Assembly (NCBI GenBank): GCA_001897525.1 | Contig: MKTB01000010.1 | Location: 152,794 to 216,793 of the forward strand | Length of the DNA: 64,000 nt | Direction: 5' to 3' | Source of the DNA: Bacteroidetes bacterium 43-16 | GTDB taxonomy: Bacteria > Bacteroidota > Bacteroidia > Chitinophagales > Chitinophagaceae | Shown: positions 1 through 64,000 of the stretch, piece by piece | How the letters are laid out: every line of letters starts with the position of its first letter | Position numbering within the stretch: position 1 is the first letter of the stretch | Notes under the pieces: model-generated | Seen by the model: the letters and a program-made list of their open reading frames with translations, nothing else | Databases searched by the model: none | What the model was told of the DNA's origin: nothing | Made by a program: the position numbers and the translations under genes

Positions 1-1975
1 GCAGCAAATTATTCTGTGCAATGCCGGTTGAAGTATCGGTCAGCTCAACAGGGATGCTGATGGAATCATGCAGACATTGATTCTTAAAATAAAGCTTTGC
101 CGGGTAGACACCGTATTGCGCATAAGTATGTACCGGGCTATGATCATTACTGGTATTTCCGTCCCCGAAATCCCAGTACAGGCTATCTACATGGGTTAAG
201 TTCTGGAAAGAGAAGCTAACCGTTTTCCCGTTTTTCACGGTTTGAATGCCGCTAACCACCGGTTGCTGTGTGGCTAAATGACCCACATAGATACTGCTGA
301 AATGATAGCAGCCATAAGGAGACATCATACTACACTCATAAGTTCCCGGTTGCGTCACCACAATGGTTGCATCCTGGCTGCCGCTGCCCCAGGTATAGCT
401 ATAGCCGGGATGATAAGTACCTAAGACAAGACTATCGCCCGGGCAGATGGCGGTATCTGCTCCCAGGGAAAAGGCAATGGCGGTATCTGCCGTAACCTGT
501 ATGGTATCGGAGAAAGAGCAGCCAAATGCATTGTTGATCTTCAGGTGATAGGTTCCTTCCTGGCTTGCAGAGATCAGGTAATCTGTGCTGCCATTGCTCC
601 ATTGATACAGGTGGTTGCTATAGTTGGGTCCCGGGGAAAGGGGTCTTAATGTCACCGGGCCGCCCCAGGGAGCGCAAAAGCCGGTATCATTGCCTAAGGA
701 AAAAACAGGTTTAGGCATATAATTGACGGCTAAAGAGGCCGATACCGTACACATACTGCCGTTGCTGATCTCCACACTGTAGATCCCTGATGTATTCACA
801 GTAATTTGCTGGCCGGTACTACCGTTAGACCATTGATAGGTAGCGCCCGGGTTCTGTGCATTTAAGCTCAGCACCTCGCCTTCGCATGGAGCAAGCACCC
901 CGGCAAAGGGCAACACAGGGGCAGCCAAAAACTGGATATTGATGGTATCTCTGGCTGACTGATTGGTGACCGGATCGGTTACCTCCACCCAATACTGGCC
1001 GGACTGAGTCACGTCTAATTCCTGGCTGGTATCACTGGTGCTCCAAAGGTATTTTGCACCGGGATTACCGGCATCCAGGGTAAACACATTGACTCCACAA
1101 ATGCTGGTATCCCTGGGCAGTGATACCGCCGGGCCTGTTGCAGGGCCGCAAATACCCGGCATCAACTGGCATATGTCAAAACGCCATATATTCCTGAAGC
1201 TTCTGTAGCTCTCTGTGGTAGTACCCCCTATCATATAAAGTTTATCCCTGAACACCCAGAGCCTCGGATTATGTGCTCCGTAGGAGCCTGAAGGAACGGG
1301 AGCCGTAGTGAAAGTATAAGGTCCGTCCGGGAAGTTAAGCGGGGCGGTATTATCAGCAGAACCCTCTACAAAAGTCCAGTTATTGGTGGCCGGGTTATAA
1401 GACCAGATATTATTTTTACTCCCTCCGCAGGAGCCGCACTGACCGCGGCCATAACCTCCAAACAAGATCAGGCGGCCATTAAAGACCGTTGCCCCGGCCT
1501 CGCCAATCCCGCCTGGCCGGTTATTAGGATTTTCTACTCCTTTAACCCCATAGGAAGCATAAGTGTAGCCATCATATTCATTCGTGTTGATATAGCCTTT
1601 TAATAAGGTCCAGATATTGGTAGCGATATCATAAGCCCACATTTCATTCAGCAGGTTATTGTCCGATGTGCTGCCCGGGGACCTGCCCCGCCCGGAGAAG
1701 GTATAGAGTTTACCCCCAAGTACCCAGCAGGGAGCCGAAAGCCGGGCATCAGGCCTTGTGCTTGCCGTACCGACACCTATGGTCCCGAAAACGCTATTCT
1801 GGTTGATCAATTTATTGCCATGCAGCCATCTCCATTGCCCGATCTGCAGATCATATTCCCAGAGATCATTTAAAACGCCGAACTGGCCTGTTTCATTATA
1901 GCCCTTACCACCCATGAGGTAGAACTTGCCGTTAGCGGTCCAGGTAAGTGGATTAGAACGTGCACCGGGTACATT
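1..1975 (-). pseudogene. Continuation of the kelch protein in the -1 frame: last kelch repeats, Ig-like repeats and a PKD domain; runs off the window
   Basis: Reading the minus strand from about 1970 in the shifted frame gives PGARSNPLTWTANGKFYLMG, which is exactly the expected next kelch blade. The frame stays open to base 1. It encodes about three more kelch blades (to about 1180), then FDICQLMPGICG. Several 80-90 residue Ig-like repeats follow, with motifs such as YQWSNGSTGQQ and YLWSTSDTSQE. A PKD domain then appears near 90-180 (YWDFGDGNTSNDHSPVHTY). The likely lesion is one A missing in the minus-strand CAAATG (plus 1974-1976); CAAAATG would restore AQNVPGAR. The C-terminus, where a T9SS sorting domain would be expected in this phylum, lies outside the window. 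Confidence 0.8.
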
Positions 1976-3915
1976 TGTGCCGCAAAAACGCCCTGCTGGC
2001 CATAAACCCCTACTCCATTGTTGAAGTTAGGGCCTTTGATCCATCGCCATTGCCGGGTAGCCGGGTTAAATTCCCAAAGATCATTTTTCAAGCTGTCGAT
2101 CATGCTCCAGTCATCACTCTTCACCTTTATTCCGCCAAACAGGTAGAGCTTATGATCAAGTGTCCAGGTAGCCACTCCATCTCTTCTGCCGGGTGTCAGG
2201 GAATCTCCATAGGTATTCAGGGTGCCATAAACGGCCGCACGATCTGTGTGTTCCGGGTTCAAGGCTAATGGATATCCTTTAGACTCCTCTTTGACCAATG
2301 ACCATTTATTGGTATAGTTATTATACCTCCATACCGCATCTCCACTGCGGGTATCAAAAAAGGACTCGTACCATACAGAAAGTTCTGTTCCGGCTTTCGG
2401 TAAGCTATCAGATACTTTTCCCATTACACCGAAGAGGTACATGAAACTATCAGTCTGCCAGTTTGCATAATCATTGGACAGGGCCGGGAGATTGAACTTA
2501 TTTTCTGTACCCGTCTCCAGGGCTACGTGACTCAATGTGGCATTGGGCTTGCCCTTTACCCAGGTAAAGTTATTGGTAGTGACATTGTATTTCCAGAGGT
2601 CCGTCTGTACCCCCCTTCTACCATTAGCACCTAAACCCATACCGCCTGCGAGGAACACTTCATTACCGCTTTTCCAATGCATCAAAACGGATCTGCCTCC
2701 GGGCAGGTTACCCGGGCTTTCCACGCCCTGAACGCCATATTTTCCATATTGGTTAATCGCCGCATTTCCTTTTATATAGCGCCATTGGCTGATGGCGGTA
2801 TCAAATTCCCATATCTCATTATGGTCAAAATTCCAATAGGTAACAGAGTTGTGGTATTTTGTATTACCTCCGAAAATATACATTTTACCGTTTGCACTCC
2901 AGCCTACACTCCCGGTTCTTCTGCCCGGGCTATTGCTGGCATGATAGACGTGCTGCATCCCGTAGCGCGGGTTATCATAATAAAAAGGAACGGGGGTATT
3001 GCTCATCGTCACCACATCTGTCCCGGATTTTATGCACCAGTTATTGGTATTCATATTATATCGCCATACCTGGTCGTTCCTGTTATAGATAAAGACATGA
3101 TCATCGTATACACCCAGCAGGATCTGGCTCGCAGTATTGGGCCGGTTTGCTGCATCTTCTACGCCGGGAGTGCCCGGTATTTCATTCCAGTTATTCTGCC
3201 CACCCTTTATCCAGGTCCATTCACCGGTATTCAAATTATATTTCCAGATATCATTACTGGCTTCATTTCCCATATTTGTAGCGCCGCCAAATAAATACAG
3301 GAAGTTACCTTTAACCCAGGTACAGGCATCAACCCTGGGGCCGGGATAGGCGGTAGTTGAAGGCACATTTAACTGCTCATATAAGGGGCTATACACTGCA
3401 TTAGGTACCATCTTGATGCACATCCAGTTTTTGGTCTGCATATTAAAGCGCCAGAAACTGCCATCATACAGGTAAAAATAATCGCCTACCAGCCAGCCAC
3501 TGCCTTCACGGCCCGGCTTAGGCCTTACCTCTGCGCTTTCTACACCTACAGTTCCATAATTTACGGGATCGGTACTCACTGCGCCCGGCTTTATCCAGGT
3601 CCAGCTATTGCTTACGGGGTTATATTTCCAGATATTATTAAAGTGATAGTAAGCATTGGAAGCACCGGTAGAGGAGCCTTCCGGATCATTGAATCCATAG
3701 CCGCCATACATATAAAATTCGCCGCCATAGGTCCAGGTGGCCACCGGCCTTCTAAACCCTGGATGGGCCAGGGTATGCTCCTGGTTGAGTGTGGCCCGCA
3801 AAGGTACAGCAGGATGATAGCCTACTCCTTTCATAAACTGCCAGTTGGTTTGACCGGAAGTATGGAGGGTGGTAAGCGATAATAAGATCAGAGAAAAATA
3901 CAACCTGAGATTCAT
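1870..3915 (-). CDS. Secreted kelch-repeat protein, N-terminal part up to a frameshift
   Basis: Large exported beta-propeller protein. Translation from the ATG at 3915 gives a signal peptide (MNLRLYFSLILLSLTT..., cleavage probably after TSGQ). Many kelch-type repeats follow, with a recurring pattern such as NDIWKYNLNTGEWTWIKG, and RRTGSVGWSANGKMYIFGG-like strands. An upstream ATG at 3999 would put 28 residues before the signal peptide and is unlikely. The reading frame leaves the kelch pattern at about 1975 and stops at 1870 after about 35 unrelated residues. The kelch frame resumes without a break in the -1 frame (see the next entry). Function is unknown; kelch propellers usually mediate binding. 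Seen: signal peptide, repeats, frame break. Inferred: one long gene with a single-base deletion. Confidence 0.85.
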   Translation of the reverse strand: MNLRLYFSLILLSLTTLHTSGQTNWQFMKGVGYHPAVPLRATLNQEHTLAHPGFRRPVATWTYGGEFYMYGGYGFNDPEGSSTGASNAYYHFNNIWKYNPVSNSWTWIKPGAVSTDPVNYGTVGVESAEVRPKPGREGSGWLVGDYFYLYDGSFWRFNMQTKNWMCIKMVPNAVYSPLYEQLNVPSTTAYPGPRVDACTWVKGNFLYLFGGATNMGNEASNDIWKYNLNTGEWTWIKGGQNNWNEIPGTPGVEDAANRPNTASQILLGVYDDHVFIYNRNDQVWRYNMNTNNWCIKSGTDVVTMSNTPVPFYYDNPRYGMQHVYHASNSPGRRTGSVGWSANGKMYIFGGNTKYHNSVTYWNFDHNEIWEFDTAISQWRYIKGNAAINQYGKYGVQGVESPGNLPGGRSVLMHWKSGNEVFLAGGMGLGANGRRGVQTDLWKYNVTTNNFTWVKGKPNATLSHVALETGTENKFNLPALSNDYANWQTDSFMYLFGVMGKVSDSLPKAGTELSVWYESFFDTRSGDAVWRYNNYTNKWSLVKEESKGYPLALNPEHTDRAAVYGTLNTYGDSLTPGRRDGVATWTLDHKLYLFGGIKVKSDDWSMIDSLKNDLWEFNPATRQWRWIKGPNFNNGVGVYGQQGVFAAQMYPVHVLIHLPGPLTASSTSWVVRAIMKQASSAF

Positions 3916-4283
3916 ATTAAGGATTTTTTGGCGCGCTAAATTAACATTTTTATAAGACTTCACCCATATTCCTGCTATTAACATAAAACTAATCCACATC
4001 TATAAGATCGATGATGGAAACTTATTTACGCATTCTTATTGCATATTGTTACTCATTCCGGGCATAGCACAGTACTCTGCAGCAAAAAACAAATATTGCT
4101 TAGACCAGATACAATAAAAATCAGCCCCGGGGAAATAGGTTATACAGGATCTTAAGATTACTCAATATGAGGAAAGTACCCGGTAAAAAGGTGGCAGAAT
4201 ATGCAGTAAACTGTTCCTGTTTAATGGAACACATTTTGCTATATTTCAAAACGTATCATTACGCTAACCTAAAGGATCATTTT
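3916..4283. other. Divergent intergenic region between the kelch gene and ku
   Basis: About 370 bases separate the two divergently read genes. No convincing TAnnTTTG promoter box or hairpin was found. The open frame reaching back to 4167 ahead of ku has no family similarity, so it is treated as untranslated. Confidence 0.4.
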
Positions 4284-5087
4284 ATGAGAGCAATATGGAC
4301 AGGGGCCATTGGCTTCGGACTGGTGAACATACCTATAAAAATATATACCGCTACGGATACAGGACACATTGATCTTGATATGCTGGATAGCCGCGATCAC
4401 GCCAATATTAACTTCAAAAGGGTAAATGCCAAGACGGGTAAGGAGGTAGCCTGGGAAGATATCGTAAAAGGCTTCCTGAAGAACGACCGCTACATTATAC
4501 TCGAAGAGGAAGATTTCGAATCTGCCCTTCCTGAAAAATCTAAAATATTATCTATCGACAGTTTTGTAAAAGAGCAGGAAATTGACAGTATTTATTTTGA
4601 AAATCCTTATTTCCTGGAACCTCAGAAAGGTGGTGAAGCGGCTTACAGCCTGCTCTTGCGCTCGCTGATGCAAACCAAAATGGTTGCCGTAGGCACTTTT
4701 GTATTGCGGCAGACGGAGGCATTGTGCCTCGTAAGGGTATATGACGATAACATCCTGCTACTGCACCGGCTGCGCTTCCATGAAGAGATCAGAAGCTATA
4801 AAGATCTGAAAATACCTGCGCATAAAGCACCCAAACCTGCCGAACTGAAAATGGCTAAAACCCTGATCAAAGAATACACAGCTTCTTTTGATCCTGCTGC
4901 TTATAAGAATAATTACCAGAAAGCGCTTATGCGCATCATTAACCAAAAATCAAAAGGTAAACAGGTAAGCAGGAAAGCTGCTCCGGTTAATGATACTAAA
5001 GTTACCGACCTGATGGCGCAATTGAAAGCAAGCCTGAATAAGCCCAAAGCAAGCCTGGCTAAAACTAAAAGAAAAACCAAAGCCTGA
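4284..5087 (+). CDS. ku: Non-homologous end joining protein Ku
   Basis: Bacterial Ku binds double-strand DNA ends as a homodimer and recruits LigD. The product begins with the canonical MRAIWTGAIGFGLVNIPIKI and continues through the Ku core beta-barrel, with family landmarks such as VNAKTGKEVAWEDIVKGF. It ends in a Lys-rich tail (KPKASLAKTKRKTKA), typical of bacterial Ku C-termini. The ATG at 4284 was chosen because family members start at MRAIW; the frame is open back to 4167, but those 39 extra residues are unlike Ku. Length is 267 aa, normal for the family. The stop lies 5 bases before ligD, so the two are almost certainly co-transcribed and translationally close. Confidence 0.95.
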   Translation: MRAIWTGAIGFGLVNIPIKIYTATDTGHIDLDMLDSRDHANINFKRVNAKTGKEVAWEDIVKGFLKNDRYIILEEEDFESALPEKSKILSIDSFVKEQEIDSIYFENPYFLEPQKGGEAAYSLLLRSLMQTKMVAVGTFVLRQTEALCLVRVYDDNILLLHRLRFHEEIRSYKDLKIPAHKAPKPAELKMAKTLIKEYTASFDPAAYKNNYQKALMRIINQKSKGKQVSRKAAPVNDTKVTDLMAQLKASLNKPKASLAKTKRKTKA

Positions 5088-5092
5088 GTACT

Positions 5093-7543
5093 ATGCCTTT
5101 AAAAGAATACAGAAAAAAGAGGGATTTTAAATCTACTACAGAGCCGGAAGCTGCAATGAGCTCCCGGAAGGGAGCACCCGTCTTTGTCGTGCAAAGGCAT
5201 GCAGCGCGTAAGTTGCATTACGATTTCCGGCTGGAATTGAATGGGGTACTCAAAAGTTGGGCGGTGCCCAAAGGCCCTTCCCTGGATCCTGATGATAAAC
5301 GGCTGGCCGTAATGGTAGAAGATCACCCTTTTGAGTACAAAGATTTTGAAGGTACCATACCTGCGGGTAATTATGGTGCAGGAAGCGTGGACATATGGGA
5401 TAAGGGCACTTACGAGATGCTCAGTCCGGATACGGGCAAGGAAACCCAAGATGGTATAAAAGGTGATTCCTTAAGCTTCAGATTAAAAGGCAAAAAACTG
5501 AAAGGAGTATTTACGCTGGTAAAGATGAAAGGGAAAGGTGACAAAAACTGGTTACTGATTAAAAAAGAAGACCGGTATAGTCAACAGCCCTATGATGCGG
5601 AAGCTCATCGCTCCGGGAAAGACGCTATCAAACCGGCAAAGCCGCTAAAAGCAACGAAAGAGGAGCGAAAGAAAAAAGCAGCCCCGCAAACGGCTTCGGC
5701 TCTTATACGCCCCATGCTGGCGCAAACGGGGCAGGCGGCCTTTGACAGTAAAGATTGGATCTTTGAAGTGAAATGGGACGGATACCGGGCCATTGCCGAT
5801 CTGCGCAACAAAGCGGTACGTTTATATTCCAGGAATGGACTGGCTTTTGAACGTAAATATCCTGCTATAGTAAAAGCTTTAAAGGAGCAGGAGCATGAGA
5901 TGGTGTTGGACGGAGAACTGGTGGCCCTGGACAAAAAAGGCAATGTGCAATTTAACCTGCTGCAGCATTATGAACCAGAGCAGGATACCCGTCTTCTTTA
6001 CCAGGTCTTTGACCTCTTATGGTTGAATGGCCATAGTACAGAAAAACTTTCTTTGCTGGAACGGAAAGAATTATTGCAGGCAGCATTGCAAGAAAATGAT
6101 TTCATCCGGAATACTCCTTTTATAAATAGCACCGGTAAAGATTTGTTTCATACCATAAGTAAAGATGGAAAAGAAGGTATTATTGCCAAGAAAGCAGAGA
6201 GTAGGTACCATCAACATACGCGATCTGCCGAATGGCTAAAAATAAAAACAAATAATACTGATGAGGTAATAGTTTGCGGGTTCACCTTGTCTAAAGCCAT
6301 ACATGAGCCCTTCGGTGCTTTGATCCTGGGACGCTATGAAGATAACCATTTAGTGTATGCAGGCCATTGCGGCACTGGATTTACTCAAAAGACCAAACAC
6401 GCTTTAATGGAACAAATGCAGTCGCTGATCAGGAAAAAGTGTCCTTTTGAACAAGTACCGGTAACAAATATGCCTGCAACCTGGCTCAAGCCGGAAAGAG
6501 TAGCTGAAATCAGGTATAGCGAAATAACCGCTCATGGTGTGTACCGACATCCGGTATTCCTTCACCTGAGAGCAGACAAAAATCCCGGGGATTTAAACAA
6601 TGAATCCATGAATAAAAAAGCATCCTCAAAAGCAGCGCTGAACCTGAGTTTAAACAGGAAACAAATCCAGATCAGCAATCCGGACAAATTATATTTTCCA
6701 AAGGAGCAGCTCAGTAAAGAAGATATAGTCATGTATTATCAGCGAATGGCAGCTTATATACTCCCCTATCTTAAAGACCGGCCGCTCTCCCTGCATCGCT
6801 TCCCAGAAGGCATTACTGAAGCTGGTTTTTTCCAGAAGGATGCGGGACAGGAAGCTCCGGACTGGGTGAAATCATACAGCGTCTACGCAGAGTCGGCAGA
6901 TAAGGATATTAATTACATTATTTGTAATAATAAGGCGACTATGGCTTATCTCAACAACCTGGGCTGTATTGATTTTAATCCCTGGAATAGCCGCACCAAA
7001 GACCTGCACTTACCCGATTACCTGGTACTGGACCTTGATCCTTCTGCAAAAAACGATTTTGATGATGTTGTAGAAGTTGCTTTACAGATCAAAGCCATCT
7101 TGGATGATGCGGGTATTGACGGGTATTGTAAAACATCGGGGGCCAGCGGAATGCATATTTACCTGCCGCTGAGGCGAAAATATGATTACGGTCAGGCAAA
7201 AGATTTTGCCCATATGTTGATGAAGAAAACGGCCGAGGCATTACCAGGATTATGCACGCTGGAACGAAATTTACAAAGCAGAGCAAAAAACAAAGTATAT
7301 CTGGACTATTTACAAAACAGGTTTGGCCAGACATTGGCCAGTGCATATAGCTTAAGGCCCAAAGCCGGTGCTGCCATTTCTACACCTTTAGATTGGGAAG
7401 AGATTAAAAAAGGAATCAAGCCCGGGGATTTCAACATAAACAATATAGAAGCACGTGTAAGGGCAAAAGGAGACCTGTTTGCAGCCGTTCTAGGCAAAGG
7501 AATAGATATGCTACGGGCACTTTCCCGGCTTGAAACTTCATGA
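5093..7543 (+). CDS. ligD: Multidomain DNA ligase D (phosphoesterase-ligase-polymerase)
   Basis: ATP-dependent NHEJ ligase with end-processing activities; partner of the Ku gene just upstream. Domain order is 3'-phosphoesterase (about residues 1-175, with RHAARKLHYDFRLELNG and the PAGNYGAGSV loop), then the ligase (about 205-500, nucleotidyl-lysine motif FEVKWDGYR around residue 226, followed by VLDGELVALD), and finally the primase/polymerase domain (about 525-816, with LDLDPS and a HIYLPLR motif). All three domains look complete. 816 aa is within the usual range. The PE-Lig-Pol order differs from the mycobacterial Pol-PE-Lig order. Five bases separate it from ku. Confidence 0.95.
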   Translation: MPLKEYRKKRDFKSTTEPEAAMSSRKGAPVFVVQRHAARKLHYDFRLELNGVLKSWAVPKGPSLDPDDKRLAVMVEDHPFEYKDFEGTIPAGNYGAGSVDIWDKGTYEMLSPDTGKETQDGIKGDSLSFRLKGKKLKGVFTLVKMKGKGDKNWLLIKKEDRYSQQPYDAEAHRSGKDAIKPAKPLKATKEERKKKAAPQTASALIRPMLAQTGQAAFDSKDWIFEVKWDGYRAIADLRNKAVRLYSRNGLAFERKYPAIVKALKEQEHEMVLDGELVALDKKGNVQFNLLQHYEPEQDTRLLYQVFDLLWLNGHSTEKLSLLERKELLQAALQENDFIRNTPFINSTGKDLFHTISKDGKEGIIAKKAESRYHQHTRSAEWLKIKTNNTDEVIVCGFTLSKAIHEPFGALILGRYEDNHLVYAGHCGTGFTQKTKHALMEQMQSLIRKKCPFEQVPVTNMPATWLKPERVAEIRYSEITAHGVYRHPVFLHLRADKNPGDLNNESMNKKASSKAALNLSLNRKQIQISNPDKLYFPKEQLSKEDIVMYYQRMAAYILPYLKDRPLSLHRFPEGITEAGFFQKDAGQEAPDWVKSYSVYAESADKDINYIICNNKATMAYLNNLGCIDFNPWNSRTKDLHLPDYLVLDLDPSAKNDFDDVVEVALQIKAILDDAGIDGYCKTSGASGMHIYLPLRRKYDYGQAKDFAHMLMKKTAEALPGLCTLERNLQSRAKNKVYLDYLQNRFGQTLASAYSLRPKAGAAISTPLDWEEIKKGIKPGDFNINNIEARVRAKGDLFAAVLGKGIDMLRALSRLETS

Positions 7544-7572
7544 ATTTATCCACTTTTTAAACTTTATATTTT

Positions 7573-7743
7573 ATGAGAATTATTTTATGGTTTCTGGCGA
7601 TCGTCTGTATTATACTGTGGGTGCTTGGCCTTGCCGGTTACGGTATTGCAGTAGCATTGGGCAACCTGATGCATTTCCTGATCTTACTGGCTATCGTTTT
7701 GATCGTAATCAATGTGCTCACCGGCAGAAGGGCAAGAGAATAA
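7573..7743 (+). CDS. Small two-helix membrane protein, lmo0937-type
   Basis: A 56-residue hydrophobic protein starting MRIILWFLAIVCIILWVLG and ending INVLTGRRARE, with two transmembrane helices separated by a short Gly-containing turn. The pattern and size match the lmo0937 family of small membrane proteins, whose role is unknown and which is often near stress or envelope genes. It lies 29 bases after ligD on the same strand and could be read through from it, or be independent. A longer overlapping frame (7530-7841) has no such pattern. Confidence 0.7.
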   Translation: MRIILWFLAIVCIILWVLGLAGYGIAVALGNLMHFLILLAIVLIVINVLTGRRARE

Positions 7744-7876
7744 ATAATACCCTTAATTTAACACCGGGCATTGATCTTGCCTATTTAATAAGGGTAGATC
7801 CTAAAAATATAATAGGTAGCACGATCTCTCTTCTTTTATAAAGATTGAAATAATCTGATTCACTAAAATTAATATT

Positions 7877-8329
7877 ATGATGAACTCAATGATACCAAAG
7901 TTGCTTCTCTTTGCCTGTTTATCGCTTTGCGGCTGCCAGGACAATCCTGCAGCTGATCAGGAGCCGGAAGCCAGCGGGCAAAAAGATAAACGTAGCATCG
8001 CTATGCCAGTAAGCGCACCGGAACTATGCGGTGATTTCGGTACTAATGTAGGCATGGCAATAACCAAGTATAAGGACAGCAAGCTTACACTATCCGGGAA
8101 AGTAGCGCAGACAGAAGTATTACCTGTTGATAATAATTGCCATCACATCATTATGATGTGCCAGACACCTGATGGCCGTGATACAGGATCTGTAACTATT
8201 CTCATCAAACGTTGCATGAGGGATGAAGTGAAGGCCGATACTATTGTGCCGGGCAAGTACATCAGCATTCCCTGCAGGTTTATTGAATATAGCGACCATG
8301 TAGTCCGGCTGGAAGAGATCTCAGCTTAA
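7877..8329 (+). CDS. OB-fold (tRNA_anti-like) lipoprotein, copy 1
   Basis: Exported lipoprotein of about 150 aa with a lipobox at LSLCGC (Cys about residue 20). The acidic, low-complexity linker leads into a compact domain: ELCGDFGTNVGMAITKYKD, LTLSGKV, CHHIIMMCQ, PGKYISIPCRF. The strand pattern resembles the small OB-fold (tRNA_anti-like) lipoproteins common in Bacteroidota; function is unknown. A clear paralogue lies at 16557-17015 with the same motifs. The start could be either Met of MM; both give the same signal sequence. Confidence 0.75.
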   Translation: MMNSMIPKLLLFACLSLCGCQDNPAADQEPEASGQKDKRSIAMPVSAPELCGDFGTNVGMAITKYKDSKLTLSGKVAQTEVLPVDNNCHHIIMMCQTPDGRDTGSVTILIKRCMRDEVKADTIVPGKYISIPCRFIEYSDHVVRLEEISA

Positions 8330-8411
8330 GAGATCGTGCGCGCTGCATTCAAACTAAAATTCAATTCAATCTTGATCCAGGCGGATGCGTAGCATACTGA
8401 CGTATCCGCTT

Positions 8412-9143
8412 TTACCGGCCTTCTACCAATTGCTGCATTTCCCGGCTATTGCGCAAAGCAGCATTCCCCCAGGTATTATTGAAATAAATGAATGCCGCCT
8501 GCCCTTCATTGCCTATCTCCTCTAATACTCTTTGCAGGAATTCGGGTTCATAAGCCGATTTGTATAAAACAGGCTTACCATGAAAGCGGTAATACACCAG
8601 TTCATGATTTTGAACTGCCACCTCCGGGATATTACCGGGGTAACTCTGCCCGCAAAAAATGATCTTATGATGGCTTAGACGATCATACACTTCCTGCTGC
8701 CACCAGCTGATGTGCCGGAACTCCAATACATTATTCAGCCTGTCGTCCAGTTGTGCACAGATCAGGTCCAGCCGCTCAGGTGTATAAGTAAAGGATGGAG
8801 GGAGCTGGAATAAAACAGTGCCCAGCTTTTCCTGTAAACCAGAAAGGAGTAGTTCATAAAAGGCCCTTATCTCGTCCTTTTCTATATCAAAACGCTTGAG
8901 ATGTGTGATCAGCCTTGGCGCTTTCATGGAGAAAAGGAATTCCGGTGGGCTTTCCATATACCATTTCTGCAGGCTTGCAGCGGAAGGTTTGCGGTAAAAG
9001 CTGGAATTGATCTCAATAGTATTAAAATGCCGGCAATAGAATTTAAACCAGTCTTTAGGGCTTAACCCCGCAGGATAAAAGAGCTCTTTCCATTCTTTAT
9101 AATAAAACCCGGAACACCCTATATAGTATTTCATAGTAGTCAT
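8412..9143 (-). CDS. DUF72 (YecE-like) TIM-barrel protein
   Basis: DUF72 proteins adopt a TIM-barrel fold of unknown enzymatic role. The start MKYYIGCSGFYYKEWKELFYP is the family signature (YYIGTSGW-YxxW type). Further family stretches are FKFYCRHFNTIEINSSFYR, FSMKAPRLITH, VLEFRHISWW and the C-terminal IYFNNTWGNAALRN. The 243 aa are full length. Translation may begin at 9143 or at the second Met (9134), which fits the family start better. It follows the KTSC gene by 9 bases and probably forms a two-gene operon with it. Confidence 0.9.
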   Translation of the reverse strand: MTTMKYYIGCSGFYYKEWKELFYPAGLSPKDWFKFYCRHFNTIEINSSFYRKPSAASLQKWYMESPPEFLFSMKAPRLITHLKRFDIEKDEIRAFYELLLSGLQEKLGTVLFQLPPSFTYTPERLDLICAQLDDRLNNVLEFRHISWWQQEVYDRLSHHKIIFCGQSYPGNIPEVAVQNHELVYYRFHGKPVLYKSAYEPEFLQRVLEEIGNEGQAAFIYFNNTWGNAALRNSREMQQLVEGR

Positions 9144-9152
9144 TTTATGATG

Positions 9153-9353
9153 CTATTTGATGCATTTCTTAAAAGGAAATTTTGGCTTAATGTACTTATT
9201 GAAGAAACTTCCTTTGCTACGGGCTTGAATGAACTGTTCAAATACCTGTAGAGGAAGGTCTTTATACAGGTAAACCGCACCGGAAACAAAGGTAATCTGC
9301 AATTGCTCCAATACTTCATTATAATGATATTTCAGAATAACAGAAGAAGGCAT
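9153..9353 (-). CDS. KTSC domain protein
   Basis: Small protein (66 aa from the ATG at 9353) made almost entirely of one KTSC domain: SSVILKYHYNEVLEQLQITF, GAVYLYKDLP, FIQARSKGSFFNKYIK. The domain is named after the conserved K-T-S-C-like run, here SKGSFFN. The longer frame to 9413 adds 20 residues with no family match, so MPSSVI is preferred. The function of KTSC proteins is not established. Transcribed ahead of the DUF72 gene. Confidence 0.8.
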   Translation of the reverse strand: MPSSVILKYHYNEVLEQLQITFVSGAVYLYKDLPLQVFEQFIQARSKGSFFNKYIKPKFPFKKCIK

Positions 9354-9600
9354 ATCTATAATCAATGGCACTGCTTTAGGGATGCATGCAGTAGCCTCAA
9401 TAAGAAAGTACAAATATGTTGCCAGCAGATCAGCAATTTATCGTGAAAGCCTTATTCCCCAAAAGGAGGAAACAAAAACCACCTTGCCCTTGCACTTTGT
9501 GGAATTGTACAGTAGTAAATGAGTTATCACTACTTCACTGTACTGGCACGTATATTGTTTCTTGAACCCTCATATACTCACATTCTAATTAATAAGCTCT

Positions 9601-10329
9601 ATGCCTGAAGGTCCATCTATTGTCCTGCTTAAAGAAGAAGCACAGATTTTTGAAGGAAGAAAAATATTGCAGGTATCCGGTAACAGTAAAGAAGCGATAC
9701 AAAGGCTACAGGGAGTAACCATCAAGTCTTTTAAGACCTGGGGCAAACATTTCCTTATCTGTTGCCCTGATTTTACCCTGCGGATACACCTGATGTTGTT
9801 CGGCTCTTATCTCATCAATGAAACAAAGGCTGCATCACCAAGATTAAGTCTGACATTTAATAACGGATACATTAATTTTTACACCTGTTCCCTCAAATTC
9901 ATTGAAGGGGATCTTAATGCGGTATATGACTGGAGTGCAGATATTATGCATAAAGCCTGGAATGAAAAAAATGCCCTTGCCAAACTAAAAGCCAGGCCCG
10001 GATCTTTACTATGTGACGTATTACTGGACCAGGATATTTTTGCAGGTTCCGGGAATATTATCAAAAACGAAGTCATGTACCGGCTTCAGCTGCATCCGCT
10101 GAATACCATCTCAGAGCTGCCGCAAAAAGCATTAGCGCAACTGGTCAAGGCCACACCGGAGTATGCCTTTGATTTCCTGCGCTGGAAGAAAGCAGGCTCC
10201 CTTAAAAAGCATTGGCTGGCCCATACACAGTCTACCTGTAGCAGGTGTGACCTGCCTATGCAGAAAGCATACCTGGGCAAAACAAAACGAAGAACATATT
10301 ATTGCGATAACTGCCAGAAATTATACTAA
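9601..10329 (+). CDS. Fpg/Nei-family DNA glycosylase (endonuclease VIII-like)
   Basis: Base-excision repair glycosylase/AP lyase. The N-terminal MPEGPSIV retains the Pro (nucleophile after Met removal) and Glu of the family. The helix-two-turn-helix region contains the family motif LLDQDIFAGSGNIIKNEVMYR. A C-terminal Cys4 zinc finger is present (CSRCDLPMQK ... RRTYYCDNCQKLY). PEGP and the overall layout favour Nei, which removes oxidised pyrimidines, over Fpg. The exact substrate cannot be fixed from sequence alone. Divergent from the KTSC/DUF72 pair. Confidence 0.9.
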   Translation: MPEGPSIVLLKEEAQIFEGRKILQVSGNSKEAIQRLQGVTIKSFKTWGKHFLICCPDFTLRIHLMLFGSYLINETKAASPRLSLTFNNGYINFYTCSLKFIEGDLNAVYDWSADIMHKAWNEKNALAKLKARPGSLLCDVLLDQDIFAGSGNIIKNEVMYRLQLHPLNTISELPQKALAQLVKATPEYAFDFLRWKKAGSLKKHWLAHTQSTCSRCDLPMQKAYLGKTKRRTYYCDNCQKLY

Positions 10330-10365
10330 GCCATCCTGTACCCTTTCACAAGTCTCTGTTTATTG

Positions 10366-10842
10366 TTATGAAGCGTGTTCACTCAGTATTTTCCTGATGA
10401 GCACGATTTGTCCTAAATGATAATAGCAATGCTCGATCATACCGTCTATATTTCTTAAGTAGGTACCATATTGCTCCTTTACAAAGTCTTCATTTAATTG
10501 CGCCGGGGGTATTTTTTCAACGAGGGCAGCAAAGTCAGCTGCATCCTTCCAGAAGGCAGACAGGAACTGCTCCCATTGTTGCTGTGATACGATTTCCGGG
10601 AAGTCGAAGCTATAACGATCGCTGATATCCAGTTCACCGCCCTCCATTACCTGCTTTACGCCTTTGACATAATAGTGAATATGCTGGGCCAGTATGGCAA
10701 TGGTATTCAAACTATCTATTCTTTTTGTGGCTATCTTCCAGTCCAGGTCCTGCAGCTGGTGCCTGAAATTGGTATTGGCAATCCAGGTACCGTCCAGGAT
10801 CACTTCCCGGAACCGGTCGGCCAGTTTTCTCGAATCACTCAT
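10366..10842 (-). CDS. DinB-like four-helix protein, copy 1
   Basis: A 158-residue helical protein of the DinB/DUF1572 superfamily. Candidate metal ligands lie in AQHIHYY and HCYYHLGQIVLIRK, matching the His pattern of the fold. The family includes thiol-dependent and metal-binding enzymes, but no activity can be assigned here. It converges on the nei gene (37 bases between stops). A second, more divergent DinB protein lies at 29011-29514. Confidence 0.75.
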   Translation of the reverse strand: MSDSRKLADRFREVILDGTWIANTNFRHQLQDLDWKIATKRIDSLNTIAILAQHIHYYVKGVKQVMEGGELDISDRYSFDFPEIVSQQQWEQFLSAFWKDAADFAALVEKIPPAQLNEDFVKEQYGTYLRNIDGMIEHCYYHLGQIVLIRKILSEHAS

Positions 10843-10973
10843 GTTTCTGTGTATTTAATGATCAAAGTGTTGGATTAGTTTAGCTGTCGGTCATTCATTT
10901 AAAGTAAATATACACCTTAACTTCAATAGAGCAACCGGATATGGTCTATGGCTTTGGCTTGCTTTACCGGCTT

Positions 10974-11006
10974 AAACCTATAAGGTTTTTGAAACCTTAT
11001 AGGTTT
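10974..11006. terminator. Perfect 15-bp hairpin
   Basis: AAACCTATAAGGTTT and its exact complement flank a 3-base loop (TTG), followed by TTTT on the plus strand. It lies in the gap between the DinB gene and the acetyltransferase gene. It could terminate either strand, or be a small mobile palindrome. Confidence 0.55.
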
Positions 11007-11061
11007 TTATCGTCTGTTTAGAAGTTCCGGGGGTATTATCTTATTAGCTCAAAAGCAGCAA

Positions 11062-11086
11062 AGGCCGGCACATAAAGTACCGGCCT
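11062..11086 (-). terminator. Terminator of the acetyltransferase gene
   Basis: AGGCCGG and CCGGCCT form a G+C-rich stem with an 11-base loop, 56 bases past the acetyltransferase stop on the minus strand. On the minus strand a T-containing stretch follows. Confidence 0.6.
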
Positions 11087-11141
11087 CCCGTTTTGTTTTT
11101 AGTTATAGAGGGTAGCTGATGATCGCTATTGCGCTGTTTCA

Positions 11142-11765
11142 TTATTCGTTCAGTAATTCCTGGAAGCGTTCCACAAACTGGCCGATATGATAACCATCCA
11201 TGAGCCCGTGGTGACCATGTATAGACACTGCCATTTGCTGAATACCGTCTTTTTCGGTCATCTTACCGAAAGATATTTTGGGGCAACTATCCGGGAAGTG
11301 GAAGCTACGCGCATGGGAGATGGCTGTAAAATCGATCCAGGGAATAGCCGAGCAATGCAATAAATTTTCTCCGGAAACTGCGGGCATCAATGAAGTGGAC
11401 TCCTGTGTCCTTTTGATCTCGGCTTTTGCTTTAGTATAGAACAAGGCCTCGTCCGTTTCATAATCCATATAGGCAAAGCCAAAAGTGCCATTGGGACGGT
11501 TAATGGTAGGTGAGGCATCGACCTTGTCAAAGAGGTAGACCTCTCCTTCCACGATACGGTAACGGAAGTTTTCTATTTCGTTGGCAGCTCTCATGGCCCG
11601 GTACAGGTAATAGAGAAAGAAGGAATGCCCTTTTTCCTTTGCCATCCGGTAGGCCTGTGTCACTGCTACATTTACGGTTACCCCAAAGAAGGGTTCATCA
11701 AACCGGGAGAAGAATAAATAATGTTCTTTCCTGTTCCATTCATCTATATTGATCCTTGTTTTCAT
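11142..11765 (-). CDS. CatA-like chloramphenicol O-acetyltransferase homologue
   Basis: Trimeric acetyl-CoA-dependent acyltransferase of the classical (type A) CAT family. 207 aa is close to the usual 210-220. The active-site block IHGHHGLMDGYHIGQF corresponds to the catalytic HHAVCDGFH motif. RKEHYLFFSRFDEPFFGVTV is the typical N-terminal block, and IPWIDFTAISHA and FGKMTEKDG are also present. The LMDG in place of VCDG means it may act on another acceptor. It is divergent from the Crp-type regulator at 11922. Whether it confers resistance cannot be judged from sequence. Confidence 0.85.
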   Translation of the reverse strand: MKTRINIDEWNRKEHYLFFSRFDEPFFGVTVNVAVTQAYRMAKEKGHSFFLYYLYRAMRAANEIENFRYRIVEGEVYLFDKVDASPTINRPNGTFGFAYMDYETDEALFYTKAKAEIKRTQESTSLMPAVSGENLLHCSAIPWIDFTAISHARSFHFPDSCPKISFGKMTEKDGIQQMAVSIHGHHGLMDGYHIGQFVERFQELLNE

Positions 11766-11846
11766 ATTCCATTTGATTTTCTCTATTACCAGGCCTGCCT
11801 GCGCTGTGCAAAGCAGGTTTGTGCTGCATCAAAATACATTCTTATT

Positions 11847-11854
11847 TATCTTTG
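11847..11854 (+). promoter_or_regulatory. Possible -7 element (TATCTTTG) for the Crp-type gene
   Basis: This matches the Bacteroidota TAnnTTTG box. The nearest upstream TTTG (11818-11821) is 25 bases away, more than the usual 19-21, so the call is weak. Confidence 0.3.
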
Positions 11855-11921
11855 CAGCAATAAAATGCAAATGTCGGGAAGTAGCACGCTACCAGCAAGG
11901 ACATTTGTCCCGCGAGCAATT

Positions 11922-12488
11922 ATGTTGAGGACCAATCAATCATTTTTAATTTATGCCGAGGCACTTTACGATCAGCAGGAGCGTAAGGAGGATATCATTA
12001 TCCGGCAATATGCACAGGGGGACAGGCTGCTGTGCCAGGACGAAGCGGCTACCAAAGTAATGCTCATCAAATCGGGCATCACCAAATGCTATTTTTCGGA
12101 GCATAATGATAAAGCTTATATCCTGGAGTTCCTGGGCAAAGGGGAGATCCTGGGCGATATAGAAATGCTGCGCCATATTCCCTGCCTTTGCACTATTGAA
12201 GCGATGACCGAAGTGACGGTCTATGCATTTTCGGTTCCCTACTTCCGCTCACTGTTGCAAAAAGATTTCCAGCTCAACGAGCTTATGCTGAATACCTTTG
12301 CCGAGCGGATCGTGAATACTGCCAGCCGGGCTTCTTACCAGCAATTGTACACGCTGGAGCATAGCCTTAGTAAGCTGCTGGACTTAAAGGCCAAGCAGGA
12401 CATAAGCCTCTCCAAAGAGGATATGGCGGCCTACCTGGGCATTTCGGTCAGAAGCCTGAACCGGGGCTTAAAAGACCTGGAGGGATGA
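11922..12488 (+). CDS. Crp/Fnr-family transcriptional regulator
   Basis: Cyclic-nucleotide-binding-fold sensor (about residues 25-115; YILEFLGKGEILGDIEML, CTIEAMTEVTVYAFS) followed by a C-terminal winged helix (KEDMAAYLGISVRSLNRGLKDLE). The helix-turn-helix ends just before the stop, so the wing is short. The ATG at 11922 is chosen because the frame upstream, open to 11721, overlaps the divergent acetyltransferase gene and lacks similarity. The effector is unknown. Position suggests it may control the divergent acetyltransferase, but nothing in the sequence proves it. Confidence 0.8.
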   Translation: MLRTNQSFLIYAEALYDQQERKEDIIIRQYAQGDRLLCQDEAATKVMLIKSGITKCYFSEHNDKAYILEFLGKGEILGDIEMLRHIPCLCTIEAMTEVTVYAFSVPYFRSLLQKDFQLNELMLNTFAERIVNTASRASYQQLYTLEHSLSKLLDLKAKQDISLSKEDMAAYLGISVRSLNRGLKDLEG

Positions 12489-12509
12489 AAAGGAATAAGC
12501 ATTTATCAA

Positions 12510-13976
12510 CTACTTGCCTAAATTGATAGGAATACCCAATTTAACATTGAAAGAAAACAAATCAGATAGTTTCTTTTCCTCTACTTTATTGATATCTTTA
12601 TATTCTTTCATCAAATTAGACCAGGACATATAAGGTATTATACTCAATACGTTTCTGGCATCTTTATCATTATTTGTAACGTTCCAGATAGTACCTACAT
12701 CAAGCCCGAATTTATTTTCATTTATCCAGGCTTTACTATTGCGATAACTGGCTTTTAAATACAATCCGGGAATGAAATCATATTTCCAAGGCACCATATA
12801 AAGTTCAACAAATAACTCCATGCCAAATTTCTCTTTAAATGCTCCTTGATATGCAATACCATTTTTAATAGATTTTAATTCTTCTGTTGCAGAAACTGAT
12901 ATAACTGTTTCTTTAGTGTAATTGATTTTCCTTAACTCCGAAATGTTATTGCTCTTTTGTACGGTCAGGCCCAATCTTGAATATATAAATTTGCTATTCT
13001 CTTTCCCTTTCCATAACACATTAAATGAAGCTGTAAGGGCAGGTAACAAGCTATTTGAATCCACTAAAGTATTTGCTGGATAATAAAGTTCTAAATTACT
13101 ATTAGCTACAGACATAGAAATATTCCACCATGCTATTCTTTTCCAGGTCCAGAGTGAATTTGTCAAAGCAATTTCAAAGTCATACTGCTTATCTGCTATT
13201 CCCTGCTTATCTATCAATAGCTCGTTCTTCAACCTGTCATAATCTTGCAAGATTTTTTTTGTAAGTATTGTATCACTTACCGTATCTAATATAGGTCTCC
13301 TGAAATTGTTGAGTAAGGTATCATTATTGATATGATCAGCAGTCTTGTACATTAATAAAATTCCTCTTATCAGGTTTGTATAATAGATCTCAGGTCCAGA
13401 AGGATATCTTTTTTCAAATCCTTCAAATGAAGATTTTTCCTTACTTTCTTTTTTTACTCTATTTACAAAACATTGAAAATTATAATCTTCAAAATCCTCT
13501 TCGTCAATAATCATTTGAATTATAATAAAGGTATCCAGTTGTCTTAATAAAAACATTTTATTCTTTTTAAAGGCATCATTGGTTATTTGATACTCAAGAT
13601 TACTCATTGTATAATGAGAAGCGACATTTCCCGGCATTAAAAAATTAAGCCCCAAACCAGCCTTGAAGTAAGTATTAATATTATTACCTTCAACCAATTG
13701 CATTACTCCGTTCTCTAAGCCTCCTTCCAGTTCAGCATTAATAATAAACCTGCGATGATTAGCAGAAAAAATATTTCCTTTTAATGCGATGGAAGGCTTA
13801 CTGGTTTCAACCTTAAAACCAGAAGTCGGTGTCTGTGAGCCAACTATTGTAAAACTGTAATAATCCAACATCATTTTTGTAAATGCCTCATTTGATACGG
13901 GATTCTTTTTCTGTGCTAAGACTGTCATTGCATTCATCAATAATGCTACAGCTAAAAAAATAATTTTCATATTCAT
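12510..13976 (-). CDS. Exported hypothetical protein
   Basis: I do not recognise a family. The product starts with a clear signal peptide (MKIIFLAVALLMNAMTVLAQ, ATG at 13970, or MN at 13976). The mature region of about 470 aa has alternating polar/aromatic strands towards its C-terminus (LGLTVQKSNN, YLKASYRNSKAW, FSFNVKLGIPINLGK). The C-terminal strand and Phe/Leu-rich alternation suggest an outer-membrane beta-barrel. The coding region is more A+T-rich than its neighbours, which may indicate acquisition. Transcribed alone, convergent with the Crp-type gene (about 20 bases between stops). Confidence 0.6.
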   Translation of the reverse strand: MNMKIIFLAVALLMNAMTVLAQKKNPVSNEAFTKMMLDYYSFTIVGSQTPTSGFKVETSKPSIALKGNIFSANHRRFIINAELEGGLENGVMQLVEGNNINTYFKAGLGLNFLMPGNVASHYTMSNLEYQITNDAFKKNKMFLLRQLDTFIIIQMIIDEEDFEDYNFQCFVNRVKKESKEKSSFEGFEKRYPSGPEIYYTNLIRGILLMYKTADHINNDTLLNNFRRPILDTVSDTILTKKILQDYDRLKNELLIDKQGIADKQYDFEIALTNSLWTWKRIAWWNISMSVANSNLELYYPANTLVDSNSLLPALTASFNVLWKGKENSKFIYSRLGLTVQKSNNISELRKINYTKETVISVSATEELKSIKNGIAYQGAFKEKFGMELFVELYMVPWKYDFIPGLYLKASYRNSKAWINENKFGLDVGTIWNVTNNDKDARNVLSIIPYMSWSNLMKEYKDINKVEEKKLSDLFSFNVKLGIPINLGK

Positions 13977-14149
13977 ATTAAAAATTTTAATAAAAACAAA
14001 CAATTACCAAATTTAAAACATATGAAAAATTTACACAATACTGGTTTTCCCGTATTTTATGCATAGGCATCAAATAAATGCAGTATAGTATATAGAAACA
14101 TCCGGCACAAAATTTGCACTATTTTCAAGGATAATCAAAACAAGATATT

Positions 14150-14494
14150 ATGGACCATAGCAAAGATCATATGGGCGCTATGAGCACCCTGACAGAAGTA
14201 TTGGAAAAATTAAAAGCACGCGGTTTTGACCAGGAACTTACTTTCTCTGATCATGGCAAGCTCCAGGGCATGGACCATATTTATAATCCTGAAGACCTGA
14301 CGATTATTAAGATCTTCCGGTTTGAAGGTATGTCTGACCCGGCAGACAACTCGGCCATTTACCTGATCCGGGATAAAGATGGTAATACGGGTTATGTGAT
14401 GGACTCTTATGGTATATACTCCGATCACCACGGTGCCGGTTTTGACGAATTCCTCAAGCAGATCCCCGTTGAGGAAATAGAAGACTGGAAATAA
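14150..14494 (+). CDS. Small cytosolic hypothetical protein
   Basis: A 114-residue protein with no signal peptide and an acidic C-terminus (EEIEDWK). It resembles small Bacteroidota proteins often named, probably wrongly, phosphoribosylpyrophosphate synthetase: TEVLEKLKARGFDQELTF, then YNPEDLTIIKIFRFEGMSDP and NSAIYLIRDKDGNTGYVMD. No catalytic motif of that enzyme is present. Function unknown. A strong terminator palindrome follows. Confidence 0.65.
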   Translation: MDHSKDHMGAMSTLTEVLEKLKARGFDQELTFSDHGKLQGMDHIYNPEDLTIIKIFRFEGMSDPADNSAIYLIRDKDGNTGYVMDSYGIYSDHHGAGFDEFLKQIPVEEIEDWK

Positions 14495-14521
14495 AGACAG
14501 CTGTCACACACCATTAATCCA

Positions 14522-14569
14522 AATAAATAGTCCTTAATTGGGGATATCCCCAATTAAGGACTATTTATT
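14522..14569. terminator. 48-base perfect palindrome, bidirectional terminator
   Basis: Two 24-base arms with no spacer, centred on GGGGATATCCCC and flanked by A/T-rich tracts (AATAAATAG ... CTATTTATT). It lies 28 bases after the stop at 14494. An intrinsic terminator on either strand is the simplest reading. Confidence 0.65.
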
Positions 14570-14895
14570 AAGCGATGCCCCCTACCAGTCTATTCCCTAC
14601 CCTGCAATAAAGTGTCTGATTTCACAAAATTGAAAAAGTATTTTTCCTTCTTTAAAGTCAGGCCACTATCCTTATACTCCTTGTTTTACCAGGCTGAATC
14701 TCCATTTGGCATATTAGTAAAGAGAAATAATATATCCGGCAGACCTACTTTGGCATATTAATTGAAGCATTTCTACTGGACCCTTTTGTAAGTAATGTTC
14801 CCTACACGGGGACCGCCATATATTGGCGGTTAAAAATGGCTCACCACCATTCTTTACTTGCAATACGACATACAACTCATATGGAATCTCATCTA
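14570..14895. other. Intergenic region with a short hairpin
   Basis: No gene is supported. It holds a 7-bp hairpin (ACCGCCA/TGGCGGT, 14812-14830) downstream of the minus-strand genes, and two copies of TTTGGCATATTA about 49 bases apart (near 14703 and 14752). Confidence 0.4.
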
Positions 14896-15096
14896 TCAGA
14901 AGCGCTGGCCATAGTCGATCTCTATCAAATGGATAACTTCGATTACATCAGGATCACAATGTTTGAAGAAAGAAGGATCATCCGTAAGCAAAGAACGGAA
15001 AAGATCATCCTCATCATGAAAGCCCATGTCCTGCAGTCGGCTGTCTTCCGCACGATACATACGCAAATGGGTATCAAACTCACGTACAGCCTGCAT
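14896..15096 (-). CDS. Small acidic protein coupled to YihY by a TAATG overlap
   Basis: A 66-residue frame that begins inside the YihY stop: the minus-strand sequence reads TAATG, so stop and start overlap. This arrangement favours translational coupling. The product (MQAVREFDTHLRMYRAED... ending EIDYGQRF) is acidic, soluble and not recognised. A plus-strand frame over the same bases is the competing reading and looks less likely, because nothing positions a start for it. Confidence 0.5.
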   Translation of the reverse strand: MQAVREFDTHLRMYRAEDSRLQDMGFHDEDDLFRSLLTDDPSFFKHCDPDVIEVIHLIEIDYGQRF

Positions 15097-16070
15097 TAGT
15101 CGGTACTTTGACTCCCGGCCTCCCTTGTTTCTTTGTTAATGGTTTCAACCGGGGCATCTTCTATTTCTATCTCCACGATTCTTGTGGTAACGGCAAACTT
15201 ATCTGGGTAGATCTTATAACCGAATTTTACAGCCCAGGCTTTTGTAAATTCTGCACCAAAGTACAGGATCAGGGAAGAATAATAAATCCAGACCAGGATA
15301 ACGATAACCGCCGCAGAGGCCCCGAAAGTATCATCAAAATTGGAAAAACCGATATACAGGGAGATCAGCAAACGGCCGATCATAAACAAGGCCGCGGTGA
15401 CGAGAGCACCTACAGCGACATCTTTAAAGCGGATCCTGGCATCAGGCAATACTTTAAATATATAACCAAATAATACTGCCAGTATAAAATAGGTCACTAC
15501 AAAATTGAGTATATTAACGATTACGCCCATCCCACCGGGAAAGTATTCCAGGACATAATTGCTCACATAGGACAGAGCGGCATTAAGGCTTAAAGAAACG
15601 ATGAGTAAAAACCCGATACTTAATACCAGGGAGAAAGACAGCAAACGGTTCACCAAAAGTTTAATGATCCCGCTTTTAGGTTTAGGCTTGATGCCCCAGA
15701 TGGTGTTTAAAGAACCCTGTATCTGTGCAAAAACTGCGGAAGCACCGAAGATCAGCGTGACCACACCGATAACAGCGGCCCAGGTGCTTTTGCCCGATAG
15801 GGAGGCACTCTTGACCAGGTTCTGTATCTGGAGTGCGGCATCGGCCCCCATGATCTCTGTGAGGGAACTGTAGATATTACCCTGAACGGCATCTGCCCCG
15901 TAAATAAAACTGATGATGGCGATAACGACTACCATCAGCGGTGCAATAGAGAATATGGTTGCATAGGATAAAGCTCCGCATAGACCCATGACATTATCAT
16001 CCATAAATCCCTTAAAACTATCCTTTAAAACACTGACTAAACCTTTAAACGTAACTTTTGAATTCGGCAT
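15096..16070 (-). CDS. YihY/BrkB-family inner-membrane protein
   Basis: Polytopic membrane protein of 324 aa with about six transmembrane helices and the family signature GLCGALSYATIFSIAPLMVVVIAI. Other conserved stretches are FGASAVFAQIQGSLNTIWGI, DVAVGALVTAALFMIGRLL and VWIYYSSLILYFGAEFTKAW. It was once called ribonuclease BN, an assignment since withdrawn; the true role is unknown. The acidic C-terminal tail is variable in the family. It overlaps the start of a 66-aa frame. Confidence 0.9.
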   Translation of the reverse strand: MPNSKVTFKGLVSVLKDSFKGFMDDNVMGLCGALSYATIFSIAPLMVVVIAIISFIYGADAVQGNIYSSLTEIMGADAALQIQNLVKSASLSGKSTWAAVIGVVTLIFGASAVFAQIQGSLNTIWGIKPKPKSGIIKLLVNRLLSFSLVLSIGFLLIVSLSLNAALSYVSNYVLEYFPGGMGVIVNILNFVVTYFILAVLFGYIFKVLPDARIRFKDVAVGALVTAALFMIGRLLISLYIGFSNFDDTFGASAAVIVILVWIYYSSLILYFGAEFTKAWAVKFGYKIYPDKFAVTTRIVEIEIEDAPVETINKETREAGSQSTD

Positions 16071-16556
16071 ATGCTCTATTTTTGGTCCTGAACTAAAGAT
16101 AAAACATTAAGTATCATTACAATAATCAGACCATGTTAAAAATATGTGCGGATAAGGCTTATAGAAGCTACTTACCCTCCTGTATTCAATAATACAGCCT
16201 GTTAATGGTCTTACAAAACAGCTCTGTTCCATACTTGTAAGGCCTTCAGCAGCTTCCGGAACGGGTACATTTCCACGTAGCATTCCCCACCTCCTTATCT
16301 TGTTCCACAACACTTTTCAGTAATAATAAGGTCAAAACACATTCAATATGGCCCAAAATGCATACAGGCGCGGTTTTTGCTGTGTATTTTATAGGAATAC
16401 TTAATGGATCAGGGATTACAGCACAGTCGTGATAAACAGACAAGAGAACACAACAAAGGATTTTTATAAGACAAATTCCTGTCATTGGATAGTTCAGCCA
16501 TTTATAGGCGGCCAGCGATCCCGGCAACAGATTTACTAACCTTTTAAATCGATTTT
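16071..16556. other. Intergenic region, no gene supported
   Basis: About 490 bases upstream of two divergently read genes. Short open frames on the minus strand lack any recognisable pattern. A weak 7-bp hairpin (CTGTATT/AATACAG, near 16170-16195) is the only structure noticed. Confidence 0.4.
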
Positions 16557-17015
16557 ATGAATAAGCCATTCATTTCTGCCCTTTTAATGATCACCACGCT
16601 TTTCACTTATGCTTGCAACAGCAATAATCAGAACAAGCAAGAAGAGCCTGCCTATACAGATTCGGTACTGAGCGAGAAGCCTGCTTCTGCACCTATAACA
16701 GTAAGTGCCAAGGAAATGTGCAGCGACTTTACCGGCAATCCGGGACTTGCTATGACCAAATATAAAGACAATATATTGATCCTTTCGGGAACGGTACATC
16801 TTGCAAAATCACTGTCTACAGACGATTGTAATTATGTCACTATGATGTGCAGCAATACGAATAGTCCTACAGATACCACACCTCTTTTAATAAAGTGTTG
16901 CATCTTAGACATTAAACGTACGGATACCCTAAAAACCGGTGACCTGGTCAGCATCAGATGCCGCCTCCGTGACTTCAGTAACAACATTGTATTATTGGAT
17001 GAAACTGCCCTGTAA
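16557..17015 (+). CDS. OB-fold (tRNA_anti-like) lipoprotein, copy 2
   Basis: Paralogue of the lipoprotein at 7877-8329. The signal peptide has a lipobox ending TYAC (Cys about residue 20). After a Glu/Pro linker come the shared blocks EMCSDFTGNPGLAMTKYKDN, LILSGTV, CNYVTMMCS and the late TGDLVSIRCRL. The shared core pattern is [EM]xCxDFxxNxGxAxTKYKD followed by LxLSGxV. Cell envelope location is likely; function unknown. Probably transcribed separately from the barrel gene 120 bases downstream. Confidence 0.75.
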   Translation: MNKPFISALLMITTLFTYACNSNNQNKQEEPAYTDSVLSEKPASAPITVSAKEMCSDFTGNPGLAMTKYKDNILILSGTVHLAKSLSTDDCNYVTMMCSNTNSPTDTTPLLIKCCILDIKRTDTLKTGDLVSIRCRLRDFSNNIVLLDETAL

Positions 17016-17137
17016 AACAGGCAATATTAATCTATACATTAACCCTTATAAGCACATTCACCTGGAAGCTTTATAAAAAGACAGGATACCCTGTTTCAAG
17101 AATTATTTTTATTTACTCACCTTCTAAATTTTAGATT

Positions 17138-17713
17138 ATGAAAAGAATTTTCATGAACACGCTATTACTGACGACTCTCGGTTTCAGCAGCTATGCACAA
17201 TTACAAAAAGGTACGATAATGGTGGGTGGTCAGTTGGCAAATGTAGGATTCGGTCTCGGATCTGCAAGTAATGTTTCCCTGCAGGTAAGTCCGAAAGTAG
17301 GCTATTTTATACAAAACAACCTGGCGATCGGTGCGGAAGTACCACTGGGCTTCAACGCGGTAAAGGACAATGATATCATGTTCAATTATGGCATCAGGGC
17401 ATTTGGTCGTTATTATTTTGCACCTAAAGAATTCAATATTGACAATGTCCTTAACAAAGGTCGTTTCTTTGGTGAAGTGGCAGCGGGTATTGCCGGGCAA
17501 ACAGATGTTGAAGTAGGCTTCAACCTGAGGTTCGGAGCCGGTTATGCTTACTTCCTGTCTCCTAACATCGCTTTAGAAACTTCCGCCATGTACCAGGGTA
17601 CGTATGGTACAGGTAATGTATCGGGCTTGTCGCTCAACCTTGGCTTCCAGATCCACCTGCCTACAGCTAAGATCCGTTCTGAATATTACAAGGTTAAAAA
17701 AGAAACAGAGTAA
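17138..17713 (+). CDS. Outer-membrane beta-barrel protein
   Basis: Signal peptide (MKRIFMNTLLLTTLGFSSYAQ..., 21 residues) followed by about 170 aa of alternating strands typical of small OmpA/OmpX-like barrels: VGGQLANVGFGL, SPKVGYFIQNNLAIGAEVPL, FGRYYFAPKEF, FGEVAAGIAG, NIALETSAMYQGTYG, LSLNLGFQIHLP. 191 aa suits an eight-stranded barrel. The ligand is unknown. A terminator follows. Confidence 0.8.
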   Translation: MKRIFMNTLLLTTLGFSSYAQLQKGTIMVGGQLANVGFGLGSASNVSLQVSPKVGYFIQNNLAIGAEVPLGFNAVKDNDIMFNYGIRAFGRYYFAPKEFNIDNVLNKGRFFGEVAAGIAGQTDVEVGFNLRFGAGYAYFLSPNIALETSAMYQGTYGTGNVSGLSLNLGFQIHLPTAKIRSEYYKVKKETE

Positions 17714-17760
17714 AAGAGGCTTAGTCCTTTAATTTTAAAAAAAAACGCGCTATACAATAT

Positions 17761-17800
17761 ATAAAGTGGCCCTGGATAATTTTATTCAGGGCCGCTTTAT
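17761..17800. terminator. Terminator between the barrel gene and the sigma54 activator
   Basis: ATAAAGTGGCCCTG pairs with CAGGGCCGCTTTAT (one G-U) around a 12-base A/T loop. It lies between two convergent genes and can serve both. Confidence 0.7.
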
Positions 17801-17840
17801 GCTTAACAGGTCTAAATCATTTCACTGATCTTATAACTGA

Positions 17841-19241
17841 TCAGTTAATTATCTTATTCAGTCGCTTCAATTTATTGTATAAAGTTTTACGGTCTATACC
17901 CAGGTATTGTGCTGCCTGTGTCTTATTGTAATTAGACAATTTTAATGCTTCTTCTATATCTTTCCCGGTGATGGCTCCTGCACGCTTCATGCGCACGGTA
18001 GTTGCAGGAAGTTCTTCTTCAGGTTCCACATACGCTCCAACGATATAATTCAGCACCTCATCCGGTAAACAGGCACTGTTAATGGCAGTATTATCCGGGC
18101 AAAACAAACAAGCCCTCCTGATCACATTTTTCAGTTCCCTGATGTTACCCGGCCAGTTGTACTGCTGCAAGGCAGCCATAGCATCCGTATCCGGTATATC
18201 AACCTCTTTGCCTAGCTCTACATTAGCCTCGGACACGAACTGCGCTATAAACAAAGGCAGATCCTCCGGGCGCGAACGCAAAGGCGGGACGGTGATTTCA
18301 AATTCATTAAGACGATGATAAAGATCTTCCCTGAATTTCCCGGCTTTTACCGCGGCAGAAAGGTTTTCATTAGAAGCTACCACAATACGTACCTGCGTTA
18401 CCACATCTTCTGTACCGCCTACCCTGCGGATCTTACGTTCCTGTATCGCCCTGAGCAGGTAACCCTGTACTTCATAATCCAGGTTGCCGATCTCATCCAG
18501 GAAGAGCGTGCCATTATTGGCCAGTTCAAAGGCACCGATCTTTTTACTCATAGCGCCGGTAAAACTCCCTTTTTCATGACCAAACAGCTCACTTAAGGCC
18601 AGTTCTTTGGTCAGGCAACCACAATCCACAGCAATATAAGGCGCTTTTGCACTTTTAGCCGTAGCCACACGATGTGCCACAGCCTCTTTACCCGTACCGG
18701 TCTCTCCATAAACGATCACGCTAAATGAAGTAGGTCCTACCAGGTCGATCTGGCCATACATTTTATTGGCCACTTTACTGATCCCTCTTACATAATGCTT
18801 TTCCGATAAGATCACCCTTTCCTTTTCCTGTTTCATGATCTCAGGTTTAGGCGGAACAATGGTCGGCGTATCTTGCAGCTTTTTCTTACTATGGAGCTCA
18901 TCCAGCACTTTGGTCAGCTGCTCTAAAGGAAAAGGCCTGTTGAAACAAGTATAAGCACCCTGGCGCATCAGGTCCATTGCGGCATGTAATTGTATATTGT
19001 CACTGATAATAATAATAGCCGCATCTCCCACAAATTTGTTGAGATCGCTCATCAACTCAAAAGGACACGATTTACGAAGCAGAGGAAGACAGCAAATAAC
19101 AACTTCAAATACCTCATTTTTAAATAGTTCAGAAGCATCAGCCAGCGATTCGCAGTCTTTTATTTCCATCGAAACTTCAGTTAGCTTTTTGCTTAAGAAA
19201 TTAACGTAATTACGGTCATTTCCAATCACTAATACTTTCAT
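17841..19241 (-). CDS. Sigma54-dependent activator with a degenerate receiver domain
   Basis: NtrC-type regulator of 466 aa: N-terminal receiver-like domain (1-120), AAA+ domain (about 145-370) and Fis-type HTH (TQAAQYLGIDRKTLYNKLKRL). The AAA+ domain has Walker A GETGTGKE, the sigma54 loop as GSFTGA, Walker B TLFLDEIG and the R-finger region FREDLYHRL. The receiver lacks the phospho-acceptor Asp: the expected strand reads FEVVICCLPLL. The conserved Lys is also replaced (NRPFP). It is therefore unlikely to be switched by ordinary phosphorylation. No histidine kinase gene is adjacent. Confidence 0.9.
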   Translation of the reverse strand: MKVLVIGNDRNYVNFLSKKLTEVSMEIKDCESLADASELFKNEVFEVVICCLPLLRKSCPFELMSDLNKFVGDAAIIIISDNIQLHAAMDLMRQGAYTCFNRPFPLEQLTKVLDELHSKKKLQDTPTIVPPKPEIMKQEKERVILSEKHYVRGISKVANKMYGQIDLVGPTSFSVIVYGETGTGKEAVAHRVATAKSAKAPYIAVDCGCLTKELALSELFGHEKGSFTGAMSKKIGAFELANNGTLFLDEIGNLDYEVQGYLLRAIQERKIRRVGGTEDVVTQVRIVVASNENLSAAVKAGKFREDLYHRLNEFEITVPPLRSRPEDLPLFIAQFVSEANVELGKEVDIPDTDAMAALQQYNWPGNIRELKNVIRRACLFCPDNTAINSACLPDEVLNYIVGAYVEPEEELPATTVRMKRAGAITGKDIEEALKLSNYNKTQAAQYLGIDRKTLYNKLKRLNKIIN

Positions 19242-19531
19242 ATTTTAATTAATTTAAGTAATAATAGTGTGAAGTAAAGATAAGAAAGAGGCAAAGTAAT
19301 GAAGTTATGGGAGAATTACAAACAATTAAATTGAAATTCAGTGAAAAAAGACATTACTAACCTGTTCATTATTAAATGACTATAAACTTAATTTCAAGCA
19401 TACAATTGCTCTTATATCATGATTAATCACTTATATCATCTACGGATTCTTCCCTGAAAAAAAGAGGCATTTCTATCATTATGATAAAAATACCTCTTTA
19501 TAAAAATGCGCGATTCAGTTATGCTGAAAGC

Positions 19532-19762
19532 CTAGAACAATGAAAGTTTACATTCTCTTTCGTAGCCTAAAACATTGATTTTTGAATCACATTCTGCTTT
19601 AGCTTCTTTTCTTGTTTTATCTCTGATGAGATCTGTACTTTCCTGTCCCTGGTTATCTTTACACACACAATTCCAGTCTTGCTCTTTATAACATGAAGAT
19701 GCAAAGATAAATGTTCCTCCGGCTAGTGCCAGGCCTGATAAGGCCGTGATTACTCTTCTCAT
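19532..19762 (-). CDS. Small Cys-containing exported protein
   Basis: A 76-residue product with an N-terminal hydrophobic segment ending FASSCYK, compatible with a lipobox Cys. The short mature domain has four more Cys (NCVC..., AECDS, RECKL). It resembles small lipoproteins frequent in Bacteroidota, but I do not recognise a family. Transcribed alone or with the 80-aa gene upstream, about 63 bases away. Confidence 0.6.
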   Translation of the reverse strand: MRRVITALSGLALAGGTFIFASSCYKEQDWNCVCKDNQGQESTDLIRDKTRKEAKAECDSKINVLGYERECKLSLF

Positions 19763-19825
19763 ATTTATTTGTTTTATTAAAGGTTATCGTTTCCTATTTC
19801 ATTTATGCTGACTTTACAGCGCAAT

Positions 19826-20068
19826 TTATCTTTTCAGCAGTTCGGGTGCATTTATAGCAATGCCTGCATAACCTATGGCCTCCAGGTGCTCTGTCTTAAA
19901 GAACTGGAATAAGGCGCTGTCCTCACATTCACCTTTCAACTGGTCCAAGAGATTTCTTATCCTGAGTTCAGTGGCTACAGCAGCATTGTACTTTTCCTTA
20001 AAGAAGTCGACCAATGAACTATTAGCTGTCTCTATACTGTAAATACCTGTTTCAGTTCTATTTCTCAT
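19826..20068 (-). CDS. Small hypothetical protein
   Basis: An 80-residue, mainly helical protein (MRNRTETGIYSIETANSSL ...). The ATG at 20068 is preferred over an upstream one at 20107, because the extra 13 residues are hydrophobic and unlike the rest. No motif recognised. Confidence 0.45.
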   Translation of the reverse strand: MRNRTETGIYSIETANSSLVDFFKEKYNAAVATELRIRNLLDQLKGECEDSALFQFFKTEHLEAIGYAGIAINAPELLKR

Positions 20069-20397
20069 ATATGAAAATATTTTAAACATTATTTTACATA
20101 CCATCACAATACATAAACAAAGGATTAAATTTCTATTAATAATAAATCAAAAACCATGCCAGCAAGGGCAATACACAAAACAAGTAATTGATATACAGTA
20201 TATTATAGTTGTTTCAATCTCATTCATATCTATTCATTACTATTTATACAAACGGGAAAAACACATCAGCACTTTCCTCAAATTGTGGAAAATGACCGCG
20301 CAAAAAAGGAATGCCTCAAATACTGAAACTTTATCCACATAAGGTTTTCTTTAACAATCAGTAGATAAGAAAACAATAAAAGGGAGCGTAAATAAAA
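20069..20397. other. Intergenic region upstream of the TetR promoter
   Basis: A+T-rich and without a supported gene or hairpin. It separates the minus-strand small genes from the TetR-FabF-Ogt operon. Confidence 0.35.
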
Positions 20398-20429
20398 TTT
20401 GCCTACCTTCCGGAAGGTTTGTACATTTG
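20398..20429 (+). promoter_or_regulatory. Promoter with operator palindrome for the TetR-FabF-Ogt operon
   Basis: TTTG (20398-20401), 20-base spacer, TACATTTG (20422-20429) match the Bacteroidota primary sigma consensus. A perfect 14-base palindrome, ACCTTCCGGAAGGT (20405-20418), sits inside the spacer, where a bound dimer would block polymerase. TetR family regulators usually bind such sites and repress their own gene, which starts 13 bases downstream at 20443. Confidence 0.8.
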
Positions 20430-20442
20430 ATAAAATTTAAAG

Positions 20443-20997
20443 ATGAATACCAGGGCACAGATCATACAGCATGCAGATAAACTCATCAGGAATGTAGGCT
20501 ACAATGCATTTAGCTTTGTAGATATTGCGCGCAGCGTGGGCATCAAAAAACCATCTGTACACCATCACTTCCCACATAAAGCTGATCTGTGCATGGCAGT
20601 GATCCAATATCACATAGATCATTTAAAGGCTACCCGGGAAAGTACGCTACAACAAAGTCCGCTGCAACAACTGGAGCGCTTCCTGGCCATATACCAGGAA
20701 ATAAAAGCGCAGCAGCAAATCTGCATTGTAGGAGCTCTGTCTACCGATTATAATACCCTGGAGCCTGCAGTACAGGAAAAATTACAGGAGTTTTCTGCGC
20801 AGATGATCGATTGGGTCAGCAGCTTTTTAAAAGCCGGTAAGACAGAAGGAACCTTTCACTTTAAACAGGCAGCACGCACAAAAGCCATTATGCTGATCTC
20901 CGGTATGCTGGCGATCGTGCAGCTTACCCGCCTCACCCATGAAGAAGATTTCAGGTTAATGATAAAAGCAGTGAAGCAGGAGCTGCAGAACAAATAA
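20443..20997 (+). CDS. TetR/AcrR-family transcriptional regulator
   Basis: N-terminal helix-turn-helix of the TetR type (ADKLIRNVGYNAFSFVDIARSVGI, recognition helix KKPSVHHHFPHKADL). A helical ligand-binding domain of about 130 aa follows. 184 aa is typical. The palindrome in its own promoter is a probable autoregulatory operator. It is 15 bases from the downstream fabF-like gene, so it likely controls fatty-acid or alkylation-repair genes in this operon. The ligand is unknown. Confidence 0.85.
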   Translation: MNTRAQIIQHADKLIRNVGYNAFSFVDIARSVGIKKPSVHHHFPHKADLCMAVIQYHIDHLKATRESTLQQSPLQQLERFLAIYQEIKAQQQICIVGALSTDYNTLEPAVQEKLQEFSAQMIDWVSSFLKAGKTEGTFHFKQAARTKAIMLISGMLAIVQLTRLTHEEDFRLMIKAVKQELQNK

Positions 20998-21012
20998 TTT
21001 AAACAAAAAAAG

Positions 21013-22257
21013 ATGAAAAGAGTAGTAATAACAGGTTTGGGCGCTATTACGCCATTGGGTAACTCAGTGAATGAATTCTGGGAAGCGCTCCTGGCAGGAA
21101 AAAGTGGTGCCAAACCCATCACTAAATTTGATGCATCAAATTTCAAAACAAAATTTGCCTGTGAGGTAAGCGGGTTCAACCCCTTACAATACCTGGAAAA
21201 AGCAGAGGTGCGCAAGTATGATCTCTTCTCACAATATGCCCTGGCCAGTGTAGCCGAAGCGGTTCAGCATGCAGGGATCGACTTCAGTACCCTTAACCGT
21301 GATCGCATAGGTGTGATCTGGGCTTCGGGCGATGGCGGCGTATCTACTTTTGAAGAACAGGTCTCCGAGTTTGCGCAGGGAGAAGGCACACCAAGGTTTA
21401 ATCCTTTCTTTATCTCTAAGCGGATCATCAACATCGCCTCGGGATTGATCTCTATAAAATACGGGCTCAGAGGGGTTAACTATACTACTGCCTCAGCCTG
21501 CTCTGCCAGCAATACAGCCATCATTGATGCCTTCAACTACATCCGCTGGGGCAAGGCAGACATGATGATCACCGGTGGCTCTGAAGCCTCTATTACCAAA
21601 AGTTCTATAGGCGGCTTCAATGCTTCAAAAGCACTGTCGACCAATAATGAAGATTACACCCATGCATCTAAGCCCTTTGATGTACACCGAGACGGATTTG
21701 TACTTGGAGAAGGTGCCGGGGCAGTGATCCTGGAAAGCTATGAATCTGCCGTAAAAAGAAATGCGCCTATCCTGGCAGAGATAGTGGGCGGCGGCCTTGC
21801 AGCTGATGCCTACCATATCACGGGTACGCATCCGGAGGGAGCAGGTGCGCTCCTGGGTATGCAACTCGCTCTTGAAGAAGCCGGCCTGCAACCAGGAGAT
21901 ATTGATTATGTAAATGCACATGCTACCTCTACCCCTATGGGAGACCGCAGCGAATTAAAGGCTATGGCACAGCTATTCGGCCCGGACGCGAATGTTACTA
22001 TAGGCGCTACCAAATCGATGACCGGCCACCTGCTGGGTGCAGCAGGCGCTATAGAGGCCATTATCTGCATTAAGTCTGTACAGGAAGATCTTATTCCGCC
22101 GACCATTAACACCATGGAGATAGAGCCTGAATTTGAAGGAAAGCTCGACATCAACCTGGGCAGTGTAAAAGCGAAGCCGGTAAATTTTGCCATGAGCAAT
22201 ACATTTGGTTTTGGCGGGCATATAGCCTGTTCTATTTTCAAGAAAATAAGCAATTAA
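21013..22257 (+). CDS. Beta-ketoacyl-ACP synthase II (FabF-like)
   Basis: Condensing enzyme of fatty-acid or polyketide synthesis. The Cys-His-His triad is complete: TTASACSAS (nucleophilic Cys), NAHATSTPMGD (first His) and KSMTGHLLGAAG (second His). 414 aa is normal for FabF. A single KAS gene under its own TetR control suggests an accessory role (altered chain type) rather than the essential housekeeping enzyme, but this is inference. Confidence 0.85.
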   Translation: MKRVVITGLGAITPLGNSVNEFWEALLAGKSGAKPITKFDASNFKTKFACEVSGFNPLQYLEKAEVRKYDLFSQYALASVAEAVQHAGIDFSTLNRDRIGVIWASGDGGVSTFEEQVSEFAQGEGTPRFNPFFISKRIINIASGLISIKYGLRGVNYTTASACSASNTAIIDAFNYIRWGKADMMITGGSEASITKSSIGGFNASKALSTNNEDYTHASKPFDVHRDGFVLGEGAGAVILESYESAVKRNAPILAEIVGGGLAADAYHITGTHPEGAGALLGMQLALEEAGLQPGDIDYVNAHATSTPMGDRSELKAMAQLFGPDANVTIGATKSMTGHLLGAAGAIEAIICIKSVQEDLIPPTINTMEIEPEFEGKLDINLGSVKAKPVNFAMSNTFGFGGHIACSIFKKISN

Positions 22258-22309
22258 TTGAATAGCGATCATTACCCATTCCTTATTACAGACCACTAAA
22301 CAGCAAAAC

Positions 22310-22828
22310 ATGGAACCCGGAACTGTGCTTTCCTACAAAGAGATGCCCTCTCCGCTCGGACTTATCCGGCTTGTAGCCAGCGCTACCGGGCTGTCTGCGG
22401 TATTGTGGGAAGGTGAAGGTCATTTGCGCACCAAACTACCTGGTGCGGAACAGGACGAACAGCACCCAATCCTATTACGGGCAGCGCAACAGTTGGAAGA
22501 ATATTTTGCAAAAACAAGAACGGTTTTTGATGTCCCACTGGACCTGAAAGGAACAGCTTTTCAGCTCAGGGTCTGGAATGCCTTACTGGACATACCTTTC
22601 GGCCAGACTAAATCTTATGGAGCACTGGCCCGGATACTGGGCGATCATAAAGCGGTAAGGGCAGTTGGCGGTGCTTTAAACAAGAACCCGGTAGGCATTA
22701 TCGTTCCCTGTCACCGGATAGTAGGTGCAACAGGTAAACTGGTAGGCTTTGCAGGGGGACTGCAGAATAAGTCAATACTTTTAGCACTGGAAAGCGGTCA
22801 TAAGGCACCCACTCTTTTTGAGGATTAA
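22310..22828 (+). CDS. ogt: Methylated-DNA--protein-cysteine methyltransferase
   Basis: Suicide alkyltransferase that removes O6-alkyl groups from guanine. The active-site motif IIVPCHRIVGATGKLVGFAGG contains the acceptor Cys. The helix-turn-helix region (FQLRVWNALLDIPFGQTKSYG) precedes it. 172 aa matches Ogt/MGMT. Third gene of the TetR operon (52 bases after fabF), followed by a terminator. Confidence 0.9.
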   Translation: MEPGTVLSYKEMPSPLGLIRLVASATGLSAVLWEGEGHLRTKLPGAEQDEQHPILLRAAQQLEEYFAKTRTVFDVPLDLKGTAFQLRVWNALLDIPFGQTKSYGALARILGDHKAVRAVGGALNKNPVGIIVPCHRIVGATGKLVGFAGGLQNKSILLALESGHKAPTLFED

Positions 22829-22852
22829 ACATTATAATTACAGAGGCATACA

Positions 22853-22887
22853 GGTTCCGGCAAACATACTTTGCCGGAACCTTTTTT
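22853..22887 (+). terminator. Terminator of the TetR-FabF-Ogt operon
   Basis: GGTTCCGGCAAA and TTTGCCGGAACC form a 12-bp stem with a 5-base loop, followed by six T. Confidence 0.85.
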
Positions 22888-23223
22888 ATTATCGCTTCCC
22901 AATAAGACAAGGCAGAACTATACTTATCAGAACGCTGCAAAAGGGATAGTTTGAGGATTGCGGTATAAGTCTTTAAAACCCTCCCACCCTTCTTCCTGCA
23001 AGCTGCATTTCCATATTTATGTTTAAACGGACTATTTATTTATACCTTAATATAAAAATGACAGAATGCTTACACAAGAGGCTTATCGTCACCAGGTATA
23101 AAATCCATCAAATGCAGCACTGTATTACCTTTAAGGCTTTCAAAAAGCAGCTGAAAAGCAGCACTGTAGCCATTATTGAATGCCTTAAAAATGCCTCTTT
23201 ATGATTTGATAACAAAAAATTTA
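22888..23223. other. Intergenic region upstream of the sulfur operon
   Basis: A+T-rich. A frame of about 48-61 codons (from 23019 or 23058, ending near 23204) has no recognisable motif and is not called. Confidence 0.35.
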
Positions 23224-23255
23224 TTTGTCTACTATTTTAGTAGACTATATATTTG
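23224..23255 (+). promoter_or_regulatory. Promoter of the sulfur operon with an embedded palindrome
   Basis: TTTG (23224-23227), a 20-base spacer and TATATTTG (23248-23255) match the Bacteroidota promoter form. The spacer carries a perfect inverted repeat, GTCTACTATTTTAGTAGAC (23227-23245), with 8-base arms and a 3-base centre. It is probably the operator of a regulator not encoded next door. Transcription should start a few bases after 23255. Confidence 0.75.
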
Positions 23256-23278
23256 CATCATCATTCATCAACAAAGTC

Positions 23279-23416
23279 ATGATGATCATCTTTAAAAGCA
23301 TTCATAACATGAACCGGAACAATAACGCTATAATACCTCCTGTTGCTACACATCACAACATGATGCGAAAGCAGTATATGGTATGCTGTTGTATGTCCCC
23401 AGGATGTTGTCGTTAA
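23279..23416 (+). CDS. Cys-rich leader peptide
   Basis: A short frame in the 5' leader. It runs from ATG 23279 (45 aa) or the internal ATG at 23360 (18 aa, starting MMRKQYMV). The last eleven residues are VCCCMSPGCCR, so five of the last ten codons encode Cys. It ends 34 bases before an intrinsic terminator. The Cys cluster and its position mark it as a regulatory leader peptide whose translation rate reports Cys-tRNA charging. No similarity to any known structured protein. Confidence 0.65.
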   Translation: MMIIFKSIHNMNRNNNAIIPPVATHHNMMRKQYMVCCCMSPGCCR

Positions 23417-23462
23417 GAAGTACCTCAATAAATATATTGATCAGATCAGGGGCTTTACGACA
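23408..23462 (+). promoter_or_regulatory. Predicted antiterminator pairing
   Basis: TGTCGTTAAG (23408-23417), which spans the last Cys codon, Arg codon and stop of the leader peptide, can pair with CTTTACGACA (23453-23462) at 9 of 10 positions. The second strand overlaps the 5' arm of the terminator (23451-23459), so the two structures are mutually exclusive. A ribosome stalled on the CCC codons (23384-23392) would leave this strand free; a ribosome at the stop codon would cover it. Confidence 0.6.
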
Positions 23463-23482
23463 TAGACGTGAAGCCTTTTTTT
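23451..23482 (+). terminator. Intrinsic terminator (attenuator) in the leader
   Basis: GGCTTTACG (23451-23459) pairs with CGTGAAGCC (23467-23475), nine pairs including one G-U, around a 7-base loop, followed by seven T (23476-23482). It sits 19 bases before the first structural gene, where a terminator is only useful as an attenuator. Confidence 0.8.
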
Positions 23483-23501
23483 ATTTAAAACAAACGAACA
23501 A

Positions 23502-24527
23502 ATGAATGCGTTAAGATTCAAATGGCTATCGGCCATTGCTTTCACTAATATATACGTAATATGGGGATTGACCTTTATCGCCATATCCTTTGGCCTGGAT
23601 GGTTTCCCGCCTTTTGTACTTTCGGGCCTGCGTTTCCTGGTTGCCGGTCTTATACTCATCAGCTACCTGCTTGCTAAGGGAGAAAAGGCGCTTAATCGCA
23701 TCAACTGGCGAAAAAATGCCATCACCGGTATGCTGGTACTCACCGGCGGCACCGGGCTTGTGGGCTGGGGAGAGCAGTATGTAAGTGCTGCTGAGGCCTC
23801 TATTGCTATTGCTACCGGGCCATTCTGGTTTATTGCTATCGACCGTAAGAACTGGCGCAAATATTTTTCGGACAAGTGGATTCCTATCGGGCTTTTACTA
23901 GGGTTTTCAGGCTTGCTGCTTTTCCTGGGCGGAAGTGTTCTGCATAGCCAGGCATCCTCAGCATCAGGCAATATACGCATCATCGCCTTTATCGTATTGG
24001 CCTTAAGCTCTATCAGCTGGGTATTGGGCTCTTTATATTCCAAGAACAATGCTGCTGACCAGTCGACGTTGATGAATATTGCACAGCAACTTATTGTTGC
24101 AGGAATAGCTGCTTTCCTCATTGCTTCTTTCAGAAGCGAATGGCAGGAGTTCTCTTTAGCACAGGTACCGCTGCATTCCTGGCTGGGCCTGCTCTTCCTG
24201 GTCTTCTTCGGATCGGTTGTGGCTTATCTTTCTTATATCTGGCTCTTGTCGGTAAAGCCTGCAGCACTGGTGAGTACACATACTTATATCAACCCTATTG
24301 TCACCGTTCTTGCAGGCTGGATCATCAGCAGGCAGGCCATCAACCCGAAACAGCTCAGTGGATTATTGATCATCCTTACCGGGGTCTTGCTCACGAATAC
24401 AACGAAATATTTTAAACTATCCAGGAGAAAGAAAGTAAAATTCAGAAGAGCGATTGCCGCTACCGCACAATTGGGAAGGGTCTATCACCCGATTCATCAA
24501 TTGCCGCCTGCTACATCGCTTCATTAA
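23502..24527 (+). CDS. EamA-family (drug/metabolite transporter) exporter
   Basis: Ten predicted transmembrane helices in two EamA repeats: the first starts AFTNIYVIWGLTFIAISFG, the second spans RIIAFIVLALSSISWVLGSL to LLSVKPAALVSTHTYINPIV. 341 aa is slightly long because of a basic C-terminal tail (KLSRRKKVKFRR...). EamA proteins such as E. coli YdeD export cysteine pathway metabolites; given the operon, a cysteine, O-acetylserine or related thiol substrate is plausible. It is the first gene after the attenuator and is followed at 14 bases by the JAMM-like gene. Confidence 0.85.
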   Translation: MNALRFKWLSAIAFTNIYVIWGLTFIAISFGLDGFPPFVLSGLRFLVAGLILISYLLAKGEKALNRINWRKNAITGMLVLTGGTGLVGWGEQYVSAAEASIAIATGPFWFIAIDRKNWRKYFSDKWIPIGLLLGFSGLLLFLGGSVLHSQASSASGNIRIIAFIVLALSSISWVLGSLYSKNNAADQSTLMNIAQQLIVAGIAAFLIASFRSEWQEFSLAQVPLHSWLGLLFLVFFGSVVAYLSYIWLLSVKPAALVSTHTYINPIVTVLAGWIISRQAINPKQLSGLLIILTGVLLTNTTKYFKLSRRKKVKFRRAIAATAQLGRVYHPIHQLPPATSLH

Positions 24528-24541
24528 AAAAACAACCAACT

Positions 24542-25015
24542 ATGCTATACATAACAGAACTGGTAAAACGCCAGATTATTGAAACGGGTATCCTTAATTT
24601 CCCGGAGGCAGGCATCGGTTTCCTGCTGGGCTTTGAGAAGCGCGATATACGCATTATTGAAAAGATCGTGATCAGCGACATTTACCTGGATGCGGATCAT
24701 TTCTTGCCCGTCACGGCTCAGGATCAGCTGGATGCTGCCTTACTGGGTGAAGAAGAAGGATTAAGTGTGCTGGGTATATTTTACACTTTACCCAATAAGC
24801 CTTCTGTGCCCGAACATATTGACTATGCTGCTTTACCTGATCACTATTCCATCCTGCTGCTTTCGGTCTGGGGAGGGGACTTCATCAACCTGCAATCCTG
24901 GAGAATGAACGCTCAAAAAGAAAGGGTACAGGAAAGCATAGCGATCGTCAGCGATCAATATTATGAACCATTAGTGCCCAAAAGCAGTACACCGTTTTCT
25001 ATAAATTATAATTAA
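24542..25015 (+). CDS. Mov34/JAMM-like protein with a lost metal site
   Basis: 157 aa with the layout of the small bacterial JAMM (M67) isopeptidases: VKRQIIETGILNFPEAGIGFLL, ISDIYLDADHFLP, LSVLGIFYTLPNKPSVPEHID, YSILLLSVWGG. The metal-binding motif is usually HSHP...PSxxD. Here the two His are replaced: the segment reads FYTLPNKPSVPEHID, while the downstream Asp and Pro-Ser remain. It is probably catalytically dead. Active M67 proteins release sulfur-carrier peptides in cysteine synthesis, so this could be a regulatory or sulfur-carrier-binding relative. Confidence 0.65.
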   Translation: MLYITELVKRQIIETGILNFPEAGIGFLLGFEKRDIRIIEKIVISDIYLDADHFLPVTAQDQLDAALLGEEEGLSVLGIFYTLPNKPSVPEHIDYAALPDHYSILLLSVWGGDFINLQSWRMNAQKERVQESIAIVSDQYYEPLVPKSSTPFSINYN

Positions 25016-25028
25016 TAAAAAGGACCTG

Positions 25029-25103
25029 AGTGCTGTGGCCGAGTGGTTTAAGCATAGCTCTGCAAAAGCTAATACACCGGTTCGATCCCGGTCAGCACTT
25101 CCA
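25029..25103 (+). tRNA. tRNA-Cys(GCA) inside the sulfur operon, CCA present in the DNA
   Basis: A complete cloverleaf is visible. The acceptor stem AGTGCTG/CAGCACT has seven pairs. The anticodon stem TAGCT/AGCTA encloses CTGCAAA, with GCA at 25062-25064. A 4-base variable loop precedes the T arm, ACCGG/CCGGT with loop TTCGATC. The discriminator is U (25100), as required for Cys identity, and CCA follows at 25101-25103. The D stem has only two good pairs (G-C, C-G) and a C-A mismatch, so it is weaker than usual. It lies 13 bases after the JAMM-like gene and 32 bases before the peroxiredoxin, on the same strand. Confidence 0.85.
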
Positions 25104-25135
25104 TTATTCATCAACAAATATTTAAACATATTATT

Positions 25136-25774
25136 ATGGCCACATTAAGATTAGGTGACATTGCCCCTGATTTCACTGCAGAAAGTTCTGCAGGCACGAT
25201 TAACTTCCATGATTACCTGGGTAATGGATGGGGCATTTTATTCTCCCATCCTGCAGACTTCACCCCGGTATGTACGACAGAACTTGGCGCTACAGCAAAG
25301 CTTAAAGATGCTTTTGAACAGCGCAATGTAAAAGTGATCGCGCTGAGCGTGGACACGGTAGAGAGCCACCTGGAATGGATCAAAGACATTAATGAAACGC
25401 AAAACACCAGGGTGAATTTTCCCATCATCGCGGATCATGACCGTAAGGTTTCGGAATTGTATGATTTCATCCATCCTAATGCCAGTGCTACCGCTACAGT
25501 CCGTTCGGTACTCGTCATAGGTCCGGACAAGACGGTGAAGCTGACGATTACTTACCCTGCTTCTACGGGCAGGAACTTTGATGAGATCCTGAGGGTGATA
25601 GACAGCCTGCAGCTCACGGCAGACTACCAGGTAGCCACTCCTGCCAACTGGCAACAGGGTGAAGAGGTGGTGATCACCCCGGCAGTTAAAGATGAAGATA
25701 TTGCGGCTAAGTTCCCTAAGGGCTATAGGCGTGTAAAGCCTTACCTGCGCCTGACACCGCAACCTAATTTGTAA
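25136..25774 (+). CDS. 1-Cys peroxiredoxin (Prx6 type)
   Basis: Thiol peroxidase. The catalytic block is FSHPADFTPVCTTELGA with the peroxidatic Cys at about residue 46. No resolving Cys is seen. The C-terminal extension (TPANWQQGEEVVI, GYRRVKPYLR) is that of the Prx6 subfamily. 212 aa is full length. In this operon it may protect thiols and sulfur metabolites from oxidation. The tRNA-Cys gene is directly upstream. Confidence 0.9.
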   Translation: MATLRLGDIAPDFTAESSAGTINFHDYLGNGWGILFSHPADFTPVCTTELGATAKLKDAFEQRNVKVIALSVDTVESHLEWIKDINETQNTRVNFPIIADHDRKVSELYDFIHPNASATATVRSVLVIGPDKTVKLTITYPASTGRNFDEILRVIDSLQLTADYQVATPANWQQGEEVVITPAVKDEDIAAKFPKGYRRVKPYLRLTPQPNL

Positions 25775-25834
25775 ACATCCGGCGGAGCCGGGCAGTGTGT
25801 AGCATGCCTGGCTCAACCTATCAATTTATTTTTT

Positions 25835-26305
25835 ATGCTAAAGAAAGACATCGCTCATTATTATGCGGATGAGCACGTGGTAAGGATCATAGCAGGCCTG
25901 GTCGTGGTTATTAGCACTCTGGCCCTGATCGCTCATGCTCACCTGGCTGTACTTTTCCTCGTCATTGATTTTGCATTGCGCGCTTTTACCTTTCAGCCAT
26001 CGCCTGTAGCAGCACTGGCCAAACTAATTGCGCGTGCGCTCCAGTTGCAACCCTACCCTATTTTCGCCGCACCTAAACGTTTTGCCGCGGGCCTGGGCTT
26101 TGGATTTTCGCTGGCCGTGTTCATATTACTGTCCCTAAACCTGTATACGGCTGCATGGCTTACGGGTGGCTTACTGATCGCCTGTGCTGTATTGGAAGCG
26201 GCCTTCAGGATATGTGCAGGCTGTTATATTTTTTCCTGGATCGTTGCCCCGGTTATGCGCAGCATCCACAAAAAAGAGATGAAGCAGACCCAAAATGAAA
26301 CATAA
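25835..26305 (+). CDS. DUF4395 membrane protein
   Basis: 156 aa with four transmembrane segments (VVRIIAGLVVVISTLALIAH, LAVLFLVIDFALRAF, FGFSLAVFILLSLNLYTAAW, LLIACAVLEAAFRICAGCYIF). The pattern fits DUF4395. A CAGC (CxxC) lies at the end of the last helix and could carry a disulfide. Members often sit beside thioredoxin, rhodanese or other sulfur genes, which agrees with this operon. Function not established. Confidence 0.75.
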   Translation: MLKKDIAHYYADEHVVRIIAGLVVVISTLALIAHAHLAVLFLVIDFALRAFTFQPSPVAALAKLIARALQLQPYPIFAAPKRFAAGLGFGFSLAVFILLSLNLYTAAWLTGGLLIACAVLEAAFRICAGCYIFSWIVAPVMRSIHKKEMKQTQNET

Positions 26306-26322
26306 ATCAGTACCTCAATTCA

Positions 26323-27351
26323 ATGATACAGTTAAAAAATATTTCGAAAACTTTCCGGCAGAAAAATCATGCGCTTAAGGTCCTGGATGACATCAGCATA
26401 AATATTACAGAAGGTGCCATCACCGGGATCATAGGGTCTTCGGGCGCAGGAAAAAGTACTTTATTAAGAAGTATTAATTTACTGGAGCGGCCGGACAAAG
26501 GGGAAGTGTTCATCCGGGGCAAATGCCTGTCTGCTTTAAGCAATAAAGAGTTGGCGGGCGAGCGGAGGAAGATCGGCATGATCTTCCAGCATTTCAACCT
26601 ACTGCATTCCAGAACGGTGTTTGAGAATATAGCCTTGCCTATGGAGTTGGAAGGACAATCAAAAACGGAGATCAGAGAAAAAGTACAGGAGCTGCTTCAG
26701 CTTGTGGCCCTGGAAGACAAAAGGGATATTTATCCCAAACATCTTTCCGGCGGGCAAAAGCAAAGGGTATCTATTGCCCGGGCTTTAGCGAATGATCCTT
26801 ACCTCCTGCTCTGCGATGAGGCCACCAGCGCTTTGGACCCGTCCAGTACACAAAGTATCCTGAAGTTGCTGGCGGACATCAACCGGCAATCAGGGATTAC
26901 CATTGTATTGATCACGCATGAAATGCAGGTGCTAAAGTCGATTTGTACTGATGTGGCCTTGATACAGGCAGGAAAAATAGTGGCCCGGGGAGCACTGCAG
27001 ACCTTGTTGCAGGCAGAGCAGGAAACTTTATTTAAACAATTTATACATACAGATATCATGAATTTACCACCGGAATTAGCCAAAGGGCTGCAGGCGGAAT
27101 ATGCACAAGGCCTGCACCCCTTAATAGAAGTTGAGTTGAATGGATATGTACGCTTTGAAGAACTCATACGGGCGATGGACACTTATTCCCGGGTGCCTTA
27201 CAAGGTAATCAAAGCGGACATTGAATACCTGGGCAAGGCTAACTATGGCAAGCTGCTCTTATTGCTGCAGGGCTCAACAGAAGATGAGGCCAGAACAATC
27301 GCTTATTTCAAAACCAATAATATTAAAAACACGATCAAAGGATATGCCTGA
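26323..27351 (+). CDS. metN: Methionine ABC transporter ATP-binding protein
   Basis: ATPase of the D-/L-methionine importer. Walker A is GSSGAGKSTLL, the signature is LSGGQKQRVSIARAL and Walker B is LLLCDEATSALDP. The C-terminal segment (about 265-342; VELNGYVRFEELIRAM...) is the NIL regulatory domain of MetN, which binds methionine and inhibits transport. 342 aa is standard. Its last codons overlap the start of metI (ATG at 27344, stop at 27351), so the two are translationally coupled. Confidence 0.9.
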   Translation: MIQLKNISKTFRQKNHALKVLDDISINITEGAITGIIGSSGAGKSTLLRSINLLERPDKGEVFIRGKCLSALSNKELAGERRKIGMIFQHFNLLHSRTVFENIALPMELEGQSKTEIREKVQELLQLVALEDKRDIYPKHLSGGQKQRVSIARALANDPYLLLCDEATSALDPSSTQSILKLLADINRQSGITIVLITHEMQVLKSICTDVALIQAGKIVARGALQTLLQAEQETLFKQFIHTDIMNLPPELAKGLQAEYAQGLHPLIEVELNGYVRFEELIRAMDTYSRVPYKVIKADIEYLGKANYGKLLLLLQGSTEDEARTIAYFKTNNIKNTIKGYA

Positions 27352-28000
27352 CAGTTCTTTCCTGCCGCTTATTTTAAAGGGTTTATGGGAAACTATTTTT
27401 ATGAGCCTGGCTTCGGGAGCTTTGGGCTTTGCCATAGGCCTGCCGGCAGGTATCTTACTCTACCTTACCCGTAAGGGTCAATTGCTGGACAATGCTTTTT
27501 GCTATCGTACGGTCTCTGTGCTGGTGAATATATTCCGTTCTATTCCTTTTATTATCCTCATTGTATGGATGATTCCTTTCACGCGGATGCTCACGGGTAC
27601 TTCGATCGGGCTAAAAGCGGCACTGGTACCGCTGAGTATAGGTGCAGCGCCTTTTATAGCAAGGCTTACAGAGAATTCATTATCGGAGGTACCTGCCGGG
27701 CTTGTTGAAACGGGCAGGGCCGCAGGGGCAAGTATCCTGCAGATCATTATGAAAATACTGTTGCCGGAGGCGCTGCCTTCGCTGATCAATAATGCAAGCA
27801 TTACATTAATCACTTTAGTGGGCTACTCGGCCATGGGCGGTGCTGTAGGTGCCGGCGGACTGGGGCAGATAGGTTATCAATATGGCTATATAGGCTATGA
27901 TGCTTTCATTATGAACACGGTACTGCTCTTGCTCGTCGGACTGGTATTCCTGATCCAGTATACGGGCAACAGGCTTGCTAAAAAATTTGACCACAGATAA
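27344..28000 (+). CDS. metI: Methionine ABC transporter permease
   Basis: Membrane component of the MetNIQ importer: 218 aa, five transmembrane helices and the permease coupling loop VPAGLVETGRAAGASILQII. The start MPDSSFLPLILKGLWETIFM at 27344 overlaps metN by 8 bases. The longer frame from 27221 lies inside metN and is not used. Confidence 0.9.
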   Translation: MPDSSFLPLILKGLWETIFMSLASGALGFAIGLPAGILLYLTRKGQLLDNAFCYRTVSVLVNIFRSIPFIILIVWMIPFTRMLTGTSIGLKAALVPLSIGAAPFIARLTENSLSEVPAGLVETGRAAGASILQIIMKILLPEALPSLINNASITLITLVGYSAMGGAVGAGGLGQIGYQYGYIGYDAFIMNTVLLLLVGLVFLIQYTGNRLAKKFDHR

Positions 28001-28016
28001 AAAAAGATCGACAAGA

Positions 28017-28823
28017 ATGAAAAAATTAATCGTTCCAGGTATTGCTGCGCTCTTCTTATGGAGTGCTTGTGGCAACCCTGAAAATAAAAATGCGCATCAA
28101 CTGAAAGTAGGCGTGAGCAGCGGACCGGAATATGAACTGGCGCTTACTGCACAAAAGGTAGCGAAAGAACAGTTTGGCCTGGATGTGGAGCTCATTACTT
28201 TTACGGAATATGTGTTGCCCAATGAGGCGCTGAATAACGGGGACATAGACTTGAATGTGTTCCAGCATATACCTTACCTGGAAGCTCAATCAAAACAGAG
28301 AGGTTATCAACTTTCTGTAGTGGGCAATACCTTTGTGTATCCTATTGCCGCTTATTCCAGGAAAATCAGCCAGGCTGATGAGTTGAAAACCGGCAGCAGC
28401 ATTGCTATTCCTAATGACCCTACGAATGGAGGCCGGGCATTATTGTTATTGCAAAAGAACGGTCTCCTCACTTTAAAGGAAGGTACCGGTTTATTGCCTA
28501 AACTTACAGATATCATTGCTAACCCGAAACAATTGAATATTGTAGCAATAGAAGCGCCGCAATTGCCCAGGATATTGGATGATGCGCAGATCTCCATTGC
28601 TATTATCAATAATAATTTTGCGGCACAGGCCGGGCTGAGTAACTCAGCCCATGCCCTGTTCCGGGAAGATAGTAGCTCGCCTTACGTAAATGTGATTGTG
28701 GCTCAAACGGCCAAAAAGGAGGAAAAGGCGATACAGGAGTTTGTAAAGGCCTACCAGTCGGATGCAGTTGCTGCCAAAGCAACGCAACTTTTTAAAGGAG
28801 GTGCCATTAAGGGCTGGCAATAG
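28017..28823 (+). CDS. metQ: Methionine ABC transporter substrate-binding lipoprotein
   Basis: NlpA/MetQ family. Lipobox Cys after FLWSAC in the signal peptide (MKKLIVPGIAALFLWSAC). The body has the family blocks LKVGVSSGPEYELALTAQK, LNVFQHIPYLEAQ and IAIPNDPTNGGRALLLLQK. 268 aa. Starts 16 bases after metI. The substrate is probably methionine, though related sulfur amino acids are possible. Last gene of the operon, followed by a terminator at 28871. Confidence 0.9.
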   Translation: MKKLIVPGIAALFLWSACGNPENKNAHQLKVGVSSGPEYELALTAQKVAKEQFGLDVELITFTEYVLPNEALNNGDIDLNVFQHIPYLEAQSKQRGYQLSVVGNTFVYPIAAYSRKISQADELKTGSSIAIPNDPTNGGRALLLLQKNGLLTLKEGTGLLPKLTDIIANPKQLNIVAIEAPQLPRILDDAQISIAIINNNFAAQAGLSNSAHALFREDSSSPYVNVIVAQTAKKEEKAIQEFVKAYQSDAVAAKATQLFKGGAIKGWQ

Positions 28824-28870
28824 GCCATTCAATATCGTTTTTCATTAATTCTGGCAAGTATAAACAGAGA

Positions 28871-28893
28871 GGCTACCCTTCCGGGTGGCCTTT
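28871..28893 (+). terminator. Terminator of the sulfur operon
   Basis: GGCTACCC pairs with GGGTGGCC (one G-U) around a TTCC loop, followed by TTT. It is 47 bases after the metQ stop. Confidence 0.65.
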
Positions 28894-29010
28894 GCCATTT
28901 AAGGTAATCATTCCCGGCAGGCATTAAAGGTATATTTATCATTTACTTTTTATCAATTCATTTTCATTTGCTCTTTTCTTATATTTGTTATTCATTAAAT
29001 ATGCTTAAAG

Positions 29011-29514
29011 ATGGTCAAACAAGCACTACTCGGAGAATTTCTTCATGAAACTGAAAACACCAGGAAACTGCTGCAGGCAGTCCCGGATACAGCGCTGGAT
29101 TACCGGCCGCAGCCTTTCCTCTGGTCTATCGCAGAACTGGCTACACATATTGCCACGATCTATGCCTGGTATGACGGGGTTTTCAGTGTCGACGATTTTA
29201 ATTTTTCCAATTTTCATTACGAGCATCCTGATTCCGCTAAGATGGCTAATATCCTGGCTAAATTCGAAGAGAATTTTGCTCAAGCGAAGCAGGCTATAGA
29301 GGCATCAGAGGAAAGCACTTATATGAATGATTGGACGATGAAAAACGGGGATAAGCTGCTGATCGGCCCGATGCCTAAGATGCAGGCGATCCGTGGCTTT
29401 CTTTACAATCACTTGTATCATCACCGGGGAGAACTGGTAGCACATCTTCGTGCCAGCGGCAATAAGGTACCGGGCTTGTATGGCCCTACTTATGAGCAGT
29501 CCGCTAAAGGCTGA
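29011..29514 (+). CDS. DinB-like four-helix protein, copy 2
   Basis: 167 aa of the DinB superfamily. Three candidate metal ligands are visible: SIAELATHIATIY and NHLYHHRGEL. WSIAELATHIA is the characteristic second helix. Function cannot be assigned; members include metal-dependent thiol transferases. It is read alone, between the metQ terminator and a bidirectional terminator. Confidence 0.8.
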   Translation: MVKQALLGEFLHETENTRKLLQAVPDTALDYRPQPFLWSIAELATHIATIYAWYDGVFSVDDFNFSNFHYEHPDSAKMANILAKFEENFAQAKQAIEASEESTYMNDWTMKNGDKLLIGPMPKMQAIRGFLYNHLYHHRGELVAHLRASGNKVPGLYGPTYEQSAKG

Positions 29515-29536
29515 TAGAATCCTGCTTATAAAAAAT

Positions 29537-29583
29537 ACTATAATCAAAAACAGGAGCATAATGCTCCTGTTTTTGATTATAGT
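29537..29583. terminator. Bidirectional terminator with 23-base arms
   Basis: A perfect inverted repeat (23 bases each side of one central base), with G+C-rich core CAGGAGCAT/ATGCTCCTG and A- and T-runs outside. It separates the convergent DinB gene and T9SS protein gene. Confidence 0.85.
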
Positions 29584-29608
29584 ACCGGAATGTGTGCTTT
29601 ATTAAAAA

Positions 29609-32128
29609 CTAATGTTTCAGCAATTTGTAAGTGGACAGTTTCCCTTCATTGCTGGTGATCCCGATATAGTATACACCAGGCTCAAGCTGTTTGACATCAA
29701 GAGTATTGCCTGTATTGATCGCTTTTTGGCTGATCAGAGTCCTGCCCATCACATCATAAAGTGTGATGGTCTCATTGCCCTGCAAGCCGGAAAGGTTTAC
29801 CTTTTCTTTCGCCGGGTTAGGATGAATGGTGATAGCATTTATTGTTTCATATCTTAATATACGCACGGGGCTATATTCTGCCAGGCCATCAAGGTCTGTT
29901 TGCTTAAGCCGGTAATAGTTGGCCCCGTTGATTGGTGCTGCATCTATATACTCATAGTTCAGTCCCTGGCTGCTATTACCTGCGTATGCTTTAGTGGGTA
30001 CAAAACCTATTTTGTTCCAGGATTTGCCATCGGTGCTACGTTCAATATCAAAGCCTTTATTATGTTGCTCTGAGCTCGTCATCCATTTTAAATGGCTCAA
30101 CCCGTTTAGTGGTATCGCATTAAAGGCTGATAGTCTTACAGGCAAGGCACAGGTAACAAAATAGGAAACTTCAGCATTGCTCATACAGCCACCCATTGGG
30201 CTGGTGATCGACCATTTGAAGCGGTACTCTCCTATTGCGTTCAGGTTTGTGGCAGTGGTAGAGAAGCTGTTAGGGGCGGTGATCACAGGACTGGTGGCCG
30301 GCGGTGCCGATACGAGCTGCCAGGTTCCTGTTCCGGCTCCCGGGTTATTGCCTAAAAGGTTTACGGTCTGGCTGCAAACACCGGTCTGATCTGATCCTGC
30401 ATTAGCATTCACGGGGTTTTCTACATGGATGGTAAAGGTGTCTACATAAGAGGTTCCGGAACAGGCGTATTCTGCAGCGAAAAACGGGCCTACGCTGCTT
30501 GTATAATTTGCCAATGTGATGCGAAAAACATAATCTCCGGTCCTATTCAGGTTGCTGATCTGGGTGCTGGTGCTGCTGATATTGCGCAGGTTGGCCGAGG
30601 TATAAGTAGGGTTAGCGGCACCAGAGGGCATTGATATAACGCTGAAAGTATAATTGGGATCATAGTCTTGTAAATAACTGCTATTAACTACCCCTTTATA
30701 CACAGCCGGCAAAGGTATAGTGGCCGATATAGCACCAGTGCCCGGGTAGCATACACTTTGATCAGGGACTACAACATTGGCCCGGTTTCCATCAGATATA
30801 TGGATATAATAGGATTGGTTTCTGGTACAAGAACCATTTGAGGTGATCACCGTGAATTTATAGGTACCTACCCGCCAGCCACCGGAGGGAGGGGTGACGG
30901 TAGCTACCCTGTCATAGGTACCTGCTCCTGCCACTGAAACAGTAGGAGCACCACCCGGAGGTTGTATTCCGGAAGGTGTTACGGTAGTGATCACGGTTGG
31001 CGGATCTGCAGGATTAATGGTAAAATAAAAATTTTCCGGTGTTGTAGTACCTGCCATACTGCTGCAATGTAATTCACCACCACTATTTCCACCATCATAA
31101 ATTTGCCATTGTTCCGGCTGGGAAGCAAGGGTAAAACTCACCGGTTCGGGGGTAGTGCCGGAATAGGTGAACGTGATCAGTGGTGTGGTGTAGGTACCGC
31201 AACTGTTGGTTATCGTCAGGCTAAAGGTATAGGTACCATCAACATTCATCCCGTTAAAGTATATTCTTCTTGATTCAATATAATCAAAGCTCATACTGGC
31301 ACCGGAAGGCTGGCTGTTAACATTCAGTATAACGTTGGTACCTGATGCGGGTGTACCTGCAGATCCGGCATAGCTGGTAGAAAAAGCAGGAGATGTAGAC
31401 TGGTTATCGATCCAGCCTCTTGTATCGCCGCTAGTACGGCATTTTGTCCAGTTGGTGACAACTACTATCTGTGGATTAGGTACAAACCTTACAATGGTAG
31501 TATCTTCATAGCTACAGTTGCCGTCCAGCGATGTGATTTTTAAAATGGCATAGTAAGCCGGGTCAATCTCATGATTGGATTTATTGATCAGGGAGAAGGT
31601 GGGATTAGCGACCGTAGTGCTGCTAAACTGGGAATTGGTAGACACCTGGGTATTAAAACGTGCCAGGTTGAAAATATTGACTGATCTCCATTGCCCGGTG
31701 AATCCTGCAGGTATTACGCCAGCCAGTGGCGTAGTGCCTGTGGTAGCGCAAATGGTCGTAATATCAGTACCGGCAGTAAAACTCGCCGGCCTGGGATGGG
31801 CCGTAATCGTTACCTGCGAAGTGGCGGTACCAGTTCCGCAAGGATGGCTGAGCTGGAACAGGTAATTTCCATCTACAGTCATACCGGTAACATTGGTGGT
31901 CAAAGCATTTGGCGTAGCTATAACAGGCGTAGCAGGCCCTGATATAAAGGTCCATAAAGGAGTACCTGTGGTATTACCGGCTACTCCACCAGACAAAGTA
32001 GCTGCAGACCCGCATATAATACTGTTACCACCGGCATTTACCGTACAGTCCTGAGCGTAATTTTTTAAATACCCGCAACAGAGAAGGGGTATAAGAATAA
32101 TAAGTTTAAAAATGTTTCTTTTGATCAT
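29609..32128 (-). CDS. Secreted multi-domain protein with type IX sorting domain
   Basis: Signal peptide (MIKRNIFKLIILIPLLCCG... ending NYAQ; another ATG lies at 32140). About 600 residues of PKD/Ig-like beta repeats follow, including a Cys-containing unit NAGSDQTGVCSQTVNLLGN and CTVNAGGNSIICGSAATLSGG near the N-terminus. Next is a short fibronectin-like segment (LKWMTSSEQHNKGFDIERS, YRLKQTDLDG). The C-terminus is a T9SS type A signal (IHPNPAKEKVNLSGL ... GVYYIGITS ... STYKLLKH), so the mature protein should reach the cell surface or medium. No catalytic motif; an adhesin-like role is possible. Confidence 0.85.
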   Translation of the reverse strand: MIKRNIFKLIILIPLLCCGYLKNYAQDCTVNAGGNSIICGSAATLSGGVAGNTTGTPLWTFISGPATPVIATPNALTTNVTGMTVDGNYLFQLSHPCGTGTATSQVTITAHPRPASFTAGTDITTICATTGTTPLAGVIPAGFTGQWRSVNIFNLARFNTQVSTNSQFSSTTVANPTFSLINKSNHEIDPAYYAILKITSLDGNCSYEDTTIVRFVPNPQIVVVTNWTKCRTSGDTRGWIDNQSTSPAFSTSYAGSAGTPASGTNVILNVNSQPSGASMSFDYIESRRIYFNGMNVDGTYTFSLTITNSCGTYTTPLITFTYSGTTPEPVSFTLASQPEQWQIYDGGNSGGELHCSSMAGTTTPENFYFTINPADPPTVITTVTPSGIQPPGGAPTVSVAGAGTYDRVATVTPPSGGWRVGTYKFTVITSNGSCTRNQSYYIHISDGNRANVVVPDQSVCYPGTGAISATIPLPAVYKGVVNSSYLQDYDPNYTFSVISMPSGAANPTYTSANLRNISSTSTQISNLNRTGDYVFRITLANYTSSVGPFFAAEYACSGTSYVDTFTIHVENPVNANAGSDQTGVCSQTVNLLGNNPGAGTGTWQLVSAPPATSPVITAPNSFSTTATNLNAIGEYRFKWSITSPMGGCMSNAEVSYFVTCALPVRLSAFNAIPLNGLSHLKWMTSSEQHNKGFDIERSTDGKSWNKIGFVPTKAYAGNSSQGLNYEYIDAAPINGANYYRLKQTDLDGLAEYSPVRILRYETINAITIHPNPAKEKVNLSGLQGNETITLYDVMGRTLISQKAINTGNTLDVKQLEPGVYYIGITSNEGKLSTYKLLKH

Positions 32129-32140
32129 ACTTGTGTGCAT

Positions 32141-32676
32141 TATTTAATTATCTATATCATATAAAATTCAAAGTAAATACTATACTTATTTAAAAAATAA
32201 TTCATTGAAAGTACTTGAGTACATACATAGTATTTGTTCAATCCTGTTATCCGCTGTTCCCGGACAACATTTTTTCAATCTTATCCATCAAAATATTTGT
32301 AGCTCCAAAACCATCATTAAGGTGCAAGCCTGTTATAATGCCTGACCTGTTAATGATTAAAGACCATAATTCCTTGAGACTGAATATGGCCAAGGATATA
32401 TTAATGATGTATTGTAAATACTCAATGCATTATGTGTAGTAGTAAGGAAGAGGTCAAAAGGAGGTCAAGATTATAGTAGCCGGTAGTAAGGAACAGGTTA
32501 TGTCTTAGCTGGAAAACAGCGCATTGTATTTGCGTTATTTTCGGCAGCAATATTAGCGACATTTTTGAAAAGTGCTAAAAAAAATTCAGGAGACGATGTC
32601 CTATTGAAACACCGGCAGGAGGTAAGAATGATAAAAGAAAATGGATATCAATACATTATGATTCAGTATAAAGGAA
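32141..32676. other. Long intergenic region with a possible gene remnant
   Basis: About 535 bases between a T9SS gene and the SPASM gene. A minus-strand frame at about 32263-32445 is open for about 60 codons and reads naturally (GLHLNDGFGATNILMDKIEK). It has no ATG at its start and a stop on either side, so it may be a relic. On the plus strand, TAGTAAGGAA followed by an AGGT occurs twice (near 32439 and 32485). No promoter was found. Confidence 0.35.
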
Positions 32677-33780
32677 TCATAATATTATGTTATTCATCTT
32701 GTAGTATTCAAAGACAGCTTGTTTCAGCGGACTATCACTCCAGGCTTGCCAGGTACAGGCATAGGGATCATAGCCACATTTAAGGGGTGCAGCATAGCTA
32801 TCTTGCGGATCATCCAGGTAAGCCCTGCAATCGGTGCATACATGGCGAAATTCACAATCTTTACATTTAGTGATTTCTGCTTTCTTAATGTTCCAGTATT
32901 GCTGAAAGCCTGGCATATCCATAGCTTCTTCCAAGGTGGTATCTTTGATGTTACCGAAGCTTTCTTTCATGGAGGGGCAGTTTTTGATATTGCCTGCTGT
33001 GTCTATGGCTACTTTACGGTTCAGGCAGCTATTGTGGGCAAGGGATTCGGTATAGGTAGGTATATTTATACTGAAGAGTTCCTGAGCGATCAGGCCACAA
33101 TGCACTTCAGAATTAATGAGGGCTTGTGATTTAAACATCATCCCGGTTCCATCATCTCCTGGTGACAGGCACTCGTCTTTATCCGCTCCAGTAATTGTCA
33201 GGCAACTGATCTTCCTATGCTCTTTAACAAGCAGCAGTAGCTTAGCATAAAATTCATGATCAGCGGGGTCAAAAGGCAAAAGAATATCTAAAGCTTTAAT
33301 GCCGGAGGCGGAAACCAGCTCCAGTATTTTTTGCAGCTCATCAAAAGGAACAGGGTTATAGCAACGAAGCTGGATAAAGTGACAACCCAGCCATGCCAAT
33401 TGTTCCAATACAGCTTCACTTAAATATTCAAACCTGGAATCGGTATCCAGTATTGCATTGGATAGCTGCGCCGGGAATAGAAATTCTTCAGGGAGTTGAG
33501 GAAACAGGCTTAATTCTTCTTCGCTGCAGTAGTAGCCTAATTCATGTTCAATAATAAAGGATAGATAGTCTTCAAAAATAGCCCGGCTCCCTTCTTCCAG
33601 TTCTTTTTGGATAAGGGGGATAGAACATACTCCGTTTTCATCAAAGATGGCTGCCAGGGAAAGCGGAATGGTATAGATCCTGTTTCTTTGAAGATCGCAG
33701 ATGCTGGCCCTGGCATATCCTTTTACTATTTTGCAATTACTGAATAAGCGAAGACAGCTATTTACCTCTTTATTCATCAC
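32677..33780 (-). CDS. Grasp-with-spasm system SPASM-domain peptide maturase
   Basis: 367 aa. The C-terminus carries a Cys-rich SPASM domain (CLNRKVAIDTAGNIKNCPSM, then CKDCEFRHVCTDCR and LKCGYDPYACTW). The N-terminal region is the related TIM-barrel-like part, but no CxxxCxxC radical SAM motif is visible in it, so it may not form the usual cluster. The family (grasp-with-spasm) modifies a short precursor together with an ATP-grasp enzyme. Its start at 33780 overlaps the end of the 73-aa gene, indicating coupling. Confidence 0.8.
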   Translation of the reverse strand: MMNKEVNSCLRLFSNCKIVKGYARASICDLQRNRIYTIPLSLAAIFDENGVCSIPLIQKELEEGSRAIFEDYLSFIIEHELGYYCSEEELSLFPQLPEEFLFPAQLSNAILDTDSRFEYLSEAVLEQLAWLGCHFIQLRCYNPVPFDELQKILELVSASGIKALDILLPFDPADHEFYAKLLLLVKEHRKISCLTITGADKDECLSPGDDGTGMMFKSQALINSEVHCGLIAQELFSINIPTYTESLAHNSCLNRKVAIDTAGNIKNCPSMKESFGNIKDTTLEEAMDMPGFQQYWNIKKAEITKCKDCEFRHVCTDCRAYLDDPQDSYAAPLKCGYDPYACTWQAWSDSPLKQAVFEYYKMNNIIL

Positions 33781-33998
33781 AGGAGTACCATTTTTGAATA
33801 GGGTTTGTAAAAAGGCATTGTCCGGAATACTTCGGCTCCATGTTGCTTTAGTTTAATTTTGGAGGAAATGATTGCAGTGTGGCCAGATTGATCTATTGGC
33901 TCAATATGCCAAAAGTGAGCTGTAATCGGCAATTGGTCTCGCTGTTGCATTAACCATTCCTCAAATTCAGTTGTTGTTTTTGGGATATCGTTTTTCAT
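33777..33998 (-). CDS. Small protein between the two maturases
   Basis: 73 residues, soluble, no signal peptide: MKNDIPKTTTEFEEWLMQQR ... FYKPYSKMVLL. It overlaps the SPASM gene start by 4 bases and begins 11 bases after the ATP-grasp stop. A tight operonic position suggests it takes part in precursor recognition or acts as a chaperone. No family recognised. Confidence 0.6.
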   Translation of the reverse strand: MKNDIPKTTTEFEEWLMQQRDQLPITAHFWHIEPIDQSGHTAIISSKIKLKQHGAEVFRTMPFYKPYSKMVLL

Positions 33999-34009
33999 TT
34001 GTCAGAGAT

Positions 34010-34957
34010 TTAAGTAAGCAAAAACTGTGCGATTGCTCTTTCTATATCATAATTGCAATTCCTTGCCAGCCACTGGAACTGGCCGATGGGGTTTAGTTCC
34101 AAAAACACGAATCGCTGGTCTGGCGTGTAGATCATATCAATGGAACCGCAGTTAATGGCAATGCTATTCATAAAAGCATGTAGCTGCTGTTCTACATTTC
34201 CAGGGAGTTTAAACGGAACACATCGGTTAGGGTTTTCTTTGTCATAGTTCCTGTAGTCTGTTTGTGTCTTTGGATTATCCTGGGAAAATATTGCCATGCT
34301 ATAGCATATGCCTTTGAGATAGAATATGCGTAGCTCTACCCTCTTCTCAATATATTGCTGAATAAAGAGGAATCCATATGTTGAGGTATTGTTTTGCAAT
34401 CGCTCTTTAATTGCTTTCCCACTTAATTTAAGGGGCATAAGCCCGATCAAAAACAGGGCACCTGCTCTTTCAATATGAATGGGATCCAGTGCCACATCTT
34501 TTATGATATAATCCTGCTGATCTCTAAGAAAGCTGTGAATGGCAGCAAGCTCATTACTAACCAATGTATCGGGCACTTCGAGGCCCTTAGCTATTGCCCT
34601 GCGCAGGTTAATGAGCTTATTGGTATCATTGTCTTTTGCTGCATTTATGGCCCTTAAAGGGTCAAAGAGTGTGTCCAGGTAAGCTTCATAAATGAATGCA
34701 TTTTCGGTTTCGTAAGTTTTACGGATTAAGTCCAGTTCCCTGCATCCACTTTGCATTTTTATCTCTGGCTTAAATACCTGGCCCCTTCTATACCAGGATT
34801 TAGAAGGGGCAGCAGTTCCTTTTGCTATATGGATAGAAAATTGCTCTGGGATATGGTAATCATTAAAGCGATTGATCTTCTGCTTGGGTGATAAAAAACA
34901 GACCTAGTCGATCACATCATTTGTGCTCGCATCGCTGGCAGCAGTGTATATATTCAT
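34010..34957 (-). pseudogene. Grasp-with-spasm ATP-grasp peptide maturase, interrupted by a TAG at codon 18
   Basis: ATP-grasp ligase that, in this family, joins side chains of a precursor peptide. The frame starting at 34957 (MNIYTAASDASTNDVID) is stopped by TAG at 34904-34906 and continues VCFLSPKQKINRFNDY ... SKSWYRRGQVFK into the open frame from 34756. With TAG read as an amino acid (TGG, Trp, would need one change) the product is 315 aa, normal for the family. Conserved parts are DYIIKDVALDP, EKRVELRIFYLKG and VFLELNPIGQFQW, the last containing the metal-binding ELNP. No ATG exists between the stop and 34756, so the 248-aa fragment would lack the N-terminal domain. Confidence 0.8.
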
Positions 34958-35060
34958 GTGAACAGGTTTTCTATAAACTGAGCTTAAATAGTTGTTACCC
35001 TGCGGCGGTATTATTGTTCTTAACAGAGGACAGCAGGTAGATTAAATGTTATGATCAAGC

Positions 35061-36041
35061 TTACCAGGCAGGTGCTTTATAGGTTTCTGTTGTCAGTTTA
35101 AAATAAATATTATTCCAAGTGGCATCATCACCATAGAGTAAGCGTAACTTTTCATGCAATATTTCTGTCTTTAATTGCATGGCTATTTTCTTTTCGTAAT
35201 CTTCCAGGGGTTCCAGGTAGATCTTTTTACGATTTTCATCAATTACTTTTCGCTCCTTGTCTGTCCACACTCTACCGGGATTATAGAAAATTCCATACTT
35301 AGCATTATTATCTACTGAAATTAAAGAAGCATACACTGCAGGATCATAGTTGCCCAACATTACATTCGCCAATAATATACTATCTAAAATTGAGGGAGTG
35401 CCATGAGCATGCCAACGCACAAGCCATAGTACAGAATTGTCATTGCCGGGATTGCCATACCACATACCGGTTTCTACATCGGTAAATTCTTCGTTGATAA
35501 GTAATGTGTAGAGAGATTTTAATACAGCTGCATCTGTCTTTGCCATCTTTTCATAGTCCGGGTTTTCCTCTCCTCTTAGTGACTGGTCTTCCTGATACAA
35601 AGAATCCAGTTGCCGCCCAATAGCACTTAACTTAAAGTCCTGTTTTACTTTCTCTGAAATTTCATTTAACCCATTGGCGGTGCATGCCAAAAAACCGGAA
35701 TTCTCTATCAATTTTTTGGGGATATAATAACCCAAATGAGCTAACTTTTCCAGATAGCGCCTCCCATTTTGACAATCCCGGATAAGCGCAGTAGCACAAT
35801 AAGCATTATGCAGGTCCTTGGCATTGGGTCTTTTATTCCTAAATGCAGCTTCGTAATATATGATTGCCTGTTTGAAGTTGCTGTCTACAATAGCCAGTTC
35901 GGCCTTATTGGTAAACATATAGTAGTTCCTGACAGCATCAGTATTTGATGCTGGCGCTCTTTTGGCATATAAACTTATTGAGCAGTTTACCTGAGCTATA
36001 ATAAGGAACAAGGTAAATGTATAAAGAGTTGATCTTTTCAA
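35061..36041 (-). CDS. Exported helical-repeat protein of the maturation cluster
   Basis: 326 aa with an N-terminal signal or anchor segment (MKRSTLYTFTLFLIIAQVNC; the Cys could be a lipobox residue). It is followed by TPR-like helices (AVRNYYMFTNKAELAIVDSN, YYEAAFRNKRPNAKDLHNAY). The middle, with NSVLWLVRWHAHGTPSIL, resembles proteins found next to grasp-with-spasm genes in other Bacteroidota. Function unknown; it may act in export or recognition of the product. It sits between the precursor and the ATP-grasp gene. Confidence 0.65.
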   Translation of the reverse strand: MKRSTLYTFTLFLIIAQVNCSISLYAKRAPASNTDAVRNYYMFTNKAELAIVDSNFKQAIIYYEAAFRNKRPNAKDLHNAYCATALIRDCQNGRRYLEKLAHLGYYIPKKLIENSGFLACTANGLNEISEKVKQDFKLSAIGRQLDSLYQEDQSLRGEENPDYEKMAKTDAAVLKSLYTLLINEEFTDVETGMWYGNPGNDNSVLWLVRWHAHGTPSILDSILLANVMLGNYDPAVYASLISVDNNAKYGIFYNPGRVWTDKERKVIDENRKKIYLEPLEDYEKKIAMQLKTEILHEKLRLLYGDDATWNNIYFKLTTETYKAPAW

Positions 36042-36107
36042 TTTATCAGGATTTAGTATTGATGAATGAGCTCAGGTGGGGACCTAAACCTCACCTGAGC
36101 TATTTAG

Positions 36108-36356
36108 CTAAGGAATCATCCCAAACGGTCCGGTGACCTCTCTTGCCGGCCACTCCTCATTCAGGCATTTAAACTCCATAGCTTCCCATTTCTTATTGTT
36201 TCCATCCATGGTATATCCACGCCGGTCATTATCCCATGGGGAGGGCGGAAGGGGTTTAGTATATTCATACCTTAAGTCGCCACCCCCTACTAATTGTGAC
36301 ATTGCCGATCTGGGCACTACCTGAAATTTCTCGCTGCTTAAGCTTTCTAATTTCAT
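36108..36356 (-). CDS. Candidate precursor peptide of the grasp-with-spasm cluster
   Basis: 82 aa. The N-terminus, MKLESLSSEKFQVVPRSAMS followed by QLVGGG, matches the GG-type leader of Bacteroidota peptide precursors (Lys/Leu-rich start, then a Gly-Gly cleavage site at about residue 25). The putative core of about 55 residues is rich in Pro, Asp, Glu, Lys and Trp and has a single Cys (FKCLNEEW). Asp/Glu and Lys/Thr/Ser are the groups joined by ATP-grasp ligases. It is the first gene of the cluster. Confidence 0.75.
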   Translation of the reverse strand: MKLESLSSEKFQVVPRSAMSQLVGGGDLRYEYTKPLPPSPWDNDRRGYTMDGNNKKWEAMEFKCLNEEWPAREVTGPFGMIP

Positions 36357-36564
36357 ACAAAATGTTTTTCAAATGATATACTCCCATTAAGGCGCATGGG
36401 CTTAAGCGCTTCCTTTACCTGTTTTTTCTTTGGTCTGATGAAGGAGTAAAGACCGCAATTCTTTGCGCTTAGAATAGATCAGAATTCAATTGCTAAACTA
36501 GCAGACCTGAAAAAAAAATAATGAACACTGAAAGACATTCTTTTTATCAATCTGAGACAGGCAA

Positions 36565-37323
36565 CTAAGGTTGAAGATGATTGAAGTGTGCTCTTATAGC
36601 ACCGGGTGTAGAACCGGAAAAGGATTTAACATAGCGGCCAAATGAGCTTACATCACTGCATTTCAGGTCATCTGCTATTTCAAAAAAGGTATTGAGTTTG
36701 CAGCTTATAATCCGGAAAACAATTTTTAATTGCAAATAATAGCGTAGTATCTGATAAGGCGAATGATTAAATACAGATTTGCTGATGCGGCAAAGTGTTT
36801 TTGTGGACATATGAAGTGTAGCAGCAAGGTCATTTATATTCACCCGGAAATCTATTTCTGTCCTGGTTAATATATGTATCAGTTCCTTTGCTTTATGGAC
36901 ATAGTGCAGGGAAGGAAATTTCGGGCTTAAATAAGGACCGGAACGGAATAATTTATTCAACTCAAAATGATCAGGGTCCGGCACTTCCAGCTTTATCATT
37001 TTTATTTGTTGATAGGTCCGGTTTAAGAAATAAAGCTGTTGGATGTTATCAAGACAAGCCTGTGGAATATCTATGCAGTAATAATCTTTTTCGTTAGGGG
37101 GCATACAGAGAATATGCCGTGCAGGAACAAATACCCATTCACTGAACAAAGGGTGATGTGCGATAAAATCGACATAAACAGGATGCTCTGAGCGGGGACT
37201 GACCTGAATCAGCCTGTGACAATCACTTACGGTGCATCCTAATATTGAGGGAGGATTTTTAGTAATCTCTATTTCCTTTTTTTCAATACCCGATACCCGA
37301 AGTTTATTATAGATTTCAACCAT
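36565..37323 (-). CDS. AraC-family transcriptional regulator
   Basis: 252 aa with a C-terminal double helix-turn-helix: NINDLAATLHMSTKTLCRIS and FEIADDLKCSDVSSFGRYVKSFSGSTPGA, the standard AraC pattern. The N-terminal 150 residues form an effector domain of unknown ligand (HPVYVDFIAHHPLFSEW). It is upstream of the precursor in the same orientation (about 210 bases), so it may regulate the cluster, but no binding site was identified. Confidence 0.85.
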   Translation of the reverse strand: MVEIYNKLRVSGIEKKEIEITKNPPSILGCTVSDCHRLIQVSPRSEHPVYVDFIAHHPLFSEWVFVPARHILCMPPNEKDYYCIDIPQACLDNIQQLYFLNRTYQQIKMIKLEVPDPDHFELNKLFRSGPYLSPKFPSLHYVHKAKELIHILTRTEIDFRVNINDLAATLHMSTKTLCRISKSVFNHSPYQILRYYLQLKIVFRIISCKLNTFFEIADDLKCSDVSSFGRYVKSFSGSTPGAIRAHFNHLQP

Positions 37324-37486
37324 AATAAATAAGTTTTAGTACTTGATATTACGGTGAGTGCAGGTTTATGATTTGAAGGTAAGAGAGAGGATATAACTAA
37401 AAAATTCAGAGGCCCGCGTATTTTAGGCTTTGCCTGTTCAAATAGGGCTATGATAGAATTATTAAAAAAATGTAAGCTTAAAAATG

Positions 37487-37539
37487 AAAGAGGCAGTCTC
37501 CTACATTTGCTCAATGCAAACATAGGAGACTGCCTCTTT
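37487..37539. terminator. Bidirectional terminator with 17-base arms
   Basis: AAAGAGGCAGTCTCCTA and TAGGAGACTGCCTCTTT form a perfect 17-bp stem. An inner stem TTTGC/GCAAA closes a 5-base loop. It lies between the FMN reductase gene (stop 37564) and the AraC gene. Confidence 0.85.
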
Positions 37540-37563
37540 TATAGAGTATTTTGTAAAAAATAA

Positions 37564-38115
37564 TTAAAACTTTGCTGCGAAGTTTAGATAAGCATCCAGT
37601 GCTTTTAATAAAAAGTCGGCCGCATCTTTTTTGCTTAGCTTGCCCGACTCGTCGAAGTAATCCTGTACATTGGCCAGGTAGACTTCTGGCTGCTGCAAGG
37701 TGGGCATATTCAGAAAAGTTAAGGTTTGTCTTAAATGATGATTGGCCCCAAAGCCGCTGATACCGCTGATGGAGGAGGAGATCACCAGGGCCGGTTTCGC
37801 ATCCCAGGCATTTTTACCATAGGGGCGAGAAGCTACATCTAATGCATTTTTGAGCGCCGCAGGTATGGACCGGTTATGCTCCGGCGTAATAAAGATGATC
37901 CCGTCTTTGGATGCCACTTCTTTTCTAAACACATCATAAGCTGCAGGTGCACCTGCTTCATCATAATCCTGGTTGTATAGCGGCAACTCTGCAATATTTA
38001 TTTGTTCAAAATGATATCCTTCAGGAGTATTTTCAATAAGGAAATCTGCAATTTTTTTTGTGTAAGCGTCCTTGCGGATCGATCCAACTACAATACCTAT
38101 TCTTTTGTCTGCCAT
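37564..38115 (-). CDS. NADPH-dependent FMN reductase
   Basis: Flavodoxin-fold reductase. The start MADKRIGIVVGSIRKDAYTK contains the FMN phosphate loop GSIRKDAYT. FITPEHNRSIPAALKNALD is the flavin-binding PEYN-like block. 183 aa is normal. An upstream ATG (38154) adds 13 residues with no family match. Probable role: quinone, azo or flavin reduction in the cytosol. Next to the GNAT gene, apparently a separate unit. Confidence 0.9.
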   Translation of the reverse strand: MADKRIGIVVGSIRKDAYTKKIADFLIENTPEGYHFEQINIAELPLYNQDYDEAGAPAAYDVFRKEVASKDGIIFITPEHNRSIPAALKNALDVASRPYGKNAWDAKPALVISSSISGISGFGANHHLRQTLTFLNMPTLQQPEVYLANVQDYFDESGKLSKKDAADFLLKALDAYLNFAAKF

Positions 38116-38192
38116 AAAAATATATTTTAAAAGTTGTGTCCTAAAGTTAAGCAAACTGATTGAATATCAATTGGTAATATTTTCCTATCGCT

Positions 38193-38708
38193 TTATTCAG
38201 CAGGCCATGTTCTTTTCAACAAAAGCTTTTCTGTAGGCAGATCGTCCTCCATCCCTAAGAAATAAGATCTAAATCCAAATTTTTCAAGTAGCTTTTTGGA
38301 AGCTATATTGTCCGGATCTATCAAGCCGACCATATCTTTTCCCGGGAGCAGTTCATCTGCTAAAGTTATTATCTTGTGGCATATCATGGTCCCATATCCC
38401 CTGTTCCAGAATGTGCTCTTGAGTATATAACCAATCTCCAGGAGCGAGGTATCATGTTTGTAACTCACTAATTTGCCATCTCCGATAAATATTCCAGCTT
38501 CATTATATACCATAAAACAACCTAAAGTGTCTTCTTCCCGGTTCAACTCCAGCATGGACCGAAACTTGCTCCGGGCCTGCACTTCCGTCAATCCTGCTCC
38601 TGAGATATATTTCATCACATCATCTTGCTGCACCATGGCATAAAAACTGTCAAAATCTGCCTCGATGTATTTTCTAAAAGTCAGTTGATCACTGTTCATA
38701 AATTTCAT
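38193..38708 (-). CDS. GNAT-family N-acetyltransferase
   Basis: 171 aa. Acetyl-CoA-binding motif appears as SLLEIGYILKSTFWNRGYGT (Q/RxxGxG/A equivalent NRGYGT) followed by SKKLLEKFGFR. The RimJ/RimL-like start LTFRKYIEADFDSFYAMV suggests an amino-group acceptor on a protein or small molecule. Substrate unknown. Confidence 0.85.
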   Translation of the reverse strand: MKFMNSDQLTFRKYIEADFDSFYAMVQQDDVMKYISGAGLTEVQARSKFRSMLELNREEDTLGCFMVYNEAGIFIGDGKLVSYKHDTSLLEIGYILKSTFWNRGYGTMICHKIITLADELLPGKDMVGLIDPDNIASKKLLEKFGFRSYFLGMEDDLPTEKLLLKRTWPAE

Positions 38709-38797
38709 TTAAATAAGATTAGTTTTCATTAAAGCAGTCCTTCTGTTGAGCCATAGAGATGCAATCCCGAATACTGCCCTATCAATAATTATCCTGC

Positions 38798-39385
38798 TTA
38801 GCCCTGGAAGTCACCACAATCGTGCTGTTCAAACTTTTTTATTAATTTTTCCGGTGTATAATACTTCAATATACGCTTATTGTCAGAGCTCAGTTGATCG
38901 CCTTTTATTTCCAATTGATAGATCGGGGCCTTATCTATTTTTGTAATGATCAAAAGCTGCTGCCCTGTCTTAATGGTAATTTTATCCCCATCAATTACAG
39001 CGTTGAGTTTCGGTATCGTGGTAACATCTTTATCGTCACAAACATTGATCAGTTGAATGCTGCGTGCTGTTATTTTGATCTTAGCCAGATCACAGGCATA
39101 GCAAACACCCGAAAATTCTATACCATACTTTTGATATACATTATTGCTTTCGGGTAGAAGCAGTGCTAATGGATAGAGCTTATCAGAGCTCAATACATCT
39201 TCTGCACGCTGCTCCTGAAGTAAAGCCTGCTCCTTTATCTTAGCCTGTTTAGGGCTATCTTGCTCCTCCTGCACAAAAGGCTCTTTATTGCCTGGTGTTG
39301 ACTGGCAGGCCAGGAGGAAGATACTCAGGCAGCATACAGAAAATGTTTTTATCCCGTATTTTGGAAGCTGTAATAAATTATTCAT
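38798..39385 (-). CDS. Hypothetical lipoprotein
   Basis: 195 aa from the ATG at 39385, with a signal peptide ending FLLACQST (lipobox Cys). After an acidic linker (EPFVQEEQDSPKQ) comes a small beta domain that includes SGVCYACDLAKIKITARSI with a CxxC. The function is not recognised. An ATG at 39436 would precede the signal peptide by 17 residues and is not preferred. Confidence 0.65.
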   Translation of the reverse strand: MNNLLQLPKYGIKTFSVCCLSIFLLACQSTPGNKEPFVQEEQDSPKQAKIKEQALLQEQRAEDVLSSDKLYPLALLLPESNNVYQKYGIEFSGVCYACDLAKIKITARSIQLINVCDDKDVTTIPKLNAVIDGDKITIKTGQQLLIITKIDKAPIYQLEIKGDQLSSDNKRILKYYTPEKLIKKFEQHDCGDFQG

Positions 39386-39669
39386 ATCTAAGCATTTTAA
39401 TCCGCTTGAGCGCTTAGTCTTATTCAACAAAACCAATCCCGATAAGCATTTCAGGAGGATTGCATAAGGCTATATTATGTATAAAGGCCTAAGATAGTAT
39501 TTTTAAATAAAGCCCGGAAAACGGCAGGGCTAAAAAATAATACCAGCCAAACATATTAATAAATAAAACATTTTATTTTAACTTAGAACCATGTTTACCC
39601 TCCCGGAACATTACCTTGCTCCAGGTATGTAAAAGAACCCATTTAAATCATGAAATAAATATTACAAAA

Positions 39670-39816
39670 ATGAAAAAGTACTTAGCTACCCTTATGGGCA
39701 TTACCATAACAAGCCTGTTCACTGCTCATGCACAAGATGCATATTTTGGCATCAATGGAGGATACCTTAATAATAAAAAAACGGAACTATACCTTCTCGT
39801 ACTGAATTCAAATTAA
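39670..39816 (+). pseudogene. 5' fragment of an outer-membrane barrel gene split by an IS
   Basis: The first 37 codons encode a signal peptide (MKKYLATLMGITITSLFTAH) and the first strand (AQDAYFGINGGYLNN). They run into the IS at 39782 and stop inside it at 39816. With the insertion and one 8-base duplication removed, the frame continues NKKIMTDNSPLPAYLR in the fragment at 43427, giving one 257-residue barrel protein. Confidence 0.85.
39774..39781. repeat. Left 8-bp target-site duplication TAAAAAAA
   Basis: Identical to 43419-43426. Eight-base duplications are characteristic of the IS1595 family. Confidence 0.9.
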
Positions 39817-39821
39817 ATAAA

Positions 39822-39851
39822 AAACCGCTAAGAAGTTTCTCTTAGCGGTTT
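39822..39851 (-). terminator. Terminator of the DinD/BRO-like gene
   Basis: AAACCGCTAAGA and TCTTAGCGGTTT form a perfect 12-bp stem, 10 bases past the gene's stop. Confidence 0.75.
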
Positions 39852-39861
39852 ATAACGATGA

Positions 39862-40701
39862 TTATTTACTTTTCTTATTCTTTACTGTTTTTGGTTGGTC
39901 AAGAGTTTTCAACCTCTTATTAGTTTCTTTAAGTCCTTTCTTTACATCTTTTATATCTTCATGCTTGGGAAGTTTTTCTGGAGCTATTTTACTTATTTTT
40001 ATCATAGTATTCCGAACTTCTTTCCCGACAGTCTCAGCTGCATTCTCTAATCTAGCTTGACCAGTTACTTTTTCATTTTTGATTTTCAATTCTGTCTGTG
40101 TTATCCTGAAAAGATTGGCTGCTAATTCATCTTTACCCATAAAATCTAACAAGCTTTTATTAGAATCTATGTTTCTCAATTTTTTAAGCTGCCCCATATT
40201 TTTGTTATACATCCCTCTATATCCAGCATTTTGAAAAAAAGCATAGTTTTCTACACCAGCGCGATTTGCTACACTATTCAAAGTTGCTTCACGTTCAGAT
40301 ATTTCAGAACGAACTTGCAATCTTTCAACTTTTTCAGCTTCTAGTTGATAATCCTGTACAGCGCCTGCAATAGTCGCAAAATACACTTGGGCTTGAGCAA
40401 CATTCGGTAATTTTACGCTACCATTCATTGCAATCAGATAACATGCAAATCTTGAAAGTTTAAAGTCTACACCATCTTTACCATTTACATTTATAATAAC
40501 TTGTTCGAAATTATTTACAATAGGAATATTGAGCGTGTTACATGTAATCATGGCCTTATTAATTACTTGATTAAAAGTAGCCCAATTTGTATATCCTAAG
40601 AAATTCATTAATTTTAATGCACTCCAATAAGTAAATCCATTTTCACATGCGTGGGTTTCAAAATTTTCTTCATCATCTCTGAAATGAAATACTTCTGACA
40701 T
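39862..40701 (-). CDS. DinD/BRO-N-like protein carried by the IS
   Basis: 279 aa. The N-terminal part is the DNA-damage-inducible protein D/BRO-N domain: YWSALKLMNFLGYTNWATF, FKLSRFACYLIAMNG, AQVYFATIAGAVQDYQ. The C-terminal half is helical and Lys-rich (KKGLKETNKRLKTL). The ATG at 40701 (MSEVFHF) is preferred over an upstream one (40746). Such domains occur in mobile elements and phages; a DNA-binding or damage-linked function is suspected. It is convergent with neither neighbour and lies downstream of the transposase on the same strand. Confidence 0.8.
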   Translation of the reverse strand: MSEVFHFRDDEENFETHACENGFTYWSALKLMNFLGYTNWATFNQVINKAMITCNTLNIPIVNNFEQVIINVNGKDGVDFKLSRFACYLIAMNGSVKLPNVAQAQVYFATIAGAVQDYQLEAEKVERLQVRSEISEREATLNSVANRAGVENYAFFQNAGYRGMYNKNMGQLKKLRNIDSNKSLLDFMGKDELAANLFRITQTELKIKNEKVTGQARLENAAETVGKEVRNTMIKISKIAPEKLPKHEDIKDVKKGLKETNKRLKTLDQPKTVKNKKSK

Positions 40702-40778
40702 ATTAAACTTTTTTACAAAAATACTAATTGCTTCCATAAAATACAAATTAGCTTTGTAATAACTGTCAAGACGAATAA

Positions 40779-41666
40779 CTATGACTTAATTGATTGTACA
40801 AGTACTTGATTAAATATTTCAGGGTTTTGCTTATTGTTATGGCGGAAACAAAACTCATTCACATAGTTCTGCAAATACTTTACTGAAACAGCATGATAAA
40901 TACCATACAGCCCTCTCTTCAAAGTCGCCCAGAAGCTCTCAATATTGTTTGTGTGTCTGATTCCTCTGGCGTATTCCTTTGTGTGATCTATTGTAAGATG
41001 TACGTGCCTAGTTTTTGATAAGGCTCTATATCCGGTAAATTCATCTGTAACTATTATTGCATTCCTGGTTACTGCTTCATCCAAGACTGATAAGAGTTGT
41101 TTCCCTGTTAGCTTTTTGCCGTTTTTATCTGGAAGAGCTACCTTAGCATGAACTTGTTTTGTCTTACGGCAGACTACACCAATGACAGGTATCTTTGCTG
41201 TTCCTCTACCACGTTTAGCTTTAATCTTAGCTCCCTTTCTAGGCTTACCACCAATGTAAGTTTCATCAATTTCAACAATTGGAAAGAAATTGCTATCAAA
41301 TGCACCTTTGTTGCTCATTGCAGCTCTGATCTTGTGTAACATACGCCAGGCGGTTTTGTATGTTACTTTAATTTCCCTTTTGAGTTGTAACCCGGATATA
41401 CCTTTCTTAGCATTTAGGAAAAGATGAATTGCATACATCCACTTACGAAGATCAGTGTAAGTATCTTCAAACATTGTGTCTTTAAATATGGAGAAATCAT
41501 TTTGACAATCATTACAACGGAATACCTTGCTTTTATCAGTTCTACGGCTAACCTTTTCAGAGCTGCAATGATTACAAGTAGGCTTATTATTGTATCGAAC
41601 CTTAATGAAATATTGTATTACGTGTTCTTCGGTGGGAAAGCGTTCCATCAATTCTAAAAAGTCCAT
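40779..41666 (-). CDS. IS1595-family (ISXO2-like) transposase
   Basis: 295 aa. An N-terminal zinc ribbon (CNHCSSEKV ... FRCNDCQNDF) precedes a DDE-type catalytic core. Candidate acidic residues are in VEIDETYIGG, IVTDEFTGYRAL and HTNNIESFWATLKRGLYGIY. The start at 41666 (MDFLELMERFPTEE) is the canonical family start; 12 upstream codons reach 41702. The gene appears intact, so the element may be active. Confidence 0.9.
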   Translation of the reverse strand: MDFLELMERFPTEEHVIQYFIKVRYNNKPTCNHCSSEKVSRRTDKSKVFRCNDCQNDFSIFKDTMFEDTYTDLRKWMYAIHLFLNAKKGISGLQLKREIKVTYKTAWRMLHKIRAAMSNKGAFDSNFFPIVEIDETYIGGKPRKGAKIKAKRGRGTAKIPVIGVVCRKTKQVHAKVALPDKNGKKLTGKQLLSVLDEAVTRNAIIVTDEFTGYRALSKTRHVHLTIDHTKEYARGIRHTNNIESFWATLKRGLYGIYHAVSVKYLQNYVNEFCFRHNNKQNPEIFNQVLVQSIKS

Positions 41667-41889
41667 AATTCGTATGTTTAAATTTACAATACGAAGTTCC
41701 AAAGGTTTATTGGGAAGAAAAAATTTTTACTTGGATTTTTAAAAAAAATATGTAATACATTGAGAATAACCTCGCACTATAAATTATTAAAAATGAGATA
41801 ATTATAAGTTTTGTGAAAGAATATTCAATTTAACAACTTTAGGTTTGGAAAATCTTTAGATTTGGTAGAATTTTAAATTTTGAAAAGAT

Positions 41890-41915
41890 AAATGAGGGTG
41901 TAGAGACCCTCATTT
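41890..41915. terminator. Hairpin upstream of the small plus-strand frame
   Basis: AAATGAGGGT and ACCCTCATTT form a perfect 10-bp stem with a 6-base loop (GTAGAG). It lies 225 bases before the transposase start and 34 bases before the 43-aa frame. It could be a leader hairpin that limits transposase, or a terminator. Confidence 0.45.
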
Positions 41916-41949
41916 ATACAACAATTGTTAACAATTAAATTAGAGAAAT

Positions 41950-42081
41950 ATGAAAACAATTACAAGAATTGAACCTATATCAGAGTTCATCTATGTTTAC
42001 GACAGGAAAGAAAGAACAGAGATTGAACATTATTCTGATGGAACCAGCGCTATCGTTTTCGCAGTTTATACTAAAAGATAA
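41950..42081 (+). CDS. Small protein frame in the IS (43 aa)
   Basis: ATG at 41950 to TAA ending 42081: MKTITRIEPISEFIYVYDRK ... IVFAVYTKR. It is soluble, basic at both ends, and preceded by an A-rich stretch. No family recognised. It would lie between two regulatory-looking regions, so it could be a leader or a small regulatory protein. Confidence 0.4.
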   Translation: MKTITRIEPISEFIYVYDRKERTEIEHYSDGTSAIVFAVYTKR

Positions 42082-42409
42082 ACGATGTACAAGGTTCTCA
42101 AATCCAGTTGCTTATTAGTAACTGGATTTCTTTCTTTAAGAACTTTGATATATTTTTTGGAACTTTGCATTTAAACAAAATGAGTTTTGCCTATGGCATA
42201 AAACAAAGAACATAAATAATATAAGCCGTTTCGTTCGTTTCATCATCAAATTACCACAAGAAGTAGAAACTAAAGCAATGAATGGTTATGGTTCGTCATA
42301 TAATGGCGTAGCTATACTTGTATGCTTTAGTAGGTTGTGGTAAACCTGATGATGGCTAATTGGTGGCTACGCTAATTTTTTATCAAAATCAATCATCAAA
42401 TTACCACAA
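42082..42409 (+). ncRNA. Structured leader of the 309-aa gene with competing repeats
   Basis: ATCATCAAATTACCACAA occurs twice (near 42242-42259 and 42392-42409), the second copy abutting the start codon at 42410. An inverted version (TTGTGGTAAACCTGATGATG, 42335-42354) lies between them and could pair with either copy. A second pair, GGCGTAGC (42305-42312) and GCTACGC (42366-42372), adds another alternative. Only sequence complementarity is shown; a switch is inference. Confidence 0.4.
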
Positions 42410-43339
42410 ATGAGAAGATCAATTTTAACTCTTGCAGCCTTATTATTAGGTTGCTACATCTCTTTCTGTCAAGTCTCAACGAAAGATCAAAAACTATTCG
42501 CAGACAAATTACTTATCAGAAAATACCAAAACTTTGGTTCTAACAAACATTCCTCTGATTTCTTTCAAGTCCCATTTGGGATATCAAATTATATAGGTGT
42601 TGAGGCTGTATCTAACAAGTTCCTTCGTGATGCCTATCCCAACGAACCATCAGCATATCTACTTTTTACAACTTTAGGATTGGATGAAGTGGTATTTAGA
42701 AAGTTTATCTTACAAATCTTTCTTTATGGAAATAATGATAAGGAAACTACAACGAGCCTACTAGGTGCGCTTTGCGGTGATGCCTTACTGGCTACACGAA
42801 TTTATCAGGGTTATCAAAAATCAAATTCTACCTTAATAAAGCAGAAAATGCAGTCTAATCCATATCAAAATGATATTAAGGAACGAGATGTAACAGTTGA
42901 AGAAGGGCATTTTGATATTCCAATTGGTAATTCGCCTAATCAAACACTTAAAGACAAAAATCTAAAAAGCATTACATTTTCCACTAAGATTCTCCAGTTT
43001 AAAAGGAATGGTAAGAGTGAATTAGATACTGATACAAAATGGAATATTGTAATTACTCCTAGACTAATTCAATTAATTAGTACTTATGGTGGTAAAAGGA
43101 TTACACAGGATTTTGATGTAATTGAGTCCAAATATGACTATGTAGCTGGTATATGGATATTTTATACCGGAACATTACCGAAGGCTCATAGTGTACTTAA
43201 TAACGAACCAGTTTTGAAAAATGAGTTTAAACTATATTGGGATAAGCAGACAGGATATGCTGTTGAAATGGTCTACATGGATAAAAGTAACGAAAAGTTA
43301 TACTTCGTCAATGATCTGATAGTCGAAAAGAAGCTGTAA
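42410..43339 (+). CDS. Exported protein carried by the IS
   Basis: 309 aa with a signal peptide (MRRSILTLAALLLGCYISFC). The mature domain is mostly alpha/beta (HFDIPIGNSPNQTL, FKRNGKSELDTDTKWNIVITP, DQKLFADKLLIRKYQNFG). I do not recognise it. The Cys after the hydrophobic stretch (LLLGC) might be a lipobox. It has no obvious role in transposition, so it is probably a passenger gene. A terminator follows. Confidence 0.55.
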   Translation: MRRSILTLAALLLGCYISFCQVSTKDQKLFADKLLIRKYQNFGSNKHSSDFFQVPFGISNYIGVEAVSNKFLRDAYPNEPSAYLLFTTLGLDEVVFRKFILQIFLYGNNDKETTTSLLGALCGDALLATRIYQGYQKSNSTLIKQKMQSNPYQNDIKERDVTVEEGHFDIPIGNSPNQTLKDKNLKSITFSTKILQFKRNGKSELDTDTKWNIVITPRLIQLISTYGGKRITQDFDVIESKYDYVAGIWIFYTGTLPKAHSVLNNEPVLKNEFKLYWDKQTGYAVEMVYMDKSNEKLYFVNDLIVEKKL

Positions 43340-43355
43340 TCATTCTAAAAAACAA

Positions 43356-43381
43356 AAACCGATATTTATGTATCGGTTTCT
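43356..43381 (+). terminator. Terminator of the 309-aa gene
   Basis: AAACCGATA and TATCGGTTT form a 9-bp stem with a short loop, followed by a T-rich stretch, 17 bases after the stop and just inside the right end of the IS. Confidence 0.65.
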
Positions 43382-43418
43382 TTATTTTGTATATTAAGTA
43401 CTAGAGGGTATAGTTCCG

Positions 43419-43426
43419 TAAAAAAA
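43419..43426. repeat. Right 8-bp target-site duplication TAAAAAAA
   Basis: Exact copy of 39774-39781. Confidence 0.9.
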
Positions 43427-44088
43427 TCATGACGGATAATAGTCCCCTGCCTGCATACCTACGCGATGTAAATAGTACAGAGCTACTCAATGGATTTATA
43501 TGGGGCCTGCATGTGGGGTATAATTTTTCAAATCGCTGGGGAATAGAGGCCCAATTACAATTTACCAATGAGGGGTATAAAGAGCAGCTGGAACTGCTGT
43601 ATCACTTCCAGGATGACGCTATTGCAGGCACAAGGCTTGCAGCAGTAGAGCGGTACCGGAATTACCATTATACACGCATACCGCTTCTAGCGCATTACAA
43701 TTTCTTATCAAAATCATCTACATGGGGCATCCGTTTAATGGCAGGTCCTAATCTCGGCATTTTGACCCGGCAGTCTTCAGACTATGCAGGTTTAAATGAA
43801 CTGGGCAAAGAGGTAGCTCCTACACTTGACCTGGAAGATAAACCTTTTAAAAAGATGGACCTGGGATTCCAGGTTGGTATCCGTATTCAAAAGCAGGTTT
43901 ATCAACATTTCCATCTTTTTCTTGAAGCTGCGGCTTACCAGGGATTTTCCAACACCATCAACAGGCCCGATCTGGCTTATAATGAACCCACGCCTTCTTA
44001 CTACTACCAAAACAATATCAACAGGCATATGATGGCTAGTATTGGTGTACAATATGCTCTTCCGCTATCAAAAAACAGGTCACATTAA
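43427..44088 (+). pseudogene. 3' fragment of the split outer-membrane barrel gene
   Basis: Continues the reading frame from 39781. The visible strands are typical of porin-family barrels: FIWGLHVGYNFSNRWGIEAQ, IPLLAHYNFL, IRLMAGPNLGILT, MDLGFQVGIRIQKQV, MMASIGVQYALPLS. It may still be translated from the ATG at 43429 without a signal peptide, in which case it would not reach the outer membrane. Confidence 0.85.
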
Positions 44089-44138
44089 AACAGGATAATT
44101 CCTGTAATAAATATACCAGGTTGAAAGGAGGCATAAAT

Positions 44139-44160
44139 ATCTGCTAAGCGGATGTTTTTT
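44139..44160 (+). terminator. Terminator of the split barrel gene
   Basis: ATCTGC pairs with GCGGAT (one G-U) across a TAA loop, followed by GTTTTTT. The rest of the 44089-44411 gap holds no supported gene. Confidence 0.55.
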
Positions 44161-44411
44161 ATTGGCTTATAGAAATATTTATTTCAATAAGCCATCTTCT
44201 ATAATCATGAATGACACAAATCATACTTTTACTGAGAACTGAGCTATTGTATGGACGGAACGAAAGATGTATATAGGAGCTAATAAATCTAGATTTAAAA
44301 AAACAAACCCTTTGTTCTTTAAAATTCTACTTATTTAGCCATATAATTTATCTAACTTTATTGGGTTGCGCGTGGTGTGAAGACTACTTAAAAGCAATTA
44401 TCTAAGCAATA

Positions 44412-45422
44412 TTGAAACAACATAATAACAATCGTGATCTTACCTCTCTTACAACTTCCGGCAATAAATGGAAGGGAATAGTTTACGCCATCCTATATGG
44501 CTGGGTTGCAAAGGGATTTTTCTCCCTGGAACCTGGTGTGAAAAATGCTGTTCCTGCATCCGGAGTAACGACGATTTCCTTTATGTTTCTGGTCCCTTTT
44601 GTGATGGGCCTGATCATTGCTTACCGACAACAAACAGCAGTAAAAAGTTCGCGAAAATCCATCCTGTTTTTCATGCCCTTAATAGCAGTAATTAGCTTAT
44701 TTACTATTTACCTGTTGTGGCAACAAGATGGCATTATCTATGCTTTAATCGCATTCCCGGCTTATGCTGTTATGGCTATAGCGGGGAGCATCGCAGGCCA
44801 TTTTATCTTCGCGTTGAAAAAAAACGTGTTCATCCTTAGTGTATGTCTGCTCCTGCCTTTCCTGCTTTCGCCCCTGGAAAATCACTTTGGTATGAATGAT
44901 GCTATTTACTGGAAACAAAGTACGGTAAGCATCCATTCCAGCGAAGACAGTGTCTGGAAAAACATCATAAGGGTTAAAGCAATCTCAGAAGAAGAAAATA
45001 AGGGCAACTTGTTTCAGTTGATCGGTTTCCCCAAGCCCATCAAAGCAGAATTTGATACCATTGCGGTAGGTGGGGTAAGAAAAGCAATTTTTGACCGGGG
45101 TTTATTGTTTACGGAAACGATCAAAACCATTGTACCCAATAAAGTTTTAGCCTTCAACATAAAAGCGGACCCCGGCTCCAGGCCTGTGACCGATTTAGAA
45201 AAGCATGTCATTGTAGACGGTAAATATTTTGAAGTGCTGGAGGGTAAATATGAAATAGAAAAAACAGGTCATAATAAGATCAACCTGCACTTGTATGCCA
45301 GGTACCGGGTCTCCACCCATTTCAATTTCTATAGTGGTTTTTGGGCCAGGATGATCATGGAGGAGATTCAAAAGAATATTTTAGAAGTAGTGAAACACAG
45401 AAGTGAACTGGAAAGGAGTTGA
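44412..45422 (+). CDS. Membrane protein with a C-terminal SRPBCC-like domain
   Basis: 336 aa. About four transmembrane segments (residues about 20-150: MFLVPFVMGLIIAYRQQ, FFMPLIAVISLFTIYLLW, AVMAIAGSIAGHFIFALK, ILSVCLLLPFLLSP). A polar domain of about 180 aa then resembles the SRPBCC/polyketide-cyclase fold (STVSIHSSEDSVWKNIIRVK, YFEVLEGKYEIEK). No ATG is available upstream of the membrane segments; the frame starts at TTG (44412) just after an in-frame stop, so TTG is the probable initiator. Function unknown. Confidence 0.65.
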   Translation: MKQHNNNRDLTSLTTSGNKWKGIVYAILYGWVAKGFFSLEPGVKNAVPASGVTTISFMFLVPFVMGLIIAYRQQTAVKSSRKSILFFMPLIAVISLFTIYLLWQQDGIIYALIAFPAYAVMAIAGSIAGHFIFALKKNVFILSVCLLLPFLLSPLENHFGMNDAIYWKQSTVSIHSSEDSVWKNIIRVKAISEEENKGNLFQLIGFPKPIKAEFDTIAVGGVRKAIFDRGLLFTETIKTIVPNKVLAFNIKADPGSRPVTDLEKHVIVDGKYFEVLEGKYEIEKTGHNKINLHLYARYRVSTHFNFYSGFWARMIMEEIQKNILEVVKHRSELERS

Positions 45423-45666
45423 ATAAAAGGATGACTGTTCCTGGTAAAACCAGCAGGACACTCGCATGGCTATACACTCAGTATCATCACCAAACACCAT
45501 CCAAGTAAGTACAGCGGTGAGCTGTATATTTTGCTAAACTGCCATAAGTATATAATGCTGCTAAATACCTAAAGCTAAACCCAACTCCTGTAATCTTAAA
45601 AAGAGTACTAATCCTATTCTTAATTATCTTTTGTTTGCTAAATCTGACGAAGTATCTCCCTTCATG

Positions 45667-46296
45667 TTATCGTCCAACATCTATCTCTGTTTCATCAAAA
45701 AAATCAGAAACAAAACTTATAGAACAAACCTTATTACTTTTCTGATCAATATTAAACACTACAAATTCTTTTATATGTTTGCAATCATTACCTTTAATGA
45801 TAGGATATTTTAATAGTATGACGTTTTCGTCTAATTCGGGCACATAGATTCCTGTAGAATCATCTCCATTTAATATTCCATTATATCTATACTCGGAAGT
45901 ATCAAAAGGTAGTCCCAAATAATACATTACATCTCTTCTATATAAAACGAGATGGCCTTCTTTAAGTTTCTGAGCTAAATACTTAGCTATATTTACTTTA
46001 TACCCTTTGTGCCCACAAGCATCTTCATTCCACAACTTCACCAATGAATAAATCAAAAAAAAAGTGTCTTCAGAATGATTAGGAAGATCGAGTATTTTAT
46101 CATTTCGATTTATTGTATCTACTCTATAATAGTAATAGTGATCAAAATTACTGAATAAAGAGGGTAGCTCTTTCTGTTGAGCAAGAATATGCTGCTTACT
46201 TACTGACAACATTAATATAACAACATAAAAAAGAGCTTTGCTAAAATTAATTTGTCGCAAATATTTTTTCAAAAGTATTTTTTTTATTGTGTACAT
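45667..46296 (-). CDS. Small exported protein overlapping the toxin gene end
   Basis: 209 aa. N-terminal basic residues followed by a hydrophobic core (ALFYVVILMLSVSKQHILAQ) give a probable signal peptide. The mature part is unrecognised and Asp/Tyr-rich (YYYYRVDTINRNDKIL, YNGILNGDDSTGIYVPELDE). The ATG at 46296 lies 50 bases inside the toxin coding end. A later Met (46212) would destroy the signal sequence. Its base composition is as A+T-rich as the toxin domain next to it, so the two probably arrived together. It could be a specific inhibitor, chaperone or antagonist, but only the linkage supports this. Confidence 0.55.
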   Translation of the reverse strand: MYTIKKILLKKYLRQINFSKALFYVVILMLSVSKQHILAQQKELPSLFSNFDHYYYYRVDTINRNDKILDLPNHSEDTFFLIYSLVKLWNEDACGHKGYKVNIAKYLAQKLKEGHLVLYRRDVMYYLGLPFDTSEYRYNGILNGDDSTGIYVPELDENVILLKYPIIKGNDCKHIKEFVVFNIDQKSNKVCSISFVSDFFDETEIDVGR

Positions 46297-49200
46297 TGAA
46301 TTGTTGTGGTATATAATACTTTACTCCTGATTTAAATGTTTTTTGTAATGTTGGTGTTTTTTTAAAAAAAGTATTAGTTGCACCAGATATCCAAGCTTTC
46401 CAGGTACCATTATCTTGTTTCTTCCAATCACCATACACTTTAATTAAATCAATGTCAGATTGTAGCACTTTCCTTAGACTTTCTTTTAAAACCGGCACAT
46501 CCTTTCCTTTTCCAGGATCAAAGTAACTTTCTGTGTATTTATCATCAACACCTTTTGTAAATTTATGAGTTCTAATACTGAACTCTGTCGTTCCTGCATC
46601 CACTGTTTGAATATGAGCAGATGTCCCTCTACTACCAAAAATATGTGCAAATAATTCATGCAAAAAAGTAGTAGTGTTAAATTGCTTAATCTGAATATAC
46701 ATAGAATTATCCCCTGATGAAGAATTATCTCCAAAATTTTTATGCGTTGTATAAAGTGACCCTGTTGTTGATACTTGAGCAGATAAAATGCCATCGGTAA
46801 AATCATTTTCTAACCTAATAAAGACTAAATTCGGATCAAAATTATCCCCTATATTACTGGCCATTTTTTTATATGCTTCATATTCGTCCACAAATTGAAC
46901 TTTAAAATTAAACTTTAGATCAAAAGAAGTTCCCCTGTGTATATTTGTCACCCCAGCCGGACCTTCCATTTTCAAGCCACTTTCATTTAGAGAGTTTTGA
47001 ATCGTTTTGATTCTATCGGAGATATCCTTTTGTCTCTTTTCTTTTACTTCAGAATTTGAAGACGTTGTTTGGCTACCATAAAATACAAAAGTTGTATTAG
47101 CAGTTATCACATTATCTTTTAAGACGAGTTCTCCCCCCATTCCACTTGGGTCATTAAAAATAATTGGATTACTATTTCCATAATTAAATGGACTTTGAGG
47201 ACTATACTCACTTTCCAAAGGATCCACCGCAGTCCATCTACACAACCAGGGTATATAATACCTCGCCCCATGGTAGTACAATCCGCTTTCTTCGTCCCGC
47301 TCTTTCCCTGTATATCTATACCGCTTTAAAGAAACCTCTGCGCTGCTTCTGCCACCCTGGAAACTGGTACTACCATAAGGATAGTACTCCTCGTAGCTTA
47401 TAATAGCTCCTGTACCATCGAGTTCTAAGGAAGCGGATTGCAAATGATTGCTGTACTGGTAACGCAGTAGCTGTGCGGGTTCTGCACCGGAACCGGTGAT
47501 GCGGGTATCTATAAGTGCGACCCTGCCGGTATCATCACTGATATGCAAGGTTTCTCTTTCCACTTCTGTTATCAAAGAACTGCTATCAAATTTACGAAAC
47601 ACTTCCCATTCACCGACATATTTCCTGACCTCAGTTTTATGAGCAGCCGTATTCCGTAGTGTCTTTCTTACCCTTTGACCGCTTGCATCATATTGATAAT
47701 AGGCCGTCTGGTTGGCATCTATAATTACTTTTTCCAGCCTGTTCTCCGCATTGTAAGTCATGCTTAAAGCACCTGCATTCAGATGACTCATCCCTCCTGT
47801 TATATTCCCCCGGCTATCATACAGGTAGGTCTCCGTAACGCCACTCAAGGTGGTGCTCAGCATCTTATTGCTGTCAGCAGCGGTATCATATGTCCGGGTC
47901 CAGTTGCCTGTACCACCTGTTAAGGTATGGCGCATTTCTATAAAGTTGCCTACAGCATCATAAGTATAATATTGGGTGTACCTGCGCATTTTAGCCGTAT
48001 CTGTACTCGCCAGAGGAACAGGTGTAAAGCCACACCTGCTGCTGTCGTTATAGCCCGGTGCTGTATTATTACCGGCAAGTTCCCTGCCTGCGGCCTTGAT
48101 CAGGCGGTAGAGCGCATCATAGGTATAGTCATTATGGGCTTCGGCAACTGTACCGTCAAAATAAACGGGCTGTTGTGCCCCGTCTTTCTGCAAAGTAATA
48201 TTGCCCACAGGATCATACCAATATCGCAGGTCCTGTAATACCTTATTATCACTGTGTCGGGTGGTCCTTATACGCCTTATCCTGAACGTGAACGGGTCAT
48301 ACTCGTAAGTCGTAGTACAGCCATTTTCATATTGAACCTTTGTTCTTTGCCCTTTAGCATCGTATTCAATATTCCTGATAAGGGGTGTATCTAAACTGTG
48401 CACCTCATCTACTGCTATTGATTGGAGTAAACCGCCTTTATCATAAGTATGGCTTGTAGTGGCATGATCCGGGGTCTCCATACTTACAGGCCTGTTCAAT
48501 GCATCATAAACATAGCTTGTCGTATAAGTATCGGCTTCTAAGGCAATAGCTGATAGTGTTGTCCAATCCGGGTGAGTAGTAGCGATCTCTGTATAGGTAC
48601 GTTCTTGCCGCAAAGGATTAGCTTTGAAATCATATTCCGGTGTGGCTACCTTTCCGGCACCATCGTACACTTTAAAAGCTTTGCCTCTTAAATTGTTCAG
48701 TTTATCACTGGTAATGCCCTCTCCATATTCATAAACCTCCAAAGTCTGGGTTACGGAAGCCTCCGTAACTTTTCTTTGCAGTACTCTTCTGAGTTCATCA
48801 TACAGGTATTCAAACCTCCTATCGGCCGCATCCCAGGCATATAAGGGCTGCCCGGCCACATCAAGGAAGGTGAGCTGAGTGGCACTGTCCACACTTACCT
48901 GCCGGCAGGGTGCCTGCAACATATTATAACGATAAGAGAGACAGAGGACCGGGCCGGACAATAAAGCATTTCTGCCGTCCACTACCGCCATACGATTGCC
49001 CTGTATATCCAGAAGTTCATAACTATGTATCAGCGGACCTATACCATCATTCTGTATGGTGTAAAATCCCCTTGCCAGGGTATCTGTATGTATGACAGCA
49101 GGTGTATCTGCATGAGCCGAAGCTTTCTCTGCGGCATCCTGCTCTTCAGGGCCCATGGCCCCGGCTGTTCTTGCCGCATACCAGGAGCTGTCCAATACGG

Positions 49201-52200
49201 TATCATTATTGTCCCAGATTCGTTGTTCCCATGTGGTCCATTCGGTCTTTGTAAAAGTGCCATCCGGCATCACGGTTTTATCATTCCTGCCCAGGGCATC
49301 ATAATACAATCTGGGCGACACCCCTTGCATCGCGGCCTGCTCTGCGGTATCGCAGGCATAGGTAGCGCTAAAATAGGGCTCATACTGCATCACAGGATTA
49401 CCCTTATTGTTATAGATCGTTCTACCGGTACCAATCCATGATTTATTACCATTGGATACGGTAGGCTCGCAGGGCACTTTTTGCATAATTTCTCTACCCA
49501 TCCCATCGGAGTAGGTAAACTGCAGCAGGGTTTTCAGCGGAGCAGCACTCAGTGGTAAATGATGCTGCTCCCTTCCCATCATGGCTACGGCCACGGGCAG
49601 GCTATCCAGCTGGTAAACACAACGCCAGGTAGCCTGTTGTAATAAGCTTCCAATAGTACCGGCCTGCGGATTGTTCCAAAAGGTTTTCTGTAATTGCCGG
49701 TCAATGGGGGAATCCGGCTCTATACCGTCCAGGCTATCGCCTTCCTGCGGAGCGGCTAAGGCTTTACCACCAATCGCCATTGCTACGGGAAATTCCAGTA
49801 TATCATAGCACATTGCTGATACATTATCATTTATATCCTGCATACGCAAAGGCTGCAGGCTGCGCCATTCATATTCCAGCACCCTGCTGATATTTGCTTT
49901 GGCATCCGATACAAGTTCCGGCAAGAGCCAGTAATCGTTCCAGTATTCAATATCGGTATGATTGCCCCAGGGATCGGTATAGCGTTCTGGTGTATAGAAA
50001 TTAGTTTCCGGGCTTGTATATACAGCTACTCCGGAAGGCAGCCATTGCCTGCCGTCGCTGTCGATGTCCTCATAGCCTGCGTCATCTAGCATTGTTGCCG
50101 TAATCCTGGTGCCAAAGTAGAGACTGAGCATACCGGGTGTATAAGCCAGGGTATAGCTTTCATAGGGTATAGCCAGGCTTTCCATAGTGCCGGGCGGCAA
50201 CAATTTAGCAGTCGCCTGATTATTGTAGAACAAGGTCCTGCTTTGGCTCAATAGTCTTTTCTTCCCGGGACTGGTAGGAAAATCGCTGTAATCTGCTTCA
50301 CCGGCATTATTCAGCAATAGATGTAACTCCGGTACGGTGTAGAGAGGGCCGGTTGGGGCATTCACATTAAGTTCAAAGCTCTTTTGTTCAACTACCGCAC
50401 GCAGGCGGTACCAGGCCAGTTCGGTATCATCGATAGCATCATTGGAAAAGCGGTTTTCGACAGCGGTAATATGCATTTTTGCCTGTGCTGCTTTAACAAT
50501 ACCTGGCAAAGAGGAGGGTATTGTCTTTCTTGGGTAAGCTACGGTGGCTGAGGAAAGCACATTACCATACTCATCCGTATCCAATACCAGTTCATGTACT
50601 ATCCGCGGATCTGCAGGATCGCGCTCACAGCTATACACAATGCTTTGCTCCTGCAGATTGATAAAGCAGGCATGCTTGCAGGCTTTCCAGTTCCCGGTTT
50701 CTGCAGGAGTACCCTGTACTTTCTTCACCAGGTAGGCCATAGCCTTTACGGAATAGGGAATCCCGGACCTTTCACTGCCATCCAATGCATATATTTCCTG
50801 ACGCAGGGCACTGCCTTTCAGCGCACGATGGGCCTCTCTTAATTCCTGAGCATTTAGTCCCCCGGGCAGGGAAGCAACCAGGGTCCAGTCATCCCAATCC
50901 TCGAAATGAAAATATTCCTGTTTAAAGGTATCGGTAAGGGATCGCGCCCGTACCCAGACACCGGTATGGTACCAGGTTTTGGTGAGTACCGGGTGCTGGT
51001 ATAAATCATATGCTTCCCGGGGACCAGTCTGCTCAGCCACGCTTTCGGTATCTGTCGTCTCTACATAAGCAAAGCCCCTGAATTCCCGTTCTTCATGGTC
51101 ATAATAACCATGCCGGTAGCGGTACTCCTGTGCAAACCGACTGCGGCTCACCAGGTCATAAGTTGTCACTTTTTGCACGCAGTGTACAGGGAAAGGTAGC
51201 CGGGTCGCCCAGCGGATACCTTTCTGCTTATCTTCCAGGTAATACTGTACCGAGCTTTTGTATTGCAGCAAGACGCTCTTGCCGGTACCATTTTCATATT
51301 TCTCCAGGAGATGCGGTTTTTGTCCACCCATCAGGTCGATGTATTGCAGGGGCGCAGTAGCATGTTGCGGTAAGGGAGAACTCCATACCAGGCAGCCCGT
51401 ACCATTGCCCAGGAAATCTACGACGGTCAGTTTACTGTAAGCATCGGTTCCCGGCAAAGGATTAATGTCGAAGGCATCGGCAAAGGCATTGCCGGAAAGG
51501 TTGATCCAGGCGGTACACTTGTTTTGACCGATATAGATAAGATCAGCAGCGCCGGTACCACTGATGTCGGCAAACATCAGGTATTTCGGGTTGAAGTGTT
51601 CCGGAGTATCAAAACAGGGAGCACCCTGCATCGCTACCTTAGCACCAAAGCGGCCATAACCCCTATTGGGCCAATAGCATACTTCCCCATTGCGTACTCT
51701 TACGAGATCGGTCATGCCATCACCATTCATATCGGCCAGGAAAATGCTTTGTATAGCATCTCTCAAGAGCAATTCCGGGCCTTTTTCCTCGTTATCATAT
51801 ATGGGTGCATTGCCGCCAACATCAAATCCTTTTTTACCTTCATTTTCCCACCAGGTCCAGGCGCGATCTTCGGTCAGTAGTACATCGGCCCGGCCATCAC
51901 CGTTAAGGTCCAGCATCTGGGTAAAGGGGCTGTTCCAGTCTATATTGACCAGTTCTTCAAATGCCCGGAAGGGCAGCCATTTGTTTTCATAATGGGTAAA
52001 AGCATCAGGCCCGTCCAATTCCCAGAAGCCTTTGGCAACTGCACTGTCCACCACCTGTCTCCTCCCATCCCCGTCCAGGTCCTGCCATTGCAGGTTTTGT
52101 CCCATACCCGCAAAGGAAGGTTTTTCTGCAATGAGCTTAGGCCCTGCAAAATGGCCTTTGCCCAGGTTGTTTTTATAGAACCAGCCTTTACCCTGTTCTG

Positions 52201-53566
52201 TATAAATACCGCTGATCCCCTCCCCTTCAAAGTCCATCCATTGATAAGGGCCGCTGAGGCCCTGCGGCACTCCCCGAAACGCTTCCTGGGTTACTTTGGT
52301 AATTTTTGTATTCCATGCCAGTTTGCTGTAGTTCAGTTTCATCGCAGGCAGTGAACGGGATGCATAAGTTCCTGATCCGTTGAGGCGGTAAGCACTGATT
52401 TTAGCCTGTGTGATGTAGTCCGTCTCTACTGCTGTGACAGCAGCATCTGCTTCATAGTGCAGGTCCAGGCTTCTTACTAAAGTAGGGTCACCTTCATTTA
52501 ATTCATCAAAATGATGAAACATCAATACCCTTTGACACCTTCTATAGGTCCGGATCTCGAAGCCTGCGTGAAAATCTGAAAAGGCATCCCGGCGGTAATT
52601 CCAGGGATGCTGCTCTGCATAGCTATGCTGCTGATGTTCTCCATAATCGAATACAGCCTCGAATAACCATTGTGTATCGGGCAGCTCCGGGAACAGCACA
52701 TCGTTTGCTCCCGGTTTGATGAAATAAGGAGTTCTGTTACCATAATAAACTCTTTTCAAATAAGTATTAGCGACAGGCTGCAGGCCATTTTTACGGTTCT
52801 TTTCGTAGATCACATCCGGTACCTGCACGGTATCCTCGGCTTTATACAGATAACGTTGCACATTACCTTTATGATCAATCGTGATATCGGGCAACCATTT
52901 AAAAATACGCTGCGGCTGTTCCGGATCAGTTATCCTGGAAGCCGCGGAGAGGCCATAATAACTCGTAATATTTTCCTTTGTAGTCACCCGCCACCAGCTT
53001 TCTGAATCGTTCTCCCGGGTGATGAGTTCTATCCGCGCAAATAAGCCTTCGATACGCGGACGATATCTTTTGATGGTATAGCCATTTTTTGAAAATATCG
53101 CTCTTTGTCCTGATGCATCCAATACCGGCACCAGGTCCTCTGCCCCGGCCAGCAGGAAAACATCGCTTTCCTGCGCATCATCATAAAGGGGCAATTTGCG
53201 GTCTGTTTTTCTCTGGATGGCGGGTAGCGAAAGTCCCCAGCCCAGCCCGAACTCGCTATTACCGCTACCACTGTTATAACTCACGGACAAAGCAGGGGTA
53301 AAGCCGCCACGCCCGGGAGTAAGCGGCAGCGGAATTTCTAATCCTGCTGTTCCGTTCAGGGCATTAACGCTAAACTTTTCATCAATACCTTTAATCGCGC
53401 CACCGCCTTTGGGCATGCTGATGGAGGGCGCAGTACTTTTATAATAAGGACTGTCTTCGCTGCCGCTGTTTTGTTGCGGCTGCATACTATATTGAGACAA
53501 GGCATAAGGATCGATGGGGCCACTTTGTCCTTTTCCGCCAGATTGACTTTTCGGTTGATCTGCCAT
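46247..53566 (-). CDS. Tc toxin TcB-TcC fusion protein with C-terminal metalloprotease-like toxin domain
   Basis: 2,439 aa. TcB part: SpvB-like start (GGAIKGIDEKFSVNALNGTA, LSVSYNSGSGNSEFGLGWGL), FG-GAP/VCBS-like units (WQDLDGDGRRQVVD, LADMNGDGMTDLVRV) and TcdB middle domains. TcC part: Rhs/YD repeats (about 1450-2100: YDALYRLIKA, YDAVGNFIEMRHT) ending in the Rhs core DPLESEYSPQSPFNYGNS followed by FNDPSG, the usual autoproteolysis region. The last 300 residues are an unrelated A+T-rich variable toxin domain with HELFAH (HExxxH). In Tc toxins, B and C form the cocoon that carries the toxin; here they are fused in one protein. Confidence 0.9.
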   Translation of the reverse strand: MADQPKSQSGGKGQSGPIDPYALSQYSMQPQQNSGSEDSPYYKSTAPSISMPKGGGAIKGIDEKFSVNALNGTAGLEIPLPLTPGRGGFTPALSVSYNSGSGNSEFGLGWGLSLPAIQRKTDRKLPLYDDAQESDVFLLAGAEDLVPVLDASGQRAIFSKNGYTIKRYRPRIEGLFARIELITRENDSESWWRVTTKENITSYYGLSAASRITDPEQPQRIFKWLPDITIDHKGNVQRYLYKAEDTVQVPDVIYEKNRKNGLQPVANTYLKRVYYGNRTPYFIKPGANDVLFPELPDTQWLFEAVFDYGEHQQHSYAEQHPWNYRRDAFSDFHAGFEIRTYRRCQRVLMFHHFDELNEGDPTLVRSLDLHYEADAAVTAVETDYITQAKISAYRLNGSGTYASRSLPAMKLNYSKLAWNTKITKVTQEAFRGVPQGLSGPYQWMDFEGEGISGIYTEQGKGWFYKNNLGKGHFAGPKLIAEKPSFAGMGQNLQWQDLDGDGRRQVVDSAVAKGFWELDGPDAFTHYENKWLPFRAFEELVNIDWNSPFTQMLDLNGDGRADVLLTEDRAWTWWENEGKKGFDVGGNAPIYDNEEKGPELLLRDAIQSIFLADMNGDGMTDLVRVRNGEVCYWPNRGYGRFGAKVAMQGAPCFDTPEHFNPKYLMFADISGTGAADLIYIGQNKCTAWINLSGNAFADAFDINPLPGTDAYSKLTVVDFLGNGTGCLVWSSPLPQHATAPLQYIDLMGGQKPHLLEKYENGTGKSVLLQYKSSVQYYLEDKQKGIRWATRLPFPVHCVQKVTTYDLVSRSRFAQEYRYRHGYYDHEEREFRGFAYVETTDTESVAEQTGPREAYDLYQHPVLTKTWYHTGVWVRARSLTDTFKQEYFHFEDWDDWTLVASLPGGLNAQELREAHRALKGSALRQEIYALDGSERSGIPYSVKAMAYLVKKVQGTPAETGNWKACKHACFINLQEQSIVYSCERDPADPRIVHELVLDTDEYGNVLSSATVAYPRKTIPSSLPGIVKAAQAKMHITAVENRFSNDAIDDTELAWYRLRAVVEQKSFELNVNAPTGPLYTVPELHLLLNNAGEADYSDFPTSPGKKRLLSQSRTLFYNNQATAKLLPPGTMESLAIPYESYTLAYTPGMLSLYFGTRITATMLDDAGYEDIDSDGRQWLPSGVAVYTSPETNFYTPERYTDPWGNHTDIEYWNDYWLLPELVSDAKANISRVLEYEWRSLQPLRMQDINDNVSAMCYDILEFPVAMAIGGKALAAPQEGDSLDGIEPDSPIDRQLQKTFWNNPQAGTIGSLLQQATWRCVYQLDSLPVAVAMMGREQHHLPLSAAPLKTLLQFTYSDGMGREIMQKVPCEPTVSNGNKSWIGTGRTIYNNKGNPVMQYEPYFSATYACDTAEQAAMQGVSPRLYYDALGRNDKTVMPDGTFTKTEWTTWEQRIWDNNDTVLDSSWYAARTAGAMGPEEQDAAEKASAHADTPAVIHTDTLARGFYTIQNDGIGPLIHSYELLDIQGNRMAVVDGRNALLSGPVLCLSYRYNMLQAPCRQVSVDSATQLTFLDVAGQPLYAWDAADRRFEYLYDELRRVLQRKVTEASVTQTLEVYEYGEGITSDKLNNLRGKAFKVYDGAGKVATPEYDFKANPLRQERTYTEIATTHPDWTTLSAIALEADTYTTSYVYDALNRPVSMETPDHATTSHTYDKGGLLQSIAVDEVHSLDTPLIRNIEYDAKGQRTKVQYENGCTTTYEYDPFTFRIRRIRTTRHSDNKVLQDLRYWYDPVGNITLQKDGAQQPVYFDGTVAEAHNDYTYDALYRLIKAAGRELAGNNTAPGYNDSSRCGFTPVPLASTDTAKMRRYTQYYTYDAVGNFIEMRHTLTGGTGNWTRTYDTAADSNKMLSTTLSGVTETYLYDSRGNITGGMSHLNAGALSMTYNAENRLEKVIIDANQTAYYQYDASGQRVRKTLRNTAAHKTEVRKYVGEWEVFRKFDSSSLITEVERETLHISDDTGRVALIDTRITGSGAEPAQLLRYQYSNHLQSASLELDGTGAIISYEEYYPYGSTSFQGGRSSAEVSLKRYRYTGKERDEESGLYYHGARYYIPWLCRWTAVDPLESEYSPQSPFNYGNSNPIIFNDPSGMGGELVLKDNVITANTTFVFYGSQTTSSNSEVKEKRQKDISDRIKTIQNSLNESGLKMEGPAGVTNIHRGTSFDLKFNFKVQFVDEYEAYKKMASNIGDNFDPNLVFIRLENDFTDGILSAQVSTTGSLYTTHKNFGDNSSSGDNSMYIQIKQFNTTTFLHELFAHIFGSRGTSAHIQTVDAGTTEFSIRTHKFTKGVDDKYTESYFDPGKGKDVPVLKESLRKVLQSDIDLIKVYGDWKKQDNGTWKAWISGATNTFFKKTPTLQKTFKSGVKYYIPQQFNVHNKKNTFEKIFATN

Positions 53567-53674
53567 AATTTTTGCATTACAGGTTCATTAATCTTTTTAC
53601 CCGGTTGATCACTTCAACTAAAGCTCAGGTGCATCAAAAAGTTCAGGATGTAAGCAGGGCCGGTAATCAAAAAG

Positions 53675-54238
53675 CTACCATTCCTCATCCTTAGTATGCT
53701 TATCTTGCCTGCTTGCCGTTTCCAGATCATTCAACACCTTCATTATACTATTACTGACTTCCTCGGCGAGTCTTTTATATTTCTTCTTTGTACTTTCTGA
53801 GTATTCCTGAAACGATTTGGTCTCCGTCCAGTTATAATCCCATTGAACATAGATCATTATATTACTGACGACCACTTTATACTTTCCTTCTTTAAACCAA
53901 AGCTCTATCTTAAAATCGTAAGCCGCTTTTTGGTACTGGAAAAATGAACTTTTAGGCTGTGCCGGTAAAACGATGGTTCCGGTATTCAGGATATAGGCGG
54001 ACTCTTGATCAAATTGGATATTATTATCTGTAGTTTTAAAGCTTGTTTTAATATAGTTTTCAGCTCTTTTGAATAATACTTCTTTTGAAACTCCGTCAAT
54101 AGTCACTACATTTTGATAGGTATATTGACCCGACTCATCTTTTTGTATAAGTGGTCTGGAGTCCTGTTCTCCTTTCTGCGCCAATACCTTTACAATAAGG
54201 AGCAGCATCGCCATCCAAATCAGCAGGATCTTTTTCAT
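53675..54238 (-). CDS. DUF4468-like exported protein
   Basis: 187 aa with a signal peptide (MKKILLIWMAMLLLIVKVLA, then Q). The mature domain matches DUF4468: YTYQNVVTIDGVSKEVLFKR, AENYIKTSF, AYDFKIELWFKEGKYKV, plus a helical, Lys-rich C-terminus. DUF4468 is a small alpha/beta fold of unknown role in Bacteroidota envelopes. It lies between the TcA and TcB-C genes (76 and 108 bases away), so it is co-transcribed with them, but a toxin function is not proven. Confidence 0.75.
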   Translation of the reverse strand: MKKILLIWMAMLLLIVKVLAQKGEQDSRPLIQKDESGQYTYQNVVTIDGVSKEVLFKRAENYIKTSFKTTDNNIQFDQESAYILNTGTIVLPAQPKSSFFQYQKAAYDFKIELWFKEGKYKVVVSNIMIYVQWDYNWTETKSFQEYSESTKKKYKRLAEEVSNSIMKVLNDLETASRQDKHTKDEEW

Positions 54239-54314
54239 TTTAAAATGGGTTTTGTTTTAATTAAATACTTTAAGCGGTATCCTTTTGCTCCATTTCAGCT
54301 ACTCATACTGGGGA

Positions 54315-57300
54315 CTATCCCAGCTTATAGCTTAAGATGAAATACAGGTCTAAAAGTTCTTCTTCCATAATTGCTGCCGGCACCAGGTTTCCTGCTATTT
54401 CCACTTCTTTGTAGAGGATAAAACTGAAGGCTTTTTCGGTGTCATCGGGAGCGAAGCCGATCGTTAAGGCTATATCATTATCCAGTTCAACAACTGTACT
54501 TCCGCTTATAAGTTTATAAACTCCTTCCTGTTTTGGCCTCAGCATAAAACGGGCCGCACTTATCTGTATATCTTTGTCTTTGGCATATTGCGGGAACATG
54601 CTGCGCTTCAATACCAGGTTCATTTCCCGGCCTGCATCGCTTGTGCCCGGAATATCCGTAAGGCTGCTGAAGCCTGCATACCATTCATTGCTGAACTCAT
54701 GTTTAAGGCTAAAGTACCTGGGCAACTCAATACCGGTAGATAATGCGTTTAATTGTTCATTCAAAGCGATGACCGTTGGACCAACTTTGGTACCACTATG
54801 TCTTGCGGTATAGTTTACATGAATGATCACATCACTGATGTTATCGTAGTCCAATTGGCGCAAACCGGCATCTTCCATCATACTCAGCCGCCAGGAGGAG
54901 ATCACGCCAGCGTTTTCAAAAGGCATATAACGCTCATCGCGGAAGTTTAACTCAAACATACCTGCATCGTTCTGGCCCGTACTGGTCGCGATCGCGTTGG
55001 TAGCAATTTTGACGGTTTCTCCGGCATCAGATACCGCATCGGTCTTCATGATCGTGTTAGCCGTCATTTGAAGTGTAGCGGCAATCGTCGTATAAGGACC
55101 AGCCACGCAAGGAATGCTGATGGAAACGGATTTTATCTTCCTTAAGTAATGTCCCGGGAAGTCGAGGTCAAACCAGATCTTATCAAGGTTGAACATACAA
55201 GTGCCGTCTTTCCTCAGGTTGATCAATGCCTCCGGGTCTGTCAGCGCCAATGAGAAGCTTTTGCTCAACTCCAGTTCTCTGCGATTGCTGTCGATGTAGC
55301 TGGCTTCCATTTTCCTTAAGTCAAACTGCAGTTTATCACCGCTTAATAAGCCTTTACGCAAACTGTCCCAGTAGCCGAATTTGATAAAGCCTCCTACGGG
55401 GGCCTGTACTGCCGGCAACTCATTCTTAAAGCATTCTTCTGTACGTTTAGCGAGGTCATAGGCCAGCTGGTAGCTTTGGAAATAAGTAGCGGCTACCTGG
55501 CTGCTCATCCAGGAGTAAAGTTCTTTATTGGTGAACTTACTCCGCATATAGTTATCCGCTTCGGTAGTCTGTTCTACTTGCAACTCCTGGTTGGACAATT
55601 CTTTACGGGCAATATCCAGCCTGATCTCTGCGGCCAGCAGTTGCTTATCGATTTGTTCCAGTTCTTTTGCTGCCGTATCGGCCTGGAAGCTCCAGTCATC
55701 TCTGCGGCGCTCATAGCCACCTAAAGTTGCCGCCATGGAACCTTTAGCATTATTAATTACGGACGCAATGGTTAATCCTGCATTAATGGCATTTGTGGCC
55801 CGGGATAACTGATCTCCGCCAAAGCTTGCTCCTATTGCCATAGGTCCCTGCCCGTGGAACTGTGGTATAAGCGCCAATGCACTGATGGTTCCAAACATGG
55901 CAGACTGAACTGCCTGAAGCACTAAGCCGGTCTGGATGGATTGCAGATGCTTTTGTTCATTGGGATTCATAAATACCCTTGAGCTGTAATATTGATGCCT
56001 GATCTCAATGCTTTCTTTGGTCAGCTTCAATGCCTCCAGGTTTTCCTCTGCTTCCAGTACCTGTTGTTCTCTTATGCTGCGGATGCGTTCCATCATTTTG
56101 AGTTCATGACCGGAACGCAAGAGTGCCAGTTCTTCTCCGTCTTTTTTCTCCAAAGCACTTAATAAAGCGCCGCCCAATGCCTTCACCTCATTGCAGACTT
56201 CATTGGCTTTTTGTAACATATAGCTAAAACGATAGTGTGGCAAAGATGCCCCGGAGACGGAGTTCAATACACTATTGATATCCACGCCCATTGCTGTGGC
56301 CCGCACCAGTAGTGCCGGATCGATCGGCGGTTCAAATAAAGGCAACTGACGGATGATACCTTCAATATTCATGCAGTTGCGTATTTTGAATAAGCGGTCG
56401 GCCAGGGTATCCCAATAGCTCATCAGCTTATCGTTCTTGGGCAGGCAGAAGTAGAACATCTTCCCGTTAACAGGGGCACCTGTGCTGCCGGGCCCGGTAG
56501 TACCGGGAATATTGGGCGCAAAGAACCCTTCGATGTTCACCATTGCATTGGACAAAGCATCCAGGCCGGAACCGGTGCTGAGCTCCTCAAAAGTTTTGGG
56601 TTTAGGTTTGGGCTTCACCCAGGACATGATTTCTTTTGGCCTGTCTCCTAAAAGGTTAGTCGCCAGGATATACAGTTGTGTGGCTTCATTGATGGATTCT
56701 ATGGTATCTCTGCGGAACAACTGATCTCCCCAGGCGATGAGGTTGTCCAGGTATTTCATCAATACATTTTTCATGTAGGCCAGGATCCTCATCCTGGCGA
56801 TCAGGTGTGGATTAAAGGGGTTTTGCTCCCATTTGGTCACCTGGGCTACGGCAGCGCCCACGCCATTATTTATGGCAACCAGTAAATCGGAAAGCGTTTG
56901 TACCGGTTCTGTAGACTGCTTATAGAACGGGTAGAATTTCCAGAAGCGTTCTATACCGGCGCTATAACTACCGTTTATATTGGTATTGCTGGTAGGATCA
57001 AATATATAGTGATACCATTTCTGTGCCTGCTCAAACTGCTGGTTATCGCTCAATCTTTGGGCGATCAGCATCGGGGCATGGAAGAATATCTCCCAGTTAT
57101 AGATACTATAGGCATCACCGGTCTTGAATTGCACATTATTCTCCGGGTAGTCCTTCAGGACCAGGGAGGTAGGTTGATAATTATACTGAAATTCCATGGT
57201 ATAGGTCTGTCTCTGGTTCTCCACACTTAACAAACCGGGGATACCATCTTTATTCAAAGCTTTGATAAAGTTGAATATCTGCGGATGATAGAAGGTATGG

Positions 57301-60300
57301 AACCGGTAGCCTCCGGCCTGGAATATATTGGTCAGTATGTTACCGGACAGGGAAGGAGTAGTGGTGTTCAGCAATCCCGACAGAGAACCGGATATGCCTC
57401 CCGTACCACCGGTATAGGAGACGGCACTGAATCCTGAAACCGAGCCTAATGAAAGGGTAGAAATCTGGCTGATGCCCGCATAGAGTAGGGTATCTTCCCA
57501 TTGTACGAAATAGGTGTTTTTCACATCATCAAACAGGAATTCACTTAGCATCGGGTTATGAAAATGATAATGAGGATCGGCATTATTGCTTGCCCTGGCC
57601 GCTACAGTATAAGGTCCGTTATTCGTTATATCCAGGATGGTATTATTACTCCCCCTGACAATGCCCGGGTAGGTTTCTACCCTAAAGGTAGAAAAGCTAA
57701 AATAGCTGTTGGAGGTAGTACTGGCTGCGCTGTAACTGGTATTATCGCGGCGCAGTTTACCATCGCCAAAAGGATCTTCCACAAACTTCATTTTATTAAA
57801 GCGGGTACCCATAGGGGCCAGGATCTGGTAGCCTTTCTCTGCGTTTCTCACCACATAAGGGTCCTTACTGTTATCACCGCGCCAAAAGAAGGCATGGATA
57901 CCTGTAGCCGTTTCATCCAGTCCCGCAGCAAACATGATGCTGAAGTTGATACCTGCGCTTTCATTGCCGGTATCATCAAATGTGTGGTAGAAGTACAAAC
58001 GGTTCCGGAACAATTCATCCAGTTTAATATCTCCACGATTATTTAACCAATTGTACACCTTTTGTGTCATGTCCTGGTTGCTCATAGCATTTTGAGCTAT
58101 TGTGCTCAGTATCGCCCGGGACATATCAATACTCATAATATCCTTAGCTATTTCCGGGGCCAGCCATTTATTGTCTTTATACTGGCTCCAGCTCAGGTTG
58201 ATATCTAACTGGCCGTAGCCTTCCATGGATTCATTGGGAGGAATAATCGCATTGAGCCCTCTGCCCAATCCACCTCTTTTGTTGAGGGCTTCTATCCATT
58301 CCATTTCTGCAGAATTGTTGTTCCTGGTTCTCTTAGCGGTCATTTCTTCCTCTTTAGGTGTTTTGGTACGGAAGGTCAGCCAGAACAAGTACAACTTCCT
58401 GTTCCAGATTACCGGTATTACATGATCACTTTTAATGTCTGCATTTACTTTCTCCCAGGGAGTCCATTCTTTATTTTCAAGGATACGGTAAAAATAGCGG
58501 TGTGGCAGTACCGAGGTGCGTGCGATCACGTGCGTACGATCTATAATTACTTTACCGCTGCTGTCTTTTTCGATCTGGTGGTAAGTAGATACCGGGTCCA
58601 GCCGGCCTACTTCTTCTACCTGCTCCAGGTAGGTCCTTAAAGCATCTTCTACTTTATCATCTTTTACCTCGTCCTGTAGAAGCTGGGTTTCCAGTTCACG
58701 GAAGAAAGGTGTTTTATTATCCCTGAGTTCGGGTTCTATCCAGTTTTCGGGATACAGGAATACTTTGCGGTTTGCCTCCCATACCCGGTACCATTTGCGC
58801 CAGGATTTCCATTGTGCAATCAGGTCGGGACGGATGGTGATATGATTGGTAGGGATGCCATTAACGTTTTCCAGGTTGAGTATGGTGCGGTCCATATAGA
58901 GCTGTACACTGCTGATCGCCTGCTTGATACGGGATGTTTTCATACAAGGCTGCATGGCTACATCTATGAGGTAATAGGCGAACAAACCATTTTCATCTTT
59001 CCAGCGCACCTGGCTGCCAACCGGGTCTCCGGCCTCGGGGCGCACGACCAGGTAAGCGACCATTGCCCGGCGTTGCCGTTCTCTCAGGGTATCCTGTAAG
59101 GGCTTAGCCACTTTGCTCCATTCTACATCTGAATACTTAGCCTTTGCCGCCTTCCTGATATTCCTGGCATCAGCCATTTGCAGATTAGTTTTTAAGGCAT
59201 TATAGGTAAGCGCAGGACTCAGGCCTATCCTGCCTACAGCAGACATGAGGTCAAACAATTGCAACAGCAATGATCCTTTCCTGAATTCGTTGTTGATTAC
59301 CGTGTTTGAATAGAGGGTATCCAATATACCTGTAGTAGAAGCATCACCCGTCAGGAACGTAAGATCTTCCAGCTTCCATTTGGTCCTGTCTAGGATAAGT
59401 TGTTGCCAAGCTATTTTGGAAGTGGTGCCTAAAGAGGCTTTCAGGATGTCCAGGTATTCAAGGGTACGTAAATTATAGAGGCCTTTCACTTTTATCCAGT
59501 CGTTGAGGCGAAGGAGACCTGATACCTGGGCCGATGTTGCCGCAGGGGTCGTGATGGGCAGTGCATCTATGGCAAGAATATCCAACCTGGCTGCATTGTT
59601 AATAAAAAATTCCAGTTCCGGAGCTGAAAGTTTATAGCGGCTGCTCAGGTAGGCTATTTTATGGATGCGCCGGTAAGCATCATATAGGGCTGCGTATCCG
59701 AATATACCGACACTATTGCCCGGTATAATGGGTAAGGGTGTTAAGGGATCGGGACCGGTAGCCGGTGGTGGCAACACAGCATTGATAAATTCTGTCCGGA
59801 TCAATGCTTCCATCAAAGGAGTATTGGGAGGCGTTAATGTGGTGCTGATGCTGATCACCTGGCTGACCAGGTAATATATGGTATCCTGCTTCAGTCCGAA
59901 TGCGGTGCCGAACTTTTGTGTACAGATATTATACAAGGCATTTTTAAGATCAGCGGAAACGGAAGTACTGTTATCTGCGCCTGTAACCAGTTTTTTAAGT
60001 TCGGCGCGCAGGGATTCATAAAACAGCTGTATCTCGGCATTTTGAGGTATAAAGATGCCGTCATCATCCCTGTTGGCAAGCAGGTAGTCCACTTCCTGTA
60101 GGGAAAATAAGAGTGCTTTACTTTTATCTATAAATATTTTTTGCGTACTGAGCCAGTCTATTAAATAGTCAGGAGCAGCCGTTAGAAGAATTGGTACGTT
60201 AGTATCAGACAGTTTCAATACCCGAAGCAGGTCTTTTATAGACAAATTTGTGCCTTTAGCCAGCTGAACGAGCCCGTAAATACGGCTCAAAATATTTAAA

Positions 60301-63300
60301 CCTGTTCCTGCAGGTATGGCCGAGGTTTTATTAATGCCCAGGAAATCCAATAACATATAGAATTCTTCTTCTTTAATGTTGAACGCGGCTACAATAGTGC
60401 CTGAGCGCTCCTGGTAAGAGCCAACTATCGCATCGGGATTATTGAAATAGGTCTCGGGAGGATTAACAAGGGCCTTGTTTTTAAATAATGTTTCGTAAAC
60501 AGTGGGTAGATTATTTTGGTTATCATTATCATAATTGATATAGGTAGCTGTACTGAGGCGTTTCACAAAAGCGCTCAATTGCTCGGGACTTGTTTTTAAT
60601 TCGGCACAGAGCTGGTGTAAGCGGGCGATTCTCCTGAAGTCGTCTATCTTAAGAAAGACAATATTCAATGCCCCCAGCACCATATCCAGTTGATAAGTGC
60701 TCCATCCTAAAGCTTTTTTTAACCGCAAAAACCGGTACAATCGATTTAAGAATTCCAAAGGGCTTAACCCACCCGAATTCATGTACAAAATGAGTTCATC
60801 TAATCGACAAGAAAAAGGATTATTAACATTGCTCGGTTTAATCAGTAAAGGACGTACTCCCGCAGAGATTTCTTTATTAAGGAAATCGGTATTCAATAAT
60901 TCAAGTAATTCTTTATAGCCGATCCCGGCACGCTTTAGTAAATTGTTCAATCCTTTTTCCCCATGATCGCCGGGGGCAGGATTTCCACCAAGCAGGTAGA
61001 CGACATATATTATTGAAGCAGGAGTATTGGCATAGCCATAATATTGTTTGTCCACATCCATAACAGGGCTTGAATTGAAAAGCCTGGTAATAATATCTGC
61101 CTCAGGCCTGGATATATGCAACCACTCACACATGGCATTAAATTCATTGATACCCGTACTTGTCGTAATATTAGTATAATTTCTTACCGGATTAAATTTC
61201 ATCATCAGCTCATAACGTGTGTACCCCAGGTGAGCCAGATAAGTACGCGATTCTTCCAGGGGCAGGCTAAAGGGCAGTGTATTGCCGAAAACTGCATTAC
61301 TGAGTATATTGTTGTACACCGTCTCATAAGTACTGTCCGCCAGGTAAGTACCGGTATTGTCTTTATAGGTATGCTCCGGGTAAGCTTCCAGTTCCAGGCT
61401 GGCAGCGCTGGTCTGGTAAGACTTAAACTGTGCCGGCATAGCAATATTATTCGCTTTCAGTATGGCCAGTTCCAGCAACTCGTTTACGAGGTCGATATAA
61501 GGCATTACGGTATTGGTATTCTTACAGCTCAGGTCTATGTGAACCAGGTCAGGCCTTCTCCTGATGAGTTCATTATATACTTTAGGAGGCGTGGTCGCCA
61601 GTTTACTCTTGATGAAATTAAGGATATCGGTATAATAGGCTGCCGGGCTATACATAGAGGTACATTCGGAACAGTTGCAGAGGTCCAGGCTTCCGAAAAG
61701 GGTCTCTAAATTGGGATTTACAGAAGGGCCGGGATTGGGATTCCAAAGGTTTACAGAGAAGCCTGGTAAAGTGATGCCTGGTGAGAAAACGGCACTGGTC
61801 ACCAGGGCTTGGGTGGATGCCACCACCAGGCTGGTAGTTGTAGCCTTGGCATGTATTTGCGCTAAAGCGGCTGTGCTGAGGCCAGGTGTTGCAGCAGCAT
61901 AGGTAGCGACAAAGACCTCAGGCGACATCTCTGCAATATCAGAAGAGGAACGGATGCCATTAATCAGCATTTGTGTCACCAGCTGAGGTTTGCCTTCGGC
62001 TACTTTTAATAAGTTTTGTACCGGTTGCAGATCCTTCCTTACCGCTACCGGGATATCTTCATCAAAATGCCAGATGTTATGTGTCCTCAAATCCAGTGTA
62101 GGATTGGCATTGATATATTCCGCTGTCTGTTGGGGATTTTGACTAAAACTGAACAATCCATTTTCAAATTTATCGCCCAGGATAGCAGTAGCATAAGTAT
62201 CGGTCACGAGGTTATACAATTTATTGCCATATAGTTGTATCATCAATTGCTCATCATCGCCCGCCTCTTCCTGTATAGGGAGCGGGATACACTTTTTCTG
62301 ATGCGTACTACAAACAATTGATACAAGGTCCTGCCAGTCTTCCGGCTGATAGTCTATCGCCAGCGTTCTTAAAGGTGGCCGGTTCAGGATGAGTTCTTCG
62401 GCTATTTCTTTTTGCATACCCGTAATGGCCATGGTTTGCAGGCCATATTGAATACGGAGGAATTCGTTTTCGCCAAATTCCTGTACAAGCGCATCCGACA
62501 TCGATTTAACCGAATCATTGGCATATTGCAGATTAATCTCTATAAAACGGCGGCTTGCCTGCTCACCCGGGAAAACCGTACTTAACAGGCTCATTATAGA
62601 TGTTCCGTCTTCTGCCAGGTCTTCTGAGAGCCAGGTAGTACGCAGCGGGCGTATGATGGCTAAAGCTTCCTCCAGGTCATTGATCTCACCGATCCAATAT
62701 TGTTGCCGTGCAGTAATGATCAATTGATACAATCTTTCCTCATCCGTTTCTGCCCATGCTTTTATAGAATTATTGATCCCTTTACAAAAAGCATAGGCAA
62801 TATTAACTTCTATGCCATACTCTACCTGGATGCAGAAAGCATAGACCAGGTTCATCAACAGCCCGATGTCAACGTTTGTACTCAAAAACAAATCCCTGAT
62901 GTTGATATCTTCCGGGGTTTGCTGCAACTGGGAAAAGATTTCGGGACTAAAATGCTGCAGTAAAAGGGCTAAATAATATAATTCGAAATAGAACAGCTCA
63001 AAATATTGTTCCTCATCTATATGCAGATCAACAATGGTACAACAGTCGTTTAGTGAAAGGTCGACTGAACGGGCAATCACGTTTCCGGGCGCATCCGAAT
63101 CTACGATACAGGCATAAAATTTTTGAGATGCCTGCTCCGCAGAACAACTTAATTCAGCAAGCTGAAATGCCGGAGATTGAAGTTGTGTCTTATCAATATA
63201 TATTTCATAGTTCCCATAAATATTAATTGCCCCCTGCCCCATCAATACCGCATCCGCCATTCCAGAAGCAAAAATCGCAACAGAGATGTTGCCACTCAAA

Positions 63301-63695
63301 GGATATGCTGTAATATGGCTCGGTCCGAGTGAAACATGGCCTTTAATAACGGGTGCACAATCCCGGGTATCCCCATATAATTGCTTGTACTGCGATTGCT
63401 GTAGCCCTACATTCAGTTTATCATCATCCAATATAGCATCCGGAATATTAACCACATTCCCACCGGAAGAGATACTGCAATAGAAACCCGGGTCTTCACT
63501 CTGTTCCATGAACAACTCAAATAAACCATCATACCTTACCGATGCAGCACCCAGCCATTTTCCGGGAGCAGCATCGCCCGATGATTTATGTTCCAGTTTA
63601 AAGACCTCAATTAAAGTACCTTGTGCAAAATGATATAATCCATTATCATTAATTTGTACCAGGCCTGTTAGTTTTTGCATTGATAATAGAGCCAT
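54315..63695 (-). CDS. Tc toxin TcA subunit (pore-forming/receptor-binding component)
   Basis: 3,126 aa, no signal peptide. The N-terminus has two beta-rich units (about 1-200; MQKLTGLVQINDNGLYHF, VIKGHVSLGPSHITAYPL) followed by a helical region. The VRP1 region begins near residue 665 (LCNCSECTSMYSPAAYYTDI, RRRPDLVHIDLSCKNTNT). The neuraminidase-like region is near 1580 (LIDVAMQPCMKTSRIKQAIS). A long helical segment (about 2530-2750, RSGHELKMMERIRSIREQQV) probably builds the channel, and the C-terminus is the TcB-binding domain. TcA oligomers bind target cells and inject the toxin from the TcB-C cocoon. It heads the operon. Confidence 0.9.
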   Translation of the reverse strand: MALLSMQKLTGLVQINDNGLYHFAQGTLIEVFKLEHKSSGDAAPGKWLGAASVRYDGLFELFMEQSEDPGFYCSISSGGNVVNIPDAILDDDKLNVGLQQSQYKQLYGDTRDCAPVIKGHVSLGPSHITAYPLSGNISVAIFASGMADAVLMGQGAINIYGNYEIYIDKTQLQSPAFQLAELSCSAEQASQKFYACIVDSDAPGNVIARSVDLSLNDCCTIVDLHIDEEQYFELFYFELYYLALLLQHFSPEIFSQLQQTPEDINIRDLFLSTNVDIGLLMNLVYAFCIQVEYGIEVNIAYAFCKGINNSIKAWAETDEERLYQLIITARQQYWIGEINDLEEALAIIRPLRTTWLSEDLAEDGTSIMSLLSTVFPGEQASRRFIEINLQYANDSVKSMSDALVQEFGENEFLRIQYGLQTMAITGMQKEIAEELILNRPPLRTLAIDYQPEDWQDLVSIVCSTHQKKCIPLPIQEEAGDDEQLMIQLYGNKLYNLVTDTYATAILGDKFENGLFSFSQNPQQTAEYINANPTLDLRTHNIWHFDEDIPVAVRKDLQPVQNLLKVAEGKPQLVTQMLINGIRSSSDIAEMSPEVFVATYAAATPGLSTAALAQIHAKATTTSLVVASTQALVTSAVFSPGITLPGFSVNLWNPNPGPSVNPNLETLFGSLDLCNCSECTSMYSPAAYYTDILNFIKSKLATTPPKVYNELIRRRPDLVHIDLSCKNTNTVMPYIDLVNELLELAILKANNIAMPAQFKSYQTSAASLELEAYPEHTYKDNTGTYLADSTYETVYNNILSNAVFGNTLPFSLPLEESRTYLAHLGYTRYELMMKFNPVRNYTNITTSTGINEFNAMCEWLHISRPEADIITRLFNSSPVMDVDKQYYGYANTPASIIYVVYLLGGNPAPGDHGEKGLNNLLKRAGIGYKELLELLNTDFLNKEISAGVRPLLIKPSNVNNPFSCRLDELILYMNSGGLSPLEFLNRLYRFLRLKKALGWSTYQLDMVLGALNIVFLKIDDFRRIARLHQLCAELKTSPEQLSAFVKRLSTATYINYDNDNQNNLPTVYETLFKNKALVNPPETYFNNPDAIVGSYQERSGTIVAAFNIKEEEFYMLLDFLGINKTSAIPAGTGLNILSRIYGLVQLAKGTNLSIKDLLRVLKLSDTNVPILLTAAPDYLIDWLSTQKIFIDKSKALLFSLQEVDYLLANRDDDGIFIPQNAEIQLFYESLRAELKKLVTGADNSTSVSADLKNALYNICTQKFGTAFGLKQDTIYYLVSQVISISTTLTPPNTPLMEALIRTEFINAVLPPPATGPDPLTPLPIIPGNSVGIFGYAALYDAYRRIHKIAYLSSRYKLSAPELEFFINNAARLDILAIDALPITTPAATSAQVSGLLRLNDWIKVKGLYNLRTLEYLDILKASLGTTSKIAWQQLILDRTKWKLEDLTFLTGDASTTGILDTLYSNTVINNEFRKGSLLLQLFDLMSAVGRIGLSPALTYNALKTNLQMADARNIRKAAKAKYSDVEWSKVAKPLQDTLRERQRRAMVAYLVVRPEAGDPVGSQVRWKDENGLFAYYLIDVAMQPCMKTSRIKQAISSVQLYMDRTILNLENVNGIPTNHITIRPDLIAQWKSWRKWYRVWEANRKVFLYPENWIEPELRDNKTPFFRELETQLLQDEVKDDKVEDALRTYLEQVEEVGRLDPVSTYHQIEKDSSGKVIIDRTHVIARTSVLPHRYFYRILENKEWTPWEKVNADIKSDHVIPVIWNRKLYLFWLTFRTKTPKEEEMTAKRTRNNNSAEMEWIEALNKRGGLGRGLNAIIPPNESMEGYGQLDINLSWSQYKDNKWLAPEIAKDIMSIDMSRAILSTIAQNAMSNQDMTQKVYNWLNNRGDIKLDELFRNRLYFYHTFDDTGNESAGINFSIMFAAGLDETATGIHAFFWRGDNSKDPYVVRNAEKGYQILAPMGTRFNKMKFVEDPFGDGKLRRDNTSYSAASTTSNSYFSFSTFRVETYPGIVRGSNNTILDITNNGPYTVAARASNNADPHYHFHNPMLSEFLFDDVKNTYFVQWEDTLLYAGISQISTLSLGSVSGFSAVSYTGGTGGISGSLSGLLNTTTPSLSGNILTNIFQAGGYRFHTFYHPQIFNFIKALNKDGIPGLLSVENQRQTYTMEFQYNYQPTSLVLKDYPENNVQFKTGDAYSIYNWEIFFHAPMLIAQRLSDNQQFEQAQKWYHYIFDPTSNTNINGSYSAGIERFWKFYPFYKQSTEPVQTLSDLLVAINNGVGAAVAQVTKWEQNPFNPHLIARMRILAYMKNVLMKYLDNLIAWGDQLFRRDTIESINEATQLYILATNLLGDRPKEIMSWVKPKPKPKTFEELSTGSGLDALSNAMVNIEGFFAPNIPGTTGPGSTGAPVNGKMFYFCLPKNDKLMSYWDTLADRLFKIRNCMNIEGIIRQLPLFEPPIDPALLVRATAMGVDINSVLNSVSGASLPHYRFSYMLQKANEVCNEVKALGGALLSALEKKDGEELALLRSGHELKMMERIRSIREQQVLEAEENLEALKLTKESIEIRHQYYSSRVFMNPNEQKHLQSIQTGLVLQAVQSAMFGTISALALIPQFHGQGPMAIGASFGGDQLSRATNAINAGLTIASVINNAKGSMAATLGGYERRRDDWSFQADTAAKELEQIDKQLLAAEIRLDIARKELSNQELQVEQTTEADNYMRSKFTNKELYSWMSSQVAATYFQSYQLAYDLAKRTEECFKNELPAVQAPVGGFIKFGYWDSLRKGLLSGDKLQFDLRKMEASYIDSNRRELELSKSFSLALTDPEALINLRKDGTCMFNLDKIWFDLDFPGHYLRKIKSVSISIPCVAGPYTTIAATLQMTANTIMKTDAVSDAGETVKIATNAIATSTGQNDAGMFELNFRDERYMPFENAGVISSWRLSMMEDAGLRQLDYDNISDVIIHVNYTARHSGTKVGPTVIALNEQLNALSTGIELPRYFSLKHEFSNEWYAGFSSLTDIPGTSDAGREMNLVLKRSMFPQYAKDKDIQISAARFMLRPKQEGVYKLISGSTVVELDNDIALTIGFAPDDTEKAFSFILYKEVEIAGNLVPAAIMEEELLDLYFILSYKLG

Positions 63696-64000
63696 GAGAA
63701 AATTTTTTATAGGTTTAGTGGAATTAGTTTACTAGGAATGTCTGCTACAATAAATACTCAATATGTGACCGGCTATATCAATCCGGGCACGCTTTACAAG
63801 CTATTTTACTTCTTAGATGCAGGCAATGCGCTCACACAGTCAGGAAAGGACATGACTCTTCTGTATCGGCTGCAAACTGTACAGCTAATTTGAAATGATA
63901 CGCAAATCATCACCCAATGATCTTACCTCATTCAGCAACAATTACATACAAAAACTGAAAATTAAACCGGAACCCAACCTTAATATAAAAGGTTAATCTG
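63696..64000. other. Upstream region of the TcA gene
   Basis: No clear TAnnTTTG promoter was found on the minus strand. A 51-codon plus-strand frame (63738-63893) has no recognisable features. The region may hold the toxin promoter, but nothing in it is distinctive. Confidence 0.3.

Follow-up and report, generated by a model that had tools for sequence, protein, structure and literature searches.

The transport operon that begins with an EamA-family gene at position 23502 of the window (the whole 64-kb stretch of DNA analyzed here) is very probably preceded by a ribosome-mediated transcription attenuator that has both cysteine and methionine control codons. An initial annotation of this DNA had described the site as a cysteine attenuator. 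The attenuator geometry is borne out by the anatomy of the site and by its conservation, and the signal, which had been read as Cys only, is here amended to Cys plus Met. The site represents a known kind of attenuator in a new form, with Cys and Met codons, sometimes several units in series, and a position before uptake genes and metY; the regulation itself is predicted.

Anatomy of the leader and its operon

The features of the leader and of the operon that follows it are listed here by position in the window.

23224-23255, + strand: promoter-like sequence of the Bacteroidetes type (pattern match), with TTTG at 23224-23227, a 20-base spacer, and TATATTTG at 23248-23255
23227-23245, no strand assigned: palindrome GTCTACTATTTTAGTAGAC, in the spacer of the promoter-like sequence
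23279-23416, + strand: leader ORF of 45 codons, from the first ATG after the promoter-like sequence; conserved in kind in relatives
23384-23395, + strand: putative control codons Cys-Cys-Cys-Met, supported by the enrichment and clustering of Cys and Met in relatives
23405-23417, + strand: putative 5' half of the antiterminator (region 2), comprising the second Cys pair, an Arg codon, and the stop
23448-23478, + strand: intrinsic terminator hairpin of 12 pairs, with a T run continuing to 23482; its 5' arm at 23453-23462 is the antiterminator partner
23502-24527, + strand: EamA-family (DMT) transporter, the first gene (Pfam PF00892; best NCBIfam match YedA-like, below cut-off)
24542-25015, + strand: ORF of 157 amino acids, lying between EamA and the tRNA gene, without a family assignment in Pfam or NCBIfam
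25029-25103, + strand: tRNA-Cys(GCA), separated by 13 bases from the ORF before it and by 32 from the one after
25136-25774, + strand: peroxiredoxin (AhpC/TSA with 1-Cys C-terminal domain; Pfam/NCBIfam)
25835-26305, + strand: DUF4395 protein (Pfam)
26323-27351, + strand: MetN, ATP-binding protein of the MetNIQ importer (ABC_tran and NIL; best NCBIfam match TIGR02314, below cut-off)
27344-28000, + strand: MetI permease (NF008049, above cut-off)
28017-28823, + strand: MetQ substrate-binding lipoprotein, start codon uncertain (TIGR00363, above cut-off)

All coordinates in the initial annotation hold, those of the short frame ending VCCCMSPGCCR as well as those of the pairing segments, the terminator, and the EamA start. 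The Cys codon run that it placed at 23384-23392 is present as TGC TGT TGT, with ATG directly behind it at 23393-23395; a second pair of Cys codons lies at 23405-23410 and the TAA stop at 23414-23416. The segment TGTCGTTAAG (23408-23417) is complementary to CTTTACGACA (23453-23462) at 9 of 10 positions, as had been claimed, and the T run ends at 23482, 19 bases before the EamA ATG at 23502. The second Cys pair, which lies inside the antiterminator, is probably kept for pairing. The frame that opens at the ATG at 23279 encodes MMIIFKSIHNMNRNNNAIIPPVATHHNMMRKQYMVCCCMSPGCCR, and an alternative start at 23360 would give an 18-codon leader.

The sequence at 23224-23255 was named after the Bacteroidetes promoter consensus. 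Because this pattern has 4 matches in the window compared to 2.8 expected by chance, its identification as a promoter is suggestive only. The first ATG of the leader is 23 bases past the promoter-like sequence, so the leader is probably not leaderless as the mycobacterial type is. The palindrome in the spacer is a possible operator; it also appears on the list from the terminator-like scan, where its T run is poor. Palindromes resembling GTCTACTATTTTAGTAGAC were found within 700 bases upstream at 22 of 79 EamA loci with a strict pattern, and some Chryseobacterium genomes have near-identical copies 5' of the same operon, suggesting that a repressor may act on top of attenuation. A strict search for the palindrome in five genomes of the genus did not find a second copy. 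Elsewhere in the window, another promoter-like match at 20398-20429 holds CCTACCTTCCGGAAGG and lies just before a gene at 20443 that is presumably TetR-like.

The proposed mechanism is that RNA polymerase transcribes the leader with a ribosome translating behind it. When charged tRNA is ample, the ribosome would reach the stop and cover 23405-23417, the terminator at 23448-23478 would form, and the genes from EamA to MetNIQ would be off. A ribosome slowed at the Cys and Met codons (23384-23395) would leave region 2 free to pair with the 5' arm of the terminator before the 3' arm is made, and transcription would proceed into the transport operon. Translation of the leader, stalling of the ribosome, and the direction and size of the response are all predicted from sequence. 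Folding calculations that place a ribosome at the Cys codons give the antiterminator (-14.4 kcal/mol) for the segment between 23400 and the terminator loop; when the ribosome is placed at the stop instead, only the terminator forms (-15.0). In freed window RNA that includes the 3' arm, the terminator wins at equilibrium (-18.5 kcal/mol), and the antiterminator is the best fold only until the 3' arm exists. Since the terminator is the better structure at equilibrium, the mechanism must be kinetic, i.e., dependent on timing.

The single window proves little by itself; the case is made by conservation. In number, terminator-like sites in this region do not exceed those in shuffles (7 found, 6.5 expected), the fold z-score of the leader is -1.6, and the energy of pairing between the leader end and the terminator arm (-13.8 kcal/mol) was equaled by 60 of 5,000 shuffled arms. 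A leader detector, which requires a Cys/Met-rich short ORF, a hairpin, a T run, and a competing pairing, was run on both strands of the 64-kb window and found only this site.

The downstream genes in the initial annotation (peroxiredoxin, DUF4395, MetNIQ, tRNA-Cys, and EamA) were confirmed, while its label of exporter for EamA is doubtful. The family names that EamA matches most resemble exporters, all below cut-off. An exporter would be illogical in an operon that is induced by starvation and whose other genes serve uptake; its usual position as the first gene of an EamA-MetNIQ operon suggests a possible importer. From its predicted joint induction with MetNIQ, we expect it to have a role in import or another sulfur-sparing role. 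MetN-MetI-MetQ lies behind EamA in 66 of 80 loci, DUF4395 plus MetNIQ in 1, and MetN plus MetI in 1, and only EamA was matched in 12. An amino-acid permease is found behind EamA in L158, L162, and L168 (L168 by sequence only), and a Na+/H+ antiporter family protein in L165. Where MetNIQ has no adjacent EamA, a leader was found at 3 of 9 loci (L081, L083, and L082). At L082, a Cys/Met leader on the minus strand near 4511 is parted from MetN by a gene that was recognized as transposase-like by eye from its sequence.

A consensus scan for + strand terminator-like sites found none from the end of EamA to the peroxiredoxin, and a weak six-pair site lies inside EamA at 23814. The 157-amino-acid ORF has no counterpart and the peroxiredoxin no match in the relatives' EamA loci searched. 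The window's genome contains no other match to the tRNA-Cys sequence. No tRNA was present in the EamA regions of six relatives, and among the 30 best places in the family matching this tRNA, only that of the window has these neighbors (within ∼1.5 kb). The arrangement therefore looks special to the window's lineage. If attenuation operates as proposed, a shortage of charged tRNA-Cys would raise tRNA-Cys itself, closing a loop on what is apparently the only tRNA-Cys gene in the genome. Furthermore, the window's genome has no match to PF01507 (CysH/CysD) above the curated cut-off (20.7 bits versus 22.5), so the host may depend on organic sulfur, the uptake of which may be vital. CysH/CysD contexts contained no leader.

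Conservation of the leader upstream of EamA

EamA was used as the search query and retrieved orthologs in the window's family, Chryseobacterium, Flavobacterium, Flavihumibacter, and others. The initial annotation had predicted that relatives would conserve the Cys codons and the competing pairing, and both are conserved in the window's family and in other Bacteroidia. A script identified a short ORF with at least 2 Cys codons followed by an intrinsic terminator upstream of the EamA ortholog in 79 of 85 loci, which represent 83 genomes as two are present twice (L034/L144 and L035/L168). Four of the six loci missed by the script were found by eye to have a leader with a single Cys codon and several Met codons, e.g., MMMFNCMP. 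Only L164 and L166, both from metagenome-assembled genomes (MAGs), had no leader among the 85. Within the window's family, leaders precede the EamA orthologs of five genomes at 50 to 69% identity (G125, G101, G001, G029, and G099). No leader was found at the EamA genes of G051 and G137 (∼50% identity; loci L038 and L040) or at 22 EamA loci of lower identity (L041 to L062).

The window has one attenuator, and at least two occur in series at 15 of the 85 loci (13 genomes). Taibaiella chishuiensis (L162) has three Cys-rich leaders in series ∼420 bases before EamA, the third with a poor T run in its terminator. Read-through of such tandem leaders would need stalling at each.

The detector has high specificity. 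Applied to both strands of 80 EamA loci (2.0 Mb), it returned 77 matches upstream of EamA, covering 72 of the 80 loci, and 4 elsewhere, all four of which are tandem leaders 5' of a metY-like gene. A tblastn search of 294 family genomes with the leader peptide gave nothing readable as a leader among 29 loci other than the window, because the peptide sequence is not conserved. The pattern TGYTGYATG-gap-T6 was searched in 15 genomes, and none of the 30 loci taken from it was called a leader by the detector; this search is noisy, since its backward control matched every genome, its gap range excludes the window's own leader, and it is uninformative on further leaders in the genome. A class-wide search with EamA (E ≤ 1e−90) matched 6 of 395 genomes, namely, the window, G029, G624, and three without a leader, and the G624 match (L349) is a leader already seen as L165.

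The competing pairing co-varies across genomes

The pairing between leader end and terminator was assessed in 30 leaders by comparing each leader's own terminator arm with the arms of the others. The leader segment extended 15 nt upstream and 12 nt downstream of the first base of the stop codon. Leader ends paired with their own 5' arms at a mean of -10.49 kcal/mol compared to -7.08 kcal/mol (standard deviation, 0.47) with arms exchanged, a difference reached in 0 of 20,000 permutations. The preference for the own arm holds at other segment borders, and both negative controls were null (z = +1.2 for a segment farther upstream and z = +1.6 for the 3' arm). The 30 leaders are not fully independent lineages; they were chosen from 94 after inspection, with 4 added by hand, 59 of 60 Chryseobacterium leaders omitted, and L155_0, L036_0, L036_1, L159_0, and L159_2 dropped. 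The result stands when these five are restored or the four hand-added leaders are removed, and it is the same with 15, 26, 29 (window removed), or 35 leaders. Own-arm pairing is poor for a few leaders: L037_0 ranked last, and L155_1, L162_1, and L165_0 were below the midpoint in at least one of the two rankings.

The same preference is found within Chryseobacterium alone (30 unique pairs; z = -4.15, 0 of 5,000). A two-sided change distinguishes L102, with CTGTGGA in the leader and TCTACA in the arm, from L133, with CTGCGGA and TCTGCA. The compensatory changes that the initial annotation had anticipated in the competing pairing are thus seen both as own-arm preference and in an individual pair of loci. 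Antiterminator and terminator are mutually exclusive, and the pairing co-varies across genomes.

These results bear on the alternative that the hairpin is an ordinary terminator, or part of a structured 5' UTR, and that the Cys-rich frame arose by chance. The window's own statistics would suit that explanation, as its terminator-like sites are no commoner than in shuffles and its leader's fold z-score is only -1.6. The whole arrangement is conserved, however, and no permutation in 20,000 reproduced the own-arm pairing, which refutes a chance frame as far as comparison can and leaves it extremely improbable.

For the window itself, the pairing search chose another, stronger pairing (-16.1 kcal/mol) that starts upstream of region 2 and can in part be reached by a ribosome positioned at the Cys codons. 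In the window's fold, a protector (1:2) hairpin is visible. Across the 30 leaders, protector pairing gave z-scores of -0.2, +1.5, and +3.2 for three regions and a weak -2.1 for a farther region. The region with z = +3.2, in the immediate vicinity of the control codons, gave weaker pairing than permuted sequences did, and a protector hairpin across leaders is not supported.

Cysteine and methionine codons, metY, and related systems

The last 20 residues of the leaders are 17.5% Cys and 14.6% Met, and the dipeptides CC and CM occur 50 times compared to 28.9 in shuffled peptides (0 of 2,000). Of 30 leaders, 27 have a Cys codon and 26 a Met codon 12 to 36 nt upstream of the antiterminator. The window is one of the three without a Cys codon at this distance, because the search chose the other pairing; with the pairing of the initial annotation, its Cys codons start 18 to 24 nt upstream of 23408. 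Among 41 unique Chryseobacterium leader ends, Met is present in all 41 at codon -14 and in 38 at codon -15; 37 have Cys at -10 and 39 have Met at -9, and the motif CMP is kept within the genus (Cys in 37, Met in 39, and Pro in 37 of 41). Between genera, the spacing and order of Cys and Met differ and the codon content stays. Synonymous changes among close pairs were in excess in the leader frame (0.37 versus 0.13 expected), with a smaller excess in frame +1 (0.33 versus 0.22). Nearest-neighbor pairs showed no synonymous excess, with 7 of 31 in the leader frame against 8 of 29 and 6 of 28 in the other two frames.

Because Met is enriched nearly as strongly as Cys and one leader, that of L310, has Met codons only, control is read as responding to sulfur amino-acid supply, and the signal sensed is probably the charging or supply of these amino acids. 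The relative weight of Cys and Met in the window's leader is a matter of prediction. Sensing of cysteine alone, with the Met codons arising from the start-codon region and from pairing constraints, is unlikely but deserves consideration: the window has the TGC TGT TGT run, the genome's sole match to the tRNA-Cys sequence lies in its operon, and Cys at -10 is kept in 37 of the 41 Chryseobacterium leader ends. Against it, Met is nearly as enriched, all 41 of the same ends retain Met at -14 and 38 retain it at -15, and four EamA leaders have one Cys and several Met codons. The L310 metY leader, with Met and no Cys, nevertheless has a matching antiterminator and terminator, and the gene names in the window's operon indicate methionine import.

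Cys- and Met-rich stretches can bind soft metals. The nascent peptide could therefore itself be the sensor, e.g., of copper or thiol oxidation, and arrest the ribosome irrespective of codon supply, a possibility to which the peroxiredoxin in the window's operon and the conserved CMP of Chryseobacterium would also be suited. A sensor peptide is difficult to reconcile with a Cys/Met spacing and order that vary between genera at constant codon content. Furthermore, the leaders precede MetNIQ, an amino-acid permease, or metY rather than metal genes, and the peroxiredoxin is unmatched in the relatives' EamA loci searched. We regard it as quite improbable, and codon-dependent control by Cys and Met remains the preferred reading.

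Classical attenuators, such as those of trp, his, leu, thr, and ilvGMEDA in enterobacteria, consist of a short leader ORF with runs of control codons, an antiterminator at the end of the ORF, and an intrinsic terminator before the first gene, and the thr and ilv leaders exert multi-amino-acid control. The leaders described here share the short ORF with putative control codons in runs, the antiterminator at its end, the terminator before the first gene, and predicted control by more than one amino acid. They differ in their Cys and Met codons, their transport and metY genes, their occurrence in series (15 of 85 loci), and their presence in Bacteroidota, and no general protector hairpin was seen among them.

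SAM-I riboswitches (S box, RF00162) are ligand-binding RNAs that control sulfur amino-acid genes. The leaders resemble them in the sulfur genes that they are predicted to control and in occupying the place upstream of metY that SAM-I has in relatives; they differ as predicted translation-based sensors. Some Flavobacteriaceae have the same type of leader, frequently as tandem copies, before metY (O-acetylhomoserine sulfhydrylase, TIGR01326). At the threshold used, 66 of 100 Flavobacteriaceae genomes have metY, and 65 upstream regions were examined, one gene split over two contigs being left out and L284 offering only 407 bases. SAM-I lies upstream in 45, a leader in 8, both in 0, and neither in 12, so that the two are mutually exclusive upstream of metY in these loci. 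Six of the 8 leaders were found by script, and L310 and L317 by eye as Met-run leaders with a terminator that fell below the script's Cys threshold. All six script leaders fall among the 20 loci without SAM-I, with a chance of 0.0005 that does not allow for kinship. The L310 leader, MKLNTNIMSMMMWKVSARATIM (MSMMMW), lies ∼260 to 150 bases before metY and has a terminator, whose arm contains GCCCTTGC, the full complement of GCAAGGGC at the leader's end.

Control of the window's operon by a known riboswitch or T-box gains some plausibility from these relatives, whose sulfur genes can carry SAM riboswitches (the 45 of 65 metY loci). Rfam searches of the 64-kb window, however, matched only tRNA at the gathering score, and none of the eight leader-bearing metY loci has SAM-I upstream of the gene. 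Such control is very improbable, and we retain attenuation by Cys and Met codons.

Polycysteine leader ORFs before mycobacterial sulfur genes have been reported to respond to cysteine (Canestrari et al. 2020, as cited in passages of PMC13236596 and PMC9094748). The excerpts of an earlier study, PMC1262725 (2005), predict these ORFs and note no conserved terminator, and those of PMC13236596 (2026) call the mechanism translation attenuation. Judged by these excerpts, the present leaders resemble the mycobacterial ones as short, Cys-codon-rich ORFs before sulfur genes and differ in their intrinsic terminator, co-varying antiterminator, and Met codons. The initial annotation considered such leaders little described in the phylum. 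That holds in part, since such peptides have been mentioned for Bacteroidota in a general way: passages of PMC9723704 give indications of leader-peptide attenuation upstream of operons for amino-acid biosynthesis in a flavobacterium, and passages of PMC7366714 describe leader-like short ORFs in 5' UTRs of Bacteroides thetaiotaomicron. Both concern attenuation-type leader peptides from the same taxonomic class, and the portions of text consulted name no cysteine or methionine leader. Titles and abstract openings, mostly of open-access papers, likewise yielded no Cys/Met attenuator in Bacteroidota.

We tentatively suggest, as a possibility that falls somewhat short of an even chance, that Bacteroidota have a family of Cys- and Met-codon attenuators that serves as a general translation-based sensor of sulfur amino acids, sometimes two or three in series, with a codon mix tuned to the gene and with exchange for SAM-I at metY. 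If so, a translation-based sensor could be compared in nature with a riboswitch interchangeable with it, the two being different answers to the same control problem. Unannotated short ORFs would gain a function, and EamA and DUF4395 would be tied to sulfur amino acids by regulation.

Two of the eight leader-bearing metY loci, L283 and L310, have SAM-I downstream of the gene. In 30 PF01053 contexts from a longer list, a script flag in L225 was judged a chance match, its frame being long and coding-like; the script also flagged one leader in L251 and two in L252, and these are metY-type.
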